In this document: one piece after another, positions 1 to 37,909 of the stretch
Position numbering within the stretch: the first letter of the stretch is position 1
Layout of the letters: each line of letters starts with the position of its first letter
IMG/VR virus record: IMGVR_UViG_3300027770_000012
Location: 1 to 37,909 of that record
Length of the DNA stretch: 37,909 bases
Strand: one strand, 5' to 3'
Origin: a virus
Notes under the pieces: generated by a model
The model's database searches: none
Told to the model about the DNA's origin: nothing
The model's input: only the letters and a program-made list of their open reading frames with translations
Position numbers and translations under genes: made by a program

Positions 1-35
1 GTAAACAGGCATATTAGCTATAGTTCTTCTTATCC
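1..35. repeat. Terminal direct repeat (circular contig overlap), left copy
   Basis: Bases 1-35 are identical to 37875-37909. Joining them gives a circle in which the gene ending at 14 is followed, after one base, by the start codon of the gene at 37608-37886. This is what an assembler leaves on a circular or circularly permuted genome. A true 35-bp direct terminal repeat is less likely because the junction falls between two tightly packed structural genes, far from the terminase genes. Confidence 0.93.
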
Positions 36-385
36 GATTCCTCGGCCAACTTCATCATCTTTTCCTCTTCGGACATTGAGTTCTCGCCTTCGGCCATGTC
101 TTCCGACTGGTCCTTGGATTCACTCTCGCTCATGGCGTGTTCCACATTAACGTGGGCAACGCCATTCTCGATCATGTCAATTGTTCCAGAGAGTTCTACA
201 GAATCACCTACTTCTGGCGAAACATTCTCGCTGCCATCGTTCATCTCGAACTTGGAAACAGGAAGCATCACCATTCCAGACTTCATCATTTTATTCATAG
301 GTTTTTCAGATGAGGAAGAGGCTGGGGAGGTTTTATCCTCCCCAGCTTTCCGAGGTCCCATACCAATAACTAGCATGGTTCCCAT
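14..385 (-). CDS. Small acidic Met/Ser/Glu-rich virion-region protein (unknown)
   Basis: A 123-residue protein encoded directly after the major capsid gene, with 7 bases between them. I do not recognise the family. The N-terminal half is Ser/Pro/Lys-rich and the C-terminal third is strongly acidic and Met-rich, so it is probably partly disordered. The middle (about residues 48-85, VGDSVELSGTID and then ENGVAHVNV) looks like a small beta barrel, as in head-decoration or stabilising proteins, but this is inference from position and composition. It ends KKNYS, close to the SNYS end of the capsid protein. No clear Shine-Dalgarno site precedes the ATG at 385; a second ATG three codons on is possible. 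Confidence 0.7.
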   Translation of the reverse strand: MGTMLVIGMGPRKAGEDKTSPASSSSEKPMNKMMKSGMVMLPVSKFEMNDGSENVSPEVGDSVELSGTIDMIENGVAHVNVEHAMSESESKDQSEDMAEGENSMSEEEKMMKLAEESDKKNYS

Positions 386-392
386 TTAATTA

Positions 393-1421
393 TTAGCTGT
401 AGTTGGACTTCGCAACGATGACTCGGAAGAACCGAGGATCGAGTTGCTTGGCCGCGTAGAACGTCTTGAAGGACGCTACGATGCGCTGTCCGTAAGGATC
501 GCTTTTATCTGCCGCATCGAGGATCGTCACCTTCGGAGCGAAGGGCGAGCCAGAGGCTGCGATAGAGGACAAGCTAGGAACGCCGAACGCGCCACCACCG
601 AGGAGGACGTTGGCATAACCAGTGTTGACACCAGTTGTTCCTACGCTGTTTTCAGCGATACCAGAGGCGGAGGTATTGAAGGTTTGGACGTTAGTCGAGC
701 TTATCACGCTGACGCCAAAAAGTTTCCCAATTTCTCCACGATAAATTGCATCGGGGTTCGAGTAGCTCGAAACCTTCAACCAATCATCGTCCTGCTGTAG
801 ATCACGGATAACGGCAGGATGCGCAACAAGCGCGTAGCCGTCCTTAATCTTTGGAGCGCGGTTGATGAACAACGCAGTAGCACCATCGAGCAAGTCGGTG
901 GATGTCAATGCGCCGTTAGCAACTGAACCAGTAGCCCAGGTCGTTCCGTTAGTCGTGTTCTGAGCATAACGGGCATACGATTTGGTGGCTACGCCAGTAC
1001 CAGTGCTGGTCGATGAGTCCTGCACCAACGCGCGGTGACAGAGGGTGTCAGCGTGAAGGGCGGCATCTTCGCCGAGTTGTTTGGTGGCTTGGGCCAAGTG
1101 CGAGAACAATTCGGTTGCGAGAACGACATCGGTGAGGATGATCTTGCTTCCGTATTGGACAAGCGTGGCTTCAACTGAAGACAGCGTGAGATCACGCTCG
1201 TCACCAGAGGATGGGGTTGTTCCTTCCGACAAGGCGGAGATAGCAGTGATGCTAGGGTCGCCAAAGCGGAAAAACCTAATGGTTTTATTTCCACCCGTTT
1301 TGGTCGGGTAGGGGGTTTTCATTGCGAATTGCTCCATCTGGAGCAATGGGATTGCGCGTTCAAGCAATGCTTTCGAGAAGTATGCTTGGAACTGCGCGCT
1401 GACTGAGCCAGTAGTTACCAT
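393..1421 (-). CDS. Major capsid protein, N4-gp56 family
   Basis: A 342-residue protein of the N4-gp56-type major capsid family, which builds the icosahedral head shell. Visible family features are the N-terminal FSKALLERAIP segment, the early FFRFGDPS stretch, the central VQYGSKIILTDVV helix/strand region, ALVAHPAVIRDLQ, the GKLFGVSVI strand, and a C-terminal region ending in DPRFFRVIVAKS. The length is usual for the family. The start at 1421 has an AAGGA motif 12 bases upstream. It lies directly after the scaffold gene, the standard scaffold-capsid order, which supports the call. Confidence 0.88.
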   Translation of the reverse strand: MVTTGSVSAQFQAYFSKALLERAIPLLQMEQFAMKTPYPTKTGGNKTIRFFRFGDPSITAISALSEGTTPSSGDERDLTLSSVEATLVQYGSKIILTDVVLATELFSHLAQATKQLGEDAALHADTLCHRALVQDSSTSTGTGVATKSYARYAQNTTNGTTWATGSVANGALTSTDLLDGATALFINRAPKIKDGYALVAHPAVIRDLQQDDDWLKVSSYSNPDAIYRGEIGKLFGVSVISSTNVQTFNTSASGIAENSVGTTGVNTGYANVLLGGGAFGVPSLSSIAASGSPFAPKVTILDAADKSDPYGQRIVASFKTFYAAKQLDPRFFRVIVAKSNYS

Positions 1422-1452
1422 ATAATTAAGTATCCTTGTTTGTTATGACAAC

Positions 1453-2412
1453 TCAACCTCTGTCAACTTCGCTTGCCATTTTCATCAATTCACGTTCTTG
1501 CTCATCGAGCGTTAGTTCGTGAAAAGCTTTAGTCTTGGCAGGACCTTTGGGTTGACCTGAAGCTGGAGTTGTCGCTTTTCTGAGTTGAGAAAGTTCTTTC
1601 TCATACTCTGCAACCTTTTTCGACAAATCGGAGGCGGACTCCGCTTGGAGCTTCACCTTGGCAATTCCAACCGCATCCTTAATCCCCGCTGGGTAGTTAC
1701 GCAGGATAGCGTGGTTTTGCAACATTTCCGATACGGCTTTATACAAAGTGCTGGACGAATCTTTAAGTTCAGGATTTGCTTCCACTTCTTCAAGCAAATT
1801 TTTATCCCAAGCAGACTTTAGTTCTGATTGGGTCTTTTGCTCGACTTCTTTCCTATCCTCGACTTCGATGTCACCAGCTTTTTGTTCGGCAAGTTTTGCA
1901 AGATCGTCACGGCCTTCATCACGGTAGCTCTTTGCTGCTTCCCTGTAATCTTCCGCGCTAAACTTGCGACTGCTCGCCTTTGTCTCGCTTTGAGTAGTTT
2001 CTGAAGTCTTCCTTGCCCTTTCAGCCTCGATCTGCTCACGCTCTGCTTTGATTCTGGCTTTCTCTGCTCGGACATCTTCCCACTCCTTCTCAAGTCGCGA
2101 CTTAGCCTTCTCGTAACGGGTAGGCTTCTTTTCGGAAGCCGACTCCGACTTGTCTTCTGAAGGTTGCGTTGTTAAAGAACTTTTGGCTTCCTCGGATTTC
2201 TCCTTGGTCGCTGAAACCTCATCCGAGGCTTCTAGTTTTGTTTTTTCGGCTTTTTCAGCAGGCGCGGGTGTCTGCTCGTTATCTCCGCTTGAATTTACTT
2301 CTGTTTCTGCTTTAACTTCTGGCTCATCCTTCGGGACTGTTTCCAATCCCGCATCGGCTGCCGCCGCAAGTTTCAACATATCCAGTTCAGTAACTTCCAT
2401 TGAATCTGCCAT
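1453..2412 (-). CDS. Capsid scaffolding protein
   Basis: A 319-residue, very acidic and highly charged protein. Residues about 25-95 are low-complexity Glu/Lys/Ser/Thr. Residues about 95-160 are a strong coiled coil (repeated EKEWEDVRAEKARIKAER-like heptads). A second helical segment follows at about 205-275, with a short basic, helical C-terminus. This profile and its place directly upstream of the capsid gene fit a head scaffolding protein that guides procapsid assembly and leaves or is cleaved before packaging. A GAAAGGG ribosome site precedes the ATG at 2412. No protease domain is seen in it, and no separate prohead protease was recognised. Confidence 0.8.
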   Translation of the reverse strand: MADSMEVTELDMLKLAAAADAGLETVPKDEPEVKAETEVNSSGDNEQTPAPAEKAEKTKLEASDEVSATKEKSEEAKSSLTTQPSEDKSESASEKKPTRYEKAKSRLEKEWEDVRAEKARIKAEREQIEAERARKTSETTQSETKASSRKFSAEDYREAAKSYRDEGRDDLAKLAEQKAGDIEVEDRKEVEQKTQSELKSAWDKNLLEEVEANPELKDSSSTLYKAVSEMLQNHAILRNYPAGIKDAVGIAKVKLQAESASDLSKKVAEYEKELSQLRKATTPASGQPKGPAKTKAFHELTLDEQERELMKMASEVDRG

Positions 2413-2461
2413 TTTGACCCTTTCTTTACACTTGTCGGTAGGGAGTCATTCTACCTAAAGG

Positions 2462-2785
2462 TTAGTCGGCTACTGGTTCATCCGATCCATCCCCATAGCC
2501 TGGAATGGCGGAGTTAAGTTTTTGGGATGCGAGCGATTCTAAGGTCGCAACACACCCACGAAATCCTTTAGCATACCCACAAGCGTCCGCAAGTGCCTCT
2601 GATTTCTTCATCACAGCAGAGCCGTTTTGACGCAGGGTTAGGTTAAGCAAAATCAAACTAAGGCGTTTGCCAGTTGGGGTTGACAAGAATCCTGTCCACG
2701 CCTTCTCATCCTCGTCCTCCCATTGTGGCTCGTTGACCCATTCTTGATCTCTGATGAACGCCAATGCTGCTTTTAGTTTTCTCAC
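2462..2785 (-). CDS. Conserved small phage protein (unknown)
   Basis: A 107-residue protein starting at a GTG that overlaps the stop of the upstream 43-residue gene by four bases (GTGA), so it is probably translationally coupled. It is predicted helical, with a Trp-rich acidic N-terminal segment (QEWVNEPQWEDEDEKAW) followed by a hydrophobic helix (RLSLILLNLTLR) and two Cys residues (C69 and C78). I cannot assign a function. It lies between a small basic protein and the scaffold and is likely a head-morphogenesis accessory protein. Confidence 0.72.
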   Translation of the reverse strand: MRKLKAALAFIRDQEWVNEPQWEDEDEKAWTGFLSTPTGKRLSLILLNLTLRQNGSAVMKKSEALADACGYAKGFRGCVATLESLASQKLNSAIPGYGDGSDEPVAD

Positions 2786-2913
2786 TCTGAAAAACCACCC
2801 TTTTTGGCTTTCATCATGCGCCAGATTTTTGGCTTAATTGTTGAGTTCTTTTTGCTCCGGCTTGTTCCAGCCTTACGGCGAGCGTTAATGTTTGCGTATA
2901 GACCTTTTTTCAT
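2782..2913 (-). CDS. Short basic conserved phage protein (43 aa)
   Basis: A 43-residue protein beginning MKKGLYANINARRKAG, rich in Lys/Arg and Ser. Very similar short proteins (LYANI then basic, Ser-rich residues) are common near the portal and capsid genes of podoviruses and marine phages; their function is unknown. The ATG at 2913 overlaps the stop of the methyltransferase gene (ATGA) and its stop overlaps the next gene's GTG, so all three are coupled. Confidence 0.75.
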   Translation of the reverse strand: MKKGLYANINARRKAGTSRSKKNSTIKPKIWRMMKAKKGGFSE

Positions 2914-3440
2914 AGTTTTATTGCCCAAGAATCACCTTGGAATAACGTATAGTCCTTTTGTTCTATTTCCTCAAGTAAAGCTTTTTTGACTGATTCCCAA
3001 CTCCAATCGTGACCAGCCATAATCCCGCCTTCTTTAAGCTTCTTACGCCAGCCCTTTAGGTCTGCAAGTACGCCTTCGTACCTATGATCTCCGTCAATAT
3101 AAACTAGGTCTAGCTCTCCATCCTTAAAGAATTGGAGCGCATCTAGGCTTTTGCCCCTGCTATATAAAACATTCTTAAATGGAGATACGCGTTCTTGGAA
3201 CGCCTCAAAGACAAACTTCATCGGGCATTGCTGACTCGCCCTGTCGTTAATGTCGTAGCCGTTTAGCCAAGGATCTACAGCAAGAACATCCTTAAAATAC
3301 TTTGCAATAACTACTGTTCCCTCGCCACTATAAGAACCAATCTCAACCGCCCTACCAGTTGCGCCATGTTCATTCGCCCACTCACACAACTTTGCCAAGC
3401 CTTCCGCTTGGAAGGCATCACGCATTACTGGTACTTTCAT
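2910..3440 (-). CDS. Class I SAM-dependent methyltransferase (Methyltransf_24-like)
   Basis: About 176 residues with a Rossmann-type methyltransferase core. AVEIGSYSGEGTVVIA is motif I (SAM binding), VLAVDPW ends beta 2 with its acidic residue, DLVYIDGDHRYEGVLADL is the motif IV region, and KEGGIMAGHDW is the post-IV strand/turn. The IDGDH...GG..AGHDW pattern is typical of the Methyltransf_24/cephalosporin-hydroxylase-like group, which methylates sugars or small hydroxyl compounds. The start chosen is the ATG at 3440, which shares its A with the upstream stop (TGATG). Its place inside the head operon is unusual; it may modify a glycan or virion component. The substrate is unknown. Confidence 0.82.
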   Translation of the reverse strand: MKVPVMRDAFQAEGLAKLCEWANEHGATGRAVEIGSYSGEGTVVIAKYFKDVLAVDPWLNGYDINDRASQQCPMKFVFEAFQERVSPFKNVLYSRGKSLDALQFFKDGELDLVYIDGDHRYEGVLADLKGWRKKLKEGGIMAGHDWSWESVKKALLEEIEQKDYTLFQGDSWAIKL

Positions 3441-4264
3441 CAACCAAATCTGGCTGGTGGAGTATTTGATGTCGAGAAATTTTGTGCTGGTGATTTTATT
3501 TTTTGGGCAATTGAAGTTGGAATTGGAATGGACTGCCTAGTTCTAACTTGGGGCGCGGGTTGAGCCGCCTGCATTCCAGGTTGCAGATTGGCAAAGTTTG
3601 TCATTGCGCCCTGGTTCATGGTGTTGCTGTTCTGGATGCCCTGCTGGAGCATTCTATTGTAATCTTGCATTTGACTTAACGATGGATTTTGTTGCACACC
3701 CATTCTTTGCTCAAGAGCCTGCCTTCTGTCTGATGAAAGGTTCTGAATTTGCTCTGGTGAGAATTGACCGATCGGCATTAAGGTTTGACCATCTCTTTGA
3801 GCTTGATAATTAGATAGCAACTTAGAAACATCGTATGCTGGAGCAAGGTTAAAAAATTCTGGCGGAAGTGCCGTACCGCCTGTACTCATTGGAGGAATTT
3901 GATTGTATGCTGTTCCGCTAGTAACTCCAGTATTGCCAATTGGCATTAGATTTGGAGGGGTTGGATTTTGACTAATTGGTCCACCAAGTCCGCGTTCTCG
4001 CATTGCTATTGATGCCTCAAGATTCCTTCTTTCATCTGGAGAAAGCCTTTGTTTTTGTTCTTCGGTAATTCCAGTTCCGCCAATCGGCATTAAAGTATAC
4101 TCTGGTCCTCTGGCATTACGCTCTGCAACTAATCTGGACAGGTTATTGAAATAATCTTGCTGTGCCATAGCTGCCCCAAAATTAGGATTACGCACTGCAT
4201 CAAGCGGATTAATAACTGGACTTCTTAGGACTGGTGGTTTTGGTGCTGGTTTTCTTTTTGCCAT
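3440..4264 (-). CDS. Proline/glutamine-rich repeat protein downstream of portal
   Basis: A 274-residue, largely disordered protein rich in Pro, Gln and Asn. The motif LMPIG occurs three times (near residues 58, 106 and 162), twice followed by TG-I/V-T, and two copies are followed by a similar helical stretch (Q..LS.DRR..LE). That suggests internal duplication. The N-terminus (MAKRKPAPKPP) is basic and Pro-rich. It has no recognisable enzyme domain. Its position between portal and capsid genes suggests a head component, core or scaffold-like protein, but this is inference. Confidence 0.75.
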   Translation of the reverse strand: MAKRKPAPKPPVLRSPVINPLDAVRNPNFGAAMAQQDYFNNLSRLVAERNARGPEYTLMPIGGTGITEEQKQRLSPDERRNLEASIAMRERGLGGPISQNPTPPNLMPIGNTGVTSGTAYNQIPPMSTGGTALPPEFFNLAPAYDVSKLLSNYQAQRDGQTLMPIGQFSPEQIQNLSSDRRQALEQRMGVQQNPSLSQMQDYNRMLQQGIQNSNTMNQGAMTNFANLQPGMQAAQPAPQVRTRQSIPIPTSIAQKIKSPAQNFSTSNTPPARFG

Positions 4265-4265
4265 A

Positions 4266-6137
4266 TTAAATTACCTGTGGTTGGGGTTGCATTGCTTCTG
4301 GAGGCAATTGTTGCCCCTGCTGTTGCATCTGAGCCTTACCTGCATCACGAAGCTGTTTCTGGATAGCGCGGGATGTATTGGGGTCAACCTGTTCCAAGGC
4401 TGCCAAGTGCTGTTGTAAGTGTGCCATCAGAACTTGCATTGCACTCTGATCGACCTGCTGTTGCCGCTGTTGAGCCGCTTGGTTAAACGCGAAGAGAACG
4501 GATATATGCGCTTTGTGATCATCGCTAGGCTTGATTGCGACTGGGAATCCAGTTGCAAGCATAGTTGCGATTTCAGTCGCTTGATCTTCAGCTTGATCGC
4601 CAGAGGCTGCGTTTGGATCTTGGAAGAGTCTGCGGACCAGCGAGGGATCATCTTGTTCAAGAACTGACTTTACCAGTTCGCCTTGGTTGACGAAAGGATT
4701 ATTTTGGAACATCTGCATTCGCGCAACCGACTTCTGCAACGCAAACTGGCGGTTGATGAAATCCAGTCCACCCTTCGGCTCAATTGAATACTCGTCGTGA
4801 ATACCATCTGGAGGCATTGAGCCTGTCTCTTCTGCATAGCGATACATCAAGTCTTTCTTGTTGTACTGCGTGTAAAGCGACCAGCACTGCTTGAAGAGAT
4901 GAGATAGCCCCATCCGGAACATGCGATTGCGAAGATCGCCGGAAGCGGCGGATTGCGACTGCAACGCTTGAATCTCGGTAGCAGTCTTTCTGTCGCCAAC
5001 GTTGAATTGCGATCCAGAGCCAAAGTCTGGATTGCCCATGCGCTGTTCCGCCATTAGGCGTTCTTCAAGCATCAACTTCTGGAAGTCAAAGGGAGGCTGG
5101 CTGAATTGAACCGGCTTTAATCCTTGTGGAAGGATCTGGCCTGGTTGCATCTTTAGATTCGATGTATTTAGCGAGATCGGGTTCTGTGCTTCAAAAACGG
5201 GTCGGTTGGCAAGCTCCACATAATCAGAGAGGCTATTGCGTAATTTATTAAGCAGGTTCTCTGTCGGGAGTAGGATCTCTGCTACGCCTCTCGGGCTATA
5301 CCAACCGCCCCCTGTGACCTCATAGGGGAAATCTACGAAAGGTGGTTCGCCATGACGATAGGGTAATGTGAAAGGTTTGCGAACATCTTCAGTTACGACA
5401 AGCGGGCTATACGTTTCGACTTTCCATCCCTCTTCAGAAGGTGTGTACATCTCCCAAAGAATGATACGATCATTCTCAGCTTCTTGAGTAATTCCCTCGC
5501 GTCTATAAATCTCGTCTTGAATCTCACTTCGTAAGCCCACCGATTTGGAGGGTTTACCCGAAATTGTTTTGATAAAGTCCTCATCCTGCTTGTACAAGGG
5601 ATTTGCCTTATAGGAATCGACACTCGTTGAGATGATGTGAACGATGAAATCTGCATCTTTGAACTCCTTGGTATAGGAAGGAACGATAATATGGAAAGGA
5701 TCAATAGCCTCGAAGTCAATCCGCTTTTTCTCATCGTTCCATACAATCTTGGCAACGCCTCGTCCGTAGAGGAGGATGTGGTCAATTACGGAAACAATCT
5801 CTTTCTGGAAGTTGGTACGCTCGCGCATATTGTAATCAAACCAACGCTCGGCTGATACAGTCAGCGGGGTTAACTGCTGGCGCATCGGAACGAAGCTGGA
5901 AAGGATGTCATTGCCAATTGCGCTATTGACGAAGGAAGGCTTTAGCTTCTCAATCGCTGTGTCGATTAGCTGAACGTGCAGGTCGGCGGCGGTAGGCCAA
6001 GGCTTGACCTTACGGCGTACCCCAAAGTAGCGGGCTTGATAGAACAACCGCTGGCGGTTCTCCCAAGTCTCTCGCTGGTTAAGTGCATCAATGATCCTTG
6101 TGTAATAATCTGTACGGCGAGTATCTTTAGCGTTCAT
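4266..6137 (-). CDS. Portal protein (P22/podovirus type)
   Basis: A 623-residue portal, the dodecameric ring at the head vertex through which DNA is packaged and ejected. Supporting features are its place after the terminase, the length, an N-terminal helical region with RQRLFYQARYFG and KPWPTAADLHVQLIDTAIEKLKP (typical of P22-like portals), the IDPFHIIVPSYTKEFKDADFIVH wing strands, and a Gln-rich helical C-terminus (about residues 540-623) that would form the barrel/tail. GGAG lies 8 bases upstream of the ATG. The start overlaps the stop of the lipoprotein/o-spanin frame (ATGA). Confidence 0.9.
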   Translation of the reverse strand: MNAKDTRRTDYYTRIIDALNQRETWENRQRLFYQARYFGVRRKVKPWPTAADLHVQLIDTAIEKLKPSFVNSAIGNDILSSFVPMRQQLTPLTVSAERWFDYNMRERTNFQKEIVSVIDHILLYGRGVAKIVWNDEKKRIDFEAIDPFHIIVPSYTKEFKDADFIVHIISTSVDSYKANPLYKQDEDFIKTISGKPSKSVGLRSEIQDEIYRREGITQEAENDRIILWEMYTPSEEGWKVETYSPLVVTEDVRKPFTLPYRHGEPPFVDFPYEVTGGGWYSPRGVAEILLPTENLLNKLRNSLSDYVELANRPVFEAQNPISLNTSNLKMQPGQILPQGLKPVQFSQPPFDFQKLMLEERLMAEQRMGNPDFGSGSQFNVGDRKTATEIQALQSQSAASGDLRNRMFRMGLSHLFKQCWSLYTQYNKKDLMYRYAEETGSMPPDGIHDEYSIEPKGGLDFINRQFALQKSVARMQMFQNNPFVNQGELVKSVLEQDDPSLVRRLFQDPNAASGDQAEDQATEIATMLATGFPVAIKPSDDHKAHISVLFAFNQAAQQRQQQVDQSAMQVLMAHLQQHLAALEQVDPNTSRAIQKQLRDAGKAQMQQQGQQLPPEAMQPQPQVI

Positions 6138-6373
6138 TTGTTGCGCTCCACTTTAAGTTCGTAAGAAAGATCGTTGACTGCGTTTAATGCCTTCCTAGCC
6201 CATTCGCGCGTTCCAGGTGTACCCCTGCGAATCTCGTTATAGTTTTGGTCTTTCATTAGTTCCTCAACTATCCCTGTCGTGTGGGTTACCGGTGTCGTTG
6301 TTGCGCACCCACCAAGACTCACCGCGCAGATCACGCTCAATAGCTTCGCGATTCTTGCGCCACTCGCCGTCAG
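6134..6373 (-). CDS. Rz1-like outer-membrane lipoprotein (o-spanin), start uncertain
   Basis: This frame encodes a signal-peptide-like stretch LLSVICAVSLGGC with a lipobox (SLGG|C) followed by ATTTPVTHTTG, a classic Rz1-type lipoprotein start, then a helical segment ending VERNK. It is read +1 relative to the 62-residue membrane gene that covers its 5' part, the nested arrangement known for Rz/Rz1 spanins. No ATG precedes the signal peptide. A rare CTG (6373) or TTG (6340) would be needed, unless the protein starts at the ATG at 6256, which has GAGGAACTA before it but would lack the lipobox. The sequence supports the lipobox; the o-spanin role is inference. Confidence 0.5.
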   Translation of the reverse strand: MTASGARIAKLLSVICAVSLGGCATTTPVTHTTGIVEELMKDQNYNEIRRGTPGTREWARKALNAVNDLSYELKVERNK

Positions 6374-6452
6374 CGTTCTGAGTCCGCTTTTGCTTCCACC
6401 CAGGAATGATGCGAAACACTGCGGCGATGATCTCAAGGATTGCACGCAGCAC
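6264..6452 (-). CDS. Small single-pass membrane protein, possible i-spanin (Rz-like)
   Basis: A 62-residue protein (GTG start) with an N-terminal hydrophobic helix (MLRAILEIIAAVFRIIPGW) followed by a highly charged, probably helical soluble tail (KQKRTQNADGEWRKNREAIERD). Topology and position fit a short inner-membrane spanin subunit: a holin-like gene lies directly upstream and a lipobox frame overlaps its 3' half. It is shorter than typical Rz proteins, so a different membrane role is possible. No good Shine-Dalgarno site is seen before the GTG. Confidence 0.6.
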   Translation of the reverse strand: MLRAILEIIAAVFRIIPGWKQKRTQNADGEWRKNREAIERDLRGESWWVRNNDTGNPHDRDS

Positions 6453-6458
6453 AATAAA

Positions 6459-6629
6459 TTATTTAATATTCAGCCCGACTGTCTTGAGGAAGTTTACGAT
6501 CTTTTCCAAGAACGAATCGTCCGCTGGGGTCGGTGTGAGTTTAACAATGATGCGAGCAGCAAGAACAATGCCACCAACAGCGGCTACGATCTCTTGCCAA
6601 TTTGAAGTAATCCAATTCCAGATGTTCAT
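6459..6629 (-). CDS. Small holin-like membrane protein (56 aa)
   Basis: A 56-residue protein starting MNIWNWITSNWQEIV, with one strongly hydrophobic helix (residues about 13-30, EIVAAVGGIVLAARIIVK), then LTPTPADDS and a short amphipathic helix ending in Lys. Very similar small proteins with a W-rich start, one TM helix and LTPTP/LTPSP are often annotated as phage holins. A strong GGAGGA ribosome site overlaps the end of the terminase gene. With the two overlapping genes downstream it forms a plausible holin/spanin module between terminase and portal. Confidence 0.72.
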   Translation of the reverse strand: MNIWNWITSNWQEIVAAVGGIVLAARIIVKLTPTPADDSFLEKIVNFLKTVGLNIK

Positions 6630-6634
6630 AGTGT

Positions 6635-8068
6635 TTATCCTCCTGCGTCAAATCCAGACATGACAGGGTCGTGTGCCACCATCATTTCTTGAAGTGACTT
6701 CCAAGTTGGACGTTCTATTTGGAAAGTCAAGTCCAAGCCGACATTAGCACCACTTACGCACAATGCCAACGCATCAGCCCTGTCGGGTGAGGCTATGCCT
6801 CTGGCACGCATTGAGTCCTTTGACTCCACGCCAAGTTTGCCCTTGCTGTTTGTAATGGTGCGCCTACAGGTCAGTTGGGCGGTCAAGTCCTCATCCTCTG
6901 GCAGTATGATCTCGGCATCCTCAATCTTCTTTGCCATCCCATACCACATCTCAGCCGACCTATTGGTATAGGCATTAGTGTCGTATGCCGTAGCCCCAAA
7001 GTTCACCCTATTGACTACCCAGCCAGACTCAGCCAAGGCATCGCACATAACCATACCCATCCCGCTTGCGTCAGCGTAGATGTTATTAGGCTCTAAACCG
7101 GCCTTCTTAAACTCGACTATAAACCTGCCAACGGCTGCCATCGTGTCCTTTTCGCGCCAAGCAATCATGGGCAGTATCTTGTTCCCATCGCTTATACAGA
7201 TCACGTTCTGATCCCCTCCGGCCGCGAAGTCTACGCCTGCGATCCGTACCCCAGGTTTGAAGCGAGGTGGAGCGTTATAGCAGTTTTGTAGTTGCGACAA
7301 ATTGATAACAAGGCTTTCAGCCCCTATGTCAACAAACTCGCCGTAGATCATGGAGCGGGTTAGGGGGTGCTTCTCTCCATAACGCTGGGTTATCTCATCA
7401 ATCTGCTCCTTGGTTATGTGGGGGCAGTCAAACGCTGTTACCGCGTGCCTCTTCCACATGTTGGCCTCCTTGGTGAAGGCTCTATAGAACGCTCCGCTAG
7501 TACCGCCTGGGCTGGATGCAATAAGTAGGCGGGTTGGTTGACATCGGCTGATGGCCTCAAAGAGCGGGTCTGATACTGTCTTGGCTTCGTCAACAACCAT
7601 AAGCAGGGGTGCGGTTAAATGGTTCTCGGCGTGCCATCCCTCCGCCCTGCCTGGGTCTGTGGCTGAATACCCTATGATCCGGCTGGTATTGCCATTGGGG
7701 TGGAGGTAGCGAATCTCGCCGGATGTAACCTCCCATCCAGAGCCTATCCGCGCTACAAGTGATCTTAGGTTAGGCCAAAGCTGGCTTTCTACTTGTCTGA
7801 ATACGCCCGCTGTTGTGACGGCTATAGATCGCTGAAACGTAAAACAATGCCATAACAAAGCTGAAGCTATTACAGTTGAAGTCTTTCCAGATCCGTTTGC
7901 TGCTCTAATGGCTACTCTAGCCTGTTGTGGCTCTAAATCCTTCAATACTTTGCGTTGCCAATCGTAAAGCTTTAGACCTAGAACATGTTGCGCAAACCCA
8001 ACCGGTCTTGAGATTTCTGCAATAATCTCTTCCGGAGTCTTTTGTTTGCTTTTAGGGGGTTTCGCCAT
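6635..8068 (-). CDS. terL: Terminase large subunit
   Basis: A 477-residue DNA-packaging motor protein. The N-terminal ATPase has Walker A at residues 56-64 (AANGSGKTS) and Walker B at 155-161 (LLMVVDE), followed by the coupling motif SSPGG at 185-189. The C-terminal RNase H-like nuclease has Asp280 (GVDFAAGGD), Asp333 (YADASGMG) and Asp429/Asp432 (PDRADALAL). The length is usual. AGAGG precedes the ATG. It is transcribed after the small subunit and before holin and portal genes. It would dock at the portal and pump and cut the concatemeric genome. Confidence 0.93.
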   Translation of the reverse strand: MAKPPKSKQKTPEEIIAEISRPVGFAQHVLGLKLYDWQRKVLKDLEPQQARVAIRAANGSGKTSTVIASALLWHCFTFQRSIAVTTAGVFRQVESQLWPNLRSLVARIGSGWEVTSGEIRYLHPNGNTSRIIGYSATDPGRAEGWHAENHLTAPLLMVVDEAKTVSDPLFEAISRCQPTRLLIASSPGGTSGAFYRAFTKEANMWKRHAVTAFDCPHITKEQIDEITQRYGEKHPLTRSMIYGEFVDIGAESLVINLSQLQNCYNAPPRFKPGVRIAGVDFAAGGDQNVICISDGNKILPMIAWREKDTMAAVGRFIVEFKKAGLEPNNIYADASGMGMVMCDALAESGWVVNRVNFGATAYDTNAYTNRSAEMWYGMAKKIEDAEIILPEDEDLTAQLTCRRTITNSKGKLGVESKDSMRARGIASPDRADALALCVSGANVGLDLTFQIERPTWKSLQEMMVAHDPVMSGFDAGG

Positions 8069-8100
8069 ATAGACCTCTTTTTATTTTGTGGCGCAAACAC

Positions 8101-8829
8101 TTAGGGGGTATTAACGTTGTTATCAGCGGGATGGGGGCTGGCAGGATGGGTGTCGTGTCCCCTAGTTAACCTCTTGCGTCTCATGGGTTTATGTCTTTTT
8201 CTGCTAACTTTTTCAACGTCTAAAACTTTTGCGGGGTCATTTGTCGCACAATGATTATTGTAATCACTAGAGTTAATGTCTTTAACCTCAACTACTTCCG
8301 CCTCAATTTGTCTAACTTCTTTGCGGTCACCTATTTGCGCATTCTTTGAATTATAACCGGCGAGAAGTTGAGCCAACGCGGGCGATAATCCATGTTGAAT
8401 ATCTTGTTTAACCTCAACCCTATTAGGTGCTTGCACATATCCGAACGATCTTTCTAACATCCATGCTTTAGCCTGCCATGATTTTTCGCCGGCATTGTTA
8501 ATTGATTCTAAAAGGTTCACTTCGAGTTCGCGCCGAGCCTTTTTTATGGCAGACGCGAAGGAAGCATGTCTTTGTGTCCAACACCGGAGAGTGTTTGGAC
8601 TAATACCCATAATCTCTCCGGCCTTCTCCCACGTCAAACCTTTGCGAATATACTCGCAAACCTTTTCGGTCACTTCCTTTGTAAGTTTTGGAACAACGTC
8701 CGGATGCGGCCTCACCGGTGGCTCAATTAAACTTTTTGAGTCGTTTTCTTTGCAATCCACTGTTTCTGGATATGGATTGTTAAGTTCAATGCCTTTTACG
8801 CCGTCTTTTATATCTTCTCCGGTTGTCAT
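8101..8829 (-). CDS. terS: Terminase small subunit (HTH DNA-binding)
   Basis: About 242 residues if translation starts at the ATG at 8829; the open frame extends to 9015, but the upstream part is Cys-rich, unlike a protein N-terminus, and carries direct repeats. Residues about 48-90 form a helix-turn-helix (KVCEYIRKGLTWEKAGEIMG then SPNTLRCWTQRH), typical of phage small terminases that recognise the packaging site. A helical region follows (KKARRELEVNLLESI, WQAKAWMLERSFG), and a basic, His/Pro-rich tail ends the protein. It lies 32 bases upstream of terL. No good Shine-Dalgarno site precedes the ATG; a TATATT box lies only 10 bases upstream. Confidence 0.8.
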   Translation of the reverse strand: MTTGEDIKDGVKGIELNNPYPETVDCKENDSKSLIEPPVRPHPDVVPKLTKEVTEKVCEYIRKGLTWEKAGEIMGISPNTLRCWTQRHASFASAIKKARRELEVNLLESINNAGEKSWQAKAWMLERSFGYVQAPNRVEVKQDIQHGLSPALAQLLAGYNSKNAQIGDRKEVRQIEAEVVEVKDINSSDYNNHCATNDPAKVLDVEKVSRKRHKPMRRKRLTRGHDTHPASPHPADNNVNTP

Positions 8830-8839
8830 GTTTTCAGCG

Positions 8840-8845
8840 AATATA
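8840..8845 (-). promoter_or_regulatory. Candidate -10 box for the late (terminase) operon
   Basis: TATATT on the minus strand, ending 10 bases before the terS ATG. No TTGACA-like -35 lies at the normal spacing; instead two copies of a 13-bp direct repeat sit just upstream, as would suit an activator-dependent late promoter. If used, the mRNA would have almost no leader. This is inference from a short motif. Confidence 0.25.
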
Positions 8846-8866
8846 AGTTTTTCTGGCGAAATGGCT

Positions 8867-8902
8867 CCTAAAAATCGTTCGAGAATGCCCCTAAAAATCG
8901 TT
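8867..8902. repeat. 13-bp direct repeat, 23-bp period, upstream of terS
   Basis: CCTAAAAATCGTT occurs at 8867-8879 and again at 8890-8902, 23 bp start to start, about two helical turns, so both copies face the same side of the helix. They lie in the gap between the divergent terS and amidoligase genes. They could be an activator or repressor operator for the divergent promoters, or small-terminase recognition sites. Confidence 0.7.
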
Positions 8903-9000
8903 TTCGTGAGTCGGTTTGATGTCCCATACCCCCCAAAAATAGCACACCGGAGGCTTAAAAAAAGCTTTACGCATTCAGCTAAAACAGGCAATCTTAACCC

Positions 9001-10056
9001 ATGAAACACACACAATCGGGAGCGGAAACTATCCCCGCCAAAGTGGATAGAGAGAGACTGATGAATGAGTTCTATAGAGGGATATTAGTCAAGAGTCGCC
9101 AAGCTTACGCATGGCAACCGAAAGCCGTTGCGGTTAGGAGTCGAATTGCAACGGAAGACATGACGTATGAGGAGCGTCAAGAGATTAGAAACGGACGTAA
9201 CGCGATCCGGCTTGCTAGGGGATATAACAGAGTCGAAGATAAGCGTCCGGAAGAGGTAAAAGATAAGTACATGAAAGCATTTAGCGGAAACCTCGTTTCC
9301 GTAGAGTTAGAATGCGTATTCCACAAGGATTATTCCGTTCCAACGGAAAAGGATCTCGGAATGCTGACAGAGGTTGTGGGAGATGGATCTGTAAGATATG
9401 AAGATCACTCCGGAGAAGATGGCTCCGGTGCTGAAGTGAAAGTGACAATGCGTAGCGAGAATCCGGTACGCTTGAAAGGTATTGTGGATAAGATTACCGC
9501 GATGGGAGGTGAAGTGAATACTACATGCGGAATGCACGTCCACCTCGACCAGCGCGGAGTCTCCAAAGTGACGGCGACAAAGAGAGCCAAACGGCTTGTT
9601 AAGTCTCTTCCGGCTCTTATGAAGCTAGTCGCCCCTTCACGTTTGGAGAATCGTTTCTGTCAAATGAACAGAGCCATCCTTAAACATGGAACATATCGGT
9701 TTAACTCGGATCGATATACTATGATTAACTACTTGTCCGCATATCGGAAACATAAAACGATAGAAGTTCGGCTCCATGGCGGAACGCTTGACTTTTGGAA
9801 GGTCTTGGGATGGATCAAGCTTTGTCAATTCATCCAAAACTCTTCCGAGATTGATGCCGTAGCGAAAAAGCGTGATGGCAATTCCTTGGCAATAGGAGTC
9901 GAGGATCTTATCCGCATGGAGAGTCTTCCGGAGTCGATCCGGCTTTATGTGTGGAGACGTTTCCGGCAGTTTCACGTCCACCATGCACATTCGCTCCGGA
10001 CTAAACTCATAGAAGAAAATAAAATCCATCTTACCGATGGAATGGCAATTAGCTGA
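9001..10056 (+). CDS. Amidoligase (COOH-NH2 ligase, Amidoligase_2-type, glutamine-synthetase fold)
   Basis: A 351-residue protein with the signature of the GS-fold amidoligases, ATP-dependent enzymes that join a carboxylate to an amine. Visible motifs are VSVELE at 99-104 (metal/ATP-binding Glu pair), GDGSVR at 127-132, an acidic EVKV strand at 145-148, CGMHVHLD at 176-183 (the family's G-hHVH box), Arg/Asn residues at 215-223, and KTIEVRLHGGTL at 252-263 (the ExR..GT motif). It is the first gene of a plus-strand cassette and precedes a glutamine amidotransferase that could supply ammonia or cleave a gamma-glutamyl bond. The ATG at 9001 has no clear ribosome site; an ATG at 9061 (after GAGAGA) is a reasonable alternative. 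Substrate unknown. Confidence 0.85.
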   Translation: MKHTQSGAETIPAKVDRERLMNEFYRGILVKSRQAYAWQPKAVAVRSRIATEDMTYEERQEIRNGRNAIRLARGYNRVEDKRPEEVKDKYMKAFSGNLVSVELECVFHKDYSVPTEKDLGMLTEVVGDGSVRYEDHSGEDGSGAEVKVTMRSENPVRLKGIVDKITAMGGEVNTTCGMHVHLDQRGVSKVTATKRAKRLVKSLPALMKLVAPSRLENRFCQMNRAILKHGTYRFNSDRYTMINYLSAYRKHKTIEVRLHGGTLDFWKVLGWIKLCQFIQNSSEIDAVAKKRDGNSLAIGVEDLIRMESLPESIRLYVWRRFRQFHVHHAHSLRTKLIEENKIHLTDGMAIS

Positions 10057-10074
10057 AGGAAAGGAAAATACAAT

Positions 10075-11115
10075 ATGTGCAAACTATTAGGATTCTCAGT
10101 ATCGGAAAAAGTTAGCGAAGGAAAACTCTCGGAGATTATCCAAACCGCTCGCGATCTTCTCAAAGATCAAAAAGACGGCTTTGGGTATGCTCTATCCGGT
10201 GGGGATATTAAGGGGATAACATCCCTACGGCTTACAACCGGTTCCCTCCTCGGATACAATTATCCTGAAGTTGGGGAATGGGAAAGCTTGGCGGATCAAC
10301 CCTATGAGGCAAAAGGGAAGCTTTCTCCATGCACCGGAGGGATCTTCCATGGCAGAATCTCCACCAATTCGCTAGGAGTTGAGAACACTCACCCTTTTGT
10401 GAATGATGATCTTGCCTTGGCTCATAATGGGATAGTGGATTACTCCGGAAAGAAGAGAGCCAAAAAAGGAGTGTGTGATAGTGAAGACTTGTTTAACACA
10501 TTCACGATAGGCAAGGGATGGCGCGAGTTGTCGAAACACTACTCCGGATATGCGGGGATTCTTATCCTACGCTCCGGAGGAGCCTTGACGATTTATCGTG
10601 ACAGCACCCCCAACCTTCACATTTGCCTAGTCTCCGGAGGAATTGTAGTGGGAACGACACTCCATGACGTGACAAAGCTTGCGAGCCTTTTCGATAAGGT
10701 TCCGAACGCGCCATGGATGCTCAAACCAGACTTTGCGACAACAATCCAAGATGGGAAGATCATAGGAAAAGAATCGGTCAAACCTATGCCCTCTCGCTCC
10801 TTTGGCGCGAAAGACTCTAAAAGTTTGGGGTCTTCCGGATATTTGGGATATTCCGGATATTCCGGATACGGGAGCCTGTCGAAGACTCAGGAAAAAGAAT
10901 TGTTTCCGGATTATGACGTTTCGCCGTCCGCAGACGTAAATTCGGAAGCTTGGGAAGATGGATACCAATCCGGATATGATGACGGACTGAAGGGATACAC
11001 ACACACTATCCTTTCAGCGGATAGGAATTACAAAGCCGGATACAATGATGGATACAAAGACGGCGAGTTAGAGAAAAACGCTCCGAGCGTAGCATCCGGT
11101 GAGGTATGTCTATGA
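10075..11115 (+). CDS. Class II glutamine amidotransferase (Ntn-hydrolase) with GY-repeat tail
   Basis: A 346-residue protein beginning MC, so Cys2 becomes the N-terminal nucleophile once Met is removed. Class II glutaminase motifs follow: FHGRIST 91-97, NTHPF 104-108, LAHNGIV 115-121 and the acidic SEDLF 136-140. Such domains hydrolyse glutamine to ammonia or act on gamma-glutamyl amides. Residues about 235-275 are a low-complexity linker with GYLGYSGYSGYG. The C-terminus has two GYxxGYxDG copies (about 296-304 and 322-330) of unknown role. GGAAAGGAAA precedes the ATG, 18 bases after the amidoligase stop. No synthase or PRTase domain is fused, so the amidoligase next door is the obvious partner. 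Confidence 0.88.
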   Translation: MCKLLGFSVSEKVSEGKLSEIIQTARDLLKDQKDGFGYALSGGDIKGITSLRLTTGSLLGYNYPEVGEWESLADQPYEAKGKLSPCTGGIFHGRISTNSLGVENTHPFVNDDLALAHNGIVDYSGKKRAKKGVCDSEDLFNTFTIGKGWRELSKHYSGYAGILILRSGGALTIYRDSTPNLHICLVSGGIVVGTTLHDVTKLASLFDKVPNAPWMLKPDFATTIQDGKIIGKESVKPMPSRSFGAKDSKSLGSSGYLGYSGYSGYGSLSKTQEKELFPDYDVSPSADVNSEAWEDGYQSGYDDGLKGYTHTILSADRNYKAGYNDGYKDGELEKNAPSVASGEVCL

Positions 11116-11252
11116 GTAAATACTACGTCATCGATGATCGCCTAATCGTGATCTGCTCCGGCTTTATGTCGCGAGCGGAGGCGAATAGGTGGATCATAAA
11201 AAACGGCGGAGAATGGAAGCCTTGGTATATTGTAAAGGAGGAGAAAACATGA
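11112..11252 (+). CDS. Small protein of amidoligase cassette (46 aa)
   Basis: A 46-residue protein starting MSKYYVIDDRLIVICSG, overlapping the amidotransferase stop by ATGA and therefore probably coupled to it. Two predicted strands and a helix (SRAEANRWIIKNG) look like a compact domain. I do not recognise it. Its C-terminal coding region carries the strong AAAGGAGGAG ribosome site for the next gene. Confidence 0.65.
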   Translation: MSKYYVIDDRLIVICSGFMSRAEANRWIIKNGGEWKPWYIVKEEKT

Positions 11253-11338
11253 ATGTGCCTGTAGTGTTTCTGCATGGTTTGATAATGGGTGCGGGTTTAC
11301 TCGCGTTCGTTTGGATGTTTTGGGATAACAAAAAATAA
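11249..11338 (+). CDS. 29-residue single-pass membrane peptide of amidoligase cassette
   Basis: A 29-residue peptide with one hydrophobic helix (VPVVFLHGLIMGAGLLAFVW) and a short WDNKK tail. It is supported by an excellent AAAGGAGGAG site 6 bases before the ATG and by ATGA-type overlap with the gene upstream. Its function is unknown. It could be a membrane anchor or small toxin-like peptide, or even a ligation substrate through its Lys/Asp-rich tail; these are only possibilities. Confidence 0.6.
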   Translation: MNVPVVFLHGLIMGAGLLAFVWMFWDNKK

Positions 11339-11435
11339 CGTCCAACCTTGTCTTTCCCTTTAGCATGGGGGAAGCAAAGGTTTGACCCGATAGGGTTTGC
11401 CTAAAAGAAATAGAAAAGAAAAGGAGACACACAAT

Positions 11436-11663
11436 ATGAGCGCATTGTATGGAACAATTAAGGGAGCCAAAGGAATGGCCACAAGGTGCGGACATCGCAC
11501 TTTGGAGACTCATTCCGCGTGTTGGAATGGAGCCGTTAGAGTTGAACTGCAACATGACAACGCCACCGGATCGACAACCTATCTTGTCGAATTGGTTCCT
11601 TGGCATGGAACCGGAGAGCATAGGTTCCTAGCGGAAGGAAGGATGGGAGGGGAAAGGAAATGA
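11436..11663 (+). CDS. Small protein of amidoligase cassette (75 aa)
   Basis: 75 residues from the ATG at 11436, chosen because AAAAGGAG stands 10 bases upstream; an in-frame TTG further up has no such site. The sequence MSALYGTIKGAKGMATRCGH, then WNGAVRVELQHD, TYLVELVPWHGTG and HRFLAEG, predicts a beta-rich compact domain with conserved-looking CGH, WNG and WHGTG turns. I cannot assign a family. The 97-base gap before it is the largest inside the cassette and might hold an internal promoter. Confidence 0.7.
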   Translation: MSALYGTIKGAKGMATRCGHRTLETHSACWNGAVRVELQHDNATGSTTYLVELVPWHGTGEHRFLAEGRMGGERK

Positions 11664-11854
11664 GCGAAAAATTATTCAGAGTATCCGCTAGGACTCTTGT
11701 CTCGTACACTGCGGTAGTAAAAGCCGTAAGTGAGGAAGAGGCTCGGATAAAGGCTCAGACCCTACCTTGGAAGGAATGGGAGGAGGATTACAATGATTCC
11801 GATTGGGACATCGGAAGTGCTAGAGAGATAGTGATGGGAGGTGAGAATATATGA
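11660..11854 (+). CDS. Small protein of amidoligase cassette (64 aa)
   Basis: A 64-residue acidic protein with LFRVSARTLVSYTAVVKAVS then SEEEARIKAQTL, a strand-strand-helix layout seen in many small phage proteins of unknown role (the YTAVVKAxSEEEA type). It is coupled to both neighbours by ATGA overlaps, with a GGGAGGGGAAAGGAA-rich upstream region as its ribosome site. Function unknown. Confidence 0.68.
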   Translation: MSEKLFRVSARTLVSYTAVVKAVSEEEARIKAQTLPWKEWEEDYNDSDWDIGSAREIVMGGENI

Positions 11855-12027
11855 CATCAAAACATACATACTATTTTACCGATGAAGGAAGTTTCGGTAG
11901 AATTGATGCAAAACATATAATTGATACGAAAAACTTTACTGATACGGATTGGGAGAGAATTGAACTTTGCAATGATTCTAATCGGTTTGAGTTAGCAAAG
12001 TTTATTGAAGAAAAACGCTCCAAGTAA
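11851..12027 (+). CDS. Last small protein of amidoligase cassette (58 aa)
   Basis: A 58-residue protein (MTSKHTYYFTDEGSFGRIDA...) with a GGAGGTGA ribosome site and an ATGA overlap with the previous gene. It resembles its upstream neighbour in size and in containing aromatic strands followed by an acidic helix (DTDWERIELCND). Function unknown. A strong intrinsic terminator begins five bases after its stop, so it ends the transcript. Confidence 0.68.
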   Translation: MTSKHTYYFTDEGSFGRIDAKHIIDTKNFTDTDWERIELCNDSNRFELAKFIEEKRSK

Positions 12028-12031
12028 GAAC

Positions 12032-12069
12032 AACCGGAGGAGGTTCTATCCCTTCTCCGGTTTATTTTT
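12032..12069 (+). terminator. Rho-independent terminator of the plus-strand cassette
   Basis: Bases 12032-12043 pair with 12051-12062 in a 12-bp stem (core ACCGGAG/CTCCGGT, one G-U pair) around a 7-base loop, followed by TTATTTTTG. It lies directly after the last gene of the cassette and before the convergent minus-strand operon. Confidence 0.85.
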
Positions 12070-12248
12070 GCCCGCATAAATACTTCACACATGCGGAATA
12101 TCCATGGATATGGATATTTCATGACGTTAAATACTTTTTTGAAATTTTTTGAAAAATTTTTGGAAACCCCTATTAGAGCCAAGAAAAACGCCCTATAAGG
12201 GGGAATTTGGGAATCTGGAAAACCAAAAAAATTTGGAATTTTCTATTT
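12070..12248. other. AT-rich convergent intergenic region with a 14-bp palindrome
   Basis: No gene is seen here. Bases 12098-12111 are a perfect palindrome, ATATCCATGGATAT, followed by a further GGATATT. Next come runs of T and A (TTTTTTGAAATTTTTTG and similar) and a TTTGGAA motif repeated three times. On the minus strand CCCTTATAGGG at about 12191-12201 is followed by CGTTTTTC and could be a weak terminator for the early operon. The palindrome could be an operator, and the AT-rich tract could unwind easily. Confidence 0.5.
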
Positions 12249-12419
12249 CTATTTTCCGATAAAACAGCAACAAGCCCTATTACCTAGAGGCTCTACTGTA
12301 ATAGGTTTATACGCCTTTTGATTCTTATTTTGGCTACCCTCTACTTGGTTGGCCTTGAAGACGCGTTGTAGGGGCATTTCCGCTCGATTTTGAGGCATTT
12401 TAACGCCTTTATTTTTCAT
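12249..12419 (-). CDS. Small protein ending the early operon (56 aa)
   Basis: 56 residues from the ATG at 12419, chosen because GGGAGG lies just upstream and it overlaps the previous gene's stop by 11 bases; the open frame reaches further up but without a start signal. Basic and Gln/Asn-rich (MKNKGVKMPQNRAEMPLQRVF), ending with a CCC-F stretch. Unknown function. A hairpin lies inside its 3' end, so part of this sequence may serve RNA structure. Confidence 0.45.
   Translation of the reverse strand: MKNKGVKMPQNRAEMPLQRVFKANQVEGSQNKNQKAYKPITVEPLGNRACCCFIGK
12276..12305 (-). repeat. Inverted repeat inside the 3' end of the last early gene
   Basis: CCTATTAC at 12276-12283 pairs with GTAATAGG at 12298-12305, and TAG(A)/(T)CTA pairs inside it, giving about 12 bp of stem with a tiny loop. 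On the minus-strand RNA it is followed by GCTTGTTGCTGTTTTATC, a poor U-tract. It may help end or stabilise the early transcript. Confidence 0.5.
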
Positions 12420-12750
12420 ATTCATCCTCCCTTGGGCATTCATCGTGTAGTTGCTGTAGGTTCTTCTGGTGTCTGGCAAAGAACGAAGCAAGCCTTCCTA
12501 TGGAGTCTGTAACATCCTTCCATTCGGCCTCAAATACCTCATAGGAGCAGTTGTTATTCATGTCATCCACTAGCTGACCCAATACCCTCACAACAGCGTG
12601 TAGCTGGGCATTCTCAAGCTTTAATAGATGTATAAACCTAATAGCTCTCTTGTAACGATGACTTTCCTCATCCATTGAAGCACCCATTGTATCACACTCC
12701 TTTTCAATAGGTAGCCACATGGCCTCGTCCGGCTTGCCGTTGTCGTTCAT
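12409..12750 (-). CDS. Small helical protein downstream of helicase (unknown)
   Basis: A 113-residue, mostly helical, acidic protein with a Leu-rich central helix (RFIHLLKLENAQLHAVVRVLGQLVDDM) that could form a coiled coil or helical bundle. I do not recognise the family. It follows the helicase across a structured 161-base gap, so it may have its own promoter. Likely an early accessory protein. Confidence 0.65.
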   Translation of the reverse strand: MNDNGKPDEAMWLPIEKECDTMGASMDEESHRYKRAIRFIHLLKLENAQLHAVVRVLGQLVDDMNNNCSYEVFEAEWKDVTDSIGRLASFFARHQKNLQQLHDECPREDEYEK

Positions 12751-12770
12751 TTATTAGTCCAAAACACTAC

Positions 12771-12819
12771 GCAGGAAGGCAGGGGACAGGCAAGGCAAGA
12801 AGCCTGTACCCCTTCCTGC
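12771..12819. other. Large hairpin between helicase and the next early gene
   Basis: GCAGGAAGG (12771-12779) pairs perfectly with CCTTCCTGC (12811-12819), and ACAGGC (12786-12791) with GCCTGT (12802-12807) inside it. On the minus-strand RNA it is followed by GTAGTGTTTTGG, so it could work as an attenuator or terminator, or form part of an origin together with the AT tract and repeats beside it. Confidence 0.6.
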
Positions 12820-12828
12820 TTCGTGATG

Positions 12829-12905
12829 TATATATATTGTATATATATAGAGTCTGTCATAGTGTACATGTCAGTATTTTGGCGACAGTCAGTTGATTTT
12901 GACAG
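12829..12905. other. Candidate replication origin: TA tract plus TGACAG/CTGTCA repeats
   Basis: A TA-only alternating run (12829-12837, then 12840-12849 after TG) is followed by CTGTCA at 12854, ATGTCAG at 12868, GACAGTCAG at 12884 and TGACAG at 12900. The outer two form an inverted pair. It lies immediately beside the helicase and primase genes. AT tract, repeats and hairpin next to replication genes are typical of phage origins, but a promoter region is equally possible. Confidence 0.35.
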
Positions 12906-12911
12906 TAAAAC

Positions 12912-13925
12912 CTAAAAGGTTGCTTGGTTCGCGCTGTATAACCCGCTCTCTACCAATATCTTGCCAGCACTGACAAGCCTCTTAATATAGCGGTATACAG
13001 TCCTGTCTGACACTTCAAACTTTCCTGCCATTGTCTTGACCAGATCGTTGGCAACCCACTCCTTGCTACCCATCTCCCTCAACAGCCTGGAATCCTCTAT
13101 ATTCTTGTGCGCCCCTGGCTTCTTTAGTTTGTCCGGATTGAGCGCATAGTTAGCCTTAAACATCGGATAGCTCCATTGGACTACAAAGCTGTCTATAGGG
13201 GCAAAGTTACGCAACGTCACCTCGCAGGTGAAGGTGCGCTCATCCTCTTCATGGGCGGTCAAAACGACCAAGGAATCTGGATTACGCGCAAAAACACCTG
13301 ACCCGCTGAACCTATCAATCGACTCGCTACTGCTCTTATTGCCCTTACTGAAGTGATGTGACAGGATGACAGACAGGTTGTGGCGGGTTGCCAGCATCTC
13401 AAACTCATTCATAAGCTGTGCCATGTCTCCGGCGTTGTTCTCATCCCTATCCCCCATCAGCATGTAGTTAGGGTCTAGGATGATCGCTTGGTATCCCTTG
13501 TCTCGGATATGCTCCTCAATGATCGGGCGGATTAGGGTAAGGTCTGCCGCGTGGCCCCGCAGTGTCCAGATCGACATATCACCAACTTGGTCTTGCACGC
13601 CCTTGGCCTTGGCTACGTCAAACAACCGGCCTCGGAACGACCACTCTTGAATCTCGAAGTTGATGAACAACACCCGCGACTTGGCGCACTTAACGCCCCA
13701 CCAAGGAGTACCGGTGTGCAGGCTGATGGCTAGGTCAATAAGCGACCATGACTTGTAAGCCTTGCTGCCTCCGCCAAGCAAAAGCTTCCCGCCTTGATGT
13801 AGCAAGCCATCCATAAGGACGTTTGGCTCTTGTATGTTTTCGGACATTAACTCGGCGTAGGTCTTGATTGGTGGGATTGTACTTGGCTCTTGTTTAACTC
13901 CCAAAGCTACTGCTGGCTCTATCAT
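12912..13925 (-). CDS. RepA-like replicative helicase/ATPase (RecA fold) with C-terminal HTH
   Basis: 337 residues from the ATG at 13925, which follows AAGGAGG and overlaps the primase stop (ATGA). Residues 48-60 are a RepA-type Walker A (LLLGGGSKAYKSW, with Lys and Ser conserved in the family's variant loop). NFEIQEW at 89-95 supplies the catalytic Glu. AIILDP at 147-152 is Walker B. LSHHFSKG at 188-195 is the sensor/motif H region. The C-terminal 60 residues (about 275-337) form a winged HTH (SDRTVYRYIKRLVSAGKI) that may bind the origin. It acts in replication with the primase encoded upstream. Confidence 0.85.
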   Translation of the reverse strand: MIEPAVALGVKQEPSTIPPIKTYAELMSENIQEPNVLMDGLLHQGGKLLLGGGSKAYKSWSLIDLAISLHTGTPWWGVKCAKSRVLFINFEIQEWSFRGRLFDVAKAKGVQDQVGDMSIWTLRGHAADLTLIRPIIEEHIRDKGYQAIILDPNYMLMGDRDENNAGDMAQLMNEFEMLATRHNLSVILSHHFSKGNKSSSESIDRFSGSGVFARNPDSLVVLTAHEEDERTFTCEVTLRNFAPIDSFVVQWSYPMFKANYALNPDKLKKPGAHKNIEDSRLLREMGSKEWVANDLVKTMAGKFEVSDRTVYRYIKRLVSAGKILVESGLYSANQATF

Positions 13926-14851
13926 TTCCCCTCCTTGCAGAACCACAAAAGGCTCTGTGTTTTGTCGTTTCTTTTAGCACCAGGAATTCTTACTGGTTGG
14001 CTTGGCTTGAAAGTTGCAGGATCGCACCCCAATGGAACAAGGAAAGCTTTTAATTGCTCAACCCACTCATTCTTTTGTGGCATCTCAAACCAGCCGTGGA
14101 GACTCTTACCGCCTGTGTCAACCACTGCGTAAAGTTTCATTCTGAATAGATCACGCATAAGTTGGAACACCGCCCCGATCTCTGGCTTGGTAAGCACGTC
14201 CGACTCGACTACCAAATAAACCCTATGCTCAACTGTATCGTTCGATCTGCTGATCGTGCCTTGCTTATAGGTTGCTCCAGTCGTGAATTGCCCTATCGGT
14301 GCATCCAACTTCTTCCAATCCCAAGCTGATCGAAAGTTCTGCGGATGCCTACCGCTGTCCTTGACATCACCGATCCAAATGTTGTCGGCGATGTTGAACA
14401 GGGATAGGAACAAGTGATACTCGGTATCTGGATCTTCCAGCTTGACTGGACTCTCCTCAAACATATCGGCAGGATCCCAATTGTAATGAGTCAAGTATCG
14501 GCTCCTGTTAGACTCGGCAATCGTCTTTAGTCTATCCAAAACATCTGCCTCCGGATCTTTCACTAAACGAATTGTAGCAGACGACCCAACAGACATAATG
14601 TTAATAGGACGATATAATGGATCGTTAAATATTAACTTACGAAGTTTGCGGTTAGCCTCATCACGATACGGAGCGCAACTGGTATGCCAGCAGAAGATCG
14701 TGGGTGCGCCATCAACAAATACAGTTGTATCCCTAACCCTCGTATGGCTGGTGTGTGCCGACTCACCTGGACACTTGCAAAGCCCATGGTTCCCGGACTG
14801 CCAATCCACTTGGCCTACGATCTCTTCAGCTTGTCGTTGTGCTGTTGTCAT
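13922..14851 (-). CDS. AEP-type DNA primase with N-terminal zinc finger
   Basis: 309 residues from the ATG at 14851. The N-terminus has a CHC2-like zinc-binding pattern: CKCPGESAH at 25-33 and FCWHTSC at 53-59. The C-terminal half shows an archaeo-eukaryotic primase layout: VYLVVESD (catalytic acidic residues) and, after a helix, LYAVVDTGGKSLHGWFEMP (the (S/T)GGKSLHxW motif), then VRIPGAKR. Together with the RepA-like helicase it would form the primosome; no DNA polymerase is seen, so host polymerase is probably used. No clear Shine-Dalgarno site precedes the start. Confidence 0.8.
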   Translation of the reverse strand: MTTAQRQAEEIVGQVDWQSGNHGLCKCPGESAHTSHTRVRDTTVFVDGAPTIFCWHTSCAPYRDEANRKLRKLIFNDPLYRPINIMSVGSSATIRLVKDPEADVLDRLKTIAESNRSRYLTHYNWDPADMFEESPVKLEDPDTEYHLFLSLFNIADNIWIGDVKDSGRHPQNFRSAWDWKKLDAPIGQFTTGATYKQGTISRSNDTVEHRVYLVVESDVLTKPEIGAVFQLMRDLFRMKLYAVVDTGGKSLHGWFEMPQKNEWVEQLKAFLVPLGCDPATFKPSQPVRIPGAKRNDKTQSLLWFCKEGK

Positions 14852-14939
14852 AAAATTCAAACTGGCTCTGATTCAAGGGGTAGACACACTGAGGAAACGC
14901 CCGCCGCAGGATCTCCCTGCGTACCACAACGCCAGTTAG

Positions 14940-15077
14940 TTATTTGGTTTTCTTTGCCTTGAGCCAAGTTCTTAAAAACTTATGATCTTTTGGTGATATT
15001 CGTTTGCCTTGCTTTAGGTCTGCCATCAGCAAACTTGCGAGAGATTCCATCTTTACAGCGAGTGATTCTAGTTTCAT
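14940..15077 (-). CDS. Small basic protein (45 aa)
   Basis: A 45-residue protein beginning MKLESLAVKMESLASLLMADL, an amphipathic helix, then a basic C-terminus ending KAKKTK. It has a good AAGGAAAGGA ribosome site about 10 bases upstream. No family recognised. The 88 bases between its stop and the primase start contain a short GC-rich hairpin (CGCAGG/CCTGCG) and nothing else I can name. Confidence 0.6.
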   Translation of the reverse strand: MKLESLAVKMESLASLLMADLKQGKRISPKDHKFLRTWLKAKKTK

Positions 15078-15097
15078 TTAGTTGTTCCTTTCCTTGG

Positions 15098-15664
15098 TTA
15101 TGGTTGTATGCCAAGCCGACTCTGCTCTTCCCGAATAGCAGCGTCAATCTTTTTTAATTCGGACATAGTGAAGAACTCATCCTTACACACAGGGCATTGT
15201 GTTCTGGTTATGTTGGGTGCGGTGAAAGGCTCGCCGTTCAGCTTGCAAACCGAATCCATCTTGAGATCGCCAGTAAACTCAATCGTGTTTGACTTGCGAC
15301 AAGTAGGGCATAGCTCTGCTGGTTTCTTCAAAGCCTCCAATACCTCGTCAACTCTATCCGCCGATTGCCAAGGCAAGACAGTATGTTTGCACTTGTAACA
15401 CCTGCGTAGGTCTAGGTCTTTAATGGTCGTGCCGCCTATGTAATAGTCCTCAACTACATCAAGATATTTCCCCTTCCAACACTCAACGCACAAACCTTCT
15501 GGAGGCATCATCCCGTGATCTAGCGCAAACTCCTCACCACACTTCATCATTAACTCCGACATATCTACTGACTCTTCCAACCACCAATCATCCTTGGTGA
15601 CGCAGATGGTATAGGTTTCCTCGCCGTAATAAAACTTATGCTTGGTTGATTCTGTGTTGCTCAT
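15098..15664 (-). CDS. Multi-zinc-ribbon protein
   Basis: 188 residues with four CxxC knuckles: CVEC (about 59-62), CYKC (89-92), CPTC (119-122) and CPVC (157-160), enough for two or more zinc ribbons. The first two, separated by a strand-rich stretch ending RRCYKCKHTVLPWQSADRVDEVLEA, resemble the YgiT/MqsA-type zinc-finger layout. The last one carries an acidic helix after it. Possible roles are transcription control, nucleic-acid binding or an antitoxin-like fold. No partner toxin is visible. ATGA overlap with the gene upstream. Confidence 0.72.
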   Translation of the reverse strand: MSNTESTKHKFYYGEETYTICVTKDDWWLEESVDMSELMMKCGEEFALDHGMMPPEGLCVECWKGKYLDVVEDYYIGGTTIKDLDLRRCYKCKHTVLPWQSADRVDEVLEALKKPAELCPTCRKSNTIEFTGDLKMDSVCKLNGEPFTAPNITRTQCPVCKDEFFTMSELKKIDAAIREEQSRLGIQP

Positions 15665-16044
15665 TTGCCAGCCCTTTTGACTGCTCTCTTGCGAGCAGAC
15701 TCTAAATACTTTTCAATTGCTTTATCAAGCTCTGCCTTGGTTCTAAATTCACTTCCAAATTGGGCTGGACCAAATGGCTTTCCGTTTCGTGTTGCCTGCG
15801 GAATGAATCCATAAAAAAACCCCAATTCACCCATAGTACACTCGTACCCACACGGAATTTTTTTTATTCTAGTTCTTGTAATTTCAAAAGTTCTGATCTC
15901 TGCTCCCATTGATCTTTTGCGTTCATCAAGTAGATCAAAACTATTGTGAGCAATAACTTCATTTCTTACTGTCTCTTTATAATTTACAATTTGTGTGTTT
16001 TTCATATTTGAGTTTTGGCATTTACCCAAAACCAATGCAAGCAT
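15661..16044 (-). CDS. Hypothetical early protein (about 114-127 aa)
   Basis: Up to 127 residues, with a basic helical C-terminus (SEFRTKAELDKAIEKYLESARKRAVKRAGK). The middle has predicted strands (GAEIRTFEITRTRIKKIPCGYEC). The start is unsure: 16044 follows AGGGG by about 12 bases, while an ATG at 16005 (MKNTQIVNYKE) looks more natural as protein but has no ribosome site. No family recognised. Confidence 0.6.
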   Translation of the reverse strand: MLALVLGKCQNSNMKNTQIVNYKETVRNEVIAHNSFDLLDERKRSMGAEIRTFEITRTRIKKIPCGYECTMGELGFFYGFIPQATRNGKPFGPAQFGSEFRTKAELDKAIEKYLESARKRAVKRAGK

Positions 16045-16050
16045 TATTTT

Positions 16051-17154
16051 TTAAGCCCCTAGCTCCATCGCCTTCTTGCTGGCCTCAACAATATCCTGCG
16101 CTGTAATATTCCGCAGGGCATTGCACCAGTATTGAGTCTTCGGGGTGCGATTGCTCGCATCCTTACACTTCGCCTGTGGCAATCCTGCATGCGGACGGCA
16201 AGGCGCGTGCGGGCAAACATCCGGCTTAAACACCGATACGTTTAGAGGGTAGAAAGACATTCTATCGGCTGGATCGTAACTACCCCAAAGGGATACGCAT
16301 GGAGTATTCAATCCGGCAGCAATATGGTTTACGCTACTATCCGGAGCTACAACGAAGTCAGCGTTGGCAACCACCGGAAACAACGACCTAATCGCTTTTG
16401 TAGTATTGAATAGGTCAACCACTCTAGGGTGATCGACATTAAAGTTATTGCTGTTATCCAGCCCGATGATTACCGCGTGATGTTCTGGATGCGCCTCTAA
16501 CAGTGCCAGCACCGCATCCTGCCCCATCTTGGGCGGGTAGGTGCGGGTTGGTCCGCTGGACGAAACATGATAGGCGAAATACTTTGCTGGCAACGGCCAC
16601 TTGCCTAACGCCTTTAACTCATCATGGTCTTGCTCGATTAGGTTTAGGACTGGCTTGCAATACTTCGCCATTGTCTTCTCATCCCAAACCCCCATCCATT
16701 CGTAGATTCGCTTGTAGCAGTTTCCTGGTCCAGTACCAAGTTTTGTGTCTCCAACCTGCCCGCTGAATAAATCATCGGTTGGTAAATGACTATCGTAACT
16801 TTCCCAAGCCTCCAGCGTGCATGGTAGCGGGTAAAGTTTCGCACCTAGCCCGGCATAGAGCGGAAGGTTGCGAGCCGGAGCGTAGACATCCACAACCCCG
16901 CCAGACTCCTGCACCAAGTAGTTTACGAAAGCTGTGGCAATGACCGCATCACCAATCGCACCAGCCCTGTAGACGGCTGTAGCCCCGCCCGCCGACCTGC
17001 CCTTGTAGTAAGGCTTAATCTTGTGTGGGCATGGGATTGAGTCGTTCCAGATCCCACCAGTAAGCTCGTCCGGAAGCACGTAAGTGTTGCGAACATGAAG
17101 TAGGTTGTCATCTACCTTGTGGATTGAGTTGGTTTGGTTAGTCCATAGTTTCAT
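16051..17154 (-). CDS. Glycosyltransferase family 9-like (heptosyltransferase fold)
   Basis: 367 residues from the ATG at 17154, which follows AGAGGAGAAAAC and overlaps the small membrane gene's stop. GT-B features are an N-terminal YRAGAIGDAVIATAFVNYL (the G-x-GD nucleotide-sugar loop of GT9), HHAVIIGLDNS in the hinge, and FVVAPDSSVNHIAAGLNTPCVSLWGSYDP near the C-terminus, the hallmark of ADP-heptose:LPS heptosyltransferase-like enzymes. A Cys/Pro-rich tail (CPHAPCRPHAG) follows. In a phage this may transfer a sugar to host LPS, a virion protein or modified DNA. Acceptor and donor unknown. Confidence 0.82.
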   Translation of the reverse strand: MKLWTNQTNSIHKVDDNLLHVRNTYVLPDELTGGIWNDSIPCPHKIKPYYKGRSAGGATAVYRAGAIGDAVIATAFVNYLVQESGGVVDVYAPARNLPLYAGLGAKLYPLPCTLEAWESYDSHLPTDDLFSGQVGDTKLGTGPGNCYKRIYEWMGVWDEKTMAKYCKPVLNLIEQDHDELKALGKWPLPAKYFAYHVSSSGPTRTYPPKMGQDAVLALLEAHPEHHAVIIGLDNSNNFNVDHPRVVDLFNTTKAIRSLFPVVANADFVVAPDSSVNHIAAGLNTPCVSLWGSYDPADRMSFYPLNVSVFKPDVCPHAPCRPHAGLPQAKCKDASNRTPKTQYWCNALRNITAQDIVEASKKAMELGA

Positions 17155-17285
17155 TTTGTTTTCTCCTCTATAATGAATAAAACAGCAAGAATTGCTGTTA
17201 TGGCTGTAATGACCGCAATGGCAACAAGAAGCTTTCCTATTGCCAATCCTGCTCCGACAATGATCCAATCGTATAGTGCGCTCAT
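17151..17285 (-). CDS. Small membrane protein upstream of GT9 gene (44 aa)
   Basis: A 44-residue protein with one or two hydrophobic helices (IIVGAGLAIGKLLVAIAVITA, then ILAVLFII) and a charged EEKTK end. AAGG precedes the ATG; its stop overlaps the glycosyltransferase start (ATGA), which suggests coupled expression and perhaps membrane anchoring of that enzyme. Role inferred only. Confidence 0.6.
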   Translation of the reverse strand: MSALYDWIIVGAGLAIGKLLVAIAVITAITAILAVLFIIEEKTK

Positions 17286-17291
17286 TTGGCC

Positions 17292-18380
17292 TTACATTAA
17301 AAGCAAAGGCTGTGCCTCTGCAATCCTTTTATTTATCAGTTTTACATATTCCGGATTAAGCTCGCAAAGGATTGCATTCCTTCCGTGTTCCACCGCCACC
17401 TGTGCCGTTGTACCGCTACCACCGAATGGATCAAGTACAGTTCCGCCGACAGGACAACCAGCTAGTATGCAGGGTTCAATCAACTCGGATGGATATACAG
17501 CAAAGTGTGCTTCCTTGTACGGCTTGACATTAACCGACCAAACGCTCCGCTTGTTTGCTTTTTCGTATGATTTCGTTAATCCGCTGTGCGGTTGCAATCC
17601 TGTTCCGGAATTATGATACTTGCCGTTTGTTCTGTCTCGCGTACCCCAATCCTGTTTTGACTCGACCTTGATTGCCTCGTTATCAAAATAATAATTCGGC
17701 TTCTTAGTCATCAAGAAAATGTATTCGTGAGCCTTTGTGCATCTATCCCTAACAGACTCCGGCATTGGGTTGGGCTTGTGCCAGATAATGTCTTGACGCA
17801 AATACCATCCGTCTGCTTGTAGAGCAAATGCCACCCGCCAAGGTATGCCGACCAGATCCTTGTGCTTAACACTGCTTCCGGCGAAAGTTGATGCCATCCT
17901 GTTCTTGGCTAAACCGCTATCAACAAGAGTGCCTGTATCGCCATTCCTAGATGAATCCGGAGTTGCCTTTCCATCCCTGTATGATGCGTATGAATCGCCG
18001 AGGTTAAGCCAAAGCGTGCCGTCATCTCTTAGCACCCGATACACTTCTTTGAACACAGCAACTATCTTTGCCGTATATTGCTCCGGAGTTAACTCAAGCC
18101 CAACCTGCTCATCCTTCCGGACTGCACCGCATCGCCTACAAACATCCTTGTATATCCCATCCCCAACCGCTCCCTCCAGATTCCTGTGGCCTGTTTGCGT
18201 CTTATCCGACTGCTTACTGTCCCGCTTGTGCGAGCATGTTGTATCACCGCCGACCCAAGTGCCTGTGCCGTAATCGCGCAATCCCCAATACGGAGGACTT
18301 GTTACACAACAATTCACAGATTGTTCCGGCAAAGTTTTTAACTGCTCAATGCAGTCGCCTTGTAGTATTTTTACGTTCAT
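17292..18380 (-). CDS. DNA methyltransferase, beta class (N6-adenine/N4-cytosine)
   Basis: A 362-residue enzyme. The catalytic motif IV TSPPYWG is at 27-33 and the SAM-binding motif DPFGGSGTT at 317-325; this order defines the beta class. Between them lie a Cys-rich insert (CSHK at about 49, CRRCG at about 82) that may bind zinc and a target-recognition region. TSPPYW occurs in both N4-cytosine and N6-adenine enzymes, so the base is not settled. No restriction endonuclease lies beside it, so it probably protects phage DNA from host restriction or times packaging. It overlaps the upstream gene by ATGA. Confidence 0.88.
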   Translation of the reverse strand: MNVKILQGDCIEQLKTLPEQSVNCCVTSPPYWGLRDYGTGTWVGGDTTCSHKRDSKQSDKTQTGHRNLEGAVGDGIYKDVCRRCGAVRKDEQVGLELTPEQYTAKIVAVFKEVYRVLRDDGTLWLNLGDSYASYRDGKATPDSSRNGDTGTLVDSGLAKNRMASTFAGSSVKHKDLVGIPWRVAFALQADGWYLRQDIIWHKPNPMPESVRDRCTKAHEYIFLMTKKPNYYFDNEAIKVESKQDWGTRDRTNGKYHNSGTGLQPHSGLTKSYEKANKRSVWSVNVKPYKEAHFAVYPSELIEPCILAGCPVGGTVLDPFGGSGTTAQVAVEHGRNAILCELNPEYVKLINKRIAEAQPLLLM

Positions 18381-18565
18381 ATACTCTGCATCTTATAGGC
18401 TTGGTCAACAAGCTCTTTTACGCACTTGGAATACTCTTCCTCTGCACTGCTATAACAAAATATCTCGGTTCTAAATCCACCAGCCTCGACCCACAGCTTC
18501 CATCTCAAGTTCTGATTGTCCCACTCCTTCTTAACCTGCATCGCTATCTCGTCCTTGCTTTTCAT
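18377..18565 (-). CDS. Hypothetical small protein (62 aa)
   Basis: A 62-residue protein with Trp-rich beta strands (WDNQNLRWKLWVEAGGFRTEIFCY) followed by a helix (SAEEEYSKCVKELVDQAYKM). The layout suggests a small alpha/beta domain. No family recognised. ATGA overlaps link it to the genes on both sides. Confidence 0.65.
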   Translation of the reverse strand: MKSKDEIAMQVKKEWDNQNLRWKLWVEAGGFRTEIFCYSSAEEEYSKCVKELVDQAYKMQSI

Positions 18566-18741
18566 TCCTCACCCACAACTTCCTTGCAGACTAGGCTGGC
18601 TGCATCCACCATCGTAATGATCTGGATCATATCTATCGCGTGTCCGTGAGTCGCGCGATCCCTCTCAATCACAAGCTTATTGCGTGCAATTGAAAGGATC
18701 TCGCGCGCCCACTTGAGGCGATCTTTAGCCTCGACTTGCAT
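18562..18741 (-). CDS. Hypothetical small helical protein (59 aa)
   Basis: A 59-residue, helical, highly charged protein (MQVEAKDRLKWAREILSIAR...). Its ATG shares bases with the upstream stop (TAATG) and its stop overlaps the next start (ATGA), a strong sign that it is a real coupled gene despite its size. No function assigned. Confidence 0.65.
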   Translation of the reverse strand: MQVEAKDRLKWAREILSIARNKLVIERDRATHGHAIDMIQIITMVDAASLVCKEVVGEE

Positions 18742-18923
18742 TACGAACCAGATCGCATGCGAAACTTACGAGGCGATTTGTTGCTCTTCCCAGCAGCAGA
18801 GAGTGCTATCGCAATCATCTGCTGGCGTGAGCGAGGCTTACCGCCTGCTCCACGCTCTTTGCCTTTCTTCTTGTTGTCCATTGCCAACTCGTGCATATTC
18901 TTTGATACGTCTTTACCTAGCAT
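18741..18923 (-). CDS. Small basic Gly/Lys/Ser-rich protein (60 aa)
   Basis: A 60-residue, very basic protein. The segment GGKPRSRQQMIAIALSAAGK matches the style of a widespread small phage/bacterial family (xSRKQAIAIALSEA, DUF6496-like) of unknown function. AAGGAGAATACAAT precedes the ATG at 18923. It might bind nucleic acid because of its charge; that is inference. Confidence 0.62.
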   Translation of the reverse strand: MLGKDVSKNMHELAMDNKKKGKERGAGGKPRSRQQMIAIALSAAGKSNKSPRKFRMRSGS

Positions 18924-18935
18924 ATTGTATTCTCC

Positions 18936-19154
18936 TTATATGTTGTAATAGGGATTAGGCACTGATGGTGCTTGTACCCCGAAGCTTGGGTTCTCACATC
19001 TGCGACAATCACGAATGTCAAAATCAAGTATCTCGCCAGAGTTAAGCATTACTGTAAATATCTTGTTATGATCCATTCCGTAGTCCGTAACGATGAAGGC
19101 CAATCCCTCACCCTTTGGGGTCATCATCCATAGTTCTGGATTGAGTTGGATCAC
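18936..19154 (-). CDS. Hypothetical small protein (72 aa, GTG start)
   Basis: A 72-residue, beta-rich protein (PELWMMTPKGEGLAFIVTDY, then FTVMLNSGEILDFDIRDCRRCEN). It starts at a GTG that overlaps the upstream stop (GTGA). The layout resembles a small barrel or SH3-like fold. No family recognised. Confidence 0.62.
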   Translation of the reverse strand: MIQLNPELWMMTPKGEGLAFIVTDYGMDHNKIFTVMLNSGEILDFDIRDCRRCENPSFGVQAPSVPNPYYNI

Positions 19155-19741
19155 GCTGTATCCTCACCAACCACATCATCCCATGTGGCTTCTTCTCCAT
19201 TCCAAACCTGCGATTGCGTCCGCAACCATTTAGGTTTTTCGGATTGAGTGGTGAAACTTGATTCGCGCCAAAGTACATTGTTACCTGGAACTGCCGTGAT
19301 GCGTCCATTGTTAAGCGCAATAAAATGGTGTGACTTGGTTTGGCTTGGCGACATGGAGAACCCATCTCCGTAAGGCTCGGCTGTGAATAGGTAGCGACCA
19401 ACTTCCCAAGTCTTCTTGCTGGCGATCCAAACCTTGCAGGACAACCCCATAAGATAGTCGTACTCAATTGTAGTAAAGTTCCATCCAAAACAATCCCATC
19501 GTTGGGCATCGTTAATGTCCCAATCCATAATTGCAATCTCGCCGTGAGCTAAGGCGTGCAATGGCAAGCCTCGGTACAATGCACCGCACTTGAGCATGAT
19601 TGTGCATCCCCAAGCTCGACCAGGAACTGCGGTTAGCCCGAACCAGACAGCGTCCTCTATGCCTTGCTTCTGACCATCAGAAACAAACTCCATGTCGCAT
19701 TTGACGTACAAGTGGCGGGGTAGATTAGCAGCGTGAGTCAT
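19151..19741 (-). CDS. Conserved phage protein of unknown function (196 aa)
   Basis: 196 residues from the ATG at 19741, which overlaps the oxygenase stop (ATGA); the frame is open further upstream but only within the oxygenase gene. Sequence features are YVKCDMEFVSDG, DAVWFGLTAVPGRAWGCTIML, IAIMDWDINDAQRWDCFGWNF and a Trp-rich C-terminus. The alternating strands and Trp/Gly pairs suggest a beta-rich or jelly-roll-like protein. Its coupling to the 2OG-Fe(II) oxygenase makes it a candidate partner or substrate of that enzyme. No family recognised. Confidence 0.7.
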   Translation of the reverse strand: MTHAANLPRHLYVKCDMEFVSDGQKQGIEDAVWFGLTAVPGRAWGCTIMLKCGALYRGLPLHALAHGEIAIMDWDINDAQRWDCFGWNFTTIEYDYLMGLSCKVWIASKKTWEVGRYLFTAEPYGDGFSMSPSQTKSHHFIALNNGRITAVPGNNVLWRESSFTTQSEKPKWLRTQSQVWNGEEATWDDVVGEDTA

Positions 19742-20301
19742 TTCCAAGCAGGTCCAGTAAACCAAGCCACCAACACCCAGCGCGTTCCCCATATAGGAGC
19801 ACGCGCCCGATGCTCTATGTAGGACGGAAACCAGCAACCAGCCCCCTGCTCGCGGATGAACCTAGCGTTTTCAATGTCAGCCTTAACCTGCAAGCCACCA
19901 CCTAGATATTCGGATGGCTCGGAAAGATTCACCACCGCAGTCAGTTTACGATCCGATCCAGTAAACGCATCGAAGTGCCACCAAAACTGTTGGAGTGGAT
20001 TATACTTTAGAATCTGCAACTGTTGCACGCCAGTAATATCAATGCGCCAATGCTCTTGGTTTATTGCATCTGTAATCTCCCGCATAATATTGTAGATCCA
20101 ATTATTATGCTGGCCGTAAGGAATCCAACAGGACGAGCAACTCCTGGCAAACGACCTTCGTGTAGTGCCATCCTTCTTCATCACAGTTGCACGCTTCATC
20201 CCGATCACCTCTGCATCTTGGCGTAGCATCATGCACTGAGTTGGTGTCAACACATAGCGGTCTACTGCTGCGGTTAAAACCTTCTGCTTAAACTCGTTCA
20301 T
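19738..20301 (-). CDS. 2-oxoglutarate/Fe(II)-dependent oxygenase (prolyl-4-hydroxylase-like)
   Basis: 187 residues with a complete double-stranded beta-helix signature: the iron ligands H109 and D111 (FWWHFDAF) and H164 (YIEHRA), and the 2-oxoglutarate-binding R174 (GTRWVLVAW). RKLTAVVNLSEP and EYLGGGLQV correspond to the LT.iiYLN and GGEL strands of the P4H-type group. Such enzymes hydroxylate protein side chains or small molecules. The short N-terminal domain carries CSSC. Substrate unknown; neighbouring glycosyltransferases suggest hydroxylation followed by glycosylation, but this is inference. Confidence 0.87.
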   Translation of the reverse strand: MNEFKQKVLTAAVDRYVLTPTQCMMLRQDAEVIGMKRATVMKKDGTTRRSFARSCSSCWIPYGQHNNWIYNIMREITDAINQEHWRIDITGVQQLQILKYNPLQQFWWHFDAFTGSDRKLTAVVNLSEPSEYLGGGLQVKADIENARFIREQGAGCWFPSYIEHRARAPIWGTRWVLVAWFTGPAWK

Positions 20302-20501
20302 TTGATCTCCTTGGATAACTCAAGCAATGATTGGTTTAATGCATATTCAAAGCAGGCCATTTTGTCTTTGACAATATGTTGTCGGCCAGCCTCGGCCATA
20401 GCTTCGTACAGATCATCGTCAACATTGACTGTAATTTTGACTGCATCGTACTCCTCAACCTTTAGAAGTTTGATATGTTTCCCAGCTTTTCTTTTCCTCA
20501 T
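20298..20501 (-). CDS. Possible ribbon-helix-helix regulator (67 aa)
   Basis: A 67-residue protein with a basic N-terminus, then AVKITVNVDDDLYEAMAEAGRQ followed by a second helix (KMACFEYALNQSLLELSKEI). A short beta strand (KITVNVDD) before two helices is the layout of CopG/Arc-type DNA-binding proteins. If so it may regulate the early operon. The call is tentative because the second helix lacks the usual G-x-S/T-R turn. Confidence 0.5.
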   Translation of the reverse strand: MRKRKAGKHIKLLKVEEYDAVKITVNVDDDLYEAMAEAGRQHIVKDKMACFEYALNQSLLELSKEIK

Positions 20502-20644
20502 AGATCCAGTTCCTTTTTTATGTAGTCAATCAATTTGAAGATGATGAACAACGCGCAGTATAGTGCAGACAAAAGCAACGAACTGTAAAGTACAAAAGAA
20601 GCAATTACCCAAGCGATGTCAGCAATTTCAACTAGGCAAAACAT
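20498..20644 (-). CDS. Small membrane protein (48 aa)
   Basis: A 48-residue, strongly hydrophobic protein (IADIAWVIASFVLYSSLLLS then ALYCALFIIFKLIDYI), one or two transmembrane helices, with a charged KKEL end. It overlaps the gene before it by 17 bases and the gene after it by ATGA. Possible roles include superinfection exclusion or lysis control; nothing in the sequence decides. Confidence 0.62.
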   Translation of the reverse strand: MFCLVEIADIAWVIASFVLYSSLLLSALYCALFIIFKLIDYIKKELDL

Positions 20645-20948
20645 AGTCGTTTTCCTTTAGCTTCCGTAGCAGAGTTCTATTATCGATCTGCACGCCGCTT
20701 GCTCTGCACCACCAAGAGACAACGCCCGTCTTAAAATCACGCAGTAGCTTTTGTACTTCGTGTGAATTCTTATACTCCAGTGCGTCGTTGAGTGGCACGC
20801 CTGTATGATCCTTAACAATCTTCATGCCCTTAACCATCCCTCGCTTGCGCAGCATCCGTAGGTCGCGGATAGCTTGGAGTGCAACCTCTCCAGCCAACTG
20901 CTGCACCCTGTCATCGTAGTCACCGCGACATAGCTGGGTTGACCTCAC
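20628..20948 (-). CDS. Hypothetical early protein (106 aa)
   Basis: A 106-residue basic helical protein (YDDRVQQLAGEVALQAIRDLRM, then DALEYKNSHEVQKLLRDFKTG). The ATG overlaps the upstream glycosyltransferase stop (ATGA). No family recognised. Its charge and helix content would fit nucleic-acid binding. Confidence 0.65.
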   Translation of the reverse strand: MRSTQLCRGDYDDRVQQLAGEVALQAIRDLRMLRKRGMVKGMKIVKDHTGVPLNDALEYKNSHEVQKLLRDFKTGVVSWWCRASGVQIDNRTLLRKLKENDYVLPS

Positions 20949-21610
20949 CGGCCTAGCTCCACCAGCTTCGCGTCATCAGCTTGGATCTGGTTAGCTAACT
21001 TAACCAGATCGTTCGACTGCCCAGCGTAATGAATAATCATCGCATCCTTGTGGCGGTCTAGGCCAAAGTGCGACTCAACGCTAGTCATGCAGTTAAAGGA
21101 TGGGTCAAGCTCGGTTAATGGAATGTTCCACAGGTGCGCCATCACGTTGAGCCAAGTCTGCTCGGCAAAGTGGTTAGGGTGTAGGCCGATTGGCGGCATA
21201 GATAGAATACCAACGGCCTTGGAGTGAACTACAAACACGCCAGTATTGACATAGAACTTAGGCTCGATTATTCCACCGAAAGCCCCAGCCAGCTTGACCA
21301 TATCTGGCTTGCGGTCCAAGTAAGCTCCCTCGTCAAAGGCACAGAACACCCCAGCGTCATCGGATAGCTTCGGGCAATCGGCTGCAATCAAAACATCAGC
21401 GTCAACGAATGTTACCTGCTCGTAGCCCTTAGTAGCCATGATGTTTCCAATTGCAGACTTGGAGTATTGCGCTGGATGCGTGAGTGGCTTGTCGATCAGA
21501 ATGAAGTCGGTGTTATGGCGTTTGCAGTACGCCTCCATCCTCGGCCTAGTCAGATCAATAATGTTCTTCCAATCATCACCAAACGATTGAGTGACTAATG
21601 CTTGCTTCAT
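20945..21610 (-). CDS. Glycosyltransferase, GT8-like (GT-A fold)
   Basis: 221 residues with GT-A features: a nucleotide-sugar loop near the N-terminus (LVTQSFGDDW), the metal-binding DAD at 70-72 (VTFVDADVLI), YVNTGVFVVH at 120-129 (the GT8 NxGV/FN.G strand), EQTWLNV at 150-156, and IIHYAG at 192-197, where the His completes the metal site. Such enzymes add a sugar to a protein, lipid or glycan using a UDP-sugar. It sits with an oxygenase and, 4 kb away, a GT9-like enzyme. Acceptor unknown. Confidence 0.82.
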   Translation of the reverse strand: MKQALVTQSFGDDWKNIIDLTRPRMEAYCKRHNTDFILIDKPLTHPAQYSKSAIGNIMATKGYEQVTFVDADVLIAADCPKLSDDAGVFCAFDEGAYLDRKPDMVKLAGAFGGIIEPKFYVNTGVFVVHSKAVGILSMPPIGLHPNHFAEQTWLNVMAHLWNIPLTELDPSFNCMTSVESHFGLDRHKDAMIIHYAGQSNDLVKLANQIQADDAKLVELGR

Positions 21611-21783
21611 TTCTTTTTCCTCCGCCGTGGTTTAACTTCTTTCCACACATCAAACTTTTCATCCAGTTCAATCGACCAAAGCATAAATGTTTTGTATAAG
21701 CCATATCCAATACCCGTACGCAAAAGCGTACGACTTATTGTGTCGCCTAAAAAGTAGAACAATTTAGACAATGTTTGTTTCAT
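21607..21783 (-). CDS. Small membrane-associated protein (58 aa)
   Basis: A 58-residue protein beginning MKQTLSKLFYFLGDTISRTL, with a hydrophobic segment to about residue 37 and a charged helical C-terminus ending KPRRRKKK. Its ATG overlaps the previous stop and its stop overlaps the glycosyltransferase ATG (ATGA at both ends), so it may be co-translated with that enzyme. The coding region contains a perfect 7-bp hairpin at 21715-21732. Confidence 0.62.
   Translation of the reverse strand: MKQTLSKLFYFLGDTISRTLLRTGIGYGLYKTFMLWSIELDEKFDVWKEVKPRRRKKK
21715..21732. repeat. Perfect 7-bp hairpin inside the 58-aa gene
   Basis: CGTACGC and GCGTACG flank AAAA at 21715-21732, a stable tetraloop stem in a coding region. 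No U-tract follows in either direction, so it is not an intrinsic terminator. It may be an RNA-processing site or a protein-binding palindrome. Confidence 0.5.
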
Positions 21784-22052
21784 TTGCCAGCGTCAAAATC
21801 TTCTGTTGCCTGAATTGACAAAAGGTCATCAGCCTTTTCCAGCAATTCCTTGCTTGGATTCTTTATGTCCTCAGTAGCGGTTGAGATTTCAATCTTTGAC
21901 ATAATCACATTGTTTACCACCTCGGCAAAGTAATGTTCCCTATAACCAACTGGACCAATATCCTCGGTGATAGTATCAATCTCTGCGTTGCCATACGCAG
22001 TGTACTTTTCTCCATTAAACTCAAAATCAACACTTACATCTTCCATAATCAT
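21780..22052 (-). CDS. Hypothetical acidic protein (90 aa)
   Basis: A 90-residue acidic protein with an N-terminal beta sheet (SVDFEFNGEKYTAYGNAEID) and a helical tail (SKELLEKADDLLSI). GAGGTAAC precedes the first ATG at 22052; an ATG two codons on is also possible. No family recognised. Confidence 0.65.
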   Translation of the reverse strand: MIMEDVSVDFEFNGEKYTAYGNAEIDTITEDIGPVGYREHYFAEVVNNVIMSKIEISTATEDIKNPSKELLEKADDLLSIQATEDFDAGK

Positions 22053-22345
22053 AATCTTGTTACCTCTTTCTTTATTTGTGCTAACACGAAGAGCGACCTT
22101 ACCAGCGCACGCTCTAAGTGGTCAACACTTGTTTCGCCATTATTATCTGGACAAGGCGAGGACTTGTGCAATTGCATCTGCGCTGTGGCTAGGTGGCGAA
22201 TCGCCCTGGCAATATGGTAATCGTGAGTCGGCCTATCCTTCTCTAGCCAATCGCCGTAAGCAGACTTGTCCGACCCCTTACCCATCACGCGCCAGACTAT
22301 TTCCTGCGCGGCGTTGCCCATTTCTTGAATTGTTGGTGCAGTCAT
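22049..22345 (-). CDS. Hypothetical helical protein (98 aa)
   Basis: A 98-residue, mainly helical protein (IQEMGNAAQEIVWRVMGKG; RAIRHLATAQMQLHK; HLERALVRSLFVLAQIKKEV) with a His-containing middle. AGGAG lies upstream within the preceding mini-gene. The multi-helix shape with DxHxxRAIRH might suit a small all-alpha enzyme or binding protein. Unassigned. Confidence 0.65.
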   Translation of the reverse strand: MTAPTIQEMGNAAQEIVWRVMGKGSDKSAYGDWLEKDRPTHDYHIARAIRHLATAQMQLHKSSPCPDNNGETSVDHLERALVRSLFVLAQIKKEVTRL

Positions 22346-22413
22346 TTTGCTAAACTCCTATAGAATTGGTCAAGCAATCCTTCTAGCCAAAAGACATCTG
22401 CTGGGTCGATCAT
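22342..22413 (-). CDS. Possible 23-residue mini-gene between exonuclease and next gene
   Basis: An open frame of 23 codons (MIDPADVFWLEGLLDQF...) whose ATG overlaps the exonuclease stop and whose stop overlaps the next ATG (ATGA at both ends). It may be a real micro-protein or simply a coupling device that carries the ribosome and the AGGAG site to the next gene. It has no strong ribosome site of its own. Confidence 0.35.
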   Translation of the reverse strand: MIDPADVFWLEGLLDQFYRSLAK

Positions 22414-23228
22414 AACTTCATCCCAGGAGGCGTGTAACCTTTTACCCAAGCCCATACTTTCTGCATCGCGCAGAATGCAATGCCAGCTTGGTAGAGTTCG
22501 TCTTCGTCCCACACCTTCGTTGTCAGCTTGGTAGCATCATTTGATGCTAGGACCACCGACACGCAGGCGCATTTGGGATTCTCGCTTGCGGCTCGGTATG
22601 CCCAAAGCTGGGCGCAATCCGTATCGTAGAAAGGATCGTACTTAGGATTAACCTTACGATTCTTTAGGTCGATGATAGCGTCACCAATACCGCGTAGCTT
22701 GACGTAGGCATCACACCTGCCCGCATACCCTCCGCCGACAAGACCCTTTTCGCACCAGTAGGTTTTCTCGACATTTTCACTTGCCCATTTTCTAAAGGTT
22801 TCGATGTAAGGTTTAAAGACTTCATCTGTGGAGCAAGCGCGTTCCAGAAGGATGTTTTCCATTTCGGTATGCATCCTCGTGCCGTGTTCCGCTGCCTTGG
22901 TTGTTGACTCCCTTGAGTCCTTGACGATCCTTTTCGCATAAGCTTCGAGCGTTTCATCTGCCTCCTTCGGAAGTGTGAGCGAGGACATAATGGCCTGCTC
23001 TATCTTCCACGCCGTCAATTGCGGCTTATCCATAATGCCAAGCACGCTGGTTACGGATGGGTACAATCCCATCTGGCGCGCATCGGCTACGGTTGTGTTT
23101 CTTTCTTTTCCGTTCTTGCCAATCACAACGTGGGCGGATTCACCCTCGGCTGTGTACCAATGTCCCGCCTGATCCGTTTGGACCAGACGGGAATTAGTAG
23201 GCTCTTTCGCTGTGATTGTAAGAGCCAT
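22410..23228 (-). CDS. PD-(D/E)XK exonuclease (RecB/Cas4-like)
   Basis: A 272-residue nuclease. AAEHGTRMHTEME at 112-124 is the N-terminal helical motif (His120), E160 precedes GGGYAGRCDAYV with D173, AIIDLKNRK at 184-192 holds the D187-x-K189 core, and DCAQLWAYR at 204-212 is the QxxxY motif. This is the classical RecB/Cas4-like exonuclease order, also seen in phage recombination exonucleases. It is placed next to an SSB-like protein and a resolvase-like nuclease, so it probably resects DNA ends for recombination or degrades host DNA. The length is usual. Confidence 0.85.
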   Translation of the reverse strand: MALTITAKEPTNSRLVQTDQAGHWYTAEGESAHVVIGKNGKERNTTVADARQMGLYPSVTSVLGIMDKPQLTAWKIEQAIMSSLTLPKEADETLEAYAKRIVKDSRESTTKAAEHGTRMHTEMENILLERACSTDEVFKPYIETFRKWASENVEKTYWCEKGLVGGGYAGRCDAYVKLRGIGDAIIDLKNRKVNPKYDPFYDTDCAQLWAYRAASENPKCACVSVVLASNDATKLTTKVWDEDELYQAGIAFCAMQKVWAWVKGYTPPGMKL

Positions 23229-23233
23229 ACAAT

Positions 23234-23875
23234 TTAGAATGGCACTTGGTTGCCGTCTGCGTCCAACTCGACCTTAGTGGCCGTGGACTTGCCAGCAGCG
23301 GTAGCAAACTCCTTGGATGCGCGGATCTTCTCCTGCAACCAATCGGGCATATCATTGAACTGACCAGCCTCACCCTGTTCGATCTCGTAATACAACTGAT
23401 CGTTGGTGGTAGTAGCTGGTGCTTTCATGCCCTTGGGTAGTTTGGATGCACCCGCGATGGCGCAATACTGCCGACCCTGTTGGCTGGTCTTGTGGATCAG
23501 CGTCAGCATAGCTGGCTTGCCCAATAGGTTCTTCAAGCTGAATGCCTGGAGTTCCTTGGAGGTGAAGGTTTGACCGCGCCATTGTTCGAGAAGCTTGCGA
23601 AGGCTTGCTTTCTCGCCAAGGCTGCGGGTCTGCTCAATGCTAACGACCATAGGCTTTTGGACTGTGGTGCGTTTGCCATTCTCCTCGACCTCAAACTCAT
23701 CGGTTTGATCGGGCAACTCAAAGGTCAAGCGGACTTTAGGTGTCCACTTCTCTTGGTTGTCCCAATTGGTTTTCTGGTGGCCTAGGTCAACTAGGCTGTA
23801 GAGAACGCCTACAGTAGCTCCCGCTTCTGGTAGTTTGCGTTCTTGTTTTGCTGATTCACTTAATGTTAATGCCAT
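23234..23875 (-). CDS. Single-stranded-DNA-binding-like replication protein
   Basis: 213 residues, beta-rich in the first two thirds (GVLYSLVDLGHQKT; KVRLTFELPD; MVVSIEQTRSLGEKASLRKLLEQWRG; LLGKPAMLTLIHKT), then a disordered linker and an acidic end finishing DADGNQVPF. An OB-like core plus a short acidic tip ending in PF is the pattern of phage SSB-like proteins that recruit partners through the tip. AAAGGAG precedes the ATG. It lies between two nucleases. The family call is from shape and context. Confidence 0.72.
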   Translation of the reverse strand: MALTLSESAKQERKLPEAGATVGVLYSLVDLGHQKTNWDNQEKWTPKVRLTFELPDQTDEFEVEENGKRTTVQKPMVVSIEQTRSLGEKASLRKLLEQWRGQTFTSKELQAFSLKNLLGKPAMLTLIHKTSQQGRQYCAIAGASKLPKGMKAPATTTNDQLYYEIEQGEAGQFNDMPDWLQEKIRASKEFATAAGKSTATKVELDADGNQVPF

Positions 23876-23892
23876 TGTAGTATCTCCTTTAT

Positions 23893-24339
23893 TTATTTGT
23901 TTGGGTTTATTGTTGTTGGGGTAAGGTCTTCAAAAGCTGGTGACTTGACGTAAAAGCCCTGCGCGATGGTTGCGGTCTTCGCATATTCAATAGTGACATT
24001 CGCGGGCGCGATCTGTCGAGCTAATTCGCACACGCTGTCTGCGGTTAAAATAACAAGCCATTCCTTGCGACCATTACGGCGGAAGAACACTGCCGGTATC
24101 TTACCTGCCGGACAATCTTTTTTAGATTGCTCCATCCACTGCTCTGGCTTGAGTGCCTCACAACGCTTGCCTTCGATATGGAAGGGAAAGTTCTCGCAAA
24201 CAACATCTCCGCTACCACCTTCTGGATTGCCAGCGTATTGTTGTGTACGCCTAGCCTTACGCCAGCCTTGTTCGCGCAGATAGTTAGCCAATTCGCGCTC
24301 TCCCGCCGCTCCCTTTGCTCTGCTGTTTATTTTTCCCAT
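23893..24339 (-). CDS. Holliday-junction-resolvase-like PD-(D/E)XK nuclease
   Basis: 148 residues. The N-terminal SRAKGAAGERELANYLREQGW supplies the early Glu (E14); then SGDVVC (D45) and HIEGKRCEAL (E56-x-K58) complete the PD-(D/E)XK core, followed by W68-EQSKKDC and a strand-rich end. The GxxxE...D..ExK spacing and small size match phage Holliday junction resolvases of the Hjc-like type. It would resolve recombination intermediates before packaging. It overlaps the previous gene by 13 bases. Confidence 0.75.
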   Translation of the reverse strand: MGKINSRAKGAAGERELANYLREQGWRKARRTQQYAGNPEGGSGDVVCENFPFHIEGKRCEALKPEQWMEQSKKDCPAGKIPAVFFRRNGRKEWLVILTADSVCELARQIAPANVTIEYAKTATIAQGFYVKSPAFEDLTPTTINPNK

Positions 24340-24563
24340 GTGACGCTCATTGTTAGGTCAGTTGCATCGTCTCCGTCAATCATAAAATGAGCCGGTCCAT
24401 TTTTAACGCATTGTTCCATGAACTCATTCATGGCTTTATTAGAAACAGTAAACGACCTGCTTTTTGACTCCATGCATAAAGAGCCAAAGATAGTTGAGAA
24501 AAATTGCTTTTGGAACTTCCACCCAAGTTCGCTTACTTGTATCGAATCTTGGTTTTTTTCCAT
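24327..24563 (-). CDS. Hypothetical small protein (78 aa)
   Basis: A 78-residue alpha/beta protein (FQKQFFSTIFGSLC; SRSFTVSNKAMNEFMEQCVKNG; DATDLTMSVTW). No family recognised. It is encoded directly before the resolvase-like nuclease and overlaps it. The 54 bases upstream show nothing notable. Confidence 0.62.
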   Translation of the reverse strand: MEKNQDSIQVSELGWKFQKQFFSTIFGSLCMESKSRSFTVSNKAMNEFMEQCVKNGPAHFMIDGDDATDLTMSVTWEK

Positions 24564-24617
24564 TCAGATATGGCTAGGGATTTAGCCAATTCCGGTCAAT
24601 AACAAAATAACCGCTAT

Positions 24618-24797
24618 TTAATTAAGCCAAGTTTTATTAGCGCGACTGATATCATCATTAAATTTTCTTATCATTGCCATCATGCTTAACTTTTGCACTA
24701 TCTTCTTATTTTTCTTAACCCAAGCCACAGCCTCATCAAAGGATTCCGCGTCCTTCAACCCTTCCTCAAACTTAGCCCACGCCTCTTTTTCGTTCAC
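24618..24797 (-). CDS. Small helical protein, GTG start, coupled to nuclease (59 aa)
   Basis: A 59-residue basic helical protein (GTG start, read MNEKEAWAKFEEGLKDAESF...) whose GTG overlaps the nuclease stop (GTGA). Composition is that of a real protein, with amphipathic helices and a C-terminal NKTWLN. The position suggests translation coupled to the upstream PD-(D/E)XK gene. Function unknown. Confidence 0.6.
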   Translation of the reverse strand: MNEKEAWAKFEEGLKDAESFDEAVAWVKKNKKIVQKLSMMAMIRKFNDDISRANKTWLN

Positions 24798-25177
24798 AGA
24801 TTCTTAAATACACGCCATCCCCCGCCTGTCGATGGGCAAAGCTTTGTTGTTACCGACCTGCACTTGGCAATTGGCAATAACCAAAATAAATCATCGTTCA
24901 TGCCCCAACATGCAACGTAATCGACACCACTAATAGCGCGCTTGGGTATATTAAACCCATTACCAGTGCTGGTGGTGAACCGGTACTTGGTGCGTCCAGG
25001 TTCTACAGTCTGCGCCGTCTTAACCTGAATGCGGTAAAACCTTCCATTCTTCTCGGCCACCACATCATACCCAGCAAAATCCTCGTATGGGGTAAGCACA
25101 TTGTACCCGCAACGGAGCAACGCGCCGGTAACGCGGGCTACCCCAACTGCACCTACTTGTCTTGATGTTAATTTCAT
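24794..25177 (-). CDS. PD-(D/E)XK endonuclease (PDDEXK_5-like)
   Basis: 127 residues with the core VARVTGALLRCGYNVLTPYEDFAGYDVVAE then YRIQVKTAQ. D38 and the IQVK motif (Gln51-x-Lys53) match a small family of PD-(D/E)XK nucleases whose catalytic acid is replaced by Gln in QxK variants. It is the first gene of the early minus-strand operon and stands divergent from the plus-strand secreted-protein gene. It might cut host DNA or act in recombination. Likely active, but the Q-x-K variant is less certain than E-x-K. Confidence 0.72.
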   Translation of the reverse strand: MKLTSRQVGAVGVARVTGALLRCGYNVLTPYEDFAGYDVVAEKNGRFYRIQVKTAQTVEPGRTKYRFTTSTGNGFNIPKRAISGVDYVACWGMNDDLFWLLPIAKCRSVTTKLCPSTGGGWRVFKNL

Positions 25178-25179
25178 GC

Positions 25180-25208
25180 TTGACGGCTTTCGGTTTGTGC
25201 TAGATACT
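25180..25208 (+). promoter_or_regulatory. Candidate sigma70-type promoter of the secreted repeat protein
   Basis: TTGACG at 25180-25185, a 17-base spacer and GATACT at 25203-25208 (4 of 6 to TATAAT). The start of transcription would fall at about 25215, right at the ATG (25216), so the mRNA would be leaderless. No Shine-Dalgarno site is present, which fits. Inferred from motifs only. Confidence 0.5.
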
Positions 25209-25215
25209 TTTTACT

Positions 25216-25578
25216 ATGAAAACAACACAAATATTATTAACCATTGTTCTTGCAACCGCAACAGCCAACGCTCAAGAGGCTCTTGATGCCATTGATGCCG
25301 TAACCGGCGGAGTTTATGAAGGTAGCGGTAGCTTTGCTAGGGCTGGCAATGTTGCGGTAGGCTCTGGTGGCGCAATTATTCAAGCCGGAACAACCTTCTT
25401 CACGCCCACAGGCGTTATTCAACAGGCCGGATGCTCTTATCTTACCGCTCATGGCACAACTGTAAGGGCTGGTGATTCGTTCATTTCAAATAAATCAACT
25501 GTTGTTTATGTGGATGGAGTATTTGCCGGAACGCGCCCAGCGGTTGTCGCTGGAGGCACTATTCTAAAGGCTAAATAA
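25216..25578 (+). CDS. Secreted 14-residue-repeat (solenoid) protein
   Basis: A 120-residue protein on the strand opposite to its neighbours. Residues 1-19 are a signal peptide (MKTTQILLTIVLATATANA, cut before Gln20). From 42 to 97 it is four back-to-back 14-residue units: RAGNVAVGSGGAII, QAGTTFFTPTGVIQ, QAGCSYLTAHGTTV and RAGDSFISNKSTVV. Each starts (R/Q)AG, and further degenerate copies flank them. A short regular repeat with alternating small and hydrophobic residues suggests a beta-solenoid. It is exported, probably to the periplasm or surface. It may be a moron expressed by its own promoter, for example altering the cell surface or blocking other phages. Family not recognised. Its stop is immediately followed by the convergent lysozyme stop. 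Confidence 0.78.
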   Translation: MKTTQILLTIVLATATANAQEALDAIDAVTGGVYEGSGSFARAGNVAVGSGGAIIQAGTTFFTPTGVIQQAGCSYLTAHGTTVRAGDSFISNKSTVVYVDGVFAGTRPAVVAGGTILKAK

Positions 25579-26289
25579 TCACCCACTACCAAACAGGGAA
25601 AACCTATTGTTTATCCTGTTCTGTAGACCATTCAGAAATTTCTTTCTGTCTGGATTCTTGCTGGCCATACGCAACTCATCGTTCCATTGAGCCTTGCTTG
25701 CTTCAAACATTAGGCTTTTTGGGTCAACTTGTCTAATGGCATTGAGTGTTTGCGGTCCAATTGCGCCGTCAACCTTTACTGGAACACCAAGATTATTTAA
25801 TGCTTGTTGCATATATTTTGTTGCACCGCCCACGCCTCGATTAAACGCAAGATCCTGCGCGAATGGCCTAACTGCATCTGGAAGCTTTTGCGTGAATGGG
25901 GCTGTGTATTGAACAACGTATTCTGCCGCCGCTTGTTCTCTTTGGTTTGGAGATAGTGATGATATTGCTTTGAATGCATCCGGATGATACTTGTTGTTAA
26001 TTCCAGCTACCTCGTAACTTCCACCCATATCTCCGGATGGCAACTTATATACAGCAAGATTCCCGTTCTTATCGCGCCTGCTTTCAAAATCAACTGTCTT
26101 CATCGCCGCGGAAATAAGCGGATCAAGCTCTGCCTGTGTCAGAGGAATTGATTCAGTCATTTTTTGAAGCACAGGATTCTTTGGCGTTTCAATTTCTTTG
26201 CGAATAGATGCATCCATAATGTCCCTTTCCATTCTCTTTGGAATAAAGTTTGACTGCCGTTCCGCGCCGTACACCTGGAATGATGCCAT
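25579..26289 (-). CDS. Virion-associated muramidase, GH108-like with PG_binding_3 domain
   Basis: 236 residues. The central part (FESRRDKNG, then GDMGGSYEVAGINNKYHP) parallels the E...D.GG.T..GI region of GH108 muramidases. Residues about 155-205 (FNRGVGGATKYMQQALN, VDGAIGPQTLNAI) are a clear PG_binding_3 signature. The first 45 residues have no signal peptide and look like a virion-linking segment. It ends the late operon after the ejection-protein genes, so it may be a particle-borne lysozyme that opens peptidoglycan during DNA entry, or the lysis endolysin, or both. Confidence 0.78.
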   Translation of the reverse strand: MASFQVYGAERQSNFIPKRMERDIMDASIRKEIETPKNPVLQKMTESIPLTQAELDPLISAAMKTVDFESRRDKNGNLAVYKLPSGDMGGSYEVAGINNKYHPDAFKAISSLSPNQREQAAAEYVVQYTAPFTQKLPDAVRPFAQDLAFNRGVGGATKYMQQALNNLGVPVKVDGAIGPQTLNAIRQVDPKSLMFEASKAQWNDELRMASKNPDRKKFLNGLQNRINNRFSLFGSG

Positions 26290-26290
26290 A

Positions 26291-28363
26291 TTACTTACCT
26301 AGCGAATTTTGGATTGCCTGCCTCTTTAGAATTTTAGCCATTGCATCCAAGTCGGGATCATCCTCGTCATTAGCCAATGATTGAAGGCTTGCCGCGGCTG
26401 CCGGAAGCTGGTTGGGCGTGATTTCAGTATTCTTAGCAAGCCAGCGTACATATTTTGGATTCGTAAATAGTTTAGATCCAAGATAGCTCGTTCCAACAAG
26501 TCCAGCCACTCCTCCGGAAACACCAAACTTTCCAACTCCAGCAGATCCAAAGAAAGTAGTCGCAAGCGCAATAGGGGTAAGTCCGGCAGCAGTTCCGGAT
26601 GGATTCGCAAGAACATTGCCACCACTGCGAACAAGAGCTGATGCTCTGGCTATCTTCTCAATATCCCGCCTAAAATCAGAACCATATCTTCCAAAAAGCT
26701 GTTGCTTGGCCGGATTGCTGAGTTTATTGAAGTTAGTAAGAAATGTGCTTGAACTCCAAACATCACCAATCTCATTTTGCTGACCAGGCAAAGCCCTGCC
26801 CATGCGCTCAACAAATGTGCTTGTAACTGCCTTCTGGTCTTCCAGAGGAAGGCTTTTCATCAAGGCCGAAAGCCTTGTTCCTCCAGATTTTGAACCAGAA
26901 AACGCAGCATTGTAAATCAACTCTGGCTCAAGCTTGTTTACAAAGCTTTGGAGTTTATCGGCTCTTTCGTGTAACGCTTTTGAATAATTGCTTGCCCTGC
27001 TAAATAAGTTTAATGCCTCGTCTCCCTGTTCGGCCGCCAATACCTTGATATCATCTGATAGCGCACCATAAAGCAACTTAAATTCACGCCTTGGAACATC
27101 GTTTAGAAGGCTTATTCCGGCCAAGGCGTTTCCTATTTTACTCCTAAGAACCCTAAGTGCCTCAACGCTCAAAGTGCCTGTCTTCTTAATGTCGCTATCA
27201 AAATCAGCCTTAATTTTAGAGAGCATTGGATTTTCCATTCCAGCACTCAGGGCAGGCGCACCTGGTATTGGTTGCATAACCCCCTTCAGTGTTGATTGAA
27301 AATTGTCTACAGAACTTTGAGTGTTTGATGGAAGAAGCGTTTCAAGGTTATTGTAAAGTCTTGATTCAACAACTCGTTTTTGACCGAAAACCTTTGGAAC
27401 TCCTTCTTTAATTCCTGCTCCAGCAACGCTAGGCTCTGTAACCGGAGACAATTCTTCAGTAATTCCCCTCAACTTTTCCTGCAATCCCCTTTGTTGCGCT
27501 GTTCCGAAATCCCTTAAAACACCTCCAGATCCAGGTATTTTAGCCATTCCCGCCTCAAGACCCTTAATCGGAGTAGTTTGTGTTGCTTGTCCGGCGGTAG
27601 GCGTGAGGCCGACATCTTCAAAAGCCCTAATATTGGAAGCAATGTCTTCTGCTTTTGCCCCACCCCTCAAAAGTGATCTTATTCCTCCCTCGCCAAGCGT
27701 TGCTAGGCTTGGAACAGCGACTCCGGCTGCGCCCGCAGCCATTTGACCCACTGGCCCTGCTCCAGCCTGCCTAGCTCCCTCAGATGCAAGCCCGCCACCA
27801 ATTGCTTGAAATGATTGTAATGCTGGCCTTTCAGTAAGAATGTTTCCAACACCCCTTAGAACTGGAGACGATGCTTGTTGCAAAATCCCTCCAGCACCAA
27901 GAGTTGGAAGCATTGATGTGCCTGCCTCAACCGCCGCCTGGGAAAGCTTCTCAGCAGAAGTTACAGGATTTGGTAGCCCTGCTTCATTTTTAAGTTGTTC
28001 AAGAACGTCACCAAGAGCTGGAAGCCTTCCTTGCACCCCAACCATTCCGGCTATCGCATTGTAAATTCTAGGTGCGTAATCGGTAATCGCTCCTGCCGTT
28101 GCTCCGGCCAGTGCGCCAGGAACTGCGCCAACTCCAGCCAATGGTGCGCCCATTGCCGCGCCAGCCAATGCGCCGGTTGTGATGGGGTTGATTGCCGCGC
28201 GAGCGGTAAGCCCAGCCTGCCTTTGTAGGTAATCTCCAGTTGTCTGAGGCTCTACAGCAGTTCTTGTTTGGTTTAGATCAGATACAAATTTATTGATCTG
28301 TTCCGGAGTTGAACTATCCGGAAGGTCAAACTGACCGACTCCAGGTACATCAAGGATTGGCAT
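26291..28363 (-). CDS. Large internal virion/ejection protein (690 aa)
   Basis: 690 residues. The N-terminus MPILDVPGVGQFDLPDSSTP is a short motif found at the start of many podoviral injected proteins. Residues about 55-95 are a Gly/Ala-rich hydrophobic segment (ITTGALAGAAMGAPLAGVGAVPGALAGATAGAI) that could insert into a membrane, with a second such segment near 605-630. The rest is helical. Size, composition and place beside the lysozyme fit an ejection protein that forms part of the DNA channel across the cell envelope. Confidence 0.75.
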   Translation of the reverse strand: MPILDVPGVGQFDLPDSSTPEQINKFVSDLNQTRTAVEPQTTGDYLQRQAGLTARAAINPITTGALAGAAMGAPLAGVGAVPGALAGATAGAITDYAPRIYNAIAGMVGVQGRLPALGDVLEQLKNEAGLPNPVTSAEKLSQAAVEAGTSMLPTLGAGGILQQASSPVLRGVGNILTERPALQSFQAIGGGLASEGARQAGAGPVGQMAAGAAGVAVPSLATLGEGGIRSLLRGGAKAEDIASNIRAFEDVGLTPTAGQATQTTPIKGLEAGMAKIPGSGGVLRDFGTAQQRGLQEKLRGITEELSPVTEPSVAGAGIKEGVPKVFGQKRVVESRLYNNLETLLPSNTQSSVDNFQSTLKGVMQPIPGAPALSAGMENPMLSKIKADFDSDIKKTGTLSVEALRVLRSKIGNALAGISLLNDVPRREFKLLYGALSDDIKVLAAEQGDEALNLFSRASNYSKALHERADKLQSFVNKLEPELIYNAAFSGSKSGGTRLSALMKSLPLEDQKAVTSTFVERMGRALPGQQNEIGDVWSSSTFLTNFNKLSNPAKQQLFGRYGSDFRRDIEKIARASALVRSGGNVLANPSGTAAGLTPIALATTFFGSAGVGKFGVSGGVAGLVGTSYLGSKLFTNPKYVRWLAKNTEITPNQLPAAAASLQSLANDEDDPDLDAMAKILKRQAIQNSLGK

Positions 28364-29328
28364 TATCTTGGAATGACAATGTTGCCGTTTGCGTCAATCG
28401 TTGTTTGAATTACCTGTCTGGATTGAGTGCCAGTAGCACCTGCTCTTCCAGATGCCTTACTACCTGTGCCAAGATTCTCTCGAAGATCATCCGGAAGAAG
28501 CGTATCTGGAATGTCATATCCAGAATCACGAAGAACCTGTAATTTACCAAGATATTCACGCCGTCTTTGCGCTCCGAATGCCATCATTCTATCGGCAAAA
28601 TCATTTGCATTTGGATCTCCGATTTCAGCCATAAATCTTTTTGCTTCGCTATCTGTCACGTTACCACCAGATCTTGCCTTTAATATCTGATTTTGTACTC
28701 CAGAAAAAGCCTGCATCATTTTAGTGTAATCCGGATATCCAGATGTTGACGCAATCACAGGATTTACCCTGCCTCTAATTGGACCATAAAGATCAGTGCT
28801 TGTAATGGATTCATTTGCAAATTTGCCAAGATCAACAAGAGCCTTGTAATCAGTCAACTCGCCAATCTCTTTGATTGGAAGCTTCTTAAAATTATCCTTT
28901 GCGGACTTATACATATCGTCTCTTGCAACAGTAAGGGCTTGAGCCAATCCTTGATTGCCGGATGCCTGCGCCTCTGCAATTCTTTGATTTGCGTAAGCCA
29001 AGCCTTGCGCTGCTGTCTCAAACTTTGTTGCCATCGCTTGGTTAACTCTTTCAGCCGGAGTTACGGATGGTATATTTCCCAATCCAGGCACGTTAACCGC
29101 GCCTCCGTATTCCATCATTCTTTGATTCGCAACAGCCCTTCTTCCTGGGGTTGCGTTTGGATCATTATAAATGGCCTGTTCTTGGTCAATCAAAGATCCG
29201 CGAACATCTGCATCCATGATGTCCTTGTCCGCGGCAAGTTTCTTAACGGAAAGATCGGTAAGCCTCTGGCGCAATTCGCGTTCTTTTTTTGCTTCCGGCC
29301 CTTCAAAATTAAAGCTTAGTCCACCCAT
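28363..29328 (-). CDS. Internal virion protein (321 aa)
   Basis: A 321-residue, mainly helical, Gln/Ala-rich protein (KERELRQRLTDLSVKKLAADK, ATKFETAAQGLAYANQRIAEA, and so on) with a Gly/Ser/Thr-rich tail ending DANGNIVIPR. No enzyme motif. Overlaps the start of the next gene by TAATG. Position between two large helical proteins suggests an internal core or ejection protein. Confidence 0.7.
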   Translation of the reverse strand: MGGLSFNFEGPEAKKERELRQRLTDLSVKKLAADKDIMDADVRGSLIDQEQAIYNDPNATPGRRAVANQRMMEYGGAVNVPGLGNIPSVTPAERVNQAMATKFETAAQGLAYANQRIAEAQASGNQGLAQALTVARDDMYKSAKDNFKKLPIKEIGELTDYKALVDLGKFANESITSTDLYGPIRGRVNPVIASTSGYPDYTKMMQAFSGVQNQILKARSGGNVTDSEAKRFMAEIGDPNANDFADRMMAFGAQRRREYLGKLQVLRDSGYDIPDTLLPDDLRENLGTGSKASGRAGATGTQSRQVIQTTIDANGNIVIPR

Positions 29329-29338
29329 ATATTTACTC

Positions 29339-31153
29339 CTATCTGCTGAATGAGAACGAAGGCATTAGCGAACCAATACCGCCAGCAATCTGCGCAAACT
29401 GTTGCGCTCCGCTTGGCTGGCTGGCAATTGCGCCAACTCGCGCGCTATATGTCCTAGCCCCGTAATCAGATTGTGAGTTATAAAGCTGATTAAACGCATT
29501 CGTAAGTGCAACAGGAATCTCTTGGCTTGTTGTCTGATAGAAGTTAGCAGCCGTTGAAGGCTGTTGGTTAAACCCACCAGGCAATGCTTGATTGGCTTGG
29601 ATGTAGTTCTGGAATGCACCCTGCTGTTGGGCTGTTCTGGCTTGAGAAAGGTTGTAGATAGATGGTCCACCAGCAACAAATCCAGAAGCCGCGCCAAGGC
29701 GGTTTTGAAGCAACGCATCGCGGAATGCTATATCAGACTTCAACGCATCAGATGTGTTTTGTCCAGAAGCAAGGAACTGAGTAGCTGCACCATAGCGTGC
29801 CAGCTTACGCTGTTCGCCAGCAAGACCAGTTGTGACCGCCTCCTCTACCGCAGGAGCAACGCCAAAGATATTGCCTCGCGCTGTCTGTGCTGCCCTAGCA
29901 GCCTGCTGATATTGCCTCTGCTCCTCTGCGCCTAACTGCGAGCCAAGGGCAAGCTGATTGATCGCCTCTTGTTCTAGGTTGCTACGGAGTTGTTCGGCTT
30001 GGGCTGACTTGGTTTCCCCGATAGGAGCAGCAGCCATCTCCCTATATCTCCTACCAAGCTCAAGCGATGTTTCGTAGGAATCTGGATCAATCTGGCGGAG
30101 TTGTTGTGAGGCACGCTCTTCGGGTAGCTGTAAAAATTCTCTAAATGATGTTATGTCCTTTTGCCCAGCCACATCATTTGCTGTGATTGGCTTATAGTTT
30201 TTAATTTGATTATTTGCTTCAGCTATAGCCTCGTTAACTGATTTCAAGTCGGACGTTAAGGTTGAAATTGCTGACTCACTAGATGTCCGCCTTGCGTCTC
30301 CCTGTGGAAGCTGTGATATTAGTTGGTTAGCCTGGTTTATTCTTTCTTGGATTCCAACAATTTGAGCATTCCCACTTTCAGAAATTCTTGCCAACCTTTG
30401 CAGTCTTGCATTGTTTAGATCGTCAATAATTTGCTGATCGGAAACTTGAAAATTTAGTTTGGTTGCGTAATCTGATGCTCCAAAATTTCTGGCAGCAGAA
30501 AGATTTGATAGGGCGGAATAAATTGGTTGCGCGTCAAGTTTGTTGGTTGTCGTATAGCCCTTGATTTGCTCGGAGACAGATGTGTATTTCGCCTCCCTAT
30601 CTGCCGTTTCTTTTTCTATCCTTTGCCTTTCCTTTTCTGAGGCAACATACGCATCATATTTTGCGTTAAGGTCGTCTCCACTTTTTATCGAAGCGTACAA
30701 TGGATAAACTTTTCCGTCATGCCTATGCGAAAACGTCGAAACCCCAGACATGAATTGATTATAATCTGGAACTCTAGGGCTTCCGTCAACTTGCCCAGCA
30801 CCCCTTCCGCCACTAGGAAAAAATGACAACAATCCAGCATCTCCACCAATGCTTGGCTTGTACACATCATAAAAGAATTTTTCTTTTGATAGAATTTCTT
30901 TTTTGGTTGGAGCAGCAGAATTTTTAATTTCGCTGCGTTGTCTTCTTGCAACCTCATTTTGGGCATCGTCTATGTTTGTAAAGGGAAAATTACCAGATTG
31001 ATTGCTGTAGTTTTCTATGTTTATTCTTTTTTGATTTCTGTCGCCTATTGCTGGAGATTGCAAAGTAGAAATTGTCCCATCATCATTAACCTTGTATCTT
31101 ATCGGATAACGATCATCTGGAAGTTCCCCAGGATAAAATCGTGTTACTGCCAT
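29339..31153 (-). CDS. Internal virion protein (604 aa)
   Basis: A 604-residue protein. The first 150 residues contain polar strands (TRFYPGELPDDRYPIRYKVNDDG), residues about 180-420 are long coiled coils, and the rest is Gln/Ala-rich helices (GSQLGAEEQRQYQQAARAAQ). This is typical of podoviral internal/ejection proteins. No catalytic motif is seen. Separated from the neighbouring genes by only 1 and 10 bases. Confidence 0.72.
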   Translation of the reverse strand: MAVTRFYPGELPDDRYPIRYKVNDDGTISTLQSPAIGDRNQKRINIENYSNQSGNFPFTNIDDAQNEVARRQRSEIKNSAAPTKKEILSKEKFFYDVYKPSIGGDAGLLSFFPSGGRGAGQVDGSPRVPDYNQFMSGVSTFSHRHDGKVYPLYASIKSGDDLNAKYDAYVASEKERQRIEKETADREAKYTSVSEQIKGYTTTNKLDAQPIYSALSNLSAARNFGASDYATKLNFQVSDQQIIDDLNNARLQRLARISESGNAQIVGIQERINQANQLISQLPQGDARRTSSESAISTLTSDLKSVNEAIAEANNQIKNYKPITANDVAGQKDITSFREFLQLPEERASQQLRQIDPDSYETSLELGRRYREMAAAPIGETKSAQAEQLRSNLEQEAINQLALGSQLGAEEQRQYQQAARAAQTARGNIFGVAPAVEEAVTTGLAGEQRKLARYGAATQFLASGQNTSDALKSDIAFRDALLQNRLGAASGFVAGGPSIYNLSQARTAQQQGAFQNYIQANQALPGGFNQQPSTAANFYQTTSQEIPVALTNAFNQLYNSQSDYGARTYSARVGAIASQPSGAQQFAQIAGGIGSLMPSFSFSR

Positions 31154-31154
31154 A

Positions 31155-31631
31155 TTACGCCTTTAGCTCTGGACTACCAATGTTCGTGCCAATCGTTCCA
31201 TAAAAATCAACTGGTCCTGGCTGGCGGTTAAACGCTACATTCTGCTCAACCGAGCCATAGGGCGATGTGCCATAAAGACGCTCGAACTGGCGCGTCATCT
31301 GATCGCCTAATCCGCGATTCAAAGCATACGCCTGTGGGCTAGTCTCGTACTGCCTACGAAGCGACTCTAGGGTACGCTGTGGTCCGTATTGGCGTTCTAA
31401 TTGCATCCCAGCCTGCACGCCTGCCTGCTGATCCAGTGCTGACAATTGGCGTTCTAAAGCACGTTGTTGCGGCATATACTGCACGCGAAGCTTGTTCTCT
31501 AGTTCTGCCATACCTGGAGCCTTCTCTATGTAGGTATCAATGTTCGTCCTATAGGCAGCCGCATTAGCCTGCGCAACCGCATTCGGATCGGGCGGAGGAG
31601 GAGGTGCGGGAATAGACGGTGATCCACCCAT
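31155..31631 (-). CDS. Small Pro/Gln-rich virion protein (158 aa)
   Basis: A 158-residue protein with a poly-proline stretch near the N-terminus (PSIPAPPPPPDPNAVAQANAAA) then Gln/Arg-rich helices with the repeated pair ...LERQLSAL and ...LERQYGPQ. Such proteins occur directly upstream of ejection proteins in many podoviruses and may be a small internal or tail-tip component. Function inferred from position. Confidence 0.68.
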   Translation of the reverse strand: MGGSPSIPAPPPPPDPNAVAQANAAAYRTNIDTYIEKAPGMAELENKLRVQYMPQQRALERQLSALDQQAGVQAGMQLERQYGPQRTLESLRRQYETSPQAYALNRGLGDQMTRQFERLYGTSPYGSVEQNVAFNRQPGPVDFYGTIGTNIGSPELKA

Positions 31632-31635
31632 GGTG

Positions 31636-32004
31636 TTAAACCCTAGCCTTTCGCATAAATGTCATATAGTCGTAACTCCTTGGTTTTCCAGAACGATTAA
31701 AGGTGATCCGCTTGCGAGGACCAAAACGCTCCCAAAGGAGCAACAGCAAGCATCTCAAGGATTTAGCACCTTTTGAGGAGATAGTCAAATCAACAAACAC
31801 ATTCTCACCATCTTCGCTATGCACATAATGCTTAGGCTCTTGCCCATCCTTGATGCACCTAGCCAGAGCCACGCCTGCAATGCCATCCTTATCCTCTACA
31901 ATGCCTACCATGCCTTGCTTCTCAAACCAGCCAAACCACTCAGCTAGGTTAGGCCACATGGCCTCCGGAACGTTGCTTTGCTCTATGTATTCAATAGCAG
32001 TCAT
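31636..32004 (-). CDS. GNAT-like small virion-region protein (122 aa)
   Basis: 122 residues of alpha/beta type: MTAIEYIEQSNVPEAMWPNLAEWFGWF, then GIVEDKDGIAGVALARCI, ENVFVDLTISSKGAKSLRCLLLLLWERFG and KRITFNRSGKPRSYDYMTFMRKA. The order of strands and helices resembles phage GNAT-acyltransferase-like proteins found next to internal virion genes, but a clear acetyl-CoA loop (Q/RxxGxG/A) is missing, so it may be inactive. A near-identical layout is frequent in podoviruses. Confidence 0.6.
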   Translation of the reverse strand: MTAIEYIEQSNVPEAMWPNLAEWFGWFEKQGMVGIVEDKDGIAGVALARCIKDGQEPKHYVHSEDGENVFVDLTISSKGAKSLRCLLLLLWERFGPRKRITFNRSGKPRSYDYMTFMRKARV

Positions 32005-32005
32005 A

Positions 32006-32236
32006 TCACCAGTTCCGACAAGACCAATATCTTGGTGTTAATTTGCTGGGCGGCTTGCTGTCGCACCCATGCCTAGCCCTAAAACTACTCCTTCTGGCTG
32101 GATTGTTTTTCTTTATTTTCATGTCTGGATCGCCATATCGAATTGTCTTTGATTTTCCATTTTGACATGCTCGTACAACAAATTTCTTGCGTTCACCTGG
32201 TGTTCTTCTTGGGCTATTACAAGGCAAATCACTCAT
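32006..32236 (-). CDS. Small conserved basic phage protein (76 aa)
   Basis: A 76-residue, very basic protein with the pattern RRTPGERKKFVVRACQ, TIRYGDPDMKIKKNNP and RRSSFRARHGCDSKPP then RYWSCRNW. This pattern (KKFVV.AC...GDP.M.I......R..SFRARH.CD...RYWSC) recurs in phages and large DNA viruses; its function is unknown. Cys and His positions suggest a metal-bound fold. ATGA overlap with the upstream gene. Confidence 0.75.
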   Translation of the reverse strand: MSDLPCNSPRRTPGERKKFVVRACQNGKSKTIRYGDPDMKIKKNNPARRSSFRARHGCDSKPPSKLTPRYWSCRNW

Positions 32237-34056
32237 ACGTTCTTTTGCACCTCAATTGTGTCAGGATTGGCTGCAAGCATAATTCCACGGATGGAAAGCT
32301 TCTTGGATGGAGCGGAAATTGTCATGCGCATATTACGCCATTTTTGATAGGATCGCAGGCTATTAGCAATACGCTTTACAGTCTGCGCAGAAAGTGTAGC
32401 TGGCAGGGTGAATGGAAGTGTGATACCGCCAGAAGACCTAGTATCTACGCTGGATGCAATTCCAACTGTAGTTCCATCCGTATCACGCCTCATGCTTATG
32501 CTTGCGTTTGTAGAACCAGAATTATAGAACTCAATCTCGTAGTGCGATCCAAACTTTTGAGCTATGCGGTCATCAAACTCATAAGCCTTGGATGTGATTG
32601 AACTTGTGTAGCTTCCTGTAGATGTGTAATCTACATAGTCGGTTGTCGCATCTGCGCTATCCGCATCCTTGTAGCCAAGATAATGACCAACCTTGCTTGT
32701 CGGGCTTCCAATCGCAAGCTTTAGTGCATTTGTTGCAAATCCGCTTGAAAAGTTTGTAATCACCATTTTAGATGCTGCAATACTCCATAACCCCTCAAAC
32801 GCATTAAATAAGGCATTATATACTAAAATATAATTTGGCGTTATTGATGTATCTAATGGTATTGCAAGATAATATCGGTTATTATAGAAAGCCGAATTGC
32901 ATAGGCTCACATAATTCTTATTGATTCTTGAAATGATATTCTTCACAGGTTCGCTGATCGGCGTTCCTACAATATAAAAGTCATCGGCAATAGACCTGGC
33001 TACAGACCTAATCCCGTCATTAGCCAGAAAAAACACATCCTTATTAACAAAATTAACAGACCTGCCAGAAGCGCATCCAATCCTGTCGTTAAGTAGTCGC
33101 ACCGTCCAGCCAGCCGCAGTTGTTGCCGTAGGATCAGCCGTTACTAGGTAAATCTTATTTGGCTTAAAGACAAGTATCTCGTAATCGTAGAAGGGTTGGA
33201 TGGCTACAATGTCCTCGCCATCATCTCCGCCAACAACAATGCTATTTGTTGATTTCCATACTTCAGCATCAAGGATGTCTGATGCGTAAAGAGTGTTTCG
33301 ATCCGCTCCAGTTCCTACTGCAAAGATTCTATTAGTAAACTGCCTAACCAATCGAAGTGCAGGCGGGACAAGGTTAGACACGCTGGCTGTGGCCGCCGCA
33401 CCAGATCCACCGCCACCAGTAAATGTTATTGCTGGTGCTGACGTATATCCAGATCCAGCAAAAGTTACATTTACTGTTCCAACACTATGTACATTCATTA
33501 CGGCAGTTGCAGTAGCTGCTGTTCCATACGCAGAATTGGGGGCAGCAACTGTCACGGTTGGAGTACCACTATTATAGCCGCTGCCACCATTTGTAACAGC
33601 AATCGAAAGAATGCTTGTGCCTTGCCGATACGTTGTTGTGCCATTTGAGAAATGAAGGTTGCTACTTCCATCGGTAAAATACATTCGGTTGTTAAACTGA
33701 GAGAAGTCAACCTCGGCACTCTGGTTAATCACAGTCCCGCCAGTAGTGGAAAAGGTGGATGAGGCAGTAGATCGAAAGACAGTCCCGTTGGAAGCTACAA
33801 ACAAAGACTCAATTGATGGCGCATCAAAATAGTGCATCCCTTGTATGCTTGATCCACCAGATACATTGGTTGACATCGACTCAATGCCAAGGCGGGATTC
33901 AAGGTTTCCGCTTGGGCTGATTGTCATGTTGACAATCTCGCTGGCTTGATTGTCGGCAATAAGGTTGGGCGTAATTCCAGAAGCCTGCCCACCATCAAAA
34001 CTTTGTGATCCTGCTATGGCAAGCAGGTCATCTAAATTGTCAGAATAATAAGGCAC
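32233..34056 (-). CDS. Tail nozzle/stopper protein, beta-propeller-like, with GSGY inserts
   Basis: A 607-residue, beta-rich protein starting at GTG with GGAGG upstream. It begins with DNLDDLLAIAGSQSF and VNMTISPSGNLESRLG, as in podoviral tail nozzle or stopper proteins, and its repeated four-stranded blades (TVFRSTA, MYFTDGSS, ILVFKPNKIYLV, DVFFLANDGIRS) fit a propeller. Residues about 150-235 hold two copies of a Gly-rich element (GSGYNSGTPTVTV and GSGYTSAPAITF), a common phage insertion. It would follow the connector in the tail. Confidence 0.75.
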   Translation of the reverse strand: MPYYSDNLDDLLAIAGSQSFDGGQASGITPNLIADNQASEIVNMTISPSGNLESRLGIESMSTNVSGGSSIQGMHYFDAPSIESLFVASNGTVFRSTASSTFSTTGGTVINQSAEVDFSQFNNRMYFTDGSSNLHFSNGTTTYRQGTSILSIAVTNGGSGYNSGTPTVTVAAPNSAYGTAATATAVMNVHSVGTVNVTFAGSGYTSAPAITFTGGGGSGAAATASVSNLVPPALRLVRQFTNRIFAVGTGADRNTLYASDILDAEVWKSTNSIVVGGDDGEDIVAIQPFYDYEILVFKPNKIYLVTADPTATTAAGWTVRLLNDRIGCASGRSVNFVNKDVFFLANDGIRSVARSIADDFYIVGTPISEPVKNIISRINKNYVSLCNSAFYNNRYYLAIPLDTSITPNYILVYNALFNAFEGLWSIAASKMVITNFSSGFATNALKLAIGSPTSKVGHYLGYKDADSADATTDYVDYTSTGSYTSSITSKAYEFDDRIAQKFGSHYEIEFYNSGSTNASISMRRDTDGTTVGIASSVDTRSSGGITLPFTLPATLSAQTVKRIANSLRSYQKWRNMRMTISAPSKKLSIRGIMLAANPDTIEVQKNV

Positions 34057-34071
34057 GCTTGAATGCCTCCA

Positions 34072-34770
34072 TTAAGCTGAGAACATTTCTTCTATAGTTA
34101 GCTCGCCAAGGCTTTGCGGAGTGATCTGCTTGATCCCGCCAACCTGGCTCAACTCGTAGTTAGCCATAGCCGCAAGGTCAGAATTTGCGCCCTGCGTAAT
34201 GGCCTGTGCCTTGGCATACTGCCGTTCACGTTCCAATGCGTCTGCGTGAGTTAAGGCAAGAACCAAGTGATGAACGTGGGGTAAGCGAAGCTCATCGCCA
34301 AGAGCATCCGTGGAAGGAGGAAAGTCAACGATGTAGTTAGAGCGAGTGATACACTTTAACTTCTCGACAACCCTAAGAGGAATCGTGCCAGATGTGGCAA
34401 GCCTTGGGTAGAGGTTGAGTTGCGCAACTCCACTGCTGTTTCGGCCTGTAAAATGGTAGGTATCTGGATCTCCAGTGCGGTCATCAGAAAGCAAGCCTGG
34501 GTCTTGGCTGATAATTGTTGCCAAGTCAATCGGGTCAACCTCGGCATCGTTATAAGCCACAGATAAAGGTGTTTCTACATTTGTGCCAAGAGTGATTTGC
34601 CTGTTTGTTCCAACTGAATAGGTTGAGTTGGTAACAGTCTCACGCCATGGTGCAAAGTCCCATACGCGCCGATAAGCCAAGCTTGCGGCCTTCTGCAAGA
34701 AAGTAAGCGTATCCGAGTCGGTCTTGCCAACCTTCTCGCCAGCGTACTGAGCGATTTCAGTTAGGGTCAT
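34072..34770 (-). CDS. Head-tail connector/adaptor (gp4-like)
   Basis: A 232-residue, mostly helical protein starting MTLTEIAQYAGEKVGKTDSDTL, with RRVWDFAPWRETVT, a beta middle (YSVGTNRQITLG), and a helical end (LVLALTHADALERERQYAKAQAIT). The shape and position between fibre and nozzle genes match the podoviral tail adaptor (P22 gp4/T7 gp11 role), which joins the portal to the tail. No enzyme motif. Confidence 0.72.
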   Translation of the reverse strand: MTLTEIAQYAGEKVGKTDSDTLTFLQKAASLAYRRVWDFAPWRETVTNSTYSVGTNRQITLGTNVETPLSVAYNDAEVDPIDLATIISQDPGLLSDDRTGDPDTYHFTGRNSSGVAQLNLYPRLATSGTIPLRVVEKLKCITRSNYIVDFPPSTDALGDELRLPHVHHLVLALTHADALERERQYAKAQAITQGANSDLAAMANYELSQVGGIKQITPQSLGELTIEEMFSA

Positions 34771-34941
34771 TTATCCCTCGCTGGCTTCGTCAGCAGGAAG
34801 CGGAGTGTTGCCTTCGGCAAGCCATTTTAGGTAGGCTTGGTAGTCGATGTTGTCTAAAGCAAATGGTATCCACGCACCATCAGAAACTCGAATGACAGAG
34901 GCATCATATCCTATAATTGTTTTTGGAGATTTTTTGTACAT
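34771..34941 (-). CDS. Small protein beside tail fibre (56 aa)
   Basis: A 56-residue protein with [20 protein letters not shown] and then [21 protein letters not shown]. The ...[27 protein letters not shown] pattern is common in phage genes near the fibre or tail, function unknown. It begins four bases downstream of the tail-fibre stop and ends one base before the connector start. Confidence 0.75.
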
Positions 34942-34944
34942 AGA

Positions 34945-36315
34945 TTAAAGTTCCGCATTAGCAGCCCAATGAAATGTCAATTCTGATTCACCACTTCCAC
35001 CTACATAAATTGTTGTCGATCTTTGTCCTGTTGCAATTTGAATTGCAGTTTTATTACCACCACCATTTGTTGTCACTTTGTTAATATTTGGAGGACTAGA
35101 CCTATCATAATATGTTACAGTTGGTGTTCCTCTCATTGTAACTGGAAATGCAAAACTTCTTCCAAGATTTCCTGTTTGTGCGCTGAATGCAGCTAGAAAA
35201 TACTCAAGACCACCAACTGGATCTCCAGATGCTCCAACAGCTATATTAAGATCGTAAGATTTAGAAAAATACCTCTGACACAACTCCAACTCCGTGCCAA
35301 ACGGCCTGCGCTCAAACTCGGTTGCGTTTGAGCCTGCTTCGAGTTGGACATTATCAATCGTCCAAGTTCCGCTGGTTTGCGCTCCAACTGTGAATACAAT
35401 TTCTATTCCAGTGGTAGCGGCTGAAGGAACTGAGATTTGCGCGCTATAAGTAGTCAGCGTGGATGTAACAGTAAATGTTCCAGTAGCAATCTGAGTGCGG
35501 GTTGGGCTGGCTAGTGTACCGAATGCATCAGCAGTTGTTGCGTAATAAGCAGTCCATGTGACGGATGTCAGTAAGCTATTGGCAAGCTGAACGGATAGAG
35601 TGGCAGTTGATCCAGCAAGATCAGTCGTATTAGTGGCCTCAAGCCTTGTTCCGAAACCAATTGCTGTAACAGATGCCGCACCAGTAAAGCGATAAGCAAA
35701 CTCGTTAGGTGCTGTGCCAGCTACCCTTGCTCCAGTTGCATTTGCACCAGTGCAGTAGCCGTAGAAGCGATCTACAGAATAGGCCAAGGCAGCAGCAGCA
35801 GTAAAGGTCTGACTCGCCCCAGCATTTCTCTGGTCAATCCGCATATCACCATTGATGATGCGATTGCGGAAGCCGACTGGTGCAGTTACAGTTGATGCCG
35901 ATGTTACCCTGCCTTTAGCGTCAACTATAATTCTTGGGATTGCGCTTGTCGTTCCGTAGGTGGCAGCGGTTGCACCAGTTGTGCTAAGAGTTGCTGTTCC
36001 TTGGCTAATCGTAAGATCGCCAGCTAGGGTTGTTGAAAGGTTGGTGATTGTGCCTGTTGTACTGTTTAGGGTGGTAACTGTGCCAGACGTAAAGATTCCA
36101 GCCGTTCCAGTAGTCGTTCCAGCCGTCAGCGTTGGAATCGTGCCAAGCGTAATGTTGGCTGTGCTGGACGTGAAATTGGCAATCGTGCCGTTGGTGCTGG
36201 TTAGGGCGAGGCTGGAAGTGGGTACTGCATCTGCGACCAAGGCATTGAGTTTTAGGGCAGTTACGTCATTAGTAACGCCGTCTGTGAATGAAGTTCCTGC
36301 TGTAAAATTGGGCAT
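34945..36315 (-). CDS. Tail fibre / receptor-binding protein
   Basis: 456 residues. The N-terminal 140 residues are a Thr/Ser/Gly-rich low-complexity stretch (TSSTANITLGTIPTLTAGTT), likely a trimeric shaft. Then IIVDAKGRVTSAS and GFRNRIINGDMRIDQRNAG mark the junction typical of phage fibre proteins, after which residues about 165-335 form a carbohydrate-binding-like jelly roll (WTAYYATTADAFGTL). A C-terminal domain follows. AGGAG lies upstream. It probably recognises the host surface. Confidence 0.78.
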   Translation of the reverse strand: MPNFTAGTSFTDGVTNDVTALKLNALVADAVPTSSLALTSTNGTIANFTSSTANITLGTIPTLTAGTTTGTAGIFTSGTVTTLNSTTGTITNLSTTLAGDLTISQGTATLSTTGATAATYGTTSAIPRIIVDAKGRVTSASTVTAPVGFRNRIINGDMRIDQRNAGASQTFTAAAALAYSVDRFYGYCTGANATGARVAGTAPNEFAYRFTGAASVTAIGFGTRLEATNTTDLAGSTATLSVQLANSLLTSVTWTAYYATTADAFGTLASPTRTQIATGTFTVTSTLTTYSAQISVPSAATTGIEIVFTVGAQTSGTWTIDNVQLEAGSNATEFERRPFGTELELCQRYFSKSYDLNIAVGASGDPVGGLEYFLAAFSAQTGNLGRSFAFPVTMRGTPTVTYYDRSSPPNINKVTTNGGGNKTAIQIATGQRSTTIYVGGSGESELTFHWAANAEL

Positions 36316-36326
36316 CGGTTAGTCTC

Positions 36327-36554
36327 CTAGTTAGAAAGGCGGTTTTTGAGGACATCCCAGGCCATTGAGCAAGCAAGCCCTATTAGCCCAGCTACAGCCA
36401 GAACCTTAGTCCGTAAGTGTTCCAACGCACCTAATCTATTAGCAACATCCCCGTGAAAAGCAAGTGACCTTTCTACCATAGCGTAAAGCTGGACTTGACG
36501 CTCTTCCATCCTAGCGAGCCTAACCTCCATATTCCAGATTTGGTCTTCGCTCAT
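36327..36554 (-). CDS. Membrane protein with N-terminal coiled coil (XhlA/holin-like, 75 aa)
   Basis: A 75-residue protein with a charged coiled-coil N-terminus (QIWNMEVRLARMEERQVQLY) and one hydrophobic helix near the C-terminus (TKVLAVAGLIGLACSMAWDVL), ending KNRLSN. This is the shape of haemolysin XhlA-like or holin-associated phage proteins. Its ATG overlaps the lipoprotein stop, which suggests a paired lysis function. Confidence 0.65.
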   Translation of the reverse strand: MSEDQIWNMEVRLARMEERQVQLYAMVERSLAFHGDVANRLGALEHLRTKVLAVAGLIGLACSMAWDVLKNRLSN

Positions 36555-36679
36555 GGCTTAGTAGCCCCCAAGTCAGATGCTGCGCCCATGTCCGAGTAGA
36601 CTGGCAAAGCATTGTTATCCTGCTTGCAAGGTGAGCAGGAGGCAAGGCCAAGGCAGAGGATGACTAGCGGAATGTTCAT
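36551..36679 (-). CDS. Small lipoprotein (42 aa), Rz1/o-spanin-like candidate
   Basis: A 42-residue protein with a signal-peptide helix MNIPLVILCLGLASC and a lipobox LAS|C at residues 12-15, followed by a short polar chain. The ATG overlaps the previous stop (TGATG) and its stop overlaps the next ATG (ATGA). The size and lipobox fit a small outer-membrane lipoprotein; with the XhlA-like neighbour it could form a second lysis module or a surface-exclusion factor. Confidence 0.7.
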   Translation of the reverse strand: MNIPLVILCLGLASCSPCKQDNNALPVYSDMGAASDLGATKP

Positions 36680-37110
36680 CAAGCGGCGGTTAGTGTTATC
36701 GTGCCAGTATAGCCAGCAACATTGCTATATCCAGAAACAGGAACTGTTGTTGTAGTTGCTGATACTATTGATCCAAGGGGTAAACTGTTGTCATCATAAT
36801 AAGTTATTTGCCATCCATCATCACCTCCACCGAGGATTGGGCCATACCATATTGCCGCACCATCTCGATTCCCTCCGATATATGCTGAATTGAAAAATAC
36901 TGCTCCAGTAGCTAGTCCATCAACACCTCCAGCAACTACATTGGTTGGATCTCCAGACTTTGTGTAAACTCCATTCAAATCTGTCCAACCAAGAGTAAGA
37001 CCAGAAAGAACGATTGCGGTTGTAGTAGCAACTACAATCCCGCTAGGTGCGGCTCCAGCCTTAACCTTACTGACGGCTTGCACGCCTAATCCTAGAGATA
37101 ATCTTGGCAT
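36679..37110 (-). CDS. Small virion protein (143 aa)
   Basis: 143 residues from the ATG at 37110 (MPRLSLGLGVQAVSKV), a beta-rich protein with many Gly, Thr and Val residues (GIVVATTTAIVLSGLTLG; WQITYYDDNS; TVPVSGYSNVAGYTGTITL). It looks like a structural tail or fibre accessory protein. No Shine-Dalgarno site precedes the ATG; a 10-bp hairpin lies 20 bases upstream. Confidence 0.65.
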   Translation of the reverse strand: MPRLSLGLGVQAVSKVKAGAAPSGIVVATTTAIVLSGLTLGWTDLNGVYTKSGDPTNVVAGGVDGLATGAVFFNSAYIGGNRDGAAIWYGPILGGGDDGWQITYYDDNSLPLGSIVSATTTTVPVSGYSNVAGYTGTITLTAA

Positions 37111-37129
37111 AAAATTACAATGCAATCAC

Positions 37130-37155
37130 CCGCCAAGGGATTGAACCTTTGGCGG
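37130..37155 (-). other. 10-bp hairpin in the gap between small virion genes
   Basis: CCGCCAAGGG (37130-37139) pairs with CCTTTGGCGG (37146-37155), with one G-U pair and a 6-base loop. It lies in the 62-base gap between the 79-residue and 143-residue genes. No U-tract follows on either strand. It may be an RNA stability, processing or translation-control element. Confidence 0.5.
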
Positions 37156-37172
37156 TGTGGTTGCTTGAATCA

Positions 37173-37412
37173 TTAACCAGCTATGTAGCCGATCACCCTG
37201 CCAGTTCCAGCCGTGTAGCTGTCGAACTCGCCATAGATGATGTTGCCAGAGCCAATCGTAACGCCAGTCAGAGTGCCATCATATTTACCGCTAATCGCGC
37301 TAAACGTGGTATCTGAAAGCATCTGGATCGCCCAGTAGCCAGCAGTCGCTGTTCCTTGCGTCCCTACGGAAAATCCGTATTGACCTTGGAATTTATCTAA
37401 TGCGCGTGACAT
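37173..37412 (-). CDS. Small virion protein (79 aa)
   Basis: A 79-residue, Gly/Thr-rich beta protein (FSVGTQGTATAGYWAIQMLSDTTFSAI; DSYTAGTGRVIGYIAG). Its ATG shares a base with the upstream stop (TAATG). Small beta proteins with GTGR endings often occur among phage head or tail decoration genes. Function inferred. Confidence 0.65.
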   Translation of the reverse strand: MSRALDKFQGQYGFSVGTQGTATAGYWAIQMLSDTTFSAISGKYDGTLTGVTIGSGNIIYGEFDSYTAGTGRVIGYIAG

Positions 37413-37606
37413 TAGGTGTGAAGGGCAATCCGATAGGACGTGCCGTTAAGAGTCACGTTCAAGGACGCAGGGGATGTTGCAACAGTATTAACCGTGCCAC
37501 CGCTGGAGCTTGCCGTAAACTCAATTACGTTGGTCTGACCTTGGGTATCAAAGCGGATAGCTTTTCCCTTGGCCTTGCGTTGGCTTCGTACAAATTCATT
37601 TGCCAT
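37412..37606 (-). CDS. Small virion protein (64 aa)
   Basis: A 64-residue protein with a basic N-terminus (MANEFVRSQRKAKGKAIRFDTQ) and a beta-rich, Thr/Ser-rich remainder (TNVIEFTASSSGG). AAGGAG occurs close upstream (AAGGAGAAAATAAT before the ATG). Likely structural; no family recognised. Confidence 0.65.
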   Translation of the reverse strand: MANEFVRSQRKAKGKAIRFDTQGQTNVIEFTASSSGGTVNTVATSPASLNVTLNGTSYRIALHT

Positions 37607-37607
37607 A

Positions 37608-37886
37608 TTATTTTCTCCTTATAGCCGCACGTTTGATGCTATCTGGCGTGTACTGGCTTCTAAACCTACTGCCAAGCTTTTGTTCCTGGCGATAGTACCC
37701 CTTCAACAAGTTTGTTTGATTTACCCCAAGCGGATTGTCGAGGGGTTCTCCAACCCCCACTAGGGATAATCTTTGCGGGACGGTGAATCGTTTAAGGTAA
37801 CGAGGGACAGAATCCCTTTCGGCCACAGCCTTTTCCAGTTCGACAACTTTCCCATTTCTGGAGTCCTCGTACTGGTAAACAGGCAT
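37608..37886 (-). CDS. Small basic protein, FmdB-like N-terminus (92 aa)
   Basis: A 92-residue protein beginning MPVYQYEDSRNGKVVELEKAVAERDSVP. The first 30 residues have the shape of FmdB-type zinc-ribbon proteins, but the Cys pairs are missing, so metal binding is unlikely. The C-terminus is basic (RSQYTPDSIKRAAIRRK). The start at 37886 lies in the 35-base overlap with the left end of the contig. Confidence 0.68.
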   Translation of the reverse strand: MPVYQYEDSRNGKVVELEKAVAERDSVPRYLKRFTVPQRLSLVGVGEPLDNPLGVNQTNLLKGYYRQEQKLGSRFRSQYTPDSIKRAAIRRK

Positions 37887-37909
37887 ATTAGCTATAGTTC
37901 TTCTTATCC
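37875..37909. repeat. Terminal direct repeat (circular contig overlap), right copy
   Basis: Same 35 bases as 1-35. It contains the start codon (37884-37886) of the gene at 37608-37886, which on the circle lies one base downstream of the gene ending at position 14. Confidence 0.93.

What the first reader, a model, noticed from the sequence alone, without database searches (positions are those of the whole stretch)
25180..25578. Lone secreted protein made of four tandem 14-residue units, with a leaderless promoter arrangement
Residues 42-97 are four exact-length units each starting (R/Q)AG, behind a clear signal peptide. The gene faces against both flanking operons, its stop abuts the lysozyme stop, and TTGACG-N17-GATACT places the RNA start on the ATG. 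This looks like a moron: a gene the phage carries for the cell surface, perhaps constitutive. A 14-residue solenoid of this kind is not one I recognise.
Basis: partly seen in the sequence, partly recalled or inferred. Interest (0 to 1): 0.72.

Follow-up and report, generated by a model that had tools for sequence, protein, structure and literature searches.

The report
Swappable secreted protein in freshwater phages
A small exported protein built of 14-residue beta repeats sits at the same genome position in every related freshwater phage checked, always behind the same promoter placed right at its start codon, but its body is swapped between phages like a serotype; it most likely alters the infected cell's envelope, for example to keep rival phages out.

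Summary
ORF 25216-25578 has a signal peptide, a significant 14-residue period (z=5.9) and TTGACG-N17-GATACT ending 7 nt before the ATG. (1) Not a moron: a homologue lies convergent to the lysozyme in all 80 related loci found (one only as a fragment at a contig end), with the genome's GC. (2) The leaderless promoter is supported by comparison: TTGAC lies 34-38 nt before the ATG in 50 of 51 distinct upstream regions. It is not unique: gene 24327-24563 shows the same geometry. (3) AlphaFold2 predicts ordered, regular strands (6+4 per 14 residues; pLDDT 88, pTM 0.76), not disorder. Turn motifs favour a hairpin meander over a parallel solenoid, unresolved. (4) New: the mature body is an exchanged cassette. 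Six pairs of loci with flanking proteins 87-99% identical have bodies only 24-34% identical, while promoter and signal peptide stay nearly identical; within type A selection is strongly purifying. Six body types; no relative in Pfam, PHROGs, PDB, plasmid or phage records. Best functional reading: exported, superinfection-exclusion-like envelope protein (confidence 0.4, inferred). Body type does not track the tail fibre.

The parts
25180..25208 (+). Promoter TTGACG-N17-GATACT; expected RNA start on or within a base or two of the ATG (leaderless)
   Evidence: TTGAC at 34-38 nt before the ATG in 50 of 51 distinct upstream sequences
25216..25578 (+). Exported beta-repeat protein, 120 aa, type A body
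   Evidence: 9 close relatives, 79 homologues beside the lysozyme; type A mature dN/dS about 0.04-0.13
25216..25272 (+). Signal peptide, residues 1-19, cleavage ANA|Q expected
   Evidence: Sequence; same architecture in all six body types
25339..25506 (+). Four best 14-residue units, residues 42-97; strands of 6 and 4 residues with two-residue turns
25579..26289 (-). Lysozyme-like gene (PG_binding_3, endolysin PHROG), convergent neighbour, end of the structural module
24794..25177 (-). PD-(D/E)XK nuclease gene, divergent neighbour
24564..24599 (-). Second promoter of leaderless geometry (TTGACC 36 nt before the ATG of gene 24327-24563), reading leftward
   Evidence: Conserved in the relatives that have the gene

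Best explanation
A core gene of a clade of apparently virulent freshwater phages (host probably Verrucomicrobiota) makes a small exported beta-repeat protein from its own host-type, leaderless promoter. Shown by sequence: architecture, synteny, promoter conservation, exchange of the body between phages, purifying selection within type A. Inferred: it is made early by host RNA polymerase, exported by Sec, stays in the periplasm or on the surface, and blocks or modifies an envelope component that other phages need (superinfection exclusion); bodies are swapped by recombination in the conserved flanks because the useful specificity differs between communities.
For: Universal, syntenic, lone gene on the opposite strand; promoter conserved in place although sequence around it varies; signal peptide in all types; body replaced between near-identical flanks: lysozyme/body/nuclease identity 97/30/98, 96/29/98, 87/24/99, 95/32/91, 94/34/92, 92/34/93, with promoter and signal peptide 92-100% identical in DNA; low dN/dS within type A; no integrase in 14 records. 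Precedents for small exported early exclusion proteins: T4 Spackle (PMC7677548) and T5 Llp (PMC9586334).
Against: No functional, expression or localisation data. Body type does not correlate with the tail fibre (r=0.12), as a receptor-specific blocker might. Most pairs with similar flanks share the body (only 6 of 261 pairs are swapped, perhaps three or four events). The Verrucomicrobiota host rests on weak phage similarity.
Confidence: 0.4

Rival explanations
1. Spackle-like: a periplasmic inhibitor of the lysozyme encoded next door (possibly virion-borne), protecting the infected cell from incoming particles or timing lysis.
For: Always adjacent to this lysozyme; of all genes tested, body identity correlates most with the lysozyme (r=0.50).
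Against: Helicase, 12 kb away, correlates as well (0.49), so lineage explains it; near-identical lysozymes (95-97%) occur with bodies 29-32% alike.
Confidence: 0.15
2. Lysis accessory: a periplasmic or outer-membrane factor that helps the lysozyme release progeny.
For: Neighbour of the lysozyme; exported; universal.
Against: Opposite strand with its own host-type promoter; no lipobox and no second hydrophobic segment, so not a spanin of a known kind (sequence); lysis parts do not usually swap bodies like this.
Confidence: 0.12
3. Host-target or anti-defence protein acting in the envelope, body matched to the host strain rather than to rival phages.
For: Exported, exchanged cassette, not tied to the tail fibre.
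Against: No host target known; no homologue found in bacterial genomes by the two scans, though these need close matches.
Confidence: 0.2
4. Moron: an acquired gene for the cell surface, expressed from a silent or resident genome.
For: Lone gene, own promoter, opposite strand, signal peptide.
Against: Present in all relatives, GC equal to the genome, no integrase in 14 records, no terminator found.
Confidence: 0.07
5. Minor virion protein carried outside the cell through a signal-peptide-like N-terminus.
For: Lies at the end of the structural module; beta repeats are common in phage structural proteins.
Against: Opposite strand to all structural genes, own promoter, conserved cleavable-type signal peptide in all types.
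Confidence: 0.06

Closest known systems
T4 Spackle (gp61.3)
   Same: Small periplasmic early protein of a virulent phage (PMC7677548); here adjacent to a lysozyme gene
   Different: No sequence or Foldseek match to it was found; body does not track lysozyme identity
T5 Llp
   Same: Small exported protein of a virulent phage made for superinfection exclusion (PMC9586334)
   Different: Llp is a lipoprotein; here there is no cysteine at the expected cleavage site
Hairpin-repeat surface modules (choline-binding repeats, MORN)
   Same: Successive short beta hairpins with glycine-rich turns; choline-binding repeats form a solenoid of hairpins plus linkers (PMC4471590)
   Different: Unit is 14 residues without a linker; no Pfam match; fold not confirmed

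Membership tests
Phage moron | Own promoter, opposite or independent transcription | tested here: met
Phage moron | Absent from close relatives (recent addition), often odd composition | tested here: not met
   Homologue in 80 of 80 loci; GC 0.477 vs 0.472
Phage moron | Own terminator | tested here: not met
   No intrinsic terminator found after the stop by consensus scan
Superinfection exclusion protein | Exported to or acting at the envelope | tested here: inconclusive
   Signal peptide in every type by reading; no location data
Superinfection exclusion protein | Blocks infection by a second phage | not testable with these tools
   Needs phage and host
T4 Spackle-like lysozyme inhibitor | Sequence or fold similarity to Spackle | tested here: not met
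   Not among PDB sequence or Foldseek matches
T4 Spackle-like lysozyme inhibitor | Inhibits a virion lysozyme | not testable with these tools
   Identity covariation argues against a tight pair
T5 Llp-type exclusion lipoprotein | Lipobox cysteine at the signal cleavage site | tested here: not met
   Cleavage region ANA|Q, MA|ED, LG|QD etc., no cysteine
Leaderless gene | -10 element about 7 nt before the start codon, no Shine-Dalgarno | tested here: met
   RNA 5' end itself not mapped
Parallel beta-solenoid | Parallel coils stacked on each other | tested here: inconclusive
   Regular strands predicted but coordinates not available; no confident Foldseek match

The most novel reading that the evidence does not exclude
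A serotype-like specificity locus in virulent phages: one fixed leaderless promoter and signal peptide carry interchangeable exported beta-repeat bodies that decide which phages exclude which, built on a new 14-residue hairpin-repeat fold.
Probability: 0.3. Interest if true: 0.75.

Novelty: new variant of a known kind. Interest (0 to 1): 0.52.

Why it matters
Exclusion between virulent phages is known mainly from coliphages. A universal, exported, allele-swapping protein behind a fixed promoter would make exclusion groups in uncultured freshwater phages readable from sequence, and it gives a family with no match in Pfam, PHROGs or solved structures. It also offers two clear leaderless promoters in a phage whose likely hosts use few Shine-Dalgarno sequences.

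Tried and rejected
Pizza beta-propeller hits of the first profile (E 9e-9): each single repeat has E of about 0.6 or worse and the hits vanish with the broader alignment; a repeat-sum artefact. L010 hit: its stretch reads like an HU/IHF DNA-binding protein; chance. Two scans of bacterial genomes, with the protein and with a lysozyme alignment, found no relative, so no host could be named that way. The broad alignment was too diverse for a viral scan. Plasmid and phage searches with types D, A2 and D' found nothing real. Coupling of body type to the tail fibre rejected.

Full report
Observation. ORF 25216-25578 is as described. The 38-bp gap to the divergent nuclease gene holds TTGACG-N17-GATACT, then TTTTACT and the ATG; the convergent lysozyme gene abuts the stop. 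The 14-residue period is the strongest of lags 5-29 (z=5.9) and also the best lag in six divergent relatives.

Family. The protein matches nothing convincing in Pfam, PHROGs, PDB sequences, phage records or, through a type D relative, plasmids. Nine IMG/VR relatives are 85-100% identical. Searching with the lysozyme neighbour gave 80 loci, including those nine. In 79 of them an ORF of 93-126 aa with an MK-type signal peptide lies convergent to the lysozyme; the last locus is cut by a contig end, and the gene's 3' part is found on that same contig. Twenty-two representatives align and the bodies fall into six types at 45% identity. It is therefore a core gene, not a moron. A 35-bp exact repeat at the window ends suggests a complete, circular assembly; the gene then lies between the end of the leftward structural module (terminase through lysozyme) and the leftward replication module. 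No integrase was found in 14 records. TerL and lysozyme are nearest to Akkermansia phages, while portal and capsid are not informative, so a Verrucomicrobiota host is likely but unproven.

Promoter. In 51 distinct upstream sequences TTGAC begins 34-38 nt before the ATG in 50, 48 of them at 35-36 nt, although flanks and spacer differ. Loci with an unrelated upstream region, such as L024 and L046, keep TTGACC and TATACT at the same places. No Shine-Dalgarno lies before this ATG. The -10 hexamer is less conserved than TTGAC, and poor in some loci (L022, L038). The same geometry, TTGACC 36 nt before ATG, precedes the leftward gene 24327-24563 and is conserved in relatives that have it, so it may be a general trait of this phage's host-type promoters. 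Some Verrucomicrobia are reported as SD-scarce (PMC10783764), and a -10-like element about 10-12 bp before the start is the published sign of leaderless bacterial genes (PMC3160421).

Fold. AlphaFold2 on the family alignment gave mean pLDDT 88.4, pTM 0.76 and strands of 6 and 4 residues joined by two-residue turns. The mature part alone gave the same strands at lower confidence, pLDDT 82.9, with the other four models at 64-71. Foldseek found no match at E<=0.001 in PDB or viral structures. Turn one is mostly G-[DNST] and turn two of the best unit is P-x-G. These are typical hairpin turns, which is an inference for a meander and not a demonstration.

Exchange. Flanks can be 70-100% identical in DNA and promoter plus signal peptide 92-100%, while the body falls to about 30-50%. 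Six pairs of loci have both flanking proteins at least 85% identical and bodies 24-34% identical: L042/L057, L046/L070, L061/L080, L087/L090, L088/L090, L090/L091, out of 261 pairs with such flanks; they may reflect three or four events. The reverse case, similar bodies with a diverged flank, was counted in 55 pairs, but part of that count comes from nuclease ORFs delimited imperfectly by my script, so I give it little weight. Within type A the mature part is under strong purifying selection (dN/dS about 0.04-0.13). Across 22 records body identity correlates with lysozyme (0.50), helicase (0.49) and TerL (0.36) but not with the tail fibre (0.12) or the 604-aa structural protein (0.08).

Function. 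An exported protein with a host-type promoter, universal in an apparently virulent clade and exchanged as a cassette, is best explained as an envelope-acting exclusion or host-target factor. T4 Spackle and T5 Llp work in that way, but it is a member of neither family by the features tested. Early expression, location and exclusion are inferred, not shown.

Noticed in passing
window 24564-24599 (-): A second TTGAC promoter of leaderless geometry before gene 24327-24563, conserved as TTGACC...CCCTAGCCATA..TGG-ATG in relatives; it may start the leftward replication operon.
   Followed up: partly
window 1-35 and 37875-37909: Exact 35-bp direct repeat at the two ends: the record is probably a complete circular or circularly permuted genome.
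   Followed up: partly
window 26291-29328 (-): Two large proteins just upstream of the lysozyme (690 and 321 aa, possibly ejection proteins) have no blastp match in most relatives although the capsid is 83-97% identical; this module also seems to be replaced between phages.
   Followed up: no
window 9001-11115 (+): Two rightward genes (351 and 346 aa, the second with a weak glutamine-amidotransferase-like PHROG hit) are found only in the window's closest relatives.
   Followed up: no
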